Source: Betaproteobacteria bacterium (GTDB taxonomy: Bacteria > Pseudomonadota > Gammaproteobacteria > Burkholderiales > Rhodocyclaceae). From it: DNA of 64,000 bases. A program made the translations under genes and the position numbers. Numbering within the stretch: the stretch's first letter is position 1; each line of letters begins with the position of its first letter. The stretch is from NCBI GenBank assembly GCA_009781175.1, contig WQYQ01000015.1, positions 1 through 64,000 of the forward strand, read 5' to 3'. The notes under the pieces were generated by a model, which was given only the letters and a program-made list of their open reading frames with translations, was not told the DNA's origin and made no database searches. Of this stretch, positions 1 to 64,000 are shown piece by piece.

Positions 1-123
1 GCGAGAGGCGGTCAGCGGGGCGAAGAGCAGCGCAGGAACCGGAGTTTATGAGTGATAAATGAGGATTCCGAGCAGCGCATGAGCCCCGATCACAGCCTCG
101 CAGTAAGATTATGAACAGGTTCT
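1..123. mobile_element. second (partial) copy of the 208-bp MITE-like element, inverted relative to 11203-11410
   Basis: gtcagcggggcgaagagcagcgcaggaaccggagtttatgagtgataaatgaggattccgagcagcgcatgagccccgatcac...aagattatgaacaggttct is nearly identical to the reverse complement of 11202-11314; truncated by the window edge. Confidence 0.75.
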
Positions 124-158
124 GATACCACAGTACCTATAAAAGGAGCACATTGATA

Positions 159-1985
159 ATGGCCGCAGAAACCACCAATCCGAACCCCGAATTTCCCGAC
201 CCGCAGGAACTTTGCAAAATTTACGCCGAAGTCGCCGAGCGCTCATCCAAGCTGATCTCCGAGCACGTGCAGCGGCAGATGAGCCGCGGTGTCACGCCGT
301 TCGAAGACGAACTCGGCATTGCGCAAGCCTTCATGGATATGACGGGGAAACTCCTCGCCAACCCTTATCGCCTCGCGCAAACCCAGATGAGCCTCGTGCG
401 AGACTATCTCTCGCTATGGCAAAACGCGACGATGCACTTCATGGGCCTACCGACCGCCCCGGTCGCCATGCCCGCAAAGGATGACAAACGCTTCCGCGAC
501 GAAGAATGGAACAACGACTTCCTCTTCGATTTCATCAAACAAACGTATCTGATTTCCGCGCGCCATATTCACGATGCCGTGAACAGCGTAGAAGGTCTCG
601 ACGAAAACTCGCGCAAGAAAGTCGACTTTTTCACCCGTCAGTACATCGACGCCCTCTCGCCGACGAACTTCGCGCTGACCAACCCCGAAGTTTTCCGTGA
701 AACCATGCGCAGCGGTGGCCAGAACCTTTTGCGCGGCTTCAACAACCTGCTACGCGACATCGAAGAAGGCAATGGTCAGCTCAAGATTCGCATGACCGAC
801 ACCAGCGCTTTCGAGCTGGGCAAAAATGTCGCCACGACTCCCGGCAAGATCGTTTTCCAGAACGATCTGATTCAATTGATCCAATACACGCCGACGACGA
901 CCGATACTTTCAAGCGCCCGCTCTTGATCGTGCCGCCGTGGATCAACAAGTATTACATCCTCGACCTGCGCGAGAAGAACTCGCTGATCAAGTGGGCCAC
1001 CGATCAAGGGCATTCCGTTTTCGTCATCTCCTGGGTCAACCCCGATGCACACCTTGCCCAAAAAGGTTTTGACGATTATCTGCAAGAAGGCACGCTCGCC
1101 GCTCTCGATGCGATCGAAGCACAAACCGGCGAGAAAGAAATCAATGCCGCCGCCTACTGCCTCGGCGGCACGCTGCTCGCCATCACGCTCGCCTACCTGG
1201 CGGCCAAGAAGGACAAACGCATCGTCAGCGCCACCTTCTTCGCTGCGCTGACCGATTTTTCCGAACCCGGAGAGCTCGGCGTGTTCATCGACGAAGGCCA
1301 AGTCTCAAGTCTTGAGAAAAAGATGTCCGAGCACGGCTATCTGGACGGCAGCGAAATGTCGAACACTTTCAACCTGCTGCGCGCTAACGACCTGATCTGG
1401 TCCTTTGTCATCAACAACTATCTGATGGGCAAGGACCCGTTCCCGTTCGACCTGCTCTACTGGAACTCCGACTCCACACGCATGCCGGCCAAGATGCACA
1501 GCTTCTACCTGCGCAACATGTATATGGCGAACAAGCTCGTGCAGCCGGGCGCGCTGGCATTCCTCGACACGCCGATCGACCTGTCGAAGATCAAGATTCC
1601 CTGCTACTTCATCTCGACGATCGAGGACCATATCGCGCCGTGGAAAACCACTTACATCGGCGCGCGCAACTTCGGCGGCCCGGTGCGCTTCGTACTTGGC
1701 GGCTCCGGCCACATCGCCGGCATCGTCAATCCGCCGTCCGCCAACAAATATGGCTACCGGACCAACGACGCCAAGACCTTGCCGGAAAGCGCGGACGCCT
1801 GGCTCGCCAAGGCCACGCAACACCCCGGCTCGTGGTGGAATGATTGGCAAACCTGGGTCACCAGCTTCAATGACGAAAAAGTCCCCGCGCGCGATCCGGT
1901 GCAAGGCAAGCTGAAAGTCATCGAAGATGCGCCGGGCAGCTACGTAAAAGTGCGGATCGACAAAAACTCAAAGAAAGCAGCTTAA
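159..1985 (+). CDS. phaC: class I poly(3-hydroxyalkanoate) synthase
   Basis: PhaC-type protein with lipase-like box AYCLGGT, PPWINKYYILDL and GSGHIAGIVNPP motifs; RBS aaaggag upstream of ATG at 159. Confidence 0.95.
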   Translation: MAAETTNPNPEFPDPQELCKIYAEVAERSSKLISEHVQRQMSRGVTPFEDELGIAQAFMDMTGKLLANPYRLAQTQMSLVRDYLSLWQNATMHFMGLPTAPVAMPAKDDKRFRDEEWNNDFLFDFIKQTYLISARHIHDAVNSVEGLDENSRKKVDFFTRQYIDALSPTNFALTNPEVFRETMRSGGQNLLRGFNNLLRDIEEGNGQLKIRMTDTSAFELGKNVATTPGKIVFQNDLIQLIQYTPTTTDTFKRPLLIVPPWINKYYILDLREKNSLIKWATDQGHSVFVISWVNPDAHLAQKGFDDYLQEGTLAALDAIEAQTGEKEINAAAYCLGGTLLAITLAYLAAKKDKRIVSATFFAALTDFSEPGELGVFIDEGQVSSLEKKMSEHGYLDGSEMSNTFNLLRANDLIWSFVINNYLMGKDPFPFDLLYWNSDSTRMPAKMHSFYLRNMYMANKLVQPGALAFLDTPIDLSKIKIPCYFISTIEDHIAPWKTTYIGARNFGGPVRFVLGGSGHIAGIVNPPSANKYGYRTNDAKTLPESADAWLAKATQHPGSWWNDWQTWVTSFNDEKVPARDPVQGKLKVIEDAPGSYVKVRIDKNSKKAA

Positions 1986-2001
1986 GCCAAGTATCAAAAA
2001 A

Positions 2002-2024
2002 GAGCGCCTGAACGGCGCTCTTTC
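2002..2024 (+). terminator. rho-independent terminator after phaC
   Basis: gagcgcc-tgaac-ggcgctc hairpin followed by tttctt. Confidence 0.7.
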
Positions 2025-2061
2025 TTATTCGAGTTCGGCCCGTGACCAAAACCCAGACATC

Positions 2062-2493
2062 ATGAAAGCCTATCGACTTCTTCCCTTATTCGCGCTCGGG
2101 CTGGCCTGCGGCAATGCGCCCGCGGCCGATTGGCTCGTCGTATCCGGCGCTGCGTATCATTTCCGCGACCGGGACGAGTACCGTGGCGATAATCCAGGTG
2201 CCGGCTGGGAGCGGCGCGATACGCTGGTCCCCCTGAGCTATATGGCCGGTTATTACCGCAATAGCTACGACCGCGATACGTTCTACGCCGGCGCGCGTTG
2301 GGAGCCATTGGATTTCGGCGCGGTGCGACTCGGCGTTTTCTTCGGGCTCGCATCCGGCTACTGGACGCCGGTTGTCGCTTTACCAATGGCGAGCATCGAA
2401 ATAGGGTCGGTCGGACTCAATCTGGTCGCACTACCGAATATTCGTGATTACGCGGGCTATGTGGGCGCTCAGCTCAAATTCAAATTGAATTGA
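2062..2493 (+). CDS. small secreted / outer-membrane beta-barrel-like protein of unknown function
   Basis: Signal peptide (MKAYRLLPLFALGLACGNAPAA), aromatic/Gly alternation, C-terminal ...QLKFKLN. Confidence 0.65.
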   Translation: MKAYRLLPLFALGLACGNAPAADWLVVSGAAYHFRDRDEYRGDNPGAGWERRDTLVPLSYMAGYYRNSYDRDTFYAGARWEPLDFGAVRLGVFFGLASGYWTPVVALPMASIEIGSVGLNLVALPNIRDYAGYVGAQLKFKLN

Positions 2494-2580
2494 ACCGACA
2501 AGCAGCTCCGCCATGAACAACAGGGCCGGCGCTAGAGCAATTTTGGTTCAAATGCATACGGATCATGCACGATTTCGGTT

Positions 2581-2674
2581 GCGGGCGGCAGGATGCCGCC
2601 CCTACGTATCATTTTTATTTTTCATGAGATTGGATTTACAAACAGATTGTAGGGGCGGCATTTTGCCGCCCGCC
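2581..2674. repeat. paired REP-like hairpins
   Basis: gcgggcggcaggatgccgcccctac (2581-2605) and gtaggggcggcattttgccgcccgcc (2649-2674) are inverted copies; each half is itself a hairpin. Confidence 0.8.
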
Positions 2675-2705
2675 GCTGTACAGAATTAAATCGAAATCGC
2701 TTTAG

Positions 2706-3587
2706 TCACGCCACGAGCTGGCGGCCGGTCAGGCGTTCGAGCACTTTCAGCGGAGAAAGCTCCGGGGCAACCATATTCTCCGCGTCGAGAAAATAGGTTT
2801 GCTCCATCATGTACTGCCCCGCCATGACGGCGTGCGGCACCTGGTCCGCGAAACACACCCAAGTGCAGCCCGCGGGAAAGGCTTTGGTTTCCTGCGGGCA
2901 GTTTTTTTGGTAGTCCATATCATGCTTCATGGCATCGTGCAGGCCCAGCATGATGTGATCGTAGCGGGTACGCGGACGCTTAGTGACATACAGCATATTC
3001 AGCAGCGCAGCTTCGCCTGGCCACATCGGTTTGATTCTGGGCAGCATGCGCGTCGCCACATCTTCGAATGCTTCGCCGACGCGCCAGACACGCGGCTCGC
3101 CCTGCGGCGACAGATTTGCAAACACGCGCAGGATCCGCTCGCCATAGGTCGGCCGGGACGGAAAGGCATCGAAGTGCAGGCGGCTGTCGTCCTTGCGCCA
3201 GGATGTTTGGCGCGTTTCGACACGCATCAGGCGCAGACTCGTCGGCGCATGTCTCAACACACCGCGATAGTGGGGAAATAACGCGCTGACGAGACTCGTC
3301 GCCTGTTTGTGATAGCGCGCGATCATCTCGCGCGTAGCCTCGACTTCCGCCTCACTGCCGACGACACCGCGCAGCTTGCCGCTATCGGACTCGTAGCTGA
3401 TGTTCTTGCGCCGCGGGTCGGCCAGATTCGTCCGCATCAGACCGCGCTCTACCGTCGACAGCGCAAAGGTGAGATTTGGGAAGAAAAGCACACCGCCTTC
3501 TTCGAGCGCGCGCGTGCGCGATGCGGCCTCCTCACTGGAAATTGCCGGAGACCAATCGTTATCGGGAAGCTCAAGAATTCCAGCCAT
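2706..3587 (-). CDS. kdoO: 3-deoxy-D-manno-oct-2-ulosonic acid (Kdo) hydroxylase family protein
   Basis: Similarity to the Kdo 3-hydroxylase family (RLHFDAFPSRPTYGERILRVFANL, WVCFADQVPHAVMAGQYMMEQTYFL). Confidence 0.85.
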   Translation of the reverse strand: MAGILELPDNDWSPAISSEEAASRTRALEEGGVLFFPNLTFALSTVERGLMRTNLADPRRKNISYESDSGKLRGVVGSEAEVEATREMIARYHKQATSLVSALFPHYRGVLRHAPTSLRLMRVETRQTSWRKDDSRLHFDAFPSRPTYGERILRVFANLSPQGEPRVWRVGEAFEDVATRMLPRIKPMWPGEAALLNMLYVTKRPRTRYDHIMLGLHDAMKHDMDYQKNCPQETKAFPAGCTWVCFADQVPHAVMAGQYMMEQTYFLDAENMVAPELSPLKVLERLTGRQLVA

Positions 3588-3660
3588 ATCGGCTTGACCT
3601 CCATCTGTAAATAAAAAGTAATGAGTCTAACTGCTCGGGCGCCGATCCATCTAACGGCGA

Positions 3661-4560
3661 TCAAATATCACCCTCATTTACCTCTGTCTGCACTGTTTTA
3701 GCCGCAGCAAGCATTTCGGCACGGCTCGCCGGCGTTTCAAGGCTGATCCGGCCAAGCGCACCACTACGATAATCGGTTAACAAAATCAGCGCAGCTTTTT
3801 CAAGGTCCAAGCCTCCGCCCTTGGCCAGGCAGCCGCGCCGCCGCGCAACAGCCTCGACAAGCGCGGGACCATCGCCAAGCTCCGCAAGGTCCAGCTTATA
3901 ACGCTGTACAAGCGCTTCGGGATAGCGCGCAAGCAGGATGCCGCCAAGGAAAGCGGCGACCTCTTCTTCGATCACCGCATTCGTGCCAACCGCATGGCTC
4001 GCCGCCAGCATGAAACCATCGCTATCGTGTTCAATCTTCGGCCACAGCATGCCTGGCGTATCGACGACGATCTGCTGCGGGCTCAAGTCGATGCGCTGCT
4101 GCGATTTGGTGACAGCCGGTTCGTCGCCAACGGCAGCAACTTTGCGCTTGGCAAGCGCATTCATCAAAGTGGATTTGCCGACATTCGGAATGCCCATGAT
4201 CAACATCCGCAAGGGCTTCGTGCCGTCGTTCCGATGCGGCGCGAGCGCCTGCGCCAAGCCCGGGGTACGCGCGACATCCGCCGGCTTTTTACATGACAGC
4301 GCAACGGCCTTGACGTCTTTCTGGCGGCTGTAGAAATCGAGCCACTGCGCGGTGACGGCAGGATCGGCAAGATCCGCCTTGTTGAGCAATTTCAAACACG
4401 GCCGTTGCCGCTGCGCGCGCAATTCATGAATCATCGGATTGCAACTGGCTTCGGGAATCCGGGCGTCGAGCACCTCGATCACCACATCGGTTTGCGCGAG
4501 CGTTTCGGCCGCCTTGCGACGGGCCGAGTTCATATGGCCAGGAAACCATTGAATAGGCAT
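3661..4560 (-). CDS. ylqF: ribosome biogenesis GTPase YlqF/RbgA family
   Basis: Circularly permuted GTPase: MPIQWFPGHMNSARRK, NKADL, GIPNVGKSTLMN, DTPGML. Confidence 0.93.
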   Translation of the reverse strand: MPIQWFPGHMNSARRKAAETLAQTDVVIEVLDARIPEASCNPMIHELRAQRQRPCLKLLNKADLADPAVTAQWLDFYSRQKDVKAVALSCKKPADVARTPGLAQALAPHRNDGTKPLRMLIMGIPNVGKSTLMNALAKRKVAAVGDEPAVTKSQQRIDLSPQQIVVDTPGMLWPKIEHDSDGFMLAASHAVGTNAVIEEEVAAFLGGILLARYPEALVQRYKLDLAELGDGPALVEAVARRRGCLAKGGGLDLEKAALILLTDYRSGALGRISLETPASRAEMLAAAKTVQTEVNEGDI

Positions 4561-4730
4561 AGTTCAGAAAAAATCGGGAAAGCGCGATTGTCCCATCACA
4601 CCGGCTTGAATGCAGCGCCTCGCGCAGCGGGCATCTGCGGTTCTGGCAGCAACACCATTGCCGTTGTGCGTTCAAGTATTCCGCACCCAGGCCGAAAGCA
4701 TAGATATCCGCCCGCGCCAGAAAATCGATC

Positions 4731-5225
4731 GTGCCAGTCCTGCGCATGCTTTGCATCCTGATCTCGTTTTATTCACTCCCCGCCTTCGCAGCAGAGTGGG
4801 TTACGCTTGAACGCACAAAGGGGCGTCTGTTCGAAATCGACCGTTCGAGTATCCTGAACGCCGATAGCGGAACAAAGGTCGCGTGGGCGCGCGTGGTACT
4901 CAGCGATGCGGAAACTGGCGCAGCCGGCTATAAAACATTGCGCGCCCTCAACCGTTACGACTGCCGCCAGCAATCGTTCAGCACCGTCAAACGTATCTAC
5001 GACAACGCCGATGGCGTGGAGATCCGTGAGGAAAAGATCGACACGCCTGTTTCCGTGCCGATCAAACCGGGCAGCCTGGACGATCGTTTCTACCAAGAAG
5101 TCTGCCGGCCGGCTTCGCTCGAACAACTACGCAATATCGCCACTTCCGCACAACGCAATGCCGCAATCGCCAGCCGCGGCTCCAAATTGGGCAGTGAACC
5201 CAAACAAGTTCGCGTGCAAAACTAG
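4731..5225 (+). CDS. surface-adhesin protein E-like secreted protein
   Basis: Signal peptide, AEWVTL...FEIDRSSI...YDC pattern typical of the protein E-like family. Confidence 0.6.
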   Translation: MPVLRMLCILISFYSLPAFAAEWVTLERTKGRLFEIDRSSILNADSGTKVAWARVVLSDAETGAAGYKTLRALNRYDCRQQSFSTVKRIYDNADGVEIREEKIDTPVSVPIKPGSLDDRFYQEVCRPASLEQLRNIATSAQRNAAIASRGSKLGSEPKQVRVQN

Positions 5226-5230
5226 ATTTT

Positions 5231-5344
5231 TGAGCGCAAGCCCCGCCATTCATGGCAGGGTCAAGCGAGACAAGCATTACTGGCGCCATAGGCGCCTCCA
5301 ATTTGTGGCGAGGAAGCCCCAACTTTCAAGTAGGGGTGACTCAC
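5231..5344. repeat. modular hairpin repeat, copy A
   Basis: gagcgcaag-ccccgccattcatggcaggg-...-ggcgccataggcgcc-...-ccccaactttcaagtagggg-tgactcac; shared with 40020-40140. Confidence 0.75.
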
Positions 5345-5508
5345 CTGTTGCACTTTCGCACAGTGCTTGACGGCCTGCACCGCAGCGCTGGAAGTTAGCA
5401 TTTACTTTCAAATCCTGACGGAACGTAACCCGACCTCCTCCTAGATTGGAATTTGCCAACCGGGTGGAGTTCGTCTCCATCGTGGTATCCAGGCGAAAGG
5501 AGTTCAAA

Positions 5509-5808
5509 ATGAAAATGCTGACCCGAATAAGCCTGAGTCTGATCACCGCTGTCGCTGGACTGGCCAGCGTGCCTGCCGCCTCGGCCGACCCAGGCGGCCG
5601 CGCATGGCACGACCGGGGCCATCACTATCGTCCGGTCTTTGTGCGTAATCACATTATCGTTCCGCGTGCGCCGGCCATTGTGTATGGCGAGCCTTACTAT
5701 TACCCGCCGGTGCCGATCTATTACACGCCCTTCCCTCCGGTCTACTCGCGCAGCCCGGCGATCACAATCGGCGTCGCTATCCCGCCGATCGTGATTCCAC
5801 TACGCTGA
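5509..5808 (+). CDS. small secreted Pro/Tyr-rich hypothetical protein
   Basis: Signal peptide MKMLTRISLSLITAVAGLASVPAASA; RBS aaaggag before ATG at 5509. Confidence 0.6.
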   Translation: MKMLTRISLSLITAVAGLASVPAASADPGGRAWHDRGHHYRPVFVRNHIIVPRAPAIVYGEPYYYPPVPIYYTPFPPVYSRSPAITIGVAIPPIVIPLR

Positions 5809-5839
5809 TCTGACCACAAGTTGGGCGCGGACACGAAAA

Positions 5840-5875
5840 AACGTCCGACGGCTGAAGCTATCGGACGTTCTTCGG
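5840..5875. terminator. terminator-like hairpin
   Basis: aacgtccga...tcggacgtt inverted repeat between convergent genes. Confidence 0.55.
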
Positions 5876-5930
5876 AAAAAAATCGTGATTTGCGGAAGAT
5901 GTGTGCTTATCCGAACATCGGACAGGACTC

Positions 5931-7367
5931 TCAGCGTCCGTAGGTATCCTCAAAACGCACGATGTCGTCTTCGCCGAGATAGGAACCCGACTGGACTTCA
6001 ATGATTTCAAGCGGAACCTTGCCAGGGTTCGCAAGGCGGTGCGTGTGCCCCAGCGGGATGTAGGTCGATTGATTTTCGGACAGGAGGAAAACCTGATCGC
6101 CGTTTGTCACTTCCGCAGTGCCCTTCACAACGATCCAGTGCTCGGCGCGGTGATAATGCATTTGCAAGCTTAGCTTCGCGCCCGGATTCACGACGATCCG
6201 TTTGACTTGAAAGCGTTCGCCGCTATCAATCGAGTCATACCAGCCCCAGGGACGATACACTTTGCGGTGATTGACCGCATGCGGTTTCCCTTCATGCTTG
6301 AGCCGGGCGACGATCTTCTTCACGTCTTGCGTATGGCGTTTGTCGGTCACCATGACGGCATCCGAGGTCTCGACCACGATCATGTCCTTCAGGCCGATTC
6401 CCGCAACCAGCCGCGATTCGGCAAAGACCATGCTGTCGGAACTATCCTCAAGCATCACTTCGCCGCGCACCACATTGCCGGCAGCATCCTTCTCGCAGAT
6501 TTGCCACAGCGCATCCCAAGCGCCGACATCGGACCAGCCCGCACTCATCGGCACCACGACACCACGGCCGAGCTGGGGATTCGCCGCCAGTTTTTCCATG
6601 ACGGCATAATCGATCGAATCCGATTCGCAGTTTACGAAGCTCGCTTTGTCCACGCGCACGAAATCGCCATCGTCCTTGGCGCCGGCAATCGAAGCACGAC
6701 ACGCTTTAGCGATCCCAGGCTTGAGCGATTCAAGCGCGGCCAACCATACGGAAGCCTTCATCATGAAGATTCCGCTGTTCCACAGATACTCGCCGCTACT
6801 CACATAACGCGCGGCGGTCGGCGCGTCGGGTTTTTCAACGAAAGCGTCCAAAGCTCTTGCCATGCCTTGATCGTCGACCGGAGCGCCGGCCCGTATATAG
6901 CCATAACCCGTTTCAGGACGATCCGGCACGATGCCGAAAGTTACCAGGGCCCCTTGTTCCGCCTGGCGCGCACCTTCCATGATTGCGGCCTGAAATGCTT
7001 CCAGGTCGGTGATGACATGATCGGCAGGCATCACGAGCAAAACCGGATCGCTCTTGCCCGCATTCGCGACGAGCGCGGCCAAACTCAGCGCGGGCGCGGT
7101 ATTGCGCCCGACAGGCTCAAGCACGATACGCCCGGACTTGCCCAGTTGACGCAACTGCTCGGCAATAACGAAACGATATTCTTCATTGCTGACAACGATG
7201 ATCTGCGCTGCGACCTGGCCGGGGAATCCGTCGAGCCGGGCGGCGGTCGCCTGCAACATCGTGTCCAAGCCCGCCAGCGGCAAGAGCTGTTTCGGATAGC
7301 GTTCGCGCGATGCTGGCCAAAGCCGTGTGCCGGAACCGCCGGAAAGAATCACGGGTTGAATCGTCAT
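5931..7367 (-). CDS. manC: mannose-1-phosphate guanylyltransferase / mannose-6-phosphate isomerase
   Basis: N-terminal VILSGGSGTRLWPASRERYPKQ and C-terminal cupin RPWGWYDSIDSGERFQVKRIVVNPG. Confidence 0.94.
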   Translation of the reverse strand: MTIQPVILSGGSGTRLWPASRERYPKQLLPLAGLDTMLQATAARLDGFPGQVAAQIIVVSNEEYRFVIAEQLRQLGKSGRIVLEPVGRNTAPALSLAALVANAGKSDPVLLVMPADHVITDLEAFQAAIMEGARQAEQGALVTFGIVPDRPETGYGYIRAGAPVDDQGMARALDAFVEKPDAPTAARYVSSGEYLWNSGIFMMKASVWLAALESLKPGIAKACRASIAGAKDDGDFVRVDKASFVNCESDSIDYAVMEKLAANPQLGRGVVVPMSAGWSDVGAWDALWQICEKDAAGNVVRGEVMLEDSSDSMVFAESRLVAGIGLKDMIVVETSDAVMVTDKRHTQDVKKIVARLKHEGKPHAVNHRKVYRPWGWYDSIDSGERFQVKRIVVNPGAKLSLQMHYHRAEHWIVVKGTAEVTNGDQVFLLSENQSTYIPLGHTHRLANPGKVPLEIIEVQSGSYLGEDDIVRFEDTYGR

Positions 7368-7429
7368 TTGATTGCCTTGTGTGTCTATCAGGAATTCGAA
7401 TCAGCGCGCCGTGTGCGCTATTGCATGAC

Positions 7430-8443
7430 TCAGTTTGTTATAAAGCCTTGCGGGTTTTTCTGCTGCCAGCGCCAAGTATCGGCGCACATTGCATCCAGGC
7501 CGCGCTCCGCGGTCCATCCAAGCAGCTCGCGCGCCAGGCGGGGATCGGCATAGCATGCCGCGACATCGCCCGCGCGCCGCGCCGCAAGTTGGTAAGGCAC
7601 AGGCCGGCCGCTGCCTTTTTCGAAGGCTTTGACCATGTCGAGCACGCTATAGCCCTGGCCTGTGCCGAGGTTTACCGTAAAACTATCCGCGACGCGTCTC
7701 AAACGTTCGATCGCTCGGACATGCCCGAGCGCCAGATCGACGACATGGATGTAATCACGCACCCCGGTGCCGTCATGCGTCGGATAATCGCTGCCCCAGA
7801 CATTGAGGTATTCGCGGCGTCCGATCGCGACTTGTGCGATATAAGGCATCAGATTATTCGGTATGCCTTGCGGATCTTCGCCAATCGCTCCGCTGGCGTG
7901 CGCGCCGACCGGGTTGAAGTAACGCAGGATGCCGATACGCCATTCGGGCGCGCTGTGTGAAAGATCGCGCAGCATATCTTCGATCACGAGCTTCGTGCGG
8001 CCATAAGGGTTGGTCGCGGAAAGTGGGTGGTCTTCGGTCAATGGAAGCCGCTGCGGATCGCCATACACGGTTGCCGATGAACTGAAGACGAGCGTTTTCA
8101 CATTGCTGTCACGCATCGCTTCGAGCAAGCGCAGGCTGCCGACTACATTGTTGTCGTAGTAGTCGAGCGGCTTTTCGACCGATTCGCCGACGGCCTTCAA
8201 GCCGGCAAAATGAATCACCGCATCGCAGCGATAATCGCGCAGCACGCTTGCGAGCAAGGCGCGATCGCGGATATCGCCGCGCACGCAAGGAATTTTTTTG
8301 CCGACGATTTGCTCGACCCGCGCGAGCGCTTCGGGATGGCTATTGCAGAAGTTATCGAGCACGACAATGTCATGCCCAGCGGTAGTCAGCTCCACGCAGG
8401 TATGCGATCCGATATATCCCGCCCCGCCTGTCACCAGAATCAT
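7430..8443 (-). CDS. galE: UDP-glucose 4-epimerase
   Basis: [32 protein letters not shown]. Confidence 0.95.
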
Positions 8444-8459
8444 CTTGATCTACTCCCGG

Positions 8460-9008
8460 TCAATCGAAATAAGCCGCTTCGGCAAAGCTTTTTCCGGCCG
8501 CATCTTTCGCCGACACCTTCGGTTCGATGCCCACCAATGGCCATTCGATGCCCAGCACGGGATCGTCCCAGCGAATGCAATGCTCCACCTCGGGCATGTA
8601 GTAGTCCGTCGTTTTATACAGAAAATCCGCGGAGTCGGAGAGCACAACGAAACCATGCGCAAAGCCGGGCGGAATCCAGAATTGCCTGTGATTATCGCCG
8701 CTGAGTTCCACGCCAACCCATTTGCCGAAATGAGGACTGGACTTCCGCACATCCACCGCGACGTCGAATACCAAACCCGCAGTCACCCGCACGAGTTTGC
8801 CTTGCGCGTGCGGCATCTGATAATGCAGCCCCCTCAGTACACCACGCCCCGAACGGGAATGGTTGTCCTGGACGAATTCGACGTTCAAACCAGTGCTTTC
8901 CCGAAATTGGCGCGCATTAAAGCTTTCCATAAAAAACCCGCGCGCATCGCCAAATACCCGAGGTTCAATAATCAGCAATTCTGGAATTGCCGTTTGAATT
9001 ATTTTCAT
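8460..9008 (-). CDS. rfbC: dTDP-4-dehydrorhamnose 3,5-epimerase
   Basis: EPRVFGDARGFFMESFN, QDNHSRSGRGVLRGLHYQ; ATG at 9008 (upstream GTG at 9017 also possible). Confidence 0.95.
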   Translation of the reverse strand: MKIIQTAIPELLIIEPRVFGDARGFFMESFNARQFRESTGLNVEFVQDNHSRSGRGVLRGLHYQMPHAQGKLVRVTAGLVFDVAVDVRKSSPHFGKWVGVELSGDNHRQFWIPPGFAHGFVVLSDSADFLYKTTDYYMPEVEHCIRWDDPVLGIEWPLVGIEPKVSAKDAAGKSFAEAAYFD

Positions 9009-9035
9009 TTTTATCACTCAATTCATCTATACATC

Positions 9036-9142
9036 TATAGTGAATCGCATGGAAATTTAGACGCGAAGACGAGCCGCAGACAGTACAAGTAGTACGTCAA
9101 GGCGAAGTCGACAAAGTATAAATTTTTATGCGATTTACTATA
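9036..9142. mobile_element. Correia/NEMIS-like miniature inverted-repeat element (107 bp)
   Basis: 24-bp terminal repeats (tatagtgaatcgcatggaaattta / tatagtaaatcgcataaaaattta, 21 of 24 identical) around gacgagccgcagacagtacaagtagtacgtcaaggcgaag. Confidence 0.8.
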
Positions 9143-9143
9143 G

Positions 9144-10247
9144 TTAGCCGCGCGCATCGCCCCAGCGCAGCGCAGAACAATCATCGCCGACATAAGTCGT
9201 ATTTCCAGAGCGGTCGACGCAGTATTGCGGCGAAACGATCATTTCAGAAAAATTCATCCCTTCGCCAATCCGCGTGTATTCAAACAGAATGCTGCGGATG
9301 ACCTTCGCGCGCGCACGGATGTGGCTGCCATGTCCAATCCAGGCGGGGCCGACGATCGCAACGCCCGGGTCGATGCGGACATTTGAACCGATATAAACCG
9401 GTCCGGTAATATCGACCCGATCCCATGCAATCGATGTATTCAGCCCAACCCACACGCCTGGCTTGACCTCCTTGCCCGGCACATTCATCCCTGCCACTTC
9501 ACCACGCATTACACGCTGCAACACCGTCCAATAGTCGGTCACGCGGCCGATGTCGATCCAGTGGAACGCATGTTTTTGCACATAAAACGGCAGCTTGCGT
9601 TCAACAAGCAGGGGGAACAGTTCCGAACCAATGTCGAAAACCCTCCCCGAAGGGATAAAGTCGAGCACCTCGGGTTCGAAAATATAGATGCCTGTACTGG
9701 CCAAAGTGGATTTGGCTTCCGCGGGCGCCGGTTTTTCCTGAAACGATTCGATGCGGCCGTTTTCATCCGCGACAACGATGCCGTAGTTGTTGACCGCATC
9801 GCGCGGCACGTCGAGCGCGACGACACTTGCGATCGCCCCCTTGGCGCGATGTTCTTCCAGGGCCGCCTGAATATCGAGATCGACCAGGGCGTCGCCGCAA
9901 AGCACAAGCGTCGTTTCGTCGAAGAAACCGCCGTGATCCTGAATCCGCTTCATCCCGCCCGCCGAGCCCATCGGCTTGGGTACGATGTCGCCCTGGTCGC
10001 GCACGCCTTCAAACGAGTAACCCAGTTCGACCCCCCAGCGGTGTCCATCGCCGAAGTAGCTTTCGATCTTGTAGTGATTGAACGCCACGTTGACCATGAT
10101 CTCGCGGATTCCATAGTGAGCGAGATATTCAATCAAATATTCCATCACCGGCCGGCCGAGAATCGGAATCATCGGTTTCGGGATATTTTTGGTCAAAGGC
10201 CGAACCCGCGTCCCCTGGCCCGCGGCCAGAATCATTCCTTTTGCCAT
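9144..10247 (-). CDS. NDP-sugar pyrophosphorylase with C-terminal hexapeptide repeats (mannose-1-phosphate guanylyltransferase-like)
   Basis: MILAAGQGTRVRPLTKNIPKPMIPI plus C-terminal VYIGSNVRIDPGVAIVGPAWIGHGSHI. Confidence 0.85.
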   Translation of the reverse strand: MAKGMILAAGQGTRVRPLTKNIPKPMIPILGRPVMEYLIEYLAHYGIREIMVNVAFNHYKIESYFGDGHRWGVELGYSFEGVRDQGDIVPKPMGSAGGMKRIQDHGGFFDETTLVLCGDALVDLDIQAALEEHRAKGAIASVVALDVPRDAVNNYGIVVADENGRIESFQEKPAPAEAKSTLASTGIYIFEPEVLDFIPSGRVFDIGSELFPLLVERKLPFYVQKHAFHWIDIGRVTDYWTVLQRVMRGEVAGMNVPGKEVKPGVWVGLNTSIAWDRVDITGPVYIGSNVRIDPGVAIVGPAWIGHGSHIRARAKVIRSILFEYTRIGEGMNFSEMIVSPQYCVDRSGNTTYVGDDCSALRWGDARG

Positions 10248-10302
10248 CGTTTGCACTACCTTTACCGAATATGCAAATGAGAAACTTCTGTTCTCACCTT
10301 AT

Positions 10303-11187
10303 TTAAAACACGTGTCCCTCGAGAAGTTGGCTCAGATATTGTCCATAGCCACTCTTCGCCAAAGGCTTCGCCAAGGCAGCCATTTGTGCATCGTCGATCC
10401 ATTTCTGGCGCCAACAGATTTCTTCCGGACAACAGATTTTCAAGCCCTGTCGCGTCTCCAAGGTCTGAATGAATTGGGCTGCCTCAAGCAGGCTGGCGTG
10501 CGTTCCCGTATCCAGCCACGCATCGCCGCGCCCCATGATCTGCACATTGAGCTGATCGCGCTCCAGATAGACCCGGTTCAAATCCGTAATTTCCAACTCG
10601 CCGCGCGCGGAAGGCTTCAAATTGCGCGCGATTTCCACCACCGATCGGTCATAAAAATAAAGCCCCGTCACCGCATAGCGGCTCTTCGGCGCTGTGGGTT
10701 TTTCTTCCAGGCTGACCGCATGCCCGGCCGCATTGAACTCGACCACGCCATAACGTTCCGGGTCCTGCACGGGGTAGGCAAAAACTGTCGCCCCGCTTGT
10801 GCGCCGTCCGGCTTCATGCAGGCGACGCTGCAGCTCATGGCCATAAAATATGTTGTCCCCAAGCACCAGGGCGGAAGGCCGGTCGGCGACGAAATCCGCG
10901 CCGATGATGAAAGCCTGCGCCAGCCCGTCCGGGCTGGGCTGCACGGCATAGGAAAGATCGATGCCCCACTGGCCGCCATCGCCGAGCAGTTGCTCGAAAC
11001 GCGGCGTATCCTGCGGCGTGGAGATGATTAGAATCTCGCGGATGCCAGCAAGCAGCAATGCCGACAAGGGATAATAAATCATCGGTTTGTCATAGATCGG
11101 CATGAGCTGTTTGCTGATCGCCAGCGTGACCGGATGCAGGCGCGTTCCAGAACCGCCTGCAAGGATGATGCCTCGACGGGTATTCAT
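10303..11187 (-). CDS. rfbA: glucose-1-phosphate thymidylyltransferase
   Basis: [38 protein letters not shown]. Confidence 0.97.
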
Positions 11188-11202
11188 TCAAAACTCCTTT
11201 TA

Positions 11203-11410
11203 GAACCTGTTCATAATTTTGCTGCGAGCCCGTGATCGGGGCTCATGCGCTGCTCGGAATCCTCATTTATCACTCATAAACTCCGGTTCCTGCGCTGCTC
11301 TTCGCCCCACTGACCACAGTCGAGCGCAAGCGAGACAAACCTTTATGGGCGCTGAAGGCGCTTCAAATTCGTGGCGTCACGGGCTCTCGCGACAAATTCT
11401 GAGCAGGTTC
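11203..11410. mobile_element. 208-bp MITE-like element with TTA target duplication
   Basis: Ends GAACCTGTTCATAATTTTGCTGCGAG... and (reverse complement) GAACCTGCTCAGAATTTGTCGCGAG...; flanked by TTA (11200-11202 and 11411-11413); core shared with 11-123. Confidence 0.75.
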
Positions 11411-12301
11411 TTACTTGCCCAGGACTTCGGTCAGCATGCGATCGACGCCGAGCCGCCAATCGGGCAACACGATTCCAAAGGTTTCACACAGTTTGCGTGT
11501 GTTCATGCGCGAGTTCGCCGGCCGTTTTGCGGGAGTGGGAAACGCGCTCGTCGGCACGAGCGCGATTTCGGACACCTTGAACGATTCGCCAAAACTGCGC
11601 GCTTGAGCAATGACGTGACTCGCATAGCCATGCCATGAAGTCTCGCCGCCGGCGACCAAATGGTACATCCCGGCCAATTCAGGTCTGGCGCATGCGGCGC
11701 GCAAGGCGTGAGCCGTCACATCGGCAAGCAGATCCGCTCCGGTCGGCGCGCCGATCTGATCGTCGATCACGGTCAGCCGTTCGCGCTCATGCGCGAGGCG
11801 CAGCATCGTTTTGGCGAAATTGCCGCCGCGCGCGGCATACACCCAACTGGTGCGGAAAATCAGATGCTTGACGCCGGTCTCGGCAATCCGTTGTTCGCCT
11901 TCGAGCTTGGTCGCGCCATAAACACTGAGAGGCCCCGTTTTATCGCTCTCCGACCAGGGGCGCGAACCGCCGCCGTCGAACACGTAATCGGTCGAATAAT
12001 GGATGAGCCAGGCGCCGAGCGCCGCGGCCTCGCGCGCCAATACCGCCGGCGCAAGCGCATTGATCGTGCGCGCAAGTTCCGGCTCGCTTTCGGCTTTATC
12101 GACGGCGGTATGCGCGGCGGCATTGACGATGACATCGGGCCGCACCTGGCGAACGGTGTCGGCAAGCGCCTCCGGCCGCGTGAAATCGCCGCACAGCCCA
12201 GTCGAATCGAAATCGAGCGCGATCAGTTCGCCGAGCGACGCCAAAGAACGCTGCAACTCCCAGCCGACCTGTCCGCCCTTGCCTAAAAGGAGAATTTTCA
12301 T
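11411..12301 (-). CDS. rfbD: dTDP-4-dehydrorhamnose reductase
   Basis: [48 protein letters not shown]. Confidence 0.95.
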
Positions 12302-13368
12302 TGCGCACGCTCGCGTTCGGCGTAGTTTTTCGCAACCCAATCGCGATAAGCGCCGCTCTGCACATTGCGCACCCAGGTCTGATTGTCGAGATACCATTGC
12401 ACGGTTTTGCGGATTCCGGTCTCAAAAGTTTCCGCGGGCCGCCAGCCCAGTTCGCGCTCAAGCTTGCGCGCATCGATCGCGTAGCGGCGGTCGTGACCAG
12501 GGCGGTCCGTCACATAGGTAATCAGCCGCACATAGCTGCCCGCCGGGTCCGGCTTGAGTTCGTCGAGCAAAGCGCAAACCGTGTGCACGATTTCGAGATT
12601 CGGCTTCTCGTTCCAGCCACCGACGTTGTACGTCTCGCCCGGCGTCCCGCGTGTCAGTACCGTGCGGATCGCGCTACAGTGGTCCTTCACATAAAGCCAA
12701 TCGCGAATCTGCTGACCGTCGCCGTAAATCGGCAAGGGTTTGCCCGCCAGCGCATTCACGATCATCAGCGGAATCAATTTTTCCGGGAAGTGATAAGGTC
12801 CGTAGTTGTTTGAGCAGTTGGTTGTCAGCACGGGTAGCCCATAGGTGTGAAACCAGGCGCGCACGAGATGATCGCTCGCCGCCTTGCTCGCCGAATAAGG
12901 GCTGTTCGGTTCATAGTTATTCGTCTCGCTGAAAGGCGGATCGTGCGGCCCCAGCGAACCATAGACTTCGTCCGTCGAAATATGGTGGAAGCGAAAGCCC
13001 GCCTTCGCTTCCGCATCCAGGCCATTCCAATAAGCACGCGCCGCTTCGAGCAGGGTAAACGTGCCTTCCACGTTCGTCCGCACGAATTCCCCCGGCCCGT
13101 GAATCGAGCGATCCACATGCGACTCCGCCGCGAAATGGACGACAGCGCGCGGCTTGTGCGCCGCGAAGAGCGAATCGACCAACGCGCGATCGCAGATGTC
13201 CCCGTGGACGAAAATATGCCGTGCATCGTCCGCCAGCAAGGCAAGCGTTTCGAGATTACCCGCGTACGTGAGTTTGTCGAGGTTAACGACCGGCTCACCC
13301 GTTGCGGCGATCCAGTCCTGGACAAAATTGCCACCGATAAAACCGGCTCCCCCCGTTACAAGAATCAT
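12298..13368 (-). CDS. rfbB: dTDP-glucose 4,6-dehydratase
   Basis: [45 protein letters not shown]; overlaps rfbD start by 4 nt. Confidence 0.97.
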
Positions 13369-13695
13369 GGCTATTGCTTCCTAGGAAATAAGTGCGGACC
13401 GCTGGCCCCTGGGTCCATTGCATTATGAATGTTCCCAAGCAACGCTCCAGACACGTCGGAAAATCTTTGGCTTGGATATACCGACGCGCTGCAAAGTAAG
13501 CAACTGCGGGCATCACAAAACTTGAAAAAAACCCGACCCACATCGAACTGGTACGAATGTAACACTGGGCCAGGGGTCTTTCCCCTGCATGCACACGTAT
13601 GGGATATAGTCCGCGCAACATTTGGGTACAGATTCTGCTGAAAAACCGCTAAAGAATGCCACGACAACGATTTCTACCTACCGGCAGGAGCGCAC

Positions 13696-14931
13696 ATGGA
13701 CATCAATAAGATCATCGAACGCGTCAAGAACGTCCTGACGACACCGAAAACCGAATGGCCGGTCATCGCCGCCGAACCGGCGACGGCGTCCGGTCTCTAC
13801 AAGAACTACATCGTAATCCTCGCCGCGATCCCAGCCATCGTGGGTTTTATCAAAAGCAGCCTGATCGGCCACAGCATACTCGGCATCACAGTCCGCTCCT
13901 CGATCGGCAGCGGTTTGGCCGGAGCGGTCGTCGGCTATGCGCTGAGTCTGGCGCTGATCTATGTGATGGCGTTGATCATCGAGGCGCTGGCACCAACCTT
14001 CGGTGGCGAAAAAAACCGGCTCCAGGCACTCAAGACCGCCGCCTACGCATGGACCGCGAGCTGGCTCGCCAACGTCGGCCTGCTCATCCCCTGGCTCGGC
14101 GCGCTGATTGTCCTGGTCGGCATCGGCTACAGCATCTACCTGCTGTACCTGGCCCTGCCGGTCACGATGAAATCCCCGCCCGAAAAAGCCGCTGGTTACA
14201 CCGCGCTCAGCATGCTCTGCGCGATCGTGCTCGGCTGGATCATGACGGTCGCGGTGGCTGGAATCACCGGTACCGGCATGTTGATGACGGGTGGCGCCCC
14301 CCATAGCACCACGAGCAGCAACACGACGATCGACAAGGACTCCTGGCTCGGCAAGATGGAGGAAGCCAGCAAGAAGATGGAAGCCGCACAGAAATCGGGC
14401 GATACCGCCGCGCAGCAAAAGGCGGCCAGTGAAATGATGGGCGCAGCGCTCGGCGGCGGCGACAAGGTCGAGGCGCTGGCCCCGGATCAGCTCAAGCCCT
14501 TCGTACCCGAAACACTGGCCGGCCTGAAGCGCACCAGCGTCTCTGCCGAGCGCAATGGCGCAATGGGCATGCAAACATCCGAAGCGCGGGCAACCTACTC
14601 GGACGATGGCTCTGGCCGCTCACTGCATCTGAGCATCACCGACATGGGCAGCATGAAGGGTCTGGTCGGTCTCGCCGGCTGGGCCGGTGTTGAGAACAGT
14701 AAAGAAACCAGCGACGGCTACGAAAAAACCTACAAGCAAAGCGGCCGCCTCGTGCATGAACAATGGGACAAGCCGACCAAGAGCGGAGAGTTCGGTATCG
14801 TGCTCGGCGAACGTTTCTCGGTAAAGGTATCGGGTGACGCCAACTCGATCGATGAGCTTAAGACCGCTGTCACAAGTCTTGATCTTGCGGGTCTGGAAGC
14901 CCTGAAAAATCAGGGCGTAAAGAAAAACTGA
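13696..14931 (+). CDS. Yip1-family membrane protein
   Basis: MDINKIIERVKNVLTTPKTEWPVIAAE... with five or so hydrophobic segments, then a soluble C-terminal domain. Confidence 0.7.
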   Translation: MDINKIIERVKNVLTTPKTEWPVIAAEPATASGLYKNYIVILAAIPAIVGFIKSSLIGHSILGITVRSSIGSGLAGAVVGYALSLALIYVMALIIEALAPTFGGEKNRLQALKTAAYAWTASWLANVGLLIPWLGALIVLVGIGYSIYLLYLALPVTMKSPPEKAAGYTALSMLCAIVLGWIMTVAVAGITGTGMLMTGGAPHSTTSSNTTIDKDSWLGKMEEASKKMEAAQKSGDTAAQQKAASEMMGAALGGGDKVEALAPDQLKPFVPETLAGLKRTSVSAERNGAMGMQTSEARATYSDDGSGRSLHLSITDMGSMKGLVGLAGWAGVENSKETSDGYEKTYKQSGRLVHEQWDKPTKSGEFGIVLGERFSVKVSGDANSIDELKTAVTSLDLAGLEALKNQGVKKN

Positions 14932-14972
14932 GGAAAAACTGAACGACTCGCTCAACGCAAGTAAGATTTAAA

Positions 14973-15003
14973 GATCCGGCCGCAAGCGGCCGGATCGTTT
15001 TTT
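14973..15003. terminator. rho-independent terminator
   Basis: gatccggccgcaagcggccggatc followed by gtttttt. Confidence 0.85.
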
Positions 15004-15704
15004 CAGCCGTGCCCTGCTGCCTTCTCGATTTCAGCCAGCTTAGCGTGGCGCATATCCTCGCCCTTCGCCATATAAAAAACGTACTCCGCCATATTTTTCG
15101 CATGATCGCCGATCCGTTCAAGCGCCTTGGCGACGAAGATCATGTCGATACCGACCGAAATCGTGCGTGGATCTTCCATCATGAAGGTAATGACCTGGCG
15201 CATGAGTCCTTTGAATTCGGCATCGATCACTTTGTCATCACGCACGACTTGAATCGCGCCTTCCATATCAAGCCGCGCAAAACAATCGAGCGCACGTCTC
15301 AATTGCGCGGTCGCCAAATCCGCCATATGCGAAATTTGCACGCGCGGCGAGGCCAAGAAAGAACCCTCGTGAATGACTTTACCTATCTTGGCGATCTTCT
15401 TCGCCTCGTCACCGATACGCTCGAGATCGGTAATCGTTTTGATCACCGCGGTAATCAAACGTAGATCGATCGCCGTGGGCTGACGCTTGGCGATCACTTG
15501 CGAGCAGGTTTCATCAAGCTCGATCTCAAGCTCATTGACGCGATGATCGTCCTCGATCACCGCATCGGAGAGCACAAGATTTTCCTCAAGCAAGCCCTGT
15601 GCGGCACGCGCGATTTGTTGTTCGACGAGCCCCCCCATTTGAAGGACACGTGTACGAATGTTTTCAAGCTCAAGATCGAACTGCTTTGAAATATGTTCAG
15701 CCAT
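15003..15704 (-). CDS. phoU: phosphate signaling complex protein PhoU
   Basis: FDLELENIRTRVLQMGGLVEQQI, ERIGDEAKKIAK, LERIGDHAKNMAEYVFYMAKGEDMRH. Confidence 0.97.
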   Translation of the reverse strand: MAEHISKQFDLELENIRTRVLQMGGLVEQQIARAAQGLLEENLVLSDAVIEDDHRVNELEIELDETCSQVIAKRQPTAIDLRLITAVIKTITDLERIGDEAKKIAKIGKVIHEGSFLASPRVQISHMADLATAQLRRALDCFARLDMEGAIQVVRDDKVIDAEFKGLMRQVITFMMEDPRTISVGIDMIFVAKALERIGDHAKNMAEYVFYMAKGEDMRHAKLAEIEKAAGHG

Positions 15705-15760
15705 GGGGGTCTCTCCATTGCATGCGAGGGCTAATCGGTCGATGTTACCAGATCAATATT

Positions 15761-16435
15761 TCATCCACGTTGCATTCGCTGCACGCCATCCGCGTTACTC
15801 ACAAGCAGCACATCGACGGCGCGCGCGGCGAACAAGCCGTTCGTCACCACGCCTACAATCTGATTGATCGCGCTTTCCAGCGCAACGGGGTCGGCAATCC
15901 GCAATCCATGCACATCGAGAATCACATTCCCGTTGTCGGTCACCACCCCCTCGCGCCAACACGGCTCGCCGCCCAGCTTGCGCAACTGGCGCGCCACATA
16001 CTCGCGCGCCATCGGAATCACTTCAACAGGCAGCGGGAAACGGCCGAGCACTTCCACGCGCTTGCTCGCATCGGCGATACACACAAATTTTGCGGCAACG
16101 GCTGCCACGATCTTTTCCCGCGTCAGCGCGGCGCCACCGCCTTTGATTACGTGCAGAGCGGGATCGATCTCATCGGCGCCGTCTACGTAAATTGGAATCT
16201 CGCTGACTTCGTTTAAATCCAGAACCCGGAAGCCAAGTTTCTCAAGCCGGACACGGCTCGCTTCTGAACTGGCCACCGCACCGGAAAAGCGGTCTTTCAA
16301 GCGCCCGAGTTCATCAATGAACAAATTCGCAGTCGAGCCTGTTCCAACGCCAATAACGCTGTCACATGGCGCATGTTCTTCAACATATTCCGCCGCAGCG
16401 CGTGCGACCAGCGCTTTCAATTGATCCTGATTCAT
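15761..16435 (-). CDS. rpiA: ribose-5-phosphate isomerase A
   Basis: [38 protein letters not shown]. Confidence 0.97.
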
Positions 16436-16521
16436 GGGGAAACGGGTAGCAGAGAAAAATGAATTACGATTGTAATGGAGCCATCCGGCCCTTTGCGATT
16501 TAGCGCAACGCTCAAATCACG

Positions 16522-17583
16522 CTATAACCATTCCATAAGCGAAATTCCAAGCCCAAACGTCGTCATGCGATGGTTGTAATCGATCAGGCTCTCGCCATAG
16601 CCAGTAAACGCCTGAAAATGCGCACGCAGATAACCCGCGAGCGGAAAGCTCCATTCGAGCTGAAGAGAGCCATGATTGGCGCTTCCGCCTTTAAGGCTGT
16701 GGCGTCCGATCAGGGCAAACTGTTGCTCGCCCCAGCGAAACAAAGCGTTGACCTCGGCGCGGCCAACATAGTCTGAAATGTCCGGGTTGTCGTCGTTCGA
16801 AGCCTTTTCCGGAATTCGATACCACGGCCTGAATTGCAAAATAAAAGAAGGCGTTTGGAAACCGAAACCTGCGTAGAGCCGATTCCAGGAGCGGGACATT
16901 GGGTTCGAGCGGCCGTTGGACTGGTGCACGAAACCGAGATTGAGGTAACGCAGTTTGAACGCTTCGTCGCCCACATTCAGCGGAATCGTGGTGAAAACCT
17001 CCGGCTCGTAATCCGTCTCCCGGAACGGCGAGGAGTCGGATTTGTTATACACCTGCCAATATGACTGCTGGGTATATCCAAACCACAGGTCAGCCGGCGA
17101 AGCAAAAATGTTCTGCCAGATCTTGGTCTTGAAGCTCAGTTGGAACTTTGCTTCGGTCGTATCCAAAGAGAGAGGCTGCGTAACCGTGTTCTCTGGATTG
17201 GGGCTGGCAGGCCATTCGTTCGGTCCATGCATCACGCGCAACGGGAGCACGTATACCGGCCGATAAGGACGGAACAGGAAGGTGCCGTGTTTATCCTTCT
17301 GATCGAGCTCCATGCGCTCCGACAAACGGCTCGCGATTTGAGTTGTAGCGTCGCTCTGCGCGGGAATCGGATCGGTCGCCGGCTGCGCTGGCCGATCGGC
17401 AACGCGGTCATAACATGCAAGGCGTTCCGCATCATTGGCAAGCGCGCGGCATGTCTCCAGATTCTCCACGGCACCAGCCTGCGCGTTTGCGCAAGCAAGC
17501 ATCGTCATGAGCGCAAAATGCATTACGCTTTGCGCTCCGGACGCATTGAACCACCGGAAGGGGCACGATACCTTTAGGTGCAA
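16522..17583 (-). CDS. pldA: outer membrane phospholipase A1
   Basis: Phospholipase A1 family, FVHQSNGRSNPMSRSWNRLYAG active-site region; alternative start ATG at 17523. Confidence 0.92.
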   Translation of the reverse strand: MHLKVSCPFRWFNASGAQSVMHFALMTMLACANAQAGAVENLETCRALANDAERLACYDRVADRPAQPATDPIPAQSDATTQIASRLSERMELDQKDKHGTFLFRPYRPVYVLPLRVMHGPNEWPASPNPENTVTQPLSLDTTEAKFQLSFKTKIWQNIFASPADLWFGYTQQSYWQVYNKSDSSPFRETDYEPEVFTTIPLNVGDEAFKLRYLNLGFVHQSNGRSNPMSRSWNRLYAGFGFQTPSFILQFRPWYRIPEKASNDDNPDISDYVGRAEVNALFRWGEQQFALIGRHSLKGGSANHGSLQLEWSFPLAGYLRAHFQAFTGYGESLIDYNHRMTTFGLGISLMEWL

Positions 17584-17595
17584 GTCCGTTCTCGC

Positions 17596-17871
17596 TCAAG
17601 CCTTTGGTGGCACATAGCCAGACGCTACATCGACTCCCGTCCCAAAAAAATATTTTTCCATTTGCTCGGCAAGATATTTACGCGCCCGCGCGTCCATGAG
17701 GTTGAGCCGGTTTTCGTTGATCAGCATCGTTTGGTGCCTGATCCAATCCGCCCAGGCTTCTTTGGACACATTCTCATAGACCCGCGCGCCCAGCTCGCCC
17801 GGATAAGGGGGACGATCCAAGCCCTCAGCCTCACAACCCAACTTTACGCATTTGACCATTCGGGCCATCAC
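17596..17871 (-). CDS. yggX: oxidative damage protection protein / probable Fe(2+)-trafficking protein
   Basis: [27 protein letters not shown]...[22 protein letters not shown]. Confidence 0.96.
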
Positions 17872-18018
17872 ACGACTCCTCTAACGAATATCTAATCAAG
17901 GCACGCATTGTATCGGTTCCACCGGCCTCGCTAAATCCGTTCGAAGGCTGTCGCAAGAAGCTAAAGATTGGAGCCCGCACGCAACAGATGATGTCAGAGC
18001 AAAGCGCGGATTTCGCGC

Positions 18019-19728
18019 TCAGTGCAATTGCCGATTGAAAATCTCGACGCGGTTCTTGCCTGCCGATTTCGCACCATACATGGCGGTATCGGCGCATTCG
18101 ATCAGCATTTCGGCGCTTGCCGCGTGATCGGGATAGAGCGCGATGCCGAGGCTCGCACCGACCCGGCCCGTGCCTTCAGGAAATTCAAATTCGGTCGAGG
18201 AAATGCATGTATTGATCCGACGCGCCAGCGTCACGACATTTTCGAGCGCGGCCTCCGGAATCAAAATCGCAAACTCATCGCCACCGAGCCGGAAGAACAG
18301 TTCGTTACGCCGCACGATCGCACCAACGGACGTTGCCACCGTCGTCAGCACATGGTCGCCCGCGCTATGGCCGAACTGGTCGTTGATCCCTTTGAAACCA
18401 TCAAGGTCGAAAGTCAATAGGCCAACCCGGTCATGACGCCGTGTCGATTCGGCGATCATCCGGTTCAGCTCTTCATGGAAACGGCGGCGGTTGAGCAAAT
18501 TCGTCAACGGATCGCGTTCGGCGTGTTCAAGCAACTGTTTGGCAATCCGCTTGCGCTCGGTCACATCTTCGTAAATCCAAACGCGCCCGAGATCGCGTTG
18601 ACCGTCTTCCGAAATCACGAGACCTGAAACCTCTTCGAGCAAACGGCCGTCGGTAAATGGAATTTCATACGGCGCACTCGGCGTCCGCTTCGATTGAATC
18701 GCATCGAAGTGCAGGCAATAAGCCGTATCGTCGCTGCGCAGCGCACGCGTGCGTTCGACCAGGGCCTCGTCGCGCAGCCCATTGATGTTTTCGTCCAGCC
18801 CAATGCCACACATTATGCGCATCGCCCGGTTGCAGTAGTAAACGCGGCGATCCTGATCAACGAACAAAATTCCAACGCGCAAGGTGTCGAGCAGCGCAAC
18901 CAGACGCAGGCGTTCATCATCGCTACGTTGCAGGTAGTGATCCTGCAAAGCCTGCGCGCGGCGCAACGAGGCAACGGTGTCGAGCAGGCGCATTTCGGCA
19001 TCCTTACGCACTTCAATATCTTCGATCGAAACACGCAAGCCGAGTAAGCGATTATCGGGACCGAACAAGGAACGCCAATGGCACGCAATCCAGCGCTGAC
19101 TGCCGTCTTTGCATTGAATGCGCAATTCGACGTCTTTCCCGCTTTCTCCACGCAGCGCGCCGGCGGTAAGGGTGAGCACCTGTCGCCGGTCCTTCGGCGC
19201 GACAAGCAACTCAATCAAATTCGAACCCAGCAAACATTCGGCCCGGGTATAACCCGTGAGTTGTTCGATCGAGCGGCTGATCCAGACCAGCGAGCCGTTG
19301 CGCGAGAACCATGCTTCAACGCCGTGGGCCGAGTCGGCAAGCGCGCGAAAACGCGCCTCCTGGCGTGTCAAGGCTTCGATTCTCAAGGCCCGCAAACGCG
19401 CGAGCCGATCCATTTCAGCGGTCAAGGCATCGAAATCGGCCCACCCTGTCGGCAGTGAAGCAAGCGCGCCGCCGCTGCGATCGCTTTGCTGAACAGCCAC
19501 GCGCAAATCCGCGAACAAATGCTGCACCATGCGCCGCGCCAATGACAGCGGAATCAATGCGCCCAGTACGGCGCAAAACGCCGTAAGCATAACGGCGGCC
19601 CCAATCGGCCACGGGTTATGCCCGCGCAGCAAGGCCGCGGCGATATAGGCGATGACCACGCCCCAAATCGCTGCGAACAGGACTGCGCCTGCCACCGCCC
19701 GAGAGAACCGATTAGCTAGTTTGAGCAC
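18019..19728 (-). CDS. PAS-domain diguanylate cyclase (GGDEF)
   Basis: N-terminal TM segments, PAS domains, DPLTNLLNRRRF...FRLGGDEFAIL (GGDEF intact). Confidence 0.92.
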   Translation of the reverse strand: MLKLANRFSRAVAGAVLFAAIWGVVIAYIAAALLRGHNPWPIGAAVMLTAFCAVLGALIPLSLARRMVQHLFADLRVAVQQSDRSGGALASLPTGWADFDALTAEMDRLARLRALRIEALTRQEARFRALADSAHGVEAWFSRNGSLVWISRSIEQLTGYTRAECLLGSNLIELLVAPKDRRQVLTLTAGALRGESGKDVELRIQCKDGSQRWIACHWRSLFGPDNRLLGLRVSIEDIEVRKDAEMRLLDTVASLRRAQALQDHYLQRSDDERLRLVALLDTLRVGILFVDQDRRVYYCNRAMRIMCGIGLDENINGLRDEALVERTRALRSDDTAYCLHFDAIQSKRTPSAPYEIPFTDGRLLEEVSGLVISEDGQRDLGRVWIYEDVTERKRIAKQLLEHAERDPLTNLLNRRRFHEELNRMIAESTRRHDRVGLLTFDLDGFKGINDQFGHSAGDHVLTTVATSVGAIVRRNELFFRLGGDEFAILIPEAALENVVTLARRINTCISSTEFEFPEGTGRVGASLGIALYPDHAASAEMLIECADTAMYGAKSAGKNRVEIFNRQLH

Positions 19729-19737
19729 ACCGCGGCC

Positions 19738-21138
19738 TCAAAACACCTTAACCAAAACCTTCGAACGCCGCTGATAGTTATACAGCTCCCGTTTCTGCTG
19801 GGGTAACTCATCCGGCGACACCTCGACAAAACCACGCTCGCGGAACCAATGTTCGGTCCGCGTCGTGAGCACAAAAATCCGCTCCAGGCCGGCGGCCAAG
19901 GCGCGCCGCTCAATATGCTGCATCAAACGCTCGCCCAGACCGCTGCGGCGGAACTCCGGCATGACGGCAAGACAAGCCAACTCGCCGGCACGTTCTTCCG
20001 AAAAGGGATAGAGCGCCGCACAGCCGACGATCACGTCGTCGTGCTCAACGACCGAGAAGCGCTGGACCTCCATCTCGAGTAATTCGCGCGAGCGCCGCAC
20101 CAGGGTGCCATCGGCCTCCAGAGGCGCGATGACCGACAACAGCGCACCCACGTCCTCAATCCCCGCTTCGCGGAATTGGGCCAACGTTTCGCGCGTCACC
20201 ATCGTTCCGACGCCTTGGCGGGTAAAGAATTCGAGCAGGAGCGCGCCGTCCTTATCGCGATCGATGAAGTGAGCGCGCGCCACGCCATTGCGCACCGCGC
20301 CGATCGCATGCGGCAGGAAAAGATGCAGATCCTCGGTCAACCCTTTGTTCTCGCGATACATCCGCTCGGCTTCATCCGCCGTAATCGCTTCGATCAAGCG
20401 GCCTTGCGCATCGAGCAGGCCGGGTGCATCACAGAGATAAATGAGCTTCTCGGCCCCCAACGCCGTCGCCACCGCTTCGGCAATCTCTTCCATCGCCAGA
20501 TTGAAAACCTCGCCCGAAGGCGAAACGCCCAGCGAGGAAATCAGCACGACATTCTGCTGATCAAGGTCGGCCTTGATTTCCTCGGCAATGACCTTGCGCA
20601 CCTTGCCGGTGTATTGGAAATCAACGCCATCGACGACCCCCATCGGCTTGGCGGTCACGAAATTGCCGCCGGTCACGCGCATCCAGGCGCCGGCCATCGG
20701 CGTGTTCGGCAAGCCTTGCGACAAACGCGCCTCGATCTCGATCCGGCTGATCCCGACCGCGGCTTTGACGCATTCGAGCGCCTCGGCGTCTGTAACACGA
20801 ATCCCCGCGTGCAAACGTGAAGTCAGGCCGCGCCGCGCCAATTCCTCTTCGACCTGCGGCCGCGCGCCATGCACCAACACCAGACGCACGCCGAGCGCGG
20901 CCAAAAGATTGCAGTCATAACAAAGCCGTTCGAGCAAATCGCCCTCGGCCACTTCGCCGCCGAATCCAAGCACGAAGGTCTTGCCGCGAAAACCATGCAC
21001 ATAGGGTGCGGCACTGCGCACCCAGTCGACGAAACGGACTGCGTCCGCTTCGAGCATCATCGTCGCGGCGGAGATCCCTTCGTTGAGAACCCGATTTTCC
21101 TGACCGCCTGGACCCTGCATCAATGAATTACCTTTCAT
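19738..21138 (-). CDS. argA: amino-acid N-acetyltransferase (N-acetylglutamate synthase)
   Basis: Amino-acid kinase domain plus C-terminal GNAT domain (CLAVMPEFRRSGLGERLM). Confidence 0.96.
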   Translation of the reverse strand: MKGNSLMQGPGGQENRVLNEGISAATMMLEADAVRFVDWVRSAAPYVHGFRGKTFVLGFGGEVAEGDLLERLCYDCNLLAALGVRLVLVHGARPQVEEELARRGLTSRLHAGIRVTDAEALECVKAAVGISRIEIEARLSQGLPNTPMAGAWMRVTGGNFVTAKPMGVVDGVDFQYTGKVRKVIAEEIKADLDQQNVVLISSLGVSPSGEVFNLAMEEIAEAVATALGAEKLIYLCDAPGLLDAQGRLIEAITADEAERMYRENKGLTEDLHLFLPHAIGAVRNGVARAHFIDRDKDGALLLEFFTRQGVGTMVTRETLAQFREAGIEDVGALLSVIAPLEADGTLVRRSRELLEMEVQRFSVVEHDDVIVGCAALYPFSEERAGELACLAVMPEFRRSGLGERLMQHIERRALAAGLERIFVLTTRTEHWFRERGFVEVSPDELPQQKRELYNYQRRSKVLVKVF

Positions 21139-21178
21139 TTTGTTTTTTTAATTTTTACAAAATTTTTCATCAATAAAC

Positions 21179-21901
21179 TCAAAAATCGCCCCACAACGCC
21201 TGCATCGCCGCGGCGGCGGCCAGACCCGCCGTCTCCGTGCGCAGCACGCGCGGGCCCAGCGTGACACCCTGGCATCCCGCCGCCAGCATCGCCATCACCT
21301 CGCGCTCCGACCAGCCACCTTCAGGCCCGATCAGCAACGCAACAGGCTCCCGCGGCGCAGGCATCGCCGAAAGACGCGTCCCGTCGGAGGGAAGCAACGC
21401 CCAGCGCGGTGTGCCGCAGGAGACCGATAAGCATTGAGACAGACTCATCACTGGCGCGATCGTCATCAAACGATTGCGTCCGCTCTGTTCGGCCGCCGCA
21501 ACGGCAATCTGCTGCCAATGTTCTATACGCTTAACGGCACGAATCCCCTCCAAGCGCAGTACACTTCGTTCGGCGGCGACCGGTTGAAGAGACGAAATGC
21601 CAAGTTCGACCGCTTTTTGGACAATCCAGTCCATTTTGTCGCCCGTCGCCAGAGCCTGCACCAGTGTCAAGCGCAGCGGCGTCTCCCGGTCTACCTCGCA
21701 GACCGACTTGATTCGCGCGCACGGATCGCGCCCCAAACGCAACAATTCGGCCTGCGCTTCGCGGCCTTCTCCATCGAAAAGAACGACACGCTGGCCAGGA
21801 CGCAGCCGGAGAACGCGCTCGGCGTGATGCGCAAGCGCCTCGGGCAATGTAATTTCTTTATCGGCCAAGGCCAGTTCTGCATAAAAGAATCTAGGTAACA
21901 T
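21179..21901 (-). CDS. rsmE: 16S rRNA (uracil(1498)-N(3))-methyltransferase
   Basis: MLPRFFYAELAL..., LLIGPEGGWSEREV, LGPRVLRTETA; the longer ORF in the track is an upstream extension. Confidence 0.95.
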   Translation of the reverse strand: MLPRFFYAELALADKEITLPEALAHHAERVLRLRPGQRVVLFDGEGREAQAELLRLGRDPCARIKSVCEVDRETPLRLTLVQALATGDKMDWIVQKAVELGISSLQPVAAERSVLRLEGIRAVKRIEHWQQIAVAAAEQSGRNRLMTIAPVMSLSQCLSVSCGTPRWALLPSDGTRLSAMPAPREPVALLIGPEGGWSEREVMAMLAAGCQGVTLGPRVLRTETAGLAAAAAMQALWGDF

Positions 21902-21940
21902 CGTATTATTATAAATTTTGAAACATCTGCGGAGACTTCT

Positions 21941-22498
21941 GTGGTCAGTACCGCTACACCCGTTTGCAATTACGGCACCCTTGCTCCGGAGTTTTCGTTG
22001 CCCGGCACCGACGGTCAGCAGCATACGCTCGCATCCTGCCGCGGCCCGAATGGCTTGCTCGTGATGTTCATCTGCAACCACTGCCCATACGTTCAAGCCG
22101 TTCTGGACCGCATCATCCGCGATACGCGCGAACTGCGCGAGTACGGCATCGGCTGTGTCGGCATCATGTCGAACGACCCGACACAGTACCCCGAAGACGG
22201 TTTTGAGCAGATGGCCCGGCTGGCGCGGGAAAAGGAATTCCCATTTCCTTATCTGTTTGACGAGACCCAGGCCGTCGCGCGCGCTTACGGTGCCGTCTGC
22301 ACGCCCGATTTCTTTGGCTACAACGCCGCACTCCAACTTCAATACCGCGGCCGGCTCGACGCCTCGGGCAGACAGGCCGCGCCGCCTGGCGCGCGTAGAG
22401 AATTGTTCGAAGCCATGCGCGAAATCGCGCGCAGCGGTCAAGGCCCGGCGGAACAGACCGCCAGCATCGGCTGCTCGATCAAATGGAAGGATGCCTGA
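21941..22498 (+). CDS. thioredoxin-like / AhpC-TSA family protein
   Basis: FSLPGTDGQQHTLASCRGPNGLLVMFICNHCPYVQAV. Confidence 0.85.
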   Translation: MVSTATPVCNYGTLAPEFSLPGTDGQQHTLASCRGPNGLLVMFICNHCPYVQAVLDRIIRDTRELREYGIGCVGIMSNDPTQYPEDGFEQMARLAREKEFPFPYLFDETQAVARAYGAVCTPDFFGYNAALQLQYRGRLDASGRQAAPPGARRELFEAMREIARSGQGPAEQTASIGCSIKWKDA

Positions 22499-23305
22499 AT
22501 GCCACGCCTCGCAGCGGCGCGCGCGCTCGATTCCGTCGTCAGAGAAATCGCGCGTGAAATCACAATGCCCTTCTACTTGAAGGCAGTCCGTTCCCACAAG
22601 GCCGACGGCAGCACGCTCACCGAGGCGGATGAGCTGACGCAGCACGCCCTCGTCGAACGCCTGCCCGAAATTCAGGAAGCGCCCGTTTTGGGCGAGGAAA
22701 TGACCGCCGCGCAACAAGCGGAACTCTGGCATGCGAGCCGGGAAGGGCTGTGGGTCATCGATCCAATCGACGGCACAACGAATTTTGCCAACGGCATTCC
22801 CATTTTCGGCCTGTCCGTCGCCTATGTCGTCGAAGGCGCCACGCAATTCGGCGTCGTCTACAACCCGGTGGCCGACGAATCGTTCTACGCTGCGCGCGGC
22901 GCCGGCGCCTGGCTCAATGGCATTCGTCTGCCGCTGCGCCGCAGCGCGGCCACACTTTCCGATAGCGTCGGCGGCGTAGACTTCAAGCGCATTCCCGCGC
23001 GTCTCGCGACGCGTCTGGCAAACGAATCGCCGTGCTACTCACTGCGGAATTTCGGCTCCAGTGCACTCGAATGGTGCTACGTCGCGGCCGGGCGTTTGGA
23101 CGTTTACCTTCACGGCGGGCAAATGCTGTGGGATTACGCCGTCGGCCGCCTGCTCGTCGAAGAGTCCGGCGGCCAGGCTACCGACCCGCAAGGCTTGCCG
23201 ATCGCCCCCGACCCGCGCGTCAAACAAGCCGTCGCCGTAGCCGCTTCGCCGGCTCTACACAAAGAATGGCTAAGCTGGCTGGAGCGTTCCGCCGACGAGC
23301 CTTGA
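22499..23305 (+). CDS. inositol monophosphatase family protein
   Basis: WVIDPIDGTTNFANGIPIFGLSVAYV and LWDYAVGRLLVEESGG motifs. Confidence 0.88.
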   Translation: MPRLAAARALDSVVREIAREITMPFYLKAVRSHKADGSTLTEADELTQHALVERLPEIQEAPVLGEEMTAAQQAELWHASREGLWVIDPIDGTTNFANGIPIFGLSVAYVVEGATQFGVVYNPVADESFYAARGAGAWLNGIRLPLRRSAATLSDSVGGVDFKRIPARLATRLANESPCYSLRNFGSSALEWCYVAAGRLDVYLHGGQMLWDYAVGRLLVEESGGQATDPQGLPIAPDPRVKQAVAVAASPALHKEWLSWLERSADEP

Positions 23306-23306
23306 T

Positions 23307-23549
23307 TTATTCCGACGACCCCTTTTCTGCTTCATCAAGCCGCTTACGTTGCTGTTCCGCCTCATCGGCCTGGATTTTTTCAATTGCTTTGCCGACCGCC
23401 TCGACCTGTTCGCGCGGCGTCGCGCTCTGTGGGACATCGATCCCCGCTTGGCGGGCCGCAGAGCTAACGGCATTCGTCTGCGATTTGAATGAATGGGCCG
23501 TCAGCCAGCCGACGATGACAAGCACAATCAGAATAAGGATCAAACGCAT
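23307..23549 (-). CDS. small single-TM hypothetical protein
   Basis: [21 protein letters not shown] then hydrophilic tail; gap between convergent/divergent genes. Confidence 0.5.
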
Positions 23550-23753
23550 GGCGGCAACCTTGCGGAAATAAAGATGCAGATCTTACTGCGTCCGCGAATT
23601 TGGCGGCACGCATCTCACAATCCGCCGCCACTCCAGAAATCTTCAACACGCACCGCATCCCGTCCGGACGCTCTCAGCGGCCGGCTTTGCCTGATAAAAT
23701 CGCCGCTTTTCCGCATTACCGCGGAGCCTTATCTCCGCACGAAGAGATTCCAC

Positions 23754-25757
23754 ATGCCGATCAATCGTCCGCTCCCCACTTTCACCCCGATCACCGGCGC
23801 CATCCGTGCCCTGGCGATAGACGCCGTTCAGAAGGCCAACTCCGGCCATCCGGGCATGCCGATGGGCATGGCCGAAATCGCCGAAGTGCTGTGGCGCCAT
23901 CACCTGCGCCATAACCCGACGAATCCGCACTGGGCCGACCGCGATCGCTTCGTACTCTCGAACGGCCACGGCTCGATGCTGATCTACGCGCTGCTCCATC
24001 TGACGGGCTACGCGGTTTCGCTTGATGATCTGAAGAATTTCCGCCAGCTGCATTCACGCACCCCAGGCCATCCCGAAGTTGGCTACACCCCGGGCGTGGA
24101 AACAACAACCGGGCCGCTCGGCCAGGGCATCACCAATGCGGTAGGTTTCGCGCTGGCCGAAAAATTATTGGCGGAAGAATTCAACCGCCCCAGCCACACC
24201 ATCGTCGATCATCACACCTATGTTTTCCTCGGCGACGGCTGCCTGATGGAAGGCGTCTCGCATGAAGCCTGCTCGCTCGCCGGCACCTGGGGCCTGGGCA
24301 AGCTGATCGCCTATTACGACGACAACGGAATCTCGATCGACGGCCATGTCGAAGGCTGGTTTACCGACGACACCGCCAAGCGTTTCGACGCTTATGGCTG
24401 GCAAGTCATCGGCCCGATCGACGGCCACGACCCGGCCGCCATCGAAGCGGCCACGCTTGCGGCCAAAGCCGAAACAGGCAAGCCCAGCCTGATCATCTGC
24501 AAAACCATCATCGGCATGGGCTCACCGAACAAGGCCGACAGCCATGATGTGCACGGCGCCCCGCTCGGCGCCGCGGAGATCGAAGCCACGCGCAAAGCCA
24601 TCGGTTGGAATCATCCGCCGTTCGAAATTCCAAGCGAGGTTTACGCCGCCTGGAATGCGCGCGAAATCGGCGCGGCGCGCGAAACCGAATGGAGCGCGAA
24701 ATTCGCCGCCTACCGCTCCGCGCACCCGGAACTCGCCGCCGATTTCGAGCGCCGCATGGCCGGCAAGCTGCCCGCTGATTGGGCCGCGCAGCGCGATGTC
24801 GCCCTGGCGAAGATCGTCGCCAAGGCCGAAACCATCGCGACCCGCAAAGCCAGCCAGAACACCATCGAGGCTTTCGCCCCCCACTTGCCCGAGCTGCTTG
24901 GCGGCTCGGCCGACCTCGCGGGTTCCAATCTCACGCTGTGGTCCGGCTCGCGCAGTATCGGCAAAGACAAGGGCGGGAACTACATTCATTACGGCGTGCG
25001 CGAATTCGGCATGACGGCGATCGCCAATGGCATCGGCCTGCATGGCGGTCTGCTGCCCTACACGGCCACCTTCCTCGTTTTCTCGGATTACGCGCGCAAC
25101 GCGATCCGCATGGCCGCGCTGATGAAGCAGCGCCAGATCATGGTGTATACCCACGATTCGATCGGTCTCGGCGAAGACGGCCCGACGCATCAGCCCATCG
25201 AACACGTCTCCAGCCTGCGCCTGATTCCGAACCTCGACGTCTGGCGTCCCTGCGACACGACCGAAACCGCCGTGGCCTGGGCGCATGGCATTGAGCGCGC
25301 GGACGGCCCGAGCCTGCTCACCCTCTCGCGCCAGAACCTCGCATTCGTTCCCCGATCCAAGGACCAGATCGAGGCGATCCGCCGCGGTGCGTATGTGCTT
25401 GCGGATGCCCCAGGAGCGAAGGCCATCATTATCGCGACCGGATCGGAAGTCGAGCTTGCGCTGAAAGCGCAGAAACTGCTCGCCGACGCAGGTATTCCGG
25501 TGCGCGTCGTCTCGATGCCGTGCACAAATATTTTCGATCGCCAGGATCGGGACTACAAAACAAGCGTACTGCCCGCCGATCTGCCGAAGGTCGCGGTGGA
25601 GGCAGGCGTCACGGCACTGTGGTACCGCTATGTCGGAACCGAAGGCAGGGTGATCGGCCTCGATCGCTTCGGGGAATCCGCACCGGCCGGTACTTTATTC
25701 GAACATTTCGGGCTCACCAGCGACCATATCAAGCAGGCCATCGAAGAACTGTTATAA
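23754..25757 (+). CDS. tkt: transketolase
   Basis: [47 protein letters not shown]. Confidence 0.97.
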
Positions 25758-25842
25758 ACTTTAAAGGCTAATGCGTCCGCTCCCGCCGCAGAACAAGGCG
25801 GGGGCCAATTACCAGAGGCAGATCCCACCGCATTCAAGCTGA

Positions 25843-26892
<1,050 letters not shown>

Positions 26893-27113
26893 GCGCAGAT
26901 TTGATGGCATGATCCGCACGGAGGTTGTGGCGAATTCGAACGCTGCATCCTCCGTGTTTCCTTTACCGCATAGAATTTGGTCCCAGCATCACCCGATCGA
27001 ACTTTCGCGTGCGCTTGTCCGCGCCGGCTACATGCCAAAGAAAACCGCGGCAGCACCCGCAGCGAGGGCAGCGTTGATGGCTGGCGTTCCATTTTTCAAA
27101 TTGAGAGACCGCC

Positions 27114-28298
27114 ATGCAATTCAAAAAACTGGCTGATTTAGATCTGGCAGGCAAACGTGTCTTCATCCGCGCCGACATGAACGTCCCGCAGGACGATGCC
27201 GGCAATATCACCGACGACACCCGCATCCGCGCCTCGGTCACGGGCATCAAACTCGCGCTCGACAAGGGTGCTGGCGTGATGGTCACGTCCCACCTCGGCC
27301 GTCCGACCGAAGGCGAGTTCAAACCCGAAGATTCGCTCGCCCCTTGCGCCAAACGCCTTTCAGAGCTGCTCAACCAACCCGTGCGCCTGATCCAGAACTG
27401 GGTCAACGGCGGCTTTGAGGTCAAACCCGGCGAAGTCGTGGTTTTGGAAAACTGCCGCGTCAACAAGGGCGAGAAAAAGAACAACGCGGAACTCGCCGCC
27501 AAAATGGCCAAACTCTGCGATGTTTACGTCAACGATGCGTTCGGCACCGCGCACCGCGCCGAAGCGACCACCCATGCGCTTGCCCTAGCCGCGCCGGTCG
27601 CCTGCGCCGGTCCGCTGATGGCCGCCGAGCTTGAAGCAATCGGCCGCGCGCTCGGCAACCCCGCCCGCCCGCTCGTCGCGATCGTCGCCGGTTCAAAGGT
27701 TTCGACCAAGCTTACGATCCTCGACAGCCTGGCCGACAAAGTTGATCAGCTCATCGTTGGCGGCGGGATTGCGAACACCTTCATGGCCGCCGTTGGACTG
27801 CCCGTCGGCAAGTCGCTGATGGAAGCCGATCTCCTCCCCGAAGCCAAGCGCATCATCGACAAGATGGCCGAGCGCGGCGCGAGTGTGCCGATTCCGGTCG
27901 ACGTCGTCGTCGCGACAGAGTTTTCCGCCACGGCAGCCGCGACGACGAAAGACGCCAAGGATGTCGCGGCCGACGAGATGATTTTGGACATCGGCCCGAA
28001 GAGCGCCGAAGCCCTTGCGAATCAGCTCGCCACGGCCGGCACCGTCGTCTGGAACGGCCCGGTCGGGGTGTTCGAATTCGATCAATTCGCGGGCGGCACC
28101 AAAGCCATCGCCAATGCGATCGCCAACTCGAAGGCATTTTCGATCGCGGGTGGCGGGGATACGGTCGCGGCGATCGGTAAATTCGGCATCACCGATAAGG
28201 TCAGCTACATTTCAACCGGCGGCGGCGCTTTCCTGGAATTCCTCGAAGGCAAGATTCTGCCGGCTGTCGATGCGTTGAGCAAACGTGCGAACGACTGA
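27114..28298 (+). CDS. pgk: phosphoglycerate kinase
   Basis: [36 protein letters not shown]. Confidence 0.98.
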
Positions 28299-28454
28299 GT
28301 AAAAGCGGCGGCGAGCAGCGCGCTCGCCGCCTTCCAAACGTTTTGCGTGTGCATAGGATAAAGCGGGTCCAAGTTTTATAGCCTTAGCCCTTTGTGCTCC
28401 CGGTGATTGCAATGGATGCTGTTCATTGCAGCCGTTTCCCCCCAAGGAGTTTGG

Positions 28455-29894
28455 ATGTATCACCACACAAAAATCGTCGCCACCCTCGGTCCCGCCAGTT
28501 CGGACCCTGAAACACTCGAACGTATGATTACCGCGGGCGTCAATGTCGTGCGCATGAACTTCTCCCATGGTAAGCCGGAAGACCACCTCAATCGCGCCAA
28601 GCTCGTGCGCGAGGCCGCCGCCAAAGTCGGCAGGACGGTCGGCATTCTTGGCGATTTGCAGGGGCCCAAAGTCCGTGTCGGTACATTTGAAAAGGGCAAC
28701 ACGACCCTTGCAAAAGGTGCGCAATTCATTCTCGACGCGAATTGCGAAGTTGGTAACGACAAATGCGTTGGCCTGGATTACAAAGACCTGCCCCACGACG
28801 TTTCACCGGGTACGATCCTTCTGCTCGATGATGGGAAGATCACCCTGGAAGTCGAGAAGGTCAAAGGCGCCGAGATTCATACAAAAGTCATTCAGGGCGG
28901 CGTACTGTCGAACAATAAAGGGATCAACCGCAAAGGCGGCGGCCTGTCCGCGCCGGCGCTGACCGCCAAAGATATGGACGACATCAAGACGGCGGCCTTG
29001 ATGGACGTCGACTTCCTTGCCGTCTCCTTTCCGAAAAGCTCGGCCGACATGTACATGGCCAAAGCGCTGATGCGCGCAGCGGGCAGCAATGCCTTAATCA
29101 TTGCGAAGATCGAACGCAGCGAAGCCGTCGAGAAATCTGCGCTGGAAGAAATTCTCAATTCCTGCGACGGCATCATGGTGGCGCGTGGCGATCTGGCCGT
29201 GGAAGTCGGCGAGGCGGCCGTGCCTGCGCTGCAAAAACGCATGATCCGCAAAGCGCGCGAACTCAACAAACTGACGATCACGGCGACGCAGATGATGGAG
29301 TCGATGATCAGCAGCCCGGTGCCAACGCGCGCCGAAGTCTCCGACGTCGCCAACGCCGTGCTCGACGGCACCGACGCGGTGATGCTCTCAGCCGAGACCG
29401 CGACCGGCAAATTCCCGATCGAAACCGTCGAAGCGATGGTCCGCATCGCAATCGAAGCGGAAAAATCCAACCCGATCACGCTCGATCAGAACTTTTTAGA
29501 CCGCAGCTTCAACCGCATCGATCAATCGATCGCAATGGCCGCCCTGCTCACCGCGCACCATATGGGCGCCAAGGCAATCGCATCGCTCACGCAATCCGGC
29601 TCCACAGCGCTTTGGATGAGCCGCCTGAATTCGGGCGTGCCAATTTTTGCGCTGACACCACTCCCCGAAACCGTGCGCAAACTTGCGCTGATGCGCGAGG
29701 TTTACCCAATTCTGACGCCATCCCAGGAAGGTTTCGACGATCGCGACCGCTTGCTCCGCGACGCAGAAAAACTCCTGCTCAAAGCGAAAGTCGTGAAACA
29801 AGGCGATATCGTCGTGTTCACTGCGGGGGAGCCGACCGGGATGTCGGGCGGAACGAACAGCCTCAAGGTCGTGCGGATAGGCGAACATCACTGA
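28455..29894 (+). CDS. pyk: pyruvate kinase
   Basis: TKIVATLGPASSDPETLERMI, MVARGDLAVEVG, TATQMMESMI; ATG at 28455 preceded by aaggag. Confidence 0.97.
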   Translation: MYHHTKIVATLGPASSDPETLERMITAGVNVVRMNFSHGKPEDHLNRAKLVREAAAKVGRTVGILGDLQGPKVRVGTFEKGNTTLAKGAQFILDANCEVGNDKCVGLDYKDLPHDVSPGTILLLDDGKITLEVEKVKGAEIHTKVIQGGVLSNNKGINRKGGGLSAPALTAKDMDDIKTAALMDVDFLAVSFPKSSADMYMAKALMRAAGSNALIIAKIERSEAVEKSALEEILNSCDGIMVARGDLAVEVGEAAVPALQKRMIRKARELNKLTITATQMMESMISSPVPTRAEVSDVANAVLDGTDAVMLSAETATGKFPIETVEAMVRIAIEAEKSNPITLDQNFLDRSFNRIDQSIAMAALLTAHHMGAKAIASLTQSGSTALWMSRLNSGVPIFALTPLPETVRKLALMREVYPILTPSQEGFDDRDRLLRDAEKLLLKAKVVKQGDIVVFTAGEPTGMSGGTNSLKVVRIGEHH

Positions 29895-29923
29895 TACCAC
29901 AACCTACCGTTTAGGAGGATTCC

Positions 29924-31000
29924 ATGTCCAAAGTCTTTGATTTTCTGAAACCCGGCGTCGTCACCGGCGATGATGTGCAAAAGCTCTTCGAGGTCGCGAA
30001 AGCCAATAACTTTGCTTTGCCTGCCGTCAATTGCATCGGCACCGATTCGATCAATGCAGTGCTGGAAGCCGCGGCGAAGGCGAAATCGCCCGTCATCGTC
30101 CAGTTCTCGAACGGCGGAGCGCAGTTCATCGCGGGCAAGGGCCTCAAACTCGAAGGCCAAAAAGCCGCCGTGCTCGGCGCGATTTCGGGCGCCAAGCATA
30201 TTCATGCCGTCGCCGAAGCCTACGGCATCCCTGTCATCGTGCACACCGACCATGCGGCTAAGAAACTCCTGCCCTGGATCGACGGCCTGCTCGACGCGGG
30301 CGAACAGCATTTCAAGGAAACCGGCAAACCGCTGTTCTCCTCGCATATGCTCGATCTGTCCGAAGAGCCGCTGCATGAGAACCTGGAAATCTGCGCCAAG
30401 TACCTCGACCGCATGTCGAAAATGGGCATGACGCTTGAGATCGAACTCGGCGTCACCGGCGGCGAGGAAGACGGCGTCGACAACACCGGCATCGACCAAT
30501 CCTCGCTCTACACCCAGCCGGAAGACGTCGCCCTCGCCTACACAACGCTTTCCAAAGTCAGCAAGCGCTTCACGATCGCGGCCTCCTTCGGCAATGTGCA
30601 TGGCGTCTACAAACCCGGCAATGTGAAGCTGACGCCGAAGATTCTCGACAACTCGCAGAAGCATGTCTCCGCGAAATTCGGCCTGCCGCCAAACTCGCTC
30701 GATTTCGTCTTCCACGGCGGCTCGGGCTCCACGGCGGCTGAGATCAAGGAGTCGGTCAGCTACGGCGTCGTCAAGATGAACATCGACACCGACACGCAAT
30801 GGGCGTTCTGGGATGGCATCCGGCTTTACTACAAGGATAAGGAAGCCTACCTGCAAGGCCAGCTCGGCAACCCGGAAGGCCCGGATGCGCCGAACAAGAA
30901 GCACTACGATCCGCGCGTCTGGCTGCGCAAGGGCCAGGAATCGATGATCGCCCGTTTGCAGCAAGCGTTTGCCGAATTGAATTCGCTTAACGTGCTGTAA
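29924..31000 (+). CDS. fba: class II fructose-bisphosphate aldolase
   Basis: HTDHAAKKLLPWID, FHGGSGSTAAEI, YGVVKMNIDTDTQWAFW. Confidence 0.97.
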   Translation: MSKVFDFLKPGVVTGDDVQKLFEVAKANNFALPAVNCIGTDSINAVLEAAAKAKSPVIVQFSNGGAQFIAGKGLKLEGQKAAVLGAISGAKHIHAVAEAYGIPVIVHTDHAAKKLLPWIDGLLDAGEQHFKETGKPLFSSHMLDLSEEPLHENLEICAKYLDRMSKMGMTLEIELGVTGGEEDGVDNTGIDQSSLYTQPEDVALAYTTLSKVSKRFTIAASFGNVHGVYKPGNVKLTPKILDNSQKHVSAKFGLPPNSLDFVFHGGSGSTAAEIKESVSYGVVKMNIDTDTQWAFWDGIRLYYKDKEAYLQGQLGNPEGPDAPNKKHYDPRVWLRKGQESMIARLQQAFAELNSLNVL

Positions 31001-31027
31001 GAATCCTCAAGCCTGTTCCACCAACAA

Positions 31028-31056
31028 TAATCGCCGCCTTCGGGCGGCGATTGCCT
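31028..31056. terminator. terminator-like hairpin after fba
   Basis: aatcgccgccttcgggcggcgatt inverted repeat. Confidence 0.55.
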
Positions 31057-31154
31057 TCCTAACCAGTACAAATCCCCCTACACTCGGCATCGTAGCGGCA
31101 CGGCGCCGCATCGCCCACAGCGCATCACACACAAGATTTTGAATAGAGAACAGC

Positions 31155-31595
31155 ATGCGATCTTTTTCTCCAATGATCCACACACGCCGGCTTTTCAATC
31201 TATGCCTCGAATGGGTCGAATTCCTCGGCCTGAGCGTGGTCGGTATCGCCACTGCAATCGCCATGTGGAACGAGGTTGGGGAAATGTGGCGCGCGTCGCG
31301 GGTCACCCTGACCGATCTGCTCCTGATGTTCCTCTTCCTCGAAGTGCTTTCGATGATTGCGCAGTATTTCAGAAGCGGCCAACTGCCGGTACGTTTTCCG
31401 CTCTACATCGCGATCGTGGCACTGGCGCGTTATTTGATTCTCGACGTCAAGGAACTCACCGAATGGCGGGTCCTCGCGATAGCAGGCTCAATCCTTCTTT
31501 TAACCGTTGCGGTGCTTGTAATTCGTTATGGGCATATCCGTTTCCCTTACGCCAAGGACCAGGAAAGAGCCCAGAATCCTTACGTTGACGAATAG
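31155..31595 (+). CDS. PsiE-family phosphate-starvation-inducible membrane protein
   Basis: Four-TM small protein with LTDLLLMFLFLEVLSMIAQYF...LARYLILDVKE. Confidence 0.75.
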   Translation: MRSFSPMIHTRRLFNLCLEWVEFLGLSVVGIATAIAMWNEVGEMWRASRVTLTDLLLMFLFLEVLSMIAQYFRSGQLPVRFPLYIAIVALARYLILDVKELTEWRVLAIAGSILLLTVAVLVIRYGHIRFPYAKDQERAQNPYVDE

Positions 31596-31622
31596 CGTTC
31601 CGCGCCAAACAGCGCAGCATTG

Positions 31623-31650
31623 AGAGCCGCTTCGCGCGGCTCTTTGTTTC
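31623..31650 (+). terminator. rho-independent terminator
   Basis: agagccgcttcgcgcggctct then ttgtttc. Confidence 0.7.
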
Positions 31651-31781
31651 CCTCATTCGAAGCGGAAGTCGATCACCGAAGGAAGCGCAAACGGAAAAGA
31701 TATAAGATTCATATTCCGCACTTCTTTTGATCGCTCGGCCGGAAAAATCCTTTCGGGCCTGCACACAGACATCAAGCCAAA

Positions 31782-32972
31782 ATGCCCCTAATCCGCCTCG
31801 ACGAACCAACCGTCCGCCCTAAAACGCCGCCGCGCGGCTTCTCGCTCTTCGCGCTCGCCTTCCGCCCGTTCTACATGCTCGGCGCAATCTGGGCCATGCT
31901 CGCCATACCGCTCTGGCTTGCCCAGTATGGCGGACTGTTTTCACTCCCCACGCCGGGCTTGTATTGGCATGCGCACGAGATGATCTTCGGCTTTGCCGCG
32001 GCTATCATCGTCGGTTTCTTGTTCACCGCCGGCCAAAACTGGACCGGACTCGCCACGTCAACGGGGAAACCGCTCGCGGTCCTGGCCTTGTGCTGGGTCG
32101 CGGGGCGAATTGCGATGCTGTGGGGGCCATCGCTGATTACTGCGATTATCGACCTGGCTTTCCTTCCACTTGCCGCGATCGCGCTTGGGCGCATCCTCTG
32201 GCGCGCAAAAAGCAAGCGCAACTATTTCACCATCGCAATCCTGCTCGGCCTGAGTCTGGCGAACCTGATGTTCCATCTGCGCCTGAACGAAGCGGGCAGC
32301 GATCCGATGCCGGCGCTGCATACGGCGCTGACGCTCATCGCCCTGCTGACCACGATCATCGCCGGCCGCATCGTCCCAAGCTTCACCGCCAATGCTTTAC
32401 GCGGCATCAAGCAATTCAAGAACACGGCGCTCAATTGGGGCGCAATCGGCTTCACGGCAGGCGCGTTCATTTTGAATTTGCTTGAGGCTTCCGCCCCTCT
32501 GCTCGGCGGCGTGGCGGCGCTTGCCGCGATCCTGCAAGCAGTGCGCTGCTGGGGCTGGAATCCGTGGGCCACGCGGCAAACACCTCTGCTCTGGATTCTG
32601 CATCTCGCGCACGCCTGGATTCCAATCGGACTTGCCCTGCTCGCCTTGGCCGCGTTCGGCCTGGCGCCGGCATCGCTTGCCTGGCACGCATTCGCCGTCG
32701 GCACGGTCGGCGGCCTGATTCTCGGCATGATTACGCGCACCGCGCTCGGCCACACCGGCAGACTGCTCAAAGCCGGGCGGATCGAAACCGCGGCCTACGC
32801 GCTCGTACTCATCGCGGCCGCAATACGCGTATTCGGCATCCTGCTCTGGCCCGCGCAAACGCGCCTGCTGCTCGACATTTCCGGATGTTGCTGGACAATC
32901 GCTTTCGCGCTGTACCTGTGGCGCTACGCACCGATGCTGTGGCATCCGCGTATCGATGGAAAAAGCGGCTAA
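31782..32972 (+). CDS. NnrS family heme-copper membrane protein
   Basis: FALAFRPFYMLGAIWA, HAHEMIFGFAAAIIVGFLFTAGQNWTG, GMITRTALGHTGR. Confidence 0.93.
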   Translation: MPLIRLDEPTVRPKTPPRGFSLFALAFRPFYMLGAIWAMLAIPLWLAQYGGLFSLPTPGLYWHAHEMIFGFAAAIIVGFLFTAGQNWTGLATSTGKPLAVLALCWVAGRIAMLWGPSLITAIIDLAFLPLAAIALGRILWRAKSKRNYFTIAILLGLSLANLMFHLRLNEAGSDPMPALHTALTLIALLTTIIAGRIVPSFTANALRGIKQFKNTALNWGAIGFTAGAFILNLLEASAPLLGGVAALAAILQAVRCWGWNPWATRQTPLLWILHLAHAWIPIGLALLALAAFGLAPASLAWHAFAVGTVGGLILGMITRTALGHTGRLLKAGRIETAAYALVLIAAAIRVFGILLWPAQTRLLLDISGCCWTIAFALYLWRYAPMLWHPRIDGKSG

Positions 32973-34392
32973 CGGGTTACTTAGCCTGCAAGGCATGCGC
33001 ATATTACTCATTTTCCTTATTGCTGCGCTGACCGCGGGAGCGGCCCAGGCGCAACTGCCGGAGCCGGTCGCACAAAGCCTACGCACGGCCGGCATCCCGG
33101 AAAACGCCGTCGCGTTCTGGAGCCAAGCGCTGCAAGACGGCCGCCAGCAAAGCCACCGCTCCAGCGCCATGCTCAACACCGCTTCGGTCATGAAGCTTTT
33201 GACGAGCTATGCGGCGCTCGATCTGCTCGGCCCGGCCTATAGCTGGAAAACCGAAGCGCTTACAGACGGGCCGATTCGCAACGGAACACTGAAAGGCGCG
33301 CTCATCCTGCGCGGCGGCGGCGATCCGTTTTTGACCTGGGACCGTTTCGGCATGCTCGTGCGCGAACTGCGCGAACGCGGCTTGCGACGCATCGAAGGCG
33401 ACCTGGTGCTCGACCGCAGCGCGTTCGCGGCGCAAAGTCCGGAGGATTTCGACGGCAAGCCCGCGCGCGCCTACAACGCCCAACCCGATGCGCTGATGGT
33501 GAACTTCAACGCCGTCACGCTGCGCCTCCAGCCCGTCCAGCAAGGCGTCAGCGCCACCGCAACGCTTCCCGTTGCCGGCTTGCACATCGAAAACCGTCTC
33601 GCCTTGCAAGCGAACGCCCCCTGTACAGGCTGGAAAAATGCCGTCGCCGCGCGCATCGAACAAGACGGAGAAACACTGCAAGTGACGCTGCCGGGCCGCT
33701 TTCCCGCCAGTTGCGGCGAGAAACTACTCAACCTCGCCGCGCCGGACCCCGCGCGTTTTACCGGCAACGTATTCCGCGCGCTGTGGCAGGAACTGGGCGG
33801 CAGTTTCAGCGGCCCGGTTAGCGAAGGCCCCACGCCGGCCAGCGCCGCGCCGCTGGCAAGCTGGTCGTCACCGCCGCTGGCCGAGATCCTGCGCAACCAG
33901 AACAAGTATTCGAACAACGTGATGGCGCGCCATATCTTCCTGACGCTCGCCGCCGGCAACGGCCACAGCGCCAGCCCGGAAAACAGCATCGCCCGGATTC
34001 AAGCCTGGATGCCCAATCACGGACTCGACCCCGCGCAGTGGATATTGGAGAACGGTTCCGGCCTTTCGCGCCAGGAACGCACAAGCGCCGCGCAGCTTGG
34101 CGTGCTCTTGCTCGATGCCTGGCGCAGCCCGCGCATGCCCGATTTCGTCGCCTCGCTGCCTATCCTCGGCGTCGACGGCACGCTGCACCAGCGCCTGAGC
34201 GACACCCCGCTGCAAGGCCGCGGCTATATCAAGACCGGCTCGCTCGATGGCGTCAAAGCCGCGGCCGGTTACCTGCTCGACGCCAAGGGGCAATGGCGCG
34301 CATTCGTCTGGATGGTCAATCACCCCAAAGCCGAGCTTTCCGATCCGGCGTTCGACGCTTTACTCAAGCATTTGTATCAAGCTTCGCCATAA
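32956..34392 (+). CDS. dacB: D-alanyl-D-alanine carboxypeptidase/endopeptidase (PBP4 type)
   Basis: SxxK NTASVMKLLTSYAAL, SNN KYSNNVMARH, KTG YIKTGSLDG; probable start at 32995. Confidence 0.93.
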   Translation: MEKAANGLLSLQGMRILLIFLIAALTAGAAQAQLPEPVAQSLRTAGIPENAVAFWSQALQDGRQQSHRSSAMLNTASVMKLLTSYAALDLLGPAYSWKTEALTDGPIRNGTLKGALILRGGGDPFLTWDRFGMLVRELRERGLRRIEGDLVLDRSAFAAQSPEDFDGKPARAYNAQPDALMVNFNAVTLRLQPVQQGVSATATLPVAGLHIENRLALQANAPCTGWKNAVAARIEQDGETLQVTLPGRFPASCGEKLLNLAAPDPARFTGNVFRALWQELGGSFSGPVSEGPTPASAAPLASWSSPPLAEILRNQNKYSNNVMARHIFLTLAAGNGHSASPENSIARIQAWMPNHGLDPAQWILENGSGLSRQERTSAAQLGVLLLDAWRSPRMPDFVASLPILGVDGTLHQRLSDTPLQGRGYIKTGSLDGVKAAAGYLLDAKGQWRAFVWMVNHPKAELSDPAFDALLKHLYQASP

Positions 34393-34474
34393 CGCCTCTC
34401 GGCCGTTCCAGTATCCGCCCCGCGGCGTGAATGGTAGACTATTTAGTTTTCCTGAATATTCCGGGACTTAGCTT

Positions 34475-35329
34475 ATGACAGCCCGCATTCTCGACGGCAA
34501 GACGATTGCCGAACGCGTGCGCGAAGACATCGCGCAGCAAGCCAAGACGCTGAGCGCGCAAGGCGTTCAGCCCTGCCTCGCCGTCATCCTCGTCGGCAGC
34601 GATCCGGCCTCCGCCGTCTACGTGCGCAACAAAGTGGCCGCCTGCGAGAAAGCGGGCTTCCGCTCGCTGAAGTTCGACTACCCGGCCGACGCCGAGCCCG
34701 CCGTCGTCCTCGCCAAAATTGCCGAACTCAACGCCGACTCAAGCGTGCACGGCATCCTCGTCCAGCTTCCGCTGCCGCCGCAATTCGACGAGGACGCGGT
34801 GCTCGAAGCGATTCTTCCGACGAAAGACGTCGACGGTTTCCACGCCGAGAACTTCGGCATGCTGCTACAGGGCCGCGAGAGCTTTTACCCGTGCACGCCC
34901 TGGGGCGTGATGCGAATGCTGCAGGAAGAAAATGTCAAAATCGAAGGCGCGGAGGCCGTCATCATCGGCCGCAGCAATATCGTCGGCAAACCGATGGCGG
35001 TGATGCTGCTGTCCAAGGGCGCGACCGTCACGATCTGCCACTCCAAGACGAAAGATCTCACCGCGCACCTGAAGCGCGCCGATATCGTCGTCGCGGCGGT
35101 CGGCCGGCCACGCTTCGTCACCGGCGCTATGCTCAAGCCCGGCGCGATCGTTATCGACGTCGGCATCAACCGCCTGCCCGACGGCAAACTTTGCGGCGAC
35201 GTCGATTTCGATTCGGCCAAGCAGGTCGCCTCCCTGATTACGCCGGTGCCCGGCGGCGTCGGCCCGATGACGATCACGATGCTGCTCGCGAACACCTTGC
35301 TTTCCGCGCAGCGCGCCGCGGCCAAATAG
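34475..35329 (+). CDS. folD: bifunctional methylenetetrahydrofolate dehydrogenase/cyclohydrolase
   Basis: [49 protein letters not shown]. Confidence 0.98.
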
Positions 35330-35347
35330 TCTTTTCTGGAAATCGAA

Positions 35348-35842
35348 ATGAACGAACACCCACTCGTCGGCGTCGTCATGGGCTCCAACTCGGACTGGCC
35401 CACGCTGCAAGCCGCCGCCCGCATCCTGAAAGATTTCGGCGTGCCCTACGAAGCGCGCGTCGTTTCCGCCCACCGCACGCCCGACCTGATGTTCGACTAT
35501 GCGGCCAACGCGCGCGAACGCGGCCTCAAGGCCATCATCGCCGGCGCAGGCGGCGCGGCCCACCTTCCCGGCATGCTGGCCGCGAAAACGACCGTGCCGG
35601 TGCTCGGCGTGCCGGTGCAAAGCAAAGCGCTGTCGGGCGTCGATTCGCTGCATTCGATCGTGCAGATGCCGAAAGGCATTCCCGTCGCGACGTTTGCAAT
35701 CGGCGAAGCCGGCGCGGCGAACGCGGCGCTATTCGCCGTCGCGATGCTGGCGAACGAAGACAGCCGCCTGCGCTTCATGCTCGACGCCTTCCGCGCCAAG
35801 CAGACGCAAAGCGTGCTCGACATGCAGCTCGACGCCATCTGA
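35348..35842 (+). CDS. purE: 5-(carboxyamino)imidazole ribonucleotide mutase
   Basis: [43 protein letters not shown]. Confidence 0.98.
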
Positions 35843-35845
35843 CCA

Positions 35846-37018
35846 ATGAGCGCGATCCTTCCTCCCGCCACGCTCGGCATGCTCGGCGGCGGCCAGCTCG
35901 GTCGCTTCTTCGTGCTTGCCGCGCATGAAATGGGCTACAAAGTCTGGGTGCTCGATCCCGACCCGAACAGCCCGGCCGGCGCAGCGGCCGAGCGCCACCT
36001 CAAGGCGGCTTACGACGATTACGCGGCGCTCGACGAACTCGCCGCAGGCTGCGCCGCGGTCACGACCGAATTCGAAAACGTCCCGGCCGGCACGCTCGAC
36101 TACCTGGCTAAATTCGCGCCGGTGCGCCCTTCGGCCCAGGCCGTCGCCGTGTGCCAGAACCGCATCGCCGAAAAAACGTTTTTGGCCGACAATCGGATTC
36201 CCCACGCCAGCTTCGCCGCCATCAAGAGCGAAGCCGACCTGGAGAACGCGCCTGCGATCCTGTTCCCCGGCATTCTCAAAGTCGCGCGCTTCGGCTACGA
36301 CGGCAAGGGCCAGGCGCGCGTAGCGAGCCGCGCGGAAGCCATCGCCGCATTCCGCAGCTTCCATAACGAGCCTTGCGTGCTCGAACAAATGCTCAAGCTC
36401 GACTATGAAGTGTCGGTCGTGCTCGCGCGCGACGAAGCGGGCCGCGTCAAATGCTTCCCGACGGCAGAGAACATGCATGCGCGCGGCATTCTCGATGTAT
36501 CGATCGCGCCGGCGCGCGCCAGCGCCTGTCAGCGCGACACGGCCGAAGAGCTTGCCGAACGCATCGCCGAAAAGCTCGGCTATATCGGCACGCTCGCCGT
36601 CGAGTTCTTCGTCTCGCGTGGCGAGCTGTATGTCAATGAAATGGCGCCGCGCCCGCACAACAGCGGCCATTACACCATCGACGCCTGCGTGACCGATCAG
36701 TTCGCGCAGCAGGTGCGCGCGCTCGTCGGCCTGCCGCTCGGCGATCCGCGCGCGCATTCGACCGCCGTGATGGTCAACCTGCTCGGCGACATCTGGTACG
36801 ACGCCACACAGCCCGGCCCCGACGCTCACGGCCATTACCGCGAGCCGGACTGGTCCAAACTGCTCGCGCTGCCGAATCTGAAACTGCACCTGTACGGCAA
36901 ACACCACGCGCGGCCCGGCCGCAAAATGGGCCATTTCACCGTGCTCGACGCCGACCCGGCTAAAGCCCTCGCCACCGCGATGGCCGCGCGCGCGGCCATC
37001 GGCATCCGCGACGAATAA
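35846..37018 (+). CDS. purK: 5-(carboxyamino)imidazole ribonucleotide synthase
   Basis: LGMLGGGQLGRFFVLAA, YDGKGQARV, NEMAPRPHNSGHYTIDA. Confidence 0.98.
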   Translation: MSAILPPATLGMLGGGQLGRFFVLAAHEMGYKVWVLDPDPNSPAGAAAERHLKAAYDDYAALDELAAGCAAVTTEFENVPAGTLDYLAKFAPVRPSAQAVAVCQNRIAEKTFLADNRIPHASFAAIKSEADLENAPAILFPGILKVARFGYDGKGQARVASRAEAIAAFRSFHNEPCVLEQMLKLDYEVSVVLARDEAGRVKCFPTAENMHARGILDVSIAPARASACQRDTAEELAERIAEKLGYIGTLAVEFFVSRGELYVNEMAPRPHNSGHYTIDACVTDQFAQQVRALVGLPLGDPRAHSTAVMVNLLGDIWYDATQPGPDAHGHYREPDWSKLLALPNLKLHLYGKHHARPGRKMGHFTVLDADPAKALATAMAARAAIGIRDE

Positions 37019-37023
37019 GCGCT

Positions 37024-38016
37024 TTGATGATCAACGCGCCCACGCCCGAAACGCTTATCCAGGCAGCCGCGCTTCTGCGCGCGGGCGGACTTGTCGCACT
37101 GCCGACGGAAACGGTTTATGGGCTCGGCGCGGACGCCTCCAATCCTGCGGCCGCCGCAAAGATATTCGCCGCCAAAGGCCGCCCCGCCGATCACCCGCTG
37201 ATCGTGCATCTGGCCGATGCACAAGCCCTGCCCGGCTGGGCGCGTGAAATCCCCGACGCGGCGCTTGCGCTCGCGCGCGCTTTCTGGCCGGGTCCGCTCA
37301 CGCTGATCCTGAAAAAAGCGGCCTCCGTACCCAATATCGTGACCGGCGGCCAGGACACCGTCGGGCTACGCGTGCCGGGCCACCCTGTCGCGCTCGCGCT
37401 ACTACGCGCCTTCGGCGGCGGCATCGCCGCGCCTTCGGCGAACCGCTTCGGCCGCATCAGCCCGACCACCGCGCAGCATGTCGCCGACGAGCTGGGCAAT
37501 GCAGTCGACATGATTCTCGACGGCGGCGCCTGCGCGGTCGGCATCGAATCGACGATTCTCGACCTGTCGCGCGGCGCACCCGTCATTCTGCGGCCCGGTG
37601 CAATCGGCGCCGACGCCATTGCGGCGGTGATCGGCCGCCGGCCTGAGCTGCCTTCCACGGCGCAGGGGACACCCGCACCACGAGTATCCGGCTCGCTAAG
37701 CGCGCACTATGCGCCGCGCACACCGCTGCGCCTGGTCGAGGCAAGCGAACTCGAAGACCGTTTGCGCACCGCGGGCGCCGGGACGGCGGTCATCGCCCGC
37801 CGCCCACCAGTTGCCATTCCACACACGGTCTGGATTGCCGCCCCCAAAGAGGCGGACGCTTACGCGCACGATCTCTATGCCAATCTGCGCGCGCTCGACG
37901 CCAGCCCAGCGCAACTGATTCTGGTCGAAACCCTTCCGGCAGACGCTGCATGGGACGCCGTGCGCGACCGCCTCGGCCGCGCAGCGGCTGGCTCCGGCGA
38001 AGAAGAGGCAACCTAG
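37024..38016 (+). CDS. L-threonylcarbamoyladenylate synthase (Sua5/YwlC type)
   Basis: [32 protein letters not shown]-terminal Sua5 domain. Confidence 0.94.
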
Positions 38017-38077
38017 GTTTGCTTCGCCGCTGCGCGTAGAATTCGCTTTTCGACAAAGCCTTCTCCCGCAGGACGCA

Positions 38078-39349
38078 ATGGACATCAAAAGCTACATGCA
38101 AACAGTCGGCCGCAATGCGCGCGCCGCCTCCCGTGCAATGGCCTCCGCTTCGAGCAATGCCAAGAATCTGGCCTTGCTCGCGATGGCGCGGCTGATTCGC
38201 GAACGCAGCGAAACGCTGCTTGACGCCAATCGCCAGGATCTCGAACAGGCGCGCGCGGACGGCCTCGACGCCGCGATGCTCGACCGTCTGGCGCTATCCG
38301 CAAAGGGCGTCGAAACGATGGCAGCGGGCCTCGAACAAATCGCCGCCCTGCCCGATCCAGTCGGCGAAATCACCGATGTGAAGCGCCGCCCGAGCGGCAT
38401 CCAGGTCGGAAAAATGCGTGTGCCACTTGGCGTGGTCGGCATCATCTACGAAGCGCGCCCGAACGTGACGGCCGACGCCGCCGGGCTGTGCCTGAAGAGC
38501 GGCAATGCCGCGATTCTGCGCGGCGGCAAGGAAGCGCTGCGCTGCAACCAGGCCATCGCCGAATGCGTGCGCGCCGGATTGCGCGAGGCCGGGCTGCCGG
38601 AAAGCGCGATCCAGATCATCGAAACGATCGACCGCGCGGCGGTCGGCGAATTGGTCACGATGCCGGAGTTTGTCGACGTCATCGTGCCGCGCGGCGGAAA
38701 GGGTTTGATCGAGCGGATTTCGCGCGAGGCGAAAGTGCCGGTTATCAAACATCTCGACGGCAACTGCCATGTCTACATCGACGCCAGCGCCGACCTGGAC
38801 AAGGCCGTGCGCATTGCCGACAACGCGAAAACGCACCGCTACGGCACCTGCAATACCGCCGAAACCCTGCTCGTCGCGCACAGCATCGCCGCCGAATTTC
38901 TGCCCCGTATCGGCCGCATTTACGCTGAAAAAGGCGTCGAAATGCGCTGCACTCCCGAAGCCCGGGCGATCCTCGAAGCGGCCGGAATCGGCAATGCCAA
39001 AAACGTGACCGACGAAGATTTCCGCACCGAATTCCTCGCGCCGGTTATTGCCATCGGCACGGTGGCCGGCGTTGCGGAAGCGATTGCGCATATCAACGAA
39101 TATTCTTCGCAGCACACCGAGGCGATCGTCACCGAAAACTATACGCATGCCATGCGCTTCCTGCGCGAAGTGGACTCCAGTTCGGTTATGGTCAATGCCT
39201 CGACGCGTTTTGCCGACGGCTTCGAATACGGTCTCGGCGCGGAAATCGGCATCTCGACCGATAAAATCCATGCGCGCGGCCCGGTTGGCCTCGAAGGGCT
39301 GACAAGTCAAAAATGGATCGTGTTCGGTGACGGCGAAGTACGTGTTTAA
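38078..39349 (+). CDS. proA: glutamate-5-semialdehyde dehydrogenase
   Basis: [38 protein letters not shown]. Confidence 0.97.
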
Positions 39350-39396
39350 ATCTGCATTCACACTCGCAGCGAAAATCCATTGGAGGAAGCCATCAC

Positions 39397-39975
39397 ATGC
39401 TCAGCCGCACGCTTGCCGCGTTAGTGTTCACAGCCTCTCTGGCGATGCCGGTTTTTGCGGCAACCGAAGTTGCCGGCGTCAAATTCGAAGATAAAGCCAG
39501 CCTCGGCGGCAGCGAACTGATTCTCAACGGCGCCGGATTGCGCACGAAGCTGCTGTTCAAGGTCTATGCGATTGGGCTTTATCTGCCGGCCAAGACCGAT
39601 ACGGTAGCCAATATCCTTGCAAGCAGGGGCAATAAGCGCATTCAAATCGTAATGTTGCGCGATTTAAGCGCCGAACAACTTGTCGAAGCCCTGGAAAAAG
39701 GCGTGGGGAACAGCAATTCTGCGGACGAACAGGCGAAAATCAAAACGCGGCTGGACGAGTTCCGCGCCAGCCTGCTCGCAATGGAAAAAATTCCCGAAAA
39801 AACCGACGTTCGGATCGAATGGAATGGCAGCGCCACCCAGGTTTTCATAAACGGCATTCAGAAAGGCAAAGACATTCCGGGTGAGGATTTCTATCAAGCG
39901 CTGCTGAAAATCTGGCTCGGCAGCAAACCTGCTCAAGCGGACCTTAAAGATGCATTGCTTGGGAATATCAAATAA
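39397..39975 (+). CDS. chalcone isomerase-like family secreted protein
   Basis: Signal peptide; LILNGAGLRTKLLFKVYAIGLYLPAKT. Confidence 0.9.
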   Translation: MLSRTLAALVFTASLAMPVFAATEVAGVKFEDKASLGGSELILNGAGLRTKLLFKVYAIGLYLPAKTDTVANILASRGNKRIQIVMLRDLSAEQLVEALEKGVGNSNSADEQAKIKTRLDEFRASLLAMEKIPEKTDVRIEWNGSATQVFINGIQKGKDIPGEDFYQALLKIWLGSKPAQADLKDALLGNIK

Positions 39976-40020
39976 GCATTGGATTTATAATGATTTTGTT
40001 TTTTGAATCGAATTTGACCA

Positions 40021-40140
40021 CGAGCCGAGCGCAAGTCCCGCTATCTTTATAGCGGGGTCAGTGAGACCAGCGTTATTGGCGCCGAAGGCGCCCCCGATTC
40101 GTGGCGAAGAAGCCCCAAGCTTCAGCTTGGGGTAATTCAC
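40021..40140. repeat. modular hairpin repeat, copy D
   Basis: cgagccgagcgcaag-tcccgctatctttatagcggggtcagtgagacc-...-ggcgccgaaggcgcc-...-ccccaagcttcagcttgggg-taattcac; parallel to 5231-5344. Confidence 0.75.
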
Positions 40141-40259
40141 GATACGATGCAGAAAGATTAAATTTCACACGCATAGGGTAGAGAACATCAGCCGGAGTAA
40201 CATAAGTGCCCTGGCTTTTTTTGCCCGAAAATCGGGCAGATGACAACAGTTTCCCGCCC

Positions 40260-40742
40260 ATGCCGCATACTGACCCCGCCTTCTCCGCAGTGCTTGCCCT
40301 TCCTCCATGCCGATTCGGTATTCAGGAGAAAGACGGGTTTGCCGAAGCACTCTATTTCCTGCCCCCGGAATACCCATTGCAAGCGCCCACAAGTCTCCTT
40401 GCGGAAGATTTCTCAAACCAGCTCAAAACCTATCTGGATAAGCCTACAACCGTCTTCGATGTTCCTCTTCATCCCCAAGGCACACAATTCCAGCAAAGGG
40501 TTTGGGCGGCCATATCGGCAATTCCTTCAGGTAAGGTCCGTCGATATAAAGAAATCGCGGTCGAACTCGGCAGCGTTCCACGCGCGGTTGGTCAAGCATG
40601 CGGCGCAAACCCGTTTCCATTGGTTATCCCCTGTCATCGCGTCGTAAGCACACACAACCTCGGCGGTTTTGCCAATCATTCCGACGGCTGGCTGATCGAA
40701 ACAAAACGCTGGCTGCTCTGGCACGAAGGCTTTTTGATCTGA
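40260..40742 (+). CDS. ogt: methylated-DNA--[protein]-cysteine S-methyltransferase
   Basis: FQQRVWAAISAIPSGKVRRYKEIA and active-site IPCHRVV. Confidence 0.95.
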   Translation: MPHTDPAFSAVLALPPCRFGIQEKDGFAEALYFLPPEYPLQAPTSLLAEDFSNQLKTYLDKPTTVFDVPLHPQGTQFQQRVWAAISAIPSGKVRRYKEIAVELGSVPRAVGQACGANPFPLVIPCHRVVSTHNLGGFANHSDGWLIETKRWLLWHEGFLI

Positions 40743-41665
40743 TGAAAAAGCCATCCCCATCGAGCGTGCTCTCGCCAGAACTCAGCGCCGATCTGGATGC
40801 ATTCTGCGACGCGATCTGGATGGAAGACGGGTTATCCAAAAATACCTTGTCCGCATACCGCAGCGACCTCTCCGCTTGCGCGAACTGGCTTGCCGCGCGC
40901 GGGATCGAATTCAAATTCGCCCAACTCGCCAATCTGCGCGCTTATTTGGATGAATTCGCCCTGCACGCGAAACCCAGCAGTCAGCGCCGACTGCTTGCCG
41001 CATTACGCCGCTATTTCCAGCTTCAAGTAATGGAAGGAAAAATTCCGCGAGACCCGAGCTTAAAACTGGCATTTCCCATGCCGAGCTTGCGAATTCCGAA
41101 AACCCTGTCGGAAAAACAAGTCGAAGCATTGCTCGGTGCGCCCGACTGCGCAACCGCCTTGGGCCTGCGCGATCGGGCAATGCTGGAAACCCTGTATGCA
41201 ACGGGCTTACGCGTCAGCGAATTAGTGCAACTGAAACGAATTGAAACAGATCTACAATCCGGCGTACTGCGAATTTTCGGTAAGGGCACAAAAGAACGCC
41301 TGGTTCCGCTCGGGGACGTTGCCGTCGACTGGATTCAGCGCTATTTGGCGGAAAGCCGTCCAGCGCTGCTGAAAGGGCGCACCGATGCCGCATTGTTCGT
41401 GACGGCGCGCGGTGGCGCAATGACGCGCCAGCGCTTCTGGTCCCTCATCAAACAATACGCAACCGCCGGTGGAATTGCCGCGGAGCGCATTTCGCCGCAT
41501 GTGTTGCGGCATGCTTTTGCAACGCACTTGATTAATCACGGCGCAGATCTGAGAGTCGTCCAAATTCTACTTGGACATGCCGATATCTCGACGACTCAGA
41601 TTTATACGCATGTCGCACGCGAACGCTTAAAACAAATACACCGAGAACATCATTCGCGTAGTTGA
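40742..41665 (+). CDS. xerD: site-specific tyrosine recombinase XerD
   Basis: MLETLYATGLRVSELVQL, SPHVLRHAFATHLINHGADLRVVQILLGHADISTTQIYTHV; ATGA overlap with ogt. Confidence 0.96.
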   Translation: MKKPSPSSVLSPELSADLDAFCDAIWMEDGLSKNTLSAYRSDLSACANWLAARGIEFKFAQLANLRAYLDEFALHAKPSSQRRLLAALRRYFQLQVMEGKIPRDPSLKLAFPMPSLRIPKTLSEKQVEALLGAPDCATALGLRDRAMLETLYATGLRVSELVQLKRIETDLQSGVLRIFGKGTKERLVPLGDVAVDWIQRYLAESRPALLKGRTDAALFVTARGGAMTRQRFWSLIKQYATAGGIAAERISPHVLRHAFATHLINHGADLRVVQILLGHADISTTQIYTHVARERLKQIHREHHSRS

Positions 41666-41778
41666 TTGAATAAAACTCGGATAGAATAATTTAGTTTTAA
41701 TCGGATCGGCTCATAATTGCGTGACATGACAACTCTCACACGATTTGTGCCAATCGATATCCGAACATAGGGGGAAAC

Positions 41779-42147
41779 ATGGATCTATCGAAACTGAATT
41801 TAACTGAACTCAAACGTTTGCAGAAGCGGGTAGAAACTGAAATCGAACGGCGTGCCAATGTCACACGTAAAGACGTATTGAAGAAAGTCCAAAAAATGGC
41901 TGCGGAAGCCGGTATCAGCCTTAACGATCTGATCGGCACCGAACCCGCCAAAAAAGCTCCCAAACGCGGTCGTCCCGTCGGCTCCAGAAACGGTCGTAAT
42001 GTTGCAGTGCGCAAAACAGCCGGTATTGCCCGCTACAAAAACCCCGAAAACGAGCAACAAACCTGGACAGGGAAAGGCCGCAAACCGCTCTGGGCGCAAG
42101 CCTGGATCGATGCAGGCAAACCTTTGTCCGAACTTGAAATCAAGTAA
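41779..42147 (+). CDS. H-NS histone-like family DNA-binding protein
   Basis: Coiled-coil N-terminus and C-terminal YKNPENEQQTWTGKGRKPLWAQAWIDAG. Confidence 0.95.
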   Translation: MDLSKLNLTELKRLQKRVETEIERRANVTRKDVLKKVQKMAAEAGISLNDLIGTEPAKKAPKRGRPVGSRNGRNVAVRKTAGIARYKNPENEQQTWTGKGRKPLWAQAWIDAGKPLSELEIK

Positions 42148-42165
42148 TCGACTGCCCGCATCTAT

Positions 42166-42549
42166 TTAAGGGTGAAATCTCATACGTTCGGGGCTAGGGT
42201 CATCCCTGCCCCGTTCAATAAATACGCCCACACGGCGAACGCCGCGCATCACGCCCATCTTGGCAATCGAAACACGCACCCAGGGAGCGCCGAATTCCGA
42301 AAAAAGCAATTCGACGATGAATTCGCCGAGGGTTTCGAGAAGATTGAAATGCCGGTCCAGCAGCACACTGCGGATTCGCTCGACAACACGGTCATAATCG
42401 ATCGTGTCCGCGATATTGTCGTGTTGAGCCGCCGCATCGGGCACGCCAAAAGTCAGGTTGATCTCGATCGGCTGTGTCGCCTGTTTTTCGCGCTCGTAAA
42501 TACCGACCGAAGCCTCTGTCTGTAAGCCTTCGACAAATATAAAATCCAT
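42166..42549 (-). CDS. folB: dihydroneopterin aldolase
   Basis: MDFIFVEGLQTEASVGIYEREKQATQPIEINLTF. Confidence 0.92.
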   Translation of the reverse strand: MDFIFVEGLQTEASVGIYEREKQATQPIEINLTFGVPDAAAQHDNIADTIDYDRVVERIRSVLLDRHFNLLETLGEFIVELLFSEFGAPWVRVSIAKMGVMRGVRRVGVFIERGRDDPSPERMRFHP

Positions 42550-42586
42550 TCTCTTCAACTCCATTGCGTCCTGTACGTCTATTCGC

Positions 42587-43189
42587 ATGCATACCGCGAT
42601 TATCGCAGCCCTTGCCTACTTGATTGGATCTTTACCGTTTGCCGTAATCGCCAGCCGGATATTCGGCCTGGCCGATCCACGCAGCTATGGCTCCGGCAAT
42701 CCCGGCGCAACGAATGTTCTGCGCAGTGGGAATAAGAAAGCGGCGATAGTGACGCTGCTCGGCGATGCGCTGAAAGGAAGCGTCGTCGTATTGCTCGCCA
42801 AAGCGTTTGCAGATCGTGGGAACCTTAGCAATTTCGATATCGCCATAGCGGGTCTTTTCGTCTTTCTCGGCCATGTCTTTTCAATATTTCTGCGCTTCCG
42901 CGGCGGCAAGGGCGTGGCCACCGCCGCCGGCGTGCTGTTTGGGATGCATCCCGGCGTCGGTGTATTGACGCTCTGCGTCTGGCTTTTAAGCGCCGCGATT
43001 ACCCGTTACTCATCCGCCGCCGCGCTCGCCGCGGCTGTCGCAGCCCCGGCCTTGACCGCTTGGCTCCAAGCCGAACCGCATTGGACGGGGGCCGTCTGCG
43101 CCATGTCGGCAATCCTGATCTGGCGTCACAAGGCGAATATCCAGAAACTGCTGAGCGGCCAGGAAAGCCGGATCGGGAAAAAAACCTAA
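42587..43189 (+). CDS. plsY: glycerol-3-phosphate acyltransferase PlsY
   Basis: [57 protein letters not shown]. Confidence 0.97.
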
Positions 43190-44208
43190 ATCGGCGGCTG
43201 CAACTCGGCCAGAGACCAACGCGGCCGCACGGCAAAGCGCCCGTCACGATGGCCTGGCTCGCCTGCGGCGAAGCGCAAACCCGCCGCAAGCGCGATCATT
43301 GCGCCGTTATCGGAGCAAAAACTCAGTTCGGGATAATGAACCCGATAACCGCGGCCTTGCGCCGCCTCATTCAAGCGTTCACGCAAACGCCGATTGGCGC
43401 CAACTCCGCCCGCGACAACCAGGCTTCGCATACCCGTCTGGCGCAACGCCGCCAAGGCTTTCGCAACCAGCACCTCGGTTACGGCTTCCTGAAACTCGGC
43501 TGCGAGATCGGCTTTTGCGTCGATTTGCCAATCCGGCGCACGCGTCGCGGTGAGCACCGCGGTTTTCAGCCCGCTGAAACTGAACTGCAAATCGCCGGAG
43601 TGCAACATCGGACGCGGCAGCTTGAAACGCCCCGGCGCGCCCTTTTCCGCCAAGACAGCTAAAGCAGGTCCGCCGGGATAGTCCAGCCCAAGCAATTTAG
43701 CGGTTTTATCGAAAGCCTCCCCCGCCGCATCGTCAACAGTTTCGCCCAGCAATTCATAGCGGCCAACGCCGGTCACACGCATCAACTGGGTATGCCCGCC
43801 AGAAACCAATAGCGCCACAAACGGAAAGCTCGGCGGGTCGGACGAGAGCAAAGGCGAAAGCAAATGCCCTTCGAGGTGATGAATCGGCAAAGCCGGAATA
43901 CCCAGGCCATAAGCATAAGCTTCGGCAAATGCGGCGCCGACCAGGAGCGCTCCCGCCAGGCCAGGCCCCGCCGTATAGCCGACACCGCCAAGCTCCTCCG
44001 CCGCGCACCCCGCCGCCGCAAGTGTCTCTCGCACCAGCGGAACGATGCGCCGAATATGATCGCGCGAGGCGAGTTCCGGCACCACGCCACCGTATTCCGC
44101 ATGCAAAGCGATCTGAGAATGTACGCGATGCGCCAACAATCCCTGTTCGGTGTCATAAAGGCCGACACCGGTTTCATCGCAGGAGGATTCGATACCAAGA
44201 ACAAGCAT
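43186..44208 (-). CDS. tsaD: tRNA threonylcarbamoyladenosine transferase TsaD
   Basis: [38 protein letters not shown]. Confidence 0.98.
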
Positions 44209-44265
44209 GGCGTCGAGTTTACCGTGACCGCGAGGCTTTCCGCACGACGAGCCGAAAATCCTTTT

Positions 44266-44332
44266 TTAGCGCAAGCTCCGCCATTCATGGCGAGGAAACC
44301 CCAGGTTCAGTTCGAGGCGACTTACAAAGGAC
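44266..44332. repeat. modular hairpin repeat, short copy C
   Basis: agcgcaagctccgccattcatggcgaggaaaccccaggttcag...; lacks the ggcgcc middle module. Confidence 0.5.
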
Positions 44333-44408
44333 TTGGAATTTTCACCCAATGCGGTTAGTATATATGGCTTCGCTAAAAGCCAACCTGAACAGATTTCCGA
44401 GGTTTCGA

Positions 44409-44621
44409 ATGCCGGGTATCCGCGTCAAAGAAAACGAGCCGTTTGAAGTCGCGATCCGTCGCTTCAAGCGCACAATTGAAAAAGCCGGTGTAATCACCGA
44501 ACTGCGTTCGCGCGAGTTCTACGAAAAGCCGACCGCCGAGCGCAAGCGCAAAAAAGCTGCCGCGGTCAAGCGTCTGCACAAACGCCTGCGCAGCCAGCAA
44601 CTGCCGCCGAAACTCTACTGA
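44409..44621 (+). CDS. rpsU: 30S ribosomal protein S21
   Basis: [55 protein letters not shown]. Confidence 0.97.
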
Positions 44622-44660
44622 TACGCCTGCCGGCCCGCCCGGCTGCGCGCCAGAACCATA

Positions 44661-44712
44661 AACGCCACGGAACGCGCCCGAAGTCGGGATCGCGTTCCGT
44701 GGCGTTTTCAAT
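44661..44712 (+). terminator. strong hairpin between rpsU and yqeY
   Basis: aacgccacggaacgcg...cgcgttccgtggcgttttc. Confidence 0.75.
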
Positions 44713-44740
44713 CCCTTTGCGAGTCTTTGAGGAATCGATC

Positions 44741-45187
44741 ATGACGCTCAAGCTGCGAATCACCGACGACATGAAAGCCGCCATGCGCGCCAAGGAAAGC
44801 GCTCGTCTTGGCGCGCTGCGTCTATTGCTTGCTGCAATCAAGCAGCGCGAAGTCGATGAGCGGATCGAGCTGGACGATGCGGCGATACTGAGCGTGATTG
44901 AAAAACAAATCAAACAGCGGCGCGATTCAGTCAGCCAGTACGAAAAGGCCAAGCGCGAGGATCTGGCTTCCGTGGAACGCTTCGAAATCGAAGTCCTGTC
45001 CGCTTACATGCCCGCCCAGCTCAACGAGGCGGAAATTGATACGGCAATCGACGCGGCCTTGGCGGAAACCGGCGCCACCGGCCCGGCCGCCATGGGTAAG
45101 GCAATGGGTCTGCTTAAAACCCGCCTGGCCGGCCGCGCGGATATGTCGATGGTTTCCACACGTCTGAAAACCCGCCTTGCCAGCTAA
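44741..45187 (+). CDS. yqeY: GatB/YqeY domain-containing protein
   Basis: MTLKLRITDDMKAAMRAKESARLGALRLLLAAIKQREVDER. Confidence 0.95.
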   Translation: MTLKLRITDDMKAAMRAKESARLGALRLLLAAIKQREVDERIELDDAAILSVIEKQIKQRRDSVSQYEKAKREDLASVERFEIEVLSAYMPAQLNEAEIDTAIDAALAETGATGPAAMGKAMGLLKTRLAGRADMSMVSTRLKTRLAS

Positions 45188-45297
45188 CTAGCACGAATCG
45201 CGATGCGCTGAGCAAATTCAGACGCAAGCGCGGCGAGCGTTTCTATAATGATTGAGTCTGGCCGCCAACAGACAACAGCGCGGCCGTCTTATATCCC

Positions 45298-47100
45298 ATG
45301 ATTCCTCAAGCCTTCATCCAGGATCTCGTTGCGCGAGTCGACATCGTTGAACTGATTCAACGCTATGTGCCGCTCAAAAAGGCCGGTGCGAATTACGCCG
45401 CCTGCTGCCCGTTCCACAACGAAAAATCCCCCTCCTTCACCGTCAGCCCAAGCAAACAGTTCTATCACTGCTTCGGCTGCGGCGCCCACGGCACGGCGAT
45501 CGGTTTTCTTATGGAATACGCCGGCCTGGGCTTTGTCGACGCGGTAGAGGATCTTGCCCACCAGTTCGGGCTTGAAGTTCCCAACGAAGGGCCGCGGTTC
45601 GACGGCGCCTCGCATACGCAGCAGCGTTCACTGATCGATTTGATGAGCAGCGCCGCCCGCTTTTATCGGGACCAACTCAAACAAAGCCCCAAGGCGATCG
45701 ATTACCTGAAGCGCCGCGGGCTGACAGGCGAAATTACCGCTCTCTTTGGAATTGGCTATGCGCCGGACGCCTGGCAAAGCCTTGAGCAGGTTTTCTCCAA
45801 ATACGACGATCCGGCGCTCGTCGAAGCGGGCCTCGTCGTCACCAACGACACCGGGCGCCGCTACGATCGTTTCCGCGACCGGATCATGTTTCCGATCCAG
45901 GATCAACGCGGCAACGTCATCGCATTCGGCGGGCGGATTCTCGACAGCGGCGAACCCAAGTACCTGAATTCGCCCGAAACCCCACTCTTCGAAAAAGGCC
46001 GCGAACTCTACGGTTTGCCGCAGGCGCGCGTCGGCATCCGAGAGACCGACACGGTCATCGTCGTCGAAGGCTACATGGATGTCGTCGCGCTTGCGCAATT
46101 TGGCGTTGGCAATGCCGTTGCCACGCTCGGCACCGCGACCACGCCAACTCATGTGCAAAAGCTGCTGCGCCAAGCCAATCGGCTCGTTTTCTGCTTCGAC
46201 GGCGACAAGGCGGGCCGCAAGGCCGCGCACCGCGCGCTCGAAGCGGCGCTGCCGCATCTGGCCGACGATAAAAACGTCAGCTTCCTTTTCCTGCCCGAGG
46301 AACACGACCCCGACAGTTTCGTCCGCGAACGCGGCGCGGAGGCTTTTCAGGCCGCGGCGCAAGACGCGACGCAGCTCGGCCGCTTTCTGTTCGACACCCT
46401 GATCGAAGACTGCGACCTGATCAGCGCGGAAGGACGCGCCCGGCTGATCCACCTCGCCAAGGACTACATTCCCAAGATTGGCGCGCCCAATCTGCGCGTG
46501 CAGCTCGTGCGCGAACTCGCTCAAGCCTCACACGTCAGCCCGGAAGAAGCCGCGCAAGGCTTGGGCCTAGCCATCGCAAAACCATCACGCGGCGGGTCGA
46601 ACCGTTTCGGCGAGCGCAAACCGCCGCCTCCGCTGCCGCGCGCGGCGGTGACACCGCTCGAACGCAAGCTGCTGCGCGTATTGCTGGCCAAACCAGATCT
46701 CAGCGGCAAACTGCCGCTCAGTCTGCTCAGCGCCTTGCCCGATAACCCGGAGCGCGCGGCTTTGATCGCCGTGGTCGATGCGGGTGAAGACGGCACGCTG
46801 ATTGGCGCACCGCTCGGCGCCTGGCTCGAACACTTCCGCGGCAATCCGCATGAAAACGCTATCGCGCTCGCGCTGCGCTCACTCGAAGAAGGCTTTGTCG
46901 ACGCGGAGCAAATCGACCAGATCTTCCAGGACACCCTCACCGAACTGGAACTCGGACAAACCTCCGCCGAGATCAGCCGGCTATGCGCCAACCCGCGCGA
47001 TCTGCAAAGCGAAGCCGCCAAAGAAAAACTACGCGAGCTGTTTGAAAAACGCGTGCTTCTTGAGAAAAAACAGAAACTTAGGTCTGGACAGTCCGTCTAA
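45298..47100 (+). CDS. dnaG: DNA primase
   Basis: CCPFHNEKSPSFTVSPSKQFYHCFGCGAHG zinc finger, VVEGYMDVVAL TOPRIM. Confidence 0.98.
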   Translation: MIPQAFIQDLVARVDIVELIQRYVPLKKAGANYAACCPFHNEKSPSFTVSPSKQFYHCFGCGAHGTAIGFLMEYAGLGFVDAVEDLAHQFGLEVPNEGPRFDGASHTQQRSLIDLMSSAARFYRDQLKQSPKAIDYLKRRGLTGEITALFGIGYAPDAWQSLEQVFSKYDDPALVEAGLVVTNDTGRRYDRFRDRIMFPIQDQRGNVIAFGGRILDSGEPKYLNSPETPLFEKGRELYGLPQARVGIRETDTVIVVEGYMDVVALAQFGVGNAVATLGTATTPTHVQKLLRQANRLVFCFDGDKAGRKAAHRALEAALPHLADDKNVSFLFLPEEHDPDSFVRERGAEAFQAAAQDATQLGRFLFDTLIEDCDLISAEGRARLIHLAKDYIPKIGAPNLRVQLVRELAQASHVSPEEAAQGLGLAIAKPSRGGSNRFGERKPPPPLPRAAVTPLERKLLRVLLAKPDLSGKLPLSLLSALPDNPERAALIAVVDAGEDGTLIGAPLGAWLEHFRGNPHENAIALALRSLEEGFVDAEQIDQIFQDTLTELELGQTSAEISRLCANPRDLQSEAAKEKLRELFEKRVLLEKKQKLRSGQSV

Positions 47101-47148
47101 ATCAAAGTTATCATTCTAGGTTTTCGCGACCTTTTCTCTGAGGATTTC

Positions 47149-49110
47149 ATGGCAGCCAAGAAAGAAGCCAACGCCCGCAAAGACTCGCCCAAGGGCAAGT
47201 CCGCCAAGGCCAGGGAAAGGGAAGCAGCGCTCGCTCAAACCCCTGAGCAGCCCGCCGACGCCGAAGCGCGCCGCACCCGCTTGAAAAACCTCATTGCGCT
47301 GGGCAAAGAGCGCGGCTACCTGACCTACGCGGAAGTCAATGACCACCTGCCGGACGATATGGTCGACGCGGAGCAGATCGAATCGATCATCTCCACCTTC
47401 GGCGATATGGGCATTCAAGTCTATGACGAAGCCCCCGCAGCCGAAGAACTACTGATTTCCGATAACGTTCCGCCCGTCGTCGATGACGAAGCGGCGCAGG
47501 AAGAAGCGGAACAGGCGCTGTCGACCGCCGATTCCGAATTCGGCCGCACGACCGACCCGGTGCGCATGTACATGCGCGAAATGGGCACCGTCGAACTGCT
47601 CACGCGCGAAGGCGAAATTGAGATCGCCAAGCGCATCGAAGATGGCCTCAAGCACATGGTGCATGCGATCTCCGCCTGCCCGACGACGATTGCCGACATC
47701 CTCGAAACGATCGACAAGATCGCCAAGGACGAAATGCGCATCGACGAACTCGTCGACGGCCTCATCGATCCGAATGCGCCGGAAGAAGAACCCGAAGCGC
47801 TCGCTGCGGACAGCGATGATGTCGAATTGGAAGACGAGGAAGGCGACGAGGACGAAGAGGACGACGGCAGCGCCAAGGTCAGCGCATCCTTGCTGCAATT
47901 GAAAACCGACGCGCTGGAGCGTTTCGCCGTCATCCGCGATCTGTACGGCAAGATGATGCCCGCGCTGAGCAAGCGCGGCTCGGCCGACAAGACCTACATT
48001 AAGATTCAAAACCAGATCAGCGCCGAGTTGATGAATATCCGCTTCACGGCGCGCGCGATCGAACGCCTATGCGACTCGGTGCGCCACATGGTCGAGAACG
48101 TGCGCAAGCACGAACGCAAGATCCTCGATCTATGCGTCGACCGCGCCGGCATGCAGCGCCTGCACTTCATCAAGGTATTCCCTGGCCACGAAACGAATCT
48201 GGATTGGCTCAAGAGCGAAATCGGCGCCAACGCGAGCTATTCCGCCACGCTGATCCGCCTGCAGCCGGCCATCCTCGAAGAACAGCAAAAGCTGCTCGAA
48301 CTACAGGAACGCATCGTCATTTCGCTCAAAGAACTCAAAGACATCAACAAACAGATGTCGACGGGAGAAGCCAAGATGCGCCGCGCTAAGCGCGAGATGA
48401 CGGAAGCCAACCTACGTCTCGTGATCTCGATCGCCAAGAAATACACCAATCGCGGCCTGCAATTCCTCGACTTGATCCAGGAAGGCAACATCGGTCTGAT
48501 GAAGGCAGTCGACAAGTTTGAATATCGCCGCGGCTACAAATTCTCGACCTATGCGACATGGTGGATTCGCCAGGCCATCACACGCTCGATCGCCGACCAG
48601 GCGCGCACGATCCGCATCCCGGTGCATATGATCGAAACGATCAACAAGATGAACCGCATCTCACGCCAGATTTTGCAGGAAACCGGCATCGAGCCCGATC
48701 CGGCGACGCTTGCGATCAAGATGGAAATGCCCGAGGACAAGATCCGCAAAATCATGAAAATCTCGAAAGAGCCGATCTCGATGGAAACACCGATCGGCGA
48801 CGACGACGATTCGCATCTCGGCGACTTCATCGAGGACAGCGCAACCGTGGCGCCCGCCGACGCGGCCGAGTACTCCGGCCTGCGCGACGCGACCTCGGAA
48901 GTGCTCGATAGCCTCACGCCGCGCGAAGCCAAAGTTCTGCGCATGCGCTTCGGCATCGAAATGAACACCGACCACACGCTTGAAGAAGTCGGCAAACAAT
49001 TCGATGTCACACGCGAACGGATTCGTCAGATCGAGGCCAAGGCGCTGCGCAAGTTGCGCCATCCGTCGCGTTCCGACAAGCTCCGCAGCTTCCTCGACGG
49101 TGAGGGCTGA
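47149..49110 (+). CDS. rpoD: RNA polymerase sigma factor RpoD
   Basis: [79 protein letters not shown]. Confidence 0.99.
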
Positions 49111-49143
49111 TCCCGCTTCAACGGGCTGCCGCGCAGCCTGTCA

Positions 49144-49222
<79 letters not shown>

Positions 49223-49237
49223 AAATTATCAGTAAAA

Positions 49238-49276
49238 ACAAGGGGTTGTGTTTTCACACAACCCCTTGTTCTTTTA
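49238..49276. terminator. rho-independent terminator
   Basis: acaaggggttgtgt-tttc-acacaaccccttgt followed by tctttt. Confidence 0.85.
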
Positions 49277-49292
49277 AAATGACAACAAGACG

Positions 49293-49617
49293 TCAACGCT
49301 TTTCAAGCTCGGCGAGCGGATTCAGAACTCGGGCCTCTTGAAGATGTTCTGGTGCCAGATGAGCGTATCGCATGGTCGTTGTCAAAGAGGCATGACCAAG
49401 GATTCGCTGTAAGGTGAGGATATTCCCACCGTTCATCATGAAGTGCGATGCGAACGTGTGGCGCAATACGTGGGTGAGCTGGCCATCGGGAAGTTCAATT
49501 TCAGTCGCGGTAATGGCCTTTCGGAAGGTGTGGTAGCAGTTCATGAACAAAGCGTCTCCTCGACTCTTTGCGTGCTGCTCCAGATTTGTTTGTAGTTCCA
49601 GTGTGATTGGCACACTG
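49293..49617 (-). pseudogene. truncated phage-type tyrosine integrase (C-terminal catalytic part only)
   Basis: QLTHVLRHTFASHFMMNGGNILTLQRILGHASLTTTMRYAHLAPEHL; N-terminus lost at the IS256 left end. Confidence 0.85.
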
Positions 49618-50981
49618 GGACCTGTCATTAATTTCGTGTTCAAGGCATATCATTTTCCGCAGGAGAAAATATGCCTCGCAAACCGAAGACTCCACCGGCA
49701 GAGCTGCCGACGATTCCCGCCGAACTGCTTGAACAGTTCGGCAGCGGCCCGATGACGGCCGAAGCCATCCATGCAGCAACACTCGCCCTGAAGAAGGCGT
49801 TGATTGAGCGGGCACTAAGCGGCGAAATGAATCATCATTTGGGCTACCCGTCGGGCGCAACCAAACCTGCTGCCGTCACCAACCAGCGTAACGGCAGAGG
49901 CGCCAAAACGGTTCTGACCGAAGACGGTCCGAGTCGTATCGAGGTGCCGCGCGACCGCGATGGCAGCTTCGAGCCGTTGCGGATTCCCAAACACGAACGA
50001 CGCTTCACGGGGTTTGACCCGCAGGGCGTCGAAGACACGACAAGATTGTTGCCCTGTACGCCCGGGGTATGACCGTGCGCGAGATCCAGGGTTTCCTGCT
50101 GGAGCAATACGGCACGGAAGTCTCACCCGAATTCATCAGCTCGGTCACCAATGAGGTGATGAGCGAAATGACCGCCTGGCAGGCTCGGCCACTCGAACCG
50201 ATGTATCCGGTCGTGTTCTTCGACGCGCTGCACGTCAAGATTCGCGAAGAGGCCGTGGTACGCAACAAGGCCGTCTATCTGGCGCTGGGCGTACTGCCCG
50301 ACGGCACGCGCGACATTCTGGGTCTGTGGATCGAGAACACAGAAGGCGCCAAGTTCTGGATGAAGGTGTTCAACGATCTGAAGACGCGAGGCATCAATGA
50401 CATCCTGATCGCCGTTACCGACGGTCTCAAGGGCATGCCCGAGGCGCTCGCGGCCGTGTTCCCGGCGACCACGTTGCAGACTTGTATCGTGCATCTGATC
50501 CGTAACAGCCTCAATTATGCGAGTTGGAAAGATCGTAAATCACTGGCCGCCGCGATTCGCCCAATCTATATCGCCCCGAGCGCGGAGGCTGCCCAGGTCG
50601 AGCTGGATATGTTTGCTCAAGGCCCGTGGGGTCAGAAATTTCCGCCGGTCAGTGCCGCGTGGCGCAACGCCTGGGATCGCGTGATTCCATTCTTTGCGTT
50701 TCCGCCGGCTGTGCGCAAGGTGATTTACACCACAAACGCCATTGAGAATATCAACTCGCAGCTACGTAAGATCATCAAAACCCGAGGTCACTTCCCGAGC
50801 GACGAGGCCGCGACGAAACTTATCTGGCTGGCGCTGCGTAACATCACGGCCGATTAGGGGCGTGCCGCCCCTGACTGGAAGACGGCGATGAATCAATTCG
50901 CTATCCTTTACGCGGATCGATTCGTTCGGCCATCCGTATGAATCTCTACCCCGCCTTGAGCACGAAAATTTTGACAACCCC
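49617..50981 (+). mobile_element. IS256-family insertion sequence
   Basis: Terminal repeats gggacctgtcattaatttcgtgttcaa (left) and ttgagcacgaaaattttgacaacccc (right, inverted) around an IS256-type transposase. Confidence 0.85.
49671..50941 (+). pseudogene. IS256-family transposase, frameshifted near 50019-50038 and with internal TAG at 50855
   Basis: ORFs 49671-50072 and 50069-50857 are two parts of one transposase; reading continues GRAAPDWKTAMNQFAILYADRFVRPSV to a stop at 50941. Confidence 0.88.
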
Positions 50982-50997
50982 CAGGCGCGCCGCTCAC

Positions 50998-51204
50998 GAG
51001 CCTGTTTAGAATCTGCTCAGTTGCCACACTTGCAGCAAGATTATGAATAGATTCCAAGCCTTCCCGCCTCCGCGCCCGTAACCCATGGTCATTCTGCGCA
51101 AAGTCGCAGCATGACCGCGTATCGAGCGCGCGCGAGACAAACCTTATGGGCGCGAAGAAGCCCCAATTACAACAGCCTCTCGCTACAGATTCCAAACAGG
51201 TTTT
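50998..51204. repeat. degenerate composite of the MITE-like ends and the modular repeat (copy E)
   Basis: gagcctgtttagaatctg..., cttgcagcaagattatgaatagattcc, cgagcgcgcgcgagacaaaccttatgggcgcgaagaagcccc, ctctcgctacagattccaaacaggt. Confidence 0.55.
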
Positions 51205-51374
51205 CTGGCGTATCCGCCTTGCCTGAGTAGATGAAGGCACTCTCACTTTTATTGAGACAAAACCTCTTCAGCCGCTTCATCCCGGATATAGACTTGTCAG
51301 CCATACTCAAAGCCCGGCGTTGCTTGTTGCCGGCATCGCTTGAACACCGCATTGCGCCAGAAGGAGCGGTTGGA

Positions 51375-54305
51375 GTGTCGAATAACAACGCAAGAACGGT
51401 CTCAATACCGAAATATCGCTTCGGACTGCGCGGCTTGGTTGGCCTTCTGCTCTTCTCGGTCGTTCTGCTGGCCGGATTGACGCTTGTGACGATCGGTTAC
51501 TGGATGATCTCGAAGATGGAAGAGACCACGGCCAACGAACAAGTCGTGAGCATCCAAAATACGGTCAAACAGAAAATCGAGTATTCGACACGCAGATCCG
51601 TCAGGCCTTTCGTGCACGCCCTCGCGCAAGGAATCCTGCCCGAATCCTGGACGCTGGAGGACAGACTTCAGAAGCTGCCGCTTGCGCACTCCATCCTGGA
51701 ACAGTCGCCGGTCACCATGGATATCCTCGTCGGTTACGCCAACGGCGACTTCTTCCTGGTCCGCACGCTCGCCTCGGACGAAGACCGCGCTTTCTACAAC
51801 GCGCCTTCCGGCAGTCACTACGTGGTCTCAAGCTCCGAACACCGTTTCTCCCCGGCAAAGTTCACCCAATTGTTCTACGACAAAAACTTGAACCTGCTGA
51901 CAAGCAGAGCAGGCGGACCACGGAACTACGATCCGCGCAAAAGAAACTGGTATACCTCCGCGATGCGGACGAACGAACTGGTGGAGTCCGGGCCGCTGAT
52001 GTTCGACGTCATGCCGGTCGCCGGCATGTTCTACGCCCAAAAAACCAGTAATGGCAAGGCCGTCATCGCAATCACGGTCGACCTCCTCGAAGTCTCGAAC
52101 TACCTCGCGGAAACGCTGCCGACGCCGGGCTCGAAGCTTGCATTGCTCAGGCCCGACGGCACCTTGATCGCCAGCGCCAACAGCTCCCACAGAAATGGTG
52201 CGGCGCGGCGCGATGTCATCCAGACGCGCGCGGACCTCCCGCCAAGCCTGAAAGCAGGAGTACAAGCCTATCTCGACGGTGCGCGGCGGAGTTTCAATTA
52301 TCGCGACCTTGCAGGCCGGTCCTGGGCGATATCGACCGAGGAATTCGCATTGACCGGCAAGCCCACGGTGGTCACGGTCCTCGCGATTCCACTCGACGAG
52401 CTGCCCCATTCCGCGCTCGATTACCTGCGCTACGCAATAATCGGAATGGGTTGCCTCCTGCTCATCGTCGGCGCGCTCCAGTTCATCGTCACGCGCAGCA
52501 TCACACGACCCCTGCGCGCCCTGGCCCGCTCGATGCACGACACCAAATGGGGCGATGCCAAGGAAGCCGCCAGGTATGATTCCAACCTGGCCGAAATCAG
52601 TGCGCTAAGTGACGGCATCCGGCACATGAAAAGCGACCTGGGCAAGCTTCTCTCGATCGCCGAGACGATCAACGCCGAATCTGATTTCGGGATATTGCTC
52701 GGACGCATCCTGCAAGAAACGCTGGCCGTCACGCAGGTCGACGGTGGCATGATCTTTCTACTCGACAGCTACGGAGCCGCGTTCTCCGAAGGATGCATTT
52801 GCTGGACGCACGACACCGGCAGCGCGCGCATCTTGCGCATGGAGGATGTGCCGCAGGAGACGCAAGAAACCGGGATCAAGAAGCTCCTGCGCAGCAAACT
52901 CACGCAGATCAGCATTGCCCGCGACACGCATCAGGGACTGGCCGAATACCTTGCCCCGGGGTTTGACGATCCCACGGTGGAGCGCATCGACATGATTTGT
53001 GTGCCCCTGCACAACCAGGAGCGCGAGCAACTCGGCGTGCTCGCCCTGTTCAGAGCGATAAAACCCGCCGCGCAGACCTTCCAACCGCAGCAGATCGCTT
53101 TCATCGAAGCGCTTGCGAACACCACCGCGGTCGCGCTGGAAAAGCAGAGCCTGATCAAGGCCCAGATCAAGATGCGCGACACATCGGTCCGCATTATCGC
53201 CGAGGCGATCGACGCGAAATCGCCCTACACCGGCGGACACTGCCATCGCGTACCGATCATCTTCCAAATGTTCCTCGAAGCCGCGTGCACTACGAGCGAA
53301 GGGCCACTCAAGGATTTCACGCTCGATGCCGGCGGCTGGGAAGAATCCCGGCTCGCCGCGTGGCTGCACGACTGGGGCAAGGTCGGAACACCCGAATACA
53401 TCGTCGACAAGGCCACCAAGCTCGAAACCAAGTACGACCGCATCCACGAAATCCGCACGCGCTTCGAAGTGCTCAAACGCGATGCCGAGATCGCGGCATT
53501 GCGCGCGATTCTCGCCGGTGCCGACGCGCAGGCCGAATTCGAAAAACTCGCTGAAACATGGGCCGGCCTCGATGACGACTTCGCCTTCGTCGCCTCATGC
53601 AACACCGGCACCGAATACCTCAACGACGCCGCGATCGCCCGGCTCAGGTCGATTGCCGGCCGCACCTGGCAGCGCACGCTCGACAAACGGTTCGGTCTCG
53701 CGCGCGAAGAGCTGGCCCGCATCGCCCATACGCCCAACGCACCACTGCCCGTCACCGAACAATTGTTGATGGACCGCCCCGAACATTTGATCGAGCGCGG
53801 ACCGGGGGACAAAATCCCGGCCAACAACCCCAAGGGCTTCAAACTCCATACACCGCCTTACCTCTACAACCTCGGCGAGCTTTACAACCTCAGCGTGCGC
53901 CGCGGCACCTTGACCGAGGAAGACCGCTACAAGATCAACGACCACATCACCCAAACCATCAATATGCTCGAAGCGCTGCCGCTGCCGAAGGAGCTGCGCA
54001 ATGTGCCGGAAATCGCCGGCGCGCATCACGAGCGGGTCGACGGCAAAGGCTATCCGCGTGGCCTCGTGCGTGAGCAGATGAGCTGGCGCGCGCGCATGCT
54101 GGCGATCGCCGACATCTTCGAAGCGTTGACCGCGGCCGACCGGCCATATAAACCGAGCAAACCGCTCAGCGAAGCGCTCGCGATCATGGCGCAGATGAAA
54201 GCGGAAGGCCACATCGACCCGGACCTCTACGACCTCTTCCTCGCCGCCGGCATCCCGCAGCGCTACGCCAAGCAACATCTGCCCCCTGGACAAAACGACC
54301 TTTAG
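51375..54305 (+). CDS. membrane sensor HD-GYP-type phosphohydrolase (Cache-like sensor, HAMP, GAF, split HD-GYP)
   Basis: Two TM segments, VTRSITRPLRALARSM HAMP, GAF-like, LAAWLHDWGKVGTPEYI and HHERVDGKGYPRGL; GTG at 51375 with aaggag. Confidence 0.85.
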   Translation: MSNNNARTVSIPKYRFGLRGLVGLLLFSVVLLAGLTLVTIGYWMISKMEETTANEQVVSIQNTVKQKIEYSTRRSVRPFVHALAQGILPESWTLEDRLQKLPLAHSILEQSPVTMDILVGYANGDFFLVRTLASDEDRAFYNAPSGSHYVVSSSEHRFSPAKFTQLFYDKNLNLLTSRAGGPRNYDPRKRNWYTSAMRTNELVESGPLMFDVMPVAGMFYAQKTSNGKAVIAITVDLLEVSNYLAETLPTPGSKLALLRPDGTLIASANSSHRNGAARRDVIQTRADLPPSLKAGVQAYLDGARRSFNYRDLAGRSWAISTEEFALTGKPTVVTVLAIPLDELPHSALDYLRYAIIGMGCLLLIVGALQFIVTRSITRPLRALARSMHDTKWGDAKEAARYDSNLAEISALSDGIRHMKSDLGKLLSIAETINAESDFGILLGRILQETLAVTQVDGGMIFLLDSYGAAFSEGCICWTHDTGSARILRMEDVPQETQETGIKKLLRSKLTQISIARDTHQGLAEYLAPGFDDPTVERIDMICVPLHNQEREQLGVLALFRAIKPAAQTFQPQQIAFIEALANTTAVALEKQSLIKAQIKMRDTSVRIIAEAIDAKSPYTGGHCHRVPIIFQMFLEAACTTSEGPLKDFTLDAGGWEESRLAAWLHDWGKVGTPEYIVDKATKLETKYDRIHEIRTRFEVLKRDAEIAALRAILAGADAQAEFEKLAETWAGLDDDFAFVASCNTGTEYLNDAAIARLRSIAGRTWQRTLDKRFGLAREELARIAHTPNAPLPVTEQLLMDRPEHLIERGPGDKIPANNPKGFKLHTPPYLYNLGELYNLSVRRGTLTEEDRYKINDHITQTINMLEALPLPKELRNVPEIAGAHHERVDGKGYPRGLVREQMSWRARMLAIADIFEALTAADRPYKPSKPLSEALAIMAQMKAEGHIDPDLYDLFLAAGIPQRYAKQHLPPGQNDL

Positions 54306-54313
54306 AAAACGCA

Positions 54314-54688
54314 ATGGACACAGCAATCTGGTTTGAATGGCTCACGGCGGGCACAGCCCTCCTCTGCGCGCTTCTCGCCTTGGCCTGGCTGGGATTCAAT
54401 CGTCAGTTAATGAACCTATTCAGCATCCCATATGCCGCGGGAGCGGGCGTGGTCGCCCGGCGCAACGGGGCGCTGTTCCTGGGCGTCGCCGTAATCCTAT
54501 GGAGCGTGCCGACGCCTGCCGATCCGGCCATGCGCCACATGATCGGCGCCGGCATCGGCACCGCCTGCGCCACGCTGGCCCTGCTCGGCGCATTCGAATT
54601 CCGGAACAGACGCGCTGGCACGTGGATTTGGTCAGCGGTAGCCACCGAGTTTGCGTTGGCAGTGGCTTTCTTCGCAGCCTGCATTTGA
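54314..54688 (+). CDS. small membrane protein of unknown function
   Basis: Four predicted hydrophobic segments; starts 9 nt after the preceding stop. Confidence 0.55.
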   Translation: MDTAIWFEWLTAGTALLCALLALAWLGFNRQLMNLFSIPYAAGAGVVARRNGALFLGVAVILWSVPTPADPAMRHMIGAGIGTACATLALLGAFEFRNRRAGTWIWSAVATEFALAVAFFAACI

Positions 54689-54764
54689 TGCCTGGCTGGC
54701 CGAATTGGACAAACATCAGCGGATCTCAAGCGTTTTTGCGGCATCAATGCCCAAGTAAATCACC

Positions 54765-55505
54765 TCAGACAGGCACACGCTGCCTTCTCGCCTCGAATAA
54801 ACAGACCCCGCTCGCAACCGAGACGTTGAGACTTTCGACCTCGCCGTACATCGGAATCTTCGCCAGTTCATCGCAGGTTTCGCGTGTCAGCCGCCGCAAA
54901 CCGTCGCCCTCCGCGCCCAGCGCCCAGGCCACGGGGCCGCGTTGATCGATCGCGTAAAGGCTCTTGTCCGTTTCACCCGCCGCGCCGATGCACCAAATGC
55001 CCGCGTCCTGCAATTCGCGCAGCGTGCGCGCGAGGTTGGTCACCGTGATGTACGGCACCGTATCCGCCGCGCCGCTCGCGACCTTCATCGCGGTGGCATT
55101 CAGCCCCACGGCACGGTCTTTCGGCGCGATCACCGCATGCGCGCCAGCGCCATCGGCAACGCGCAAACACGCACCGAGATTGTGCGGATCGGTCACGCCA
55201 TCGAGCACCAGCAGCAATGCTGGCTCCACAAGCCCCTCAAGCACATCGGCCACCTTCAAAGCGCGCTGACGCGCGTCGATTCGCGCGACCACGCCTTGAT
55301 GGCGATGCGTGCCCGTCATGCCGTCGAGCCGCGCGCTATCGACTGGCATCACGCGCACACCGGCCAGTTCGGCGCGCGCGATAAGGTCTTTGGCGCGCGC
55401 ATCGGCGCGCTGATTGGCAACGAAAATTTCAAAAATCGCTTCCGGGTCTTGACGCAGCTTGGCGCCGACGGCATGAAAGCCGTGCAGGTAACGCGACTCA
55501 GCCAC
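54765..55505 (-). CDS. rlmB: 23S rRNA (guanosine(2251)-2'-O)-methyltransferase
   Basis: [51 protein letters not shown] start overlapping rnr end. Confidence 0.95.
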
Positions 55506-58134
55506 GCCGGCCTCCTTTTTTCTTGCTGGCCTTCTTCTCCGGCATGGCCTTTGCGGGTTTAGCCGCCGGTTTAGTCGATTTAGCTCTGGCTCGCATATCG
55601 CCCGTCCCCTTGCGCCCCGGCTTGCGTTCATCCCCGGCCTTCGCCGAAGCCGCGCGCGCACCGGCGGGCTTGCGCGCACCCGTGCTCTTCGCGGCACGCT
55701 TGGCGGCGGGTTTCATCTCGTCCAGATCGCGCCAGCTCAGGAATTCTCCCTCGCCCGCATTGGCAGTGATGGCTTTCGGCTGTCCATCGCGTGCCGTTTT
55801 GCCGCGCCGCTGCGTCACCGGAGCCGCGGCTTCAATCAGGCGGAAATCGATCTTGCGCGATTCCATGTCGACGCGCACCACCTGCACACTGACACGATCG
55901 GCCAAACGGAAACGCTGCCCGGTCCGCTCGCCGAGGAGTTCGTGACGCGTCTCGTCGAAGTGGAAGTAGTCGGATCCGAGGTCGGAGATATGCACCAGAC
56001 CTTCGATGAAAACGTCGTCAAGCGCGACGAAGATGCCGAAGGGCACGACCGCCGACACGCTGCCCATGAACTGCTCGCCAACGCGGTCCTGCATGAAGAA
56101 GCATTTGAGCCAGGCTTCGACATCCCGCGTGGCTTCGTCGGCGCGCCGCTCGGTCGCGGAGCAATGCGCGCCGACCTCATCGAGATCGAGCGCCGCCAAG
56201 GCTTCGGCCTCGACATTCCTCTTGCGCGCCCCCTGCCGCCCGAGCACAGCCTTGATTGCGCGATGCACGAGCAGATCCGGGTAGCGCCGGATCGGCGAAG
56301 TGAAGTGCGTATACGCCTCGTAAGCAAGACCAAAGTGGCCGACGTTGTCCGGGCTGTACATTGCTTGACGCAAGGAGCGCAGCATCACAGTCTGCAACAG
56401 TGTGCGATCGGGACGCGCACGAATCCGGTCGATTAAACGCGCGAAGTCGGACGCGGCCGGATCGTCGCCGCCGCCGAGGTCGAGACCGAATTCGCTCAGG
56501 AAGGTGCGCAGCTTCGCCAACTTCTCGGGCGTCGGGCCTTCGTGAATTCGATACAGCGCGGGCTGCTCGTTGAATTCGAGGAATTCCGACGCGCACACGT
56601 TCGCCGCGAGCATGCACTCTTCGATCAGGCGATGCGCGTCGTTACGCTGCTCGGGCACGATCTTTTCGATCTTGCCCTGGTCATTGAAAACCATGCGCGT
56701 CTCGCTCGTCTCGAAATCGATCGCGCCGCGCCGCGCGCGCGCCTTGAGCAAAATGCGGAACACTTCGTCGAGCACTTCGAGCTGCGGCAGCACCGGTGCG
56801 AGTTCGGCGCGCACCGCCGCGTCGTTTTCGTAAAGCGCCGCCGCCACTTTGGTGTAGGTCAAACGCGCCTGCGAATACATGACCGATGGGTAGAAACGGT
56901 AACGCTGAATCTTGCCCGTCGGCGAAATCGCCATATCGCACACCATGCACAGCCGGTCGATCTGCGGGTTGAGCGAGCACAGCCCGTTCGAGAGCTTTTC
57001 CGGCAGCATCGGAATCACACGGCGCGGGAAGTACACCGAGTTGCCGCGCTCGTAGGCGTCGGTATCGAGCGCCGATTGAGGCGTGACATAGTGGCTCACG
57101 TCGGCAATCGCAACGAGCAGCCGCCAGCCTTTGCCCATGCGTTCCGCATACACGGCGTCGTCGAAGTCTTTCGCCGTTTCGCCGTCGATGGTGACGAGCG
57201 GCAGCGCGCGGATGTCCTCACGGCCGGCGCAGTCTTTCTCGCGCACCTCGTCGGGAATCCGCGCGGCTTGTGCTTTGGCGGCGCGCGAAAATTCGAAAGG
57301 CAGCTCATGCTTGCGCAGGGCGATTTCGATTTCCATGCCGGGATCGGCATAAGCGCCTAGCGTCTCGACGACCTTGCCGATCGGCTGACTGTTTTTCGTC
57401 GGCTGCTGAATCAACTCGACCGTAACGATCTGGCCGGCAACCGGTGGCTTACTTCGCCCTTCGCGCGCCAGCAGGATTTCCTGATTAATGCGGCGATTCT
57501 CGGCCACGACATAGGGCACGCCATGCTCGACGACGACGCGGCCGACGATGCGCTGGTTGGCGCGCTCCAAAACCTCGACAATCCGTGCCTCGCGCCGACC
57601 GCGCTGATCGACGCCCGCAACACGCGCGAGCACCCGGTCGCCATGCAGCACTTCCTTCATCTGACGCGGCCCAAGGAAAAGATCGCCGCCTCCCTCATCG
57701 GGCACGAGAAAACCGTAGCCTTCCGGGTGGCCCTGAACCTTGCCGCGAATCAGATCCGCCTTGTCGGGAAGAATGTAGGCGTCGCGCCGGTTGCGCATCA
57801 ACTGGCCATCGCGCACCATGGCCGAGAGGCGGCGGGCGAAATGCTCGTTTTCGTCCTCGCGAATATCGAGCGCCGCCACGAGCGCCTCAAAACCCATCGG
57901 CACGCCTTGCTCAGCAAGAATTTGCTGCACGTATTCGCGGCTCGGCAAGGGCGCATCATCATACTTTTCGCGCTCGCGTTCGAGGAACGGATCGGCGCGC
58001 CGGATTTTCGATAGAGGCGCGGCGCGCTGCGGCTCCGCCGGTGCTTTCGCGTCCGCTGCGCGCGAACGCGCCACAGGCTTGCTTAGCAAAGCAGCGGTTG
58101 TTTTTGGATTCGATTTTTTTTGTGTCGTTGACAA
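55498..58134 (-). CDS. rnr: ribonuclease R
   Basis: RNB domain ([17 protein letters not shown]), S1 domain, basic C-terminal tail. Confidence 0.97.
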
Positions 58135-58181
58135 GCTATATCCTTCGTTTATACTTCTTTGCTCACTGAAAACAGTGAAAT

Positions 58182-58266
58182 GCCCAGGTGGCGAAATTGG
58201 TAGACGCGCTAGTTTCAGGTACTAGTGCCGCAAGGTGTGGAGGTTCGAGTCCTCTCCTGGGCACCA
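58182..58266 (+). tRNA. tRNA-Leu (CAG)
   Basis: GCCCAGG/CCTGGGC acceptor, anticodon loop ttCAGgt, long variable arm, CCA encoded. Confidence 0.95.
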
Positions 58267-58275
58267 AGAATTTCG

Positions 58276-58308
58276 CAGAAAAGCCCGCTCATCGAGCGGG
58301 CTTTTTGT
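58276..58308 (+). terminator. rho-independent terminator after tRNA-Leu
   Basis: aaagcccgctcatcgagcgggcttttt. Confidence 0.85.
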
Positions 58309-58373
58309 TTTTCCGCCACCCTCGCCCGCTAGTGTAAAAGCAGGCGAAGATTTTCCCAAGCTCCCAGCTTCGC

Positions 58374-60858
<2,485 letters not shown>

Positions 60859-60862
<4 letters not shown>

Positions 60863-61044
60863 TGCACAAGAATGAGCAAAACGAGACCGGCCAATATCAA
60901 GGTCAGGCCCATGAAGCGAATCTGCCCATCCGCAAGTTCAGCCACTCGCAGAAAGAAACGTCGCCACGCGAGCGGCGCAATAAAAGGCAGGAGACCTTCG
61001 AGCACCAACATCAGCGCGAAGGCCATCAGCAAAGTGTTCAACAT
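60859..61044 (-). CDS. DUF2065 (YjeT-like) small membrane protein
   Basis: [48 protein letters not shown]. Confidence 0.92.
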
Positions 61045-61046
61045 TA

Positions 61047-61937
61047 CTACTTAGCAGCGCTCGTCCCCGAACCGCCCGCACCATGGTAGTACTTGAAGAA
61101 TTCCGTATTCGGATCGATCACGAGCAAATCGTTGCGATTTCTGAAACTCGACCTGTACGCATCGAGACTGCGGTAGAAAGCGAAAAACTCGGGGTTGCGG
61201 TTGAACGCTTCCGCATAGATCGCGGTCGCCTTGGCGTCGCCCTCGCCCTTGATGCGCTGGGCGTCGCGGTACGCTTCGGCAACGATGATTTCGCGCTGCT
61301 TGTCCGCATCGGCGCGGATTTTCTCGGCCTCCGCCGCGCCCTGCGAACGCAGTTCATTGGCGACCCGCTTACGCTCGGCCTCCATGCGGCGATAAACCGC
61401 CTCGCTCACCTCGCTCGGCAGTTCGACGCGCTTGAGGCGCACGTCGACGATATTCACGCCGATCTTGCGCGCATCCAAATCGGCGCGCACCTGCACGTCC
61501 GACATGATTCTGTCGCGCTCGCCGGATACCACTTCATGCACGGTCCGGCGGCCGAATTCCTCGCGCAGACCGGCATTAACCGTTTGTTCAAGGCGGGTAC
61601 GCGCGCGCTGTTCGTCCCCACCAACCGAGATGTAGTAGAGCTTCGGATCGCTGATCCGCCACTTCACAAACCAATCGACCAATACGTTCTTTTTCTCGCT
61701 GGTAATGAAGCGTTCGGGGTCCGAAGCCTCAAAGGTCAAAATGCGTTTGTCGAAATAACGCACAGTCTGAAGCAGCGGAACCTTGAAATTAAGCCCCGGC
61801 TCGGTAACGATCCTTTTGACTTCGCCAAACTGATTAACCAGCGCGAACTGACGCTGATCGACGGCGAACATCGTCATCGACAGGATGGCGATCACAGCGA
61901 GCAGGATGCCCGCGAAAAGCGGCAAACGTTCGCGCAT
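61047..61937 (-). CDS. hflC: protease modulator HflC
   Basis: SPFH/Band 7 protein, VDQRQFALVNQFGEVKRIVTEPGLNFKVPLLQTVRYFDKRIL. Confidence 0.97.
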   Translation of the reverse strand: MRERLPLFAGILLAVIAILSMTMFAVDQRQFALVNQFGEVKRIVTEPGLNFKVPLLQTVRYFDKRILTFEASDPERFITSEKKNVLVDWFVKWRISDPKLYYISVGGDEQRARTRLEQTVNAGLREEFGRRTVHEVVSGERDRIMSDVQVRADLDARKIGVNIVDVRLKRVELPSEVSEAVYRRMEAERKRVANELRSQGAAEAEKIRADADKQREIIVAEAYRDAQRIKGEGDAKATAIYAEAFNRNPEFFAFYRSLDAYRSSFRNRNDLLVIDPNTEFFKYYHGAGGSGTSAAK

Positions 61938-63208
61938 CAGCGTTCTCCCCGGTCGCGAGTGCGCATGGCTTCGCGGTTTCTATAATCTCTGGACGGCTCG
62001 GGCGTATCGACAGTCTGAGGCGGCGGCGCATCCATCATCGGTGCGGGCGAGTTGGACGGGCGCGCTGTCGATGACGGAGTGGAATTATCCGCAGCAGCAG
62101 CCCCGGCGGCCGGACTCACTCCTTGGCTTTGCAACAGTTTGTCGAGCGGCAAATAAAGCAGATTGCCATTGCCTTTGGTGTCCACAAGAATCTTCGTGGT
62201 ATTCGCAAACACTTGCTGCATGGTGTCGATATACATGCGCCGGCGCGTCACTTCCGGCGCCTTGGCATACTCGGCGACGACACTCTTGAAGCGTGCGGCA
62301 TCGCCTTCCGCGGTTGCGGCGACGCGCGAGGCATAGCCCGTCGCCTCTTCGATCAAACGCGCCGCCGTACCGCGCGCTCTTGGAATCACGTCGTTCGCAT
62401 AAGCCTGGCCCTCGCTGACTTGACGCTCACGATCCTGCCCCGCTTTCACGGCGTCGTCGAAGGCCGCCTGAACCTGCTCCGGCGGCTGCGCGTTTTGCAT
62501 CGTGACCTTGCTGATCAAAATGCCCGTCTCATAGCGGTCGAGAATCCCCTGGGCCAGCTCGGCCACTCGCGCCGCGACCTGCTCGCGCCCTTCGTTGAGG
62601 ACGAAATCCATCCGGCTCTTACCGACAACCTCGCGAATCGCGGATTCGGCCACCTGGCCGACGCTGCTGTCCGGGTCGCGATTATTGAAGAGCCAATGCT
62701 GCGGGTCCTTAAGGATGTATTGCACCGCGAACTGAATGTTCACGATATTTTCGTCATCGGTGAGCATCAAGGCTTCACTCAGAACCTTGTTGCGTTCGCT
62801 GCTCCGGTAGCCGATTTCAACGGTGCGCACGCCGGTCAGATTGACCAATTCGTGCGTTTCGATCGGATAGGGCCAGCGCCATTGCAAGCCTGGCTCGGTC
62901 GTGCGCTGATATTCTCCAAAACGCAGCACGATGCCGCGCTGGCTTGCGTCGACAATATAAAAACCGCTCGCGAACCACAGCACGACCACCACGGCAACGA
63001 TCAAACCGATGCTGCCGCCCAATTTCTGCGGGCTCGGGCTGCCGCCATTTGAATCGCCGCCGGGGCCGCCACCTTTACGGCCGAAAAGCCCGCTGAGCTT
63101 GCGATTGACGTCGCGCCAAACTTCTTCGAGATCCGGTGGCCCTTGATTACCGCCGCGGTTGCCACCACCCTGGTTATTGTTACCCCAACGCGGATCGTTC
63201 AGAGACAT
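61937..63208 (-). CDS. hflK: FtsH protease activity modulator HflK
   Basis: Gly-rich N-terminus, SGFYIVDASQRGIVLRFGEYQRTTEPGLQWRWPYPIETHELVN. Confidence 0.97.
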   Translation of the reverse strand: MSLNDPRWGNNNQGGGNRGGNQGPPDLEEVWRDVNRKLSGLFGRKGGGPGGDSNGGSPSPQKLGGSIGLIVAVVVVLWFASGFYIVDASQRGIVLRFGEYQRTTEPGLQWRWPYPIETHELVNLTGVRTVEIGYRSSERNKVLSEALMLTDDENIVNIQFAVQYILKDPQHWLFNNRDPDSSVGQVAESAIREVVGKSRMDFVLNEGREQVAARVAELAQGILDRYETGILISKVTMQNAQPPEQVQAAFDDAVKAGQDRERQVSEGQAYANDVIPRARGTAARLIEEATGYASRVAATAEGDAARFKSVVAEYAKAPEVTRRRMYIDTMQQVFANTTKILVDTKGNGNLLYLPLDKLLQSQGVSPAAGAAAADNSTPSSTARPSNSPAPMMDAPPPQTVDTPEPSRDYRNREAMRTRDRGER

Positions 63209-63253
63209 GTGGATTCCGGTGATGAATAGGGCTAGGCCCCAACAAAAAGGAGA

Positions 63254-64000
63254 TCAGCCTGCATCAGCAGGCGACTGTTCGCCAAGCAGCAGCTCAGCAA
63301 GCGCTTCGCGCAGGCCATCCAGGCCCGCGCCAGTCCGCGCGCTGACAAAAACGCGGTGGATTTTACCATAGGCATTCCGCTCGATCCTTGGTTCGTGCGG
63401 GGTCAAATCGATTTTGTTCATTATGATGATTTGCGGAACATCGGCCGCGCCGATTTCCGCCAGCACGCCATTGACGACTTCAATCTGCGCATCGCGATCC
63501 TCGCTCGCCGTATCGACCACATGCAAAAGCAGGTCCGCCATGGCCGTTTCTTCCAAAGTGGCATGAAACGCCGCGACAAGCGAGTGCGGGAGTTCGCGTA
63601 TGAAACCGACGGTGTCGGAAATCACCACATGCCCGCGTCCAAGAAAAACCCGGCGTGAAGTCGTATCGAGCGTAGCGAAGAGCTGATCCGCGGCGTAGGC
63701 CCCCGCCTTGGTCAAAGCATTGAAGAGGGTCGACTTGCCGGCATTGGTATAACCGACCAATGAGACGGTGGGCACATCGCGGCGTTCGCGCGCACGCCGC
63801 CGCGTTTTACGCTGGCGCTCGAACTGGGCAAGCCGCTGTTTGAGCGCCTTGACGCGTTGCCCAAGCAGACGGCGGTCGGTTTCAAGCTGTTTTTCACCGG
63901 GGCCGCGCAAACCGATGCCGCCCTTTTGACGTTCGAGGTGAGTCCAGCCGCGCACCAGCCGCGTCGCCAAATGTTCGAGCTGGGCGAGTTCGACCTGGAG
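63254..64000 (-). CDS. hflX: GTPase HflX (N-terminus outside window)
   Basis: GGIGLRGPGEKQLETDRRLL, VGYTNAGKSTLFNALT, DTVGFIRELPHSLVAAFHATLEE; frame open to window end. Confidence 0.95.
   Translation of the reverse strand, partial: LQVELAQLEHLATRLVRGWTHLERQKGGIGLRGPGEKQLETDRRLLGQRVKALKQRLAQFERQRKTRRRARERRDVPTVSLVGYTNAGKSTLFNALTKAGAYAADQLFATLDTTSRRVFLGRGHVVISDTVGFIRELPHSLVAAFHATLEETAMADLLLHVVDTASEDRDAQIEVVNGVLAEIGAADVPQIIIMNKIDLTPHEPRIERNAYGKIHRVFVSARTGAGLDGLREALAELLLGEQSPADAG

Follow-up and report, generated by a model that had tools for sequence, protein, structure and literature searches.

A Correia-type sister MITE in a betaproteobacterial rml operon and its covarying hairpin core, present in repeats with other ends

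The Correia elements of Neisseria (CREE/NEMIS) are among the described systems closest to the repeat analyzed here. They fall in a length class of 104 to 108 bp and carry a repeat that has been described from Neisseria alone (PMC2649163), for which 26-bp patterns have been published (PMC2911385). Transcripts carrying Correia elements are cleaved by RNase III (PMC2649163, PMC10969869), and both promoters and IHF sites have been reported in them, the published IHF site being confined to the long Correia form (PMC2649163). BOX elements of Streptococcus are reported to affect the genes near them and are predicted to form stem-loops (Croucher et al. 2011, PMC3049150), and BRE is a roughly 90-bp intergenic repeat with mobile features that occurs in Bordetella, Polaromonas, Rhodoferax, Acidovorax, and Delftia and appears on Northern blots as an RNA of about 80 nt, from the strand opposite to its neighbors; the BRE paper ties it to Correia or BOX through a list of small repeats and nothing beyond (Hot et al. 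2011, PMC3110155). RUP and ERIC are, like the present element, MITEs of small size, for which effects at the RNA level have been reported or predicted; no match to the core described below was noticed in their sequences. Work on Correia and on BOX elements has long proceeded separately, each being treated as a species-specific repeat. In the open-licence literature, a scope outside which most subscription papers fall, we found no paper that joins Correia with BOX or reports a covarying core; prior notice is possible.

The element under study occupies positions 9036 to 9142 of the window (the whole 64-kb stretch of DNA that was analyzed) and is assigned to the plus strand by the orientation of its core. 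It is 107 bp long, and its left (9036 to 9059, plus strand; TATAGTGAATCGCATGGAAATTTA) and right (9119 to 9142, minus strand) terminal inverted repeats are identical at 21 of 24 positions, with TATAG and CTATA as the outermost letters, all in agreement with what a sequence-only reading had described. Measured at full extent, the inverted repeats span 28 nt (9035 to 9062 and 9116 to 9143) and are 86% complementary. The three differences between the 24-bp arms are all G.U pairs on the plus strand, because each sets a G on the left against an A in the complement of the right end. A TA flanks the element on both sides, the target site that had been proposed, and the host genome (a 3.3-Mb assembly, 94.7% complete) holds seven full-length copies at 78 to 100% identity (E of 1e-50 to 6e-17), which disposes of the objection, raised in advance, that the sequence might be single copy. 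The plus strand folds at -45.2 kcal/mol (z of -9.9) and the opposite strand at -32.9 kcal/mol; by copy number and fold, this is a repeat and not a chance sequence. It is short and multicopy, has terminal inverted repeats but no transposase gene, and shows both a TA target duplication and an empty site in the congeneric genome G730, all of which are features of a MITE (here, family A of the host genome).

Pfam assignments place the element in a minus-strand rml operon (RmlB, RmlD, RmlA, NTP_transferase, and RmlC), the rfb setting that had been suggested for it. A single base (9143) separates it from the TAA stop of the NDP-sugar pyrophosphorylase gene (NTP_transferase; 9144 to 10256, minus strand), and the ATG of rmlC/rfbC (dTDP-4-dehydrorhamnose 3,5-epimerase; 8460 to 9017, minus strand), which lies downstream in the operon, begins 27 nt past its other end, as first reported, with the ORF tool favoring a GTG 9 nt earlier. 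In G730, the same two genes are about 20 nt apart, the element is absent, and the C-terminus of the pyrophosphorylase is alike (WGDARA versus WGDARG), so the insertion caused no truncation of the upstream protein. Judged from the sequence and from the empty site of the congener, both genes flanking the element were left intact. The operon transcript carries the less well folding strand of the element, and a consensus scan of positions 8900 to 9300 recovered no sigma-70-like site, which leaves the proposed role of promoter donor unsupported here; no intrinsic terminator was found at the 9036 to 9142 site. At the rml locus, we expect a small effect, on rmlC, and no new promoter.

Such an element would be a non-autonomous MITE, mobilized in trans by a transposase that acts on its TATAGTG... 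ends and inserted at a TA site, in this case beside the pyrophosphorylase stop codon, with its neighbors intact. Within the host assembly, no full-length element with the same ends was found, and the end patterns yielded no IS-sized pair; a matching full-length element is a supporting feature of a MITE, not a strict requirement. An IS630-type autonomous partner, also proposed earlier, could be set aside for the host genome, in that the only IS630-family transposase locus of the host has different ends (GGCAATTAAGGGTT). This locus, on host contig C8 (L288), consists of an open IS630-family transposase frame with the GGCAATTAAGGGTT ends (988 to 2040), followed on the other strand by the remains of a second IS630-family copy, split over two frames (2062 to 2911).

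The resemblance of the core to that of Correia elements exceeds chance: aligned with a copy from Neisseria gonorrhoeae (L159), the element is identical at 73 of 108 positions (z of 9.7 versus shuffles), and blastn matches positions 1 to 70 of the query to N. gonorrhoeae at 78.6%. The element has in common with Correia elements the length class (107 bp, near the short form, as had been claimed), the TATAGTG tips, the TA target, the characteristic core and its orientation, the hairpin, and the multicopy state. Its ends are near-symmetric, which would bear on RNase III processing of a transcript. Unlike Correia elements, it has no 26-bp repeat of the GGATTAA type, its ends departing from the four published patterns at 9 to 15 positions where 3 mismatches were allowed, and it resides in another bacterial family, the host genome belonging to f1 and the Correia-bearing, Neisseria-like genomes G411, G627, and G567 to f225 of the same order, the family in which the true Correia ends occur. 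The terminal repeats differ and the host lies outside Neisseria, as the sequence-only reading had maintained. An end-generated promoter, a feature of some Correia copies only, was not found at 9036 to 9142 by the consensus scan. Because the 26-bp Correia repeat is absent, we call the element, from its sequence, a Correia-type sister MITE and not a Correia element; its earlier designation as a Correia/NEMIS-like MITE outside Neisseria stands as far as the Correia-type core and the host are concerned.

The core itself (9062 to 9116, plus strand) is matched by our covariance model R1 at 48.9 bits (E of 3.5e-11), the sole match in the window, and has the layout GCAGACA-stem-loop-stem-GGCAA within a strongly covarying outer stem. 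In this outer stem, P2, assigned from covariation and fold, the inner pairs join GCC (9073 to 9075) to GGC (9101 to 9103), and the next join GAC (9068 to 9070) to GTC (9107 to 9109). Within it lie the conserved internal-loop strands GCAGACA (9076 to 9082), whose register is fixed across MITE classes, and GTCAA (9096 to 9100; consensus GGCAA, the T at 9097 being a change of this copy), which enclose the apical hairpin P3, GTAC-AAGTA-GTAC (9083 to 9095). Across 76 non-redundant sequences, P2 shows 115 two-sided changes, compared with 44.6 +/- 5.2 in shuffled and at most 41 in slid alignments; outside the Burkholderiales, there are 49 versus 17.8 +/- 3.2 (28 distinct sequences), in an alignment fitted to the model and so biased that way. 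When the search pattern leaves P3 free, its arms are found to swap among GTAC/GTAC, GTGC/GCAC, and GTGT/ACAC (reversed control near 0). The loop strands GCAGACA and GGCAA are invariant while the sequence of P2 turns over, an invariance that is partly search selection because both search patterns require most of the loop letters. The covariation shows the core to be a conserved two-stem hairpin, with a covarying P2, a GCAGACA/GGCAA internal loop, and a P3 of GTAC-loop-GTAC. Rfam holds no family matching the 9036 to 9142 element, nor one matching the core at the other loci tried, which were of Correia, BOX-like, clostridial, and GAG-type origin.

The same core occurs in at least two further MITE families of the host genome, one of the type TTATTCCGTTTC... 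(loci L008 and L010) and the other of the type TTAGAGCCGCTMACAAAACC... (L009, L011 to L014, L017 to L022, and L025). As the exact pattern GCAGACAGTACN(3-8)GTACGGCAAG, it is present in 38 of 300 Burkholderiales genomes, representing 25 of 135 genera (the reversed pattern in none), and in just 3 of 369 genomes sampled across the class. The matches listed include Neisseria, Chromobacterium, Aquitalea, Vogesella, Cupriavidus, Janthinobacterium, Acidovorax, Rhodoferax, Methylotenera, and Accumulibacter, among others, as well as Avibacterium, Rappaport, Regiella, four streptococci, and several Clostridia MAGs. Whole-genome searches with R1, counted at E up to 1 so that a few of the matches are due to chance, returned 39 matches in the host, 111 in N. 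gonorrhoeae, 90 in Regiella, 19 in Avibacterium, 102 in Streptococcus sp. 121, 56 in S. thoraltensis, and 2 to 30 in Clostridia MAGs; the core-bearing repeats of these genomes are multicopy families. At E up to 0.001, R1 matches were present in 37 of 59 Streptococcus genomes. The consensus core was found in no phage.

Several types of ends flank the core: IS630-like TATAGTS/TATACTC ends; GAGNNGCTNACAAAAC ends, flanked by a duplicated TTA or TAA, which are IS5-like in their target repeats; and ends of the types ATTCCRTTTC and GCCATTTCAAA. From these ends and target repeats we infer the transposase assignments. The TATACTC type leads to BOX: a Streptococcus locus (L520) reads ...CTAGGAAGCTAGCC GCAGGCAGTACTTGAGTACGGCAAG GCGACGCTGACG... 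and matches 21 of the 22 bases of the BOXA1R primer (CTACGGCAAGGCGACGCTGACG), and therefore BOX elements (PMC3049150) carry the same hairpin core, located at the boxA-boxC junction in L520, L255, and L235. Unlike the 9036 to 9142 element, BOX elements have TATACTC ends, a longer outer stem, and often boxB arrays; the element has neither boxA/boxC nor ends of this type, its own being TATAGTGAATCGC, and the hairpin core alone is common to both. BRE, compared by its published description and not by sequence, is probably related to the core-bearing family, being a small intergenic repeat reported from Rhodoferax and Acidovorax, in which we find genomes that bear the core. A betaproteobacterial repeat of similar sort was thus already noticed in 2011 (PMC3110155); what appears to be new is the structured core shared across end types and phyla, the 9036 to 9142 element alone being a new MITE member.

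Which strand folds can be approached through mismatches in the paired regions. The wobble count in P2 (8 versus 2) is by itself too small, and therefore the end arms were used instead: on the core strand, they have 160 G.T versus 89 A.C mismatches, or 80 versus 36 when counted per copy. The p-values for this asymmetry are too small because the copies are related, and they are weakened also by mutation bias; the G.T excess could be partly mutational in origin. The wobble asymmetry, the G.U mismatches of the 9036 to 9142 copy, and the fold energies favor the core strand as the one that folds when single-stranded.

Most core-bearing copies are intergenic, and their position relative to genes is biased. 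In 76 of 233 flanked elements, a long frame on the opposite strand has its stop codon no more than 6 nt from the right end, as at 9036 to 9142, and in 19 of the 233, a same-strand stop lies at the left end (genes being taken here as long open frames, not annotation). In a first set, this abutment appeared almost wholly one-sided; fresh copies occur in both orientations (right versus left, 19 versus 9 of 56, a weaker contrast than in the first set), and we therefore reduced the claim to a bias. No stop-codon abutment of this kind was seen in 19 N. gonorrhoeae copies. Nor do 210 copies show a clear flanking U-run such as would mark an intrinsic terminator. A target site with many stop-codon letters can account for insertions at gene ends, but not for the side. 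For the side, we prefer the view that insertions placing the better-folding strand in the mRNA are selected against: the antisense bias at gene ends would arise because the strand carried by the host mRNA folds less well, so that such insertions are tolerated.

We consider it most likely, at a probability of roughly 0.6, that the core is transcribed and works as a hairpin recognized by an RNA factor of the host. The core strand would form the two-stem hairpin, more probably as RNA than as single-stranded DNA, and a factor such as RNase III may bind or cleave the transcribed hairpin, as reported for the Correia elements of Neisseria; an RNase III hairpin at 9036 to 9142 is plausible. Points that count against this explanation include the loop change at 9097, the lack of a transposase with matching ends in the host assembly, the share of the G.T excess that could be mutational, and the weaker right/left bias of the fresh set. 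The hairpin might instead act as single-stranded DNA in the mobility or copying of the element, being recognized, for example, when exposed on the lagging strand or in a cruciform, with effects on genes as by-products; the core does lie within mobile-looking repeats and moves with different end types, and G.T is the better-tolerated mismatch in DNA hairpins, too. We regard this as unlikely, since the ends and target duplications (TA; TTA/TAA) resemble ordinary DDE transposition of double-stranded DNA and since Northern blots reportedly show BRE, which is probably a relative, as a small RNA (PMC3110155).

Two further accounts appear less likely still. Were these ordinary decaying MITEs, with a core passed on vertically and by horizontal transfer but lacking any present function, the intergenic location of most copies and the loop change of the 9036 to 9142 copy would be in keeping, but the covariation is hard to reconcile with decay: P2 pairing is kept despite sequence turnover, the unpaired loop is fixed, and this holds in two separate sequence sets. 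Reported Neisseria promoters and IHF sites (PMC2649163) suggest a comparably improbable role for the core as a protein-binding site or promoter in double-stranded DNA. A duplex site would conserve sequence rather than pairing, which the covariation contradicts, no sigma-70-like site lies near the 9036 to 9142 copy, and the published IHF site is found solely in the long Correia form.

The structured RNA module, and not the ends, may be the conserved unit of mobile repeats across phyla (Beta- and Gammaproteobacteria, Streptococcus, and Clostridia, with several unrelated end types), such that Correia, BOX, and probably BRE would belong as variants to a single system and share a putative host partner, a proposal that we hold to be evenly balanced. 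If true, a shared hairpin core that covaries around a fixed loop would bring several unexplained repeat families under a single testable question: which conserved factor of bacteria recognizes the loop, and whether the benefit is the element's or the host's. Model R1 can be used for annotating many unannotated repeats.

Additional core-bearing sequences were encountered during these searches. A Desulfobulbus MAG (L214, 139 to 164; 74 model matches) matches the 9036 to 9142 family almost exactly in the core and inner flanks, which may reflect recent transfer or mis-binned contigs, and was left out as a further phylum. Oscillospiraceae MAGs (L206 and L213) contain multicopy hairpins with the same loop and A+T-rich stems but no clear MITE ends, and in the L213 genome, these are often situated at contig ends. 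A group of host copies has the apical stem GTGC/GCAC (GCAGACAGTGCTGTAGCACGGCAAG; G000:C1:113314, C5:78176, C6:117122, C7:62773, and others), those at C1:113314 and C7:62773 lying between ATTCCG-type ends. Core-bearing copies also form tandem arrays with a period of 106 to 110 bp, four copies at G573:C11:56591-56946 and three in Silvimonas (L147, 1838 to 2077), similar to the tandem copies of BRE reported in Bordetella.
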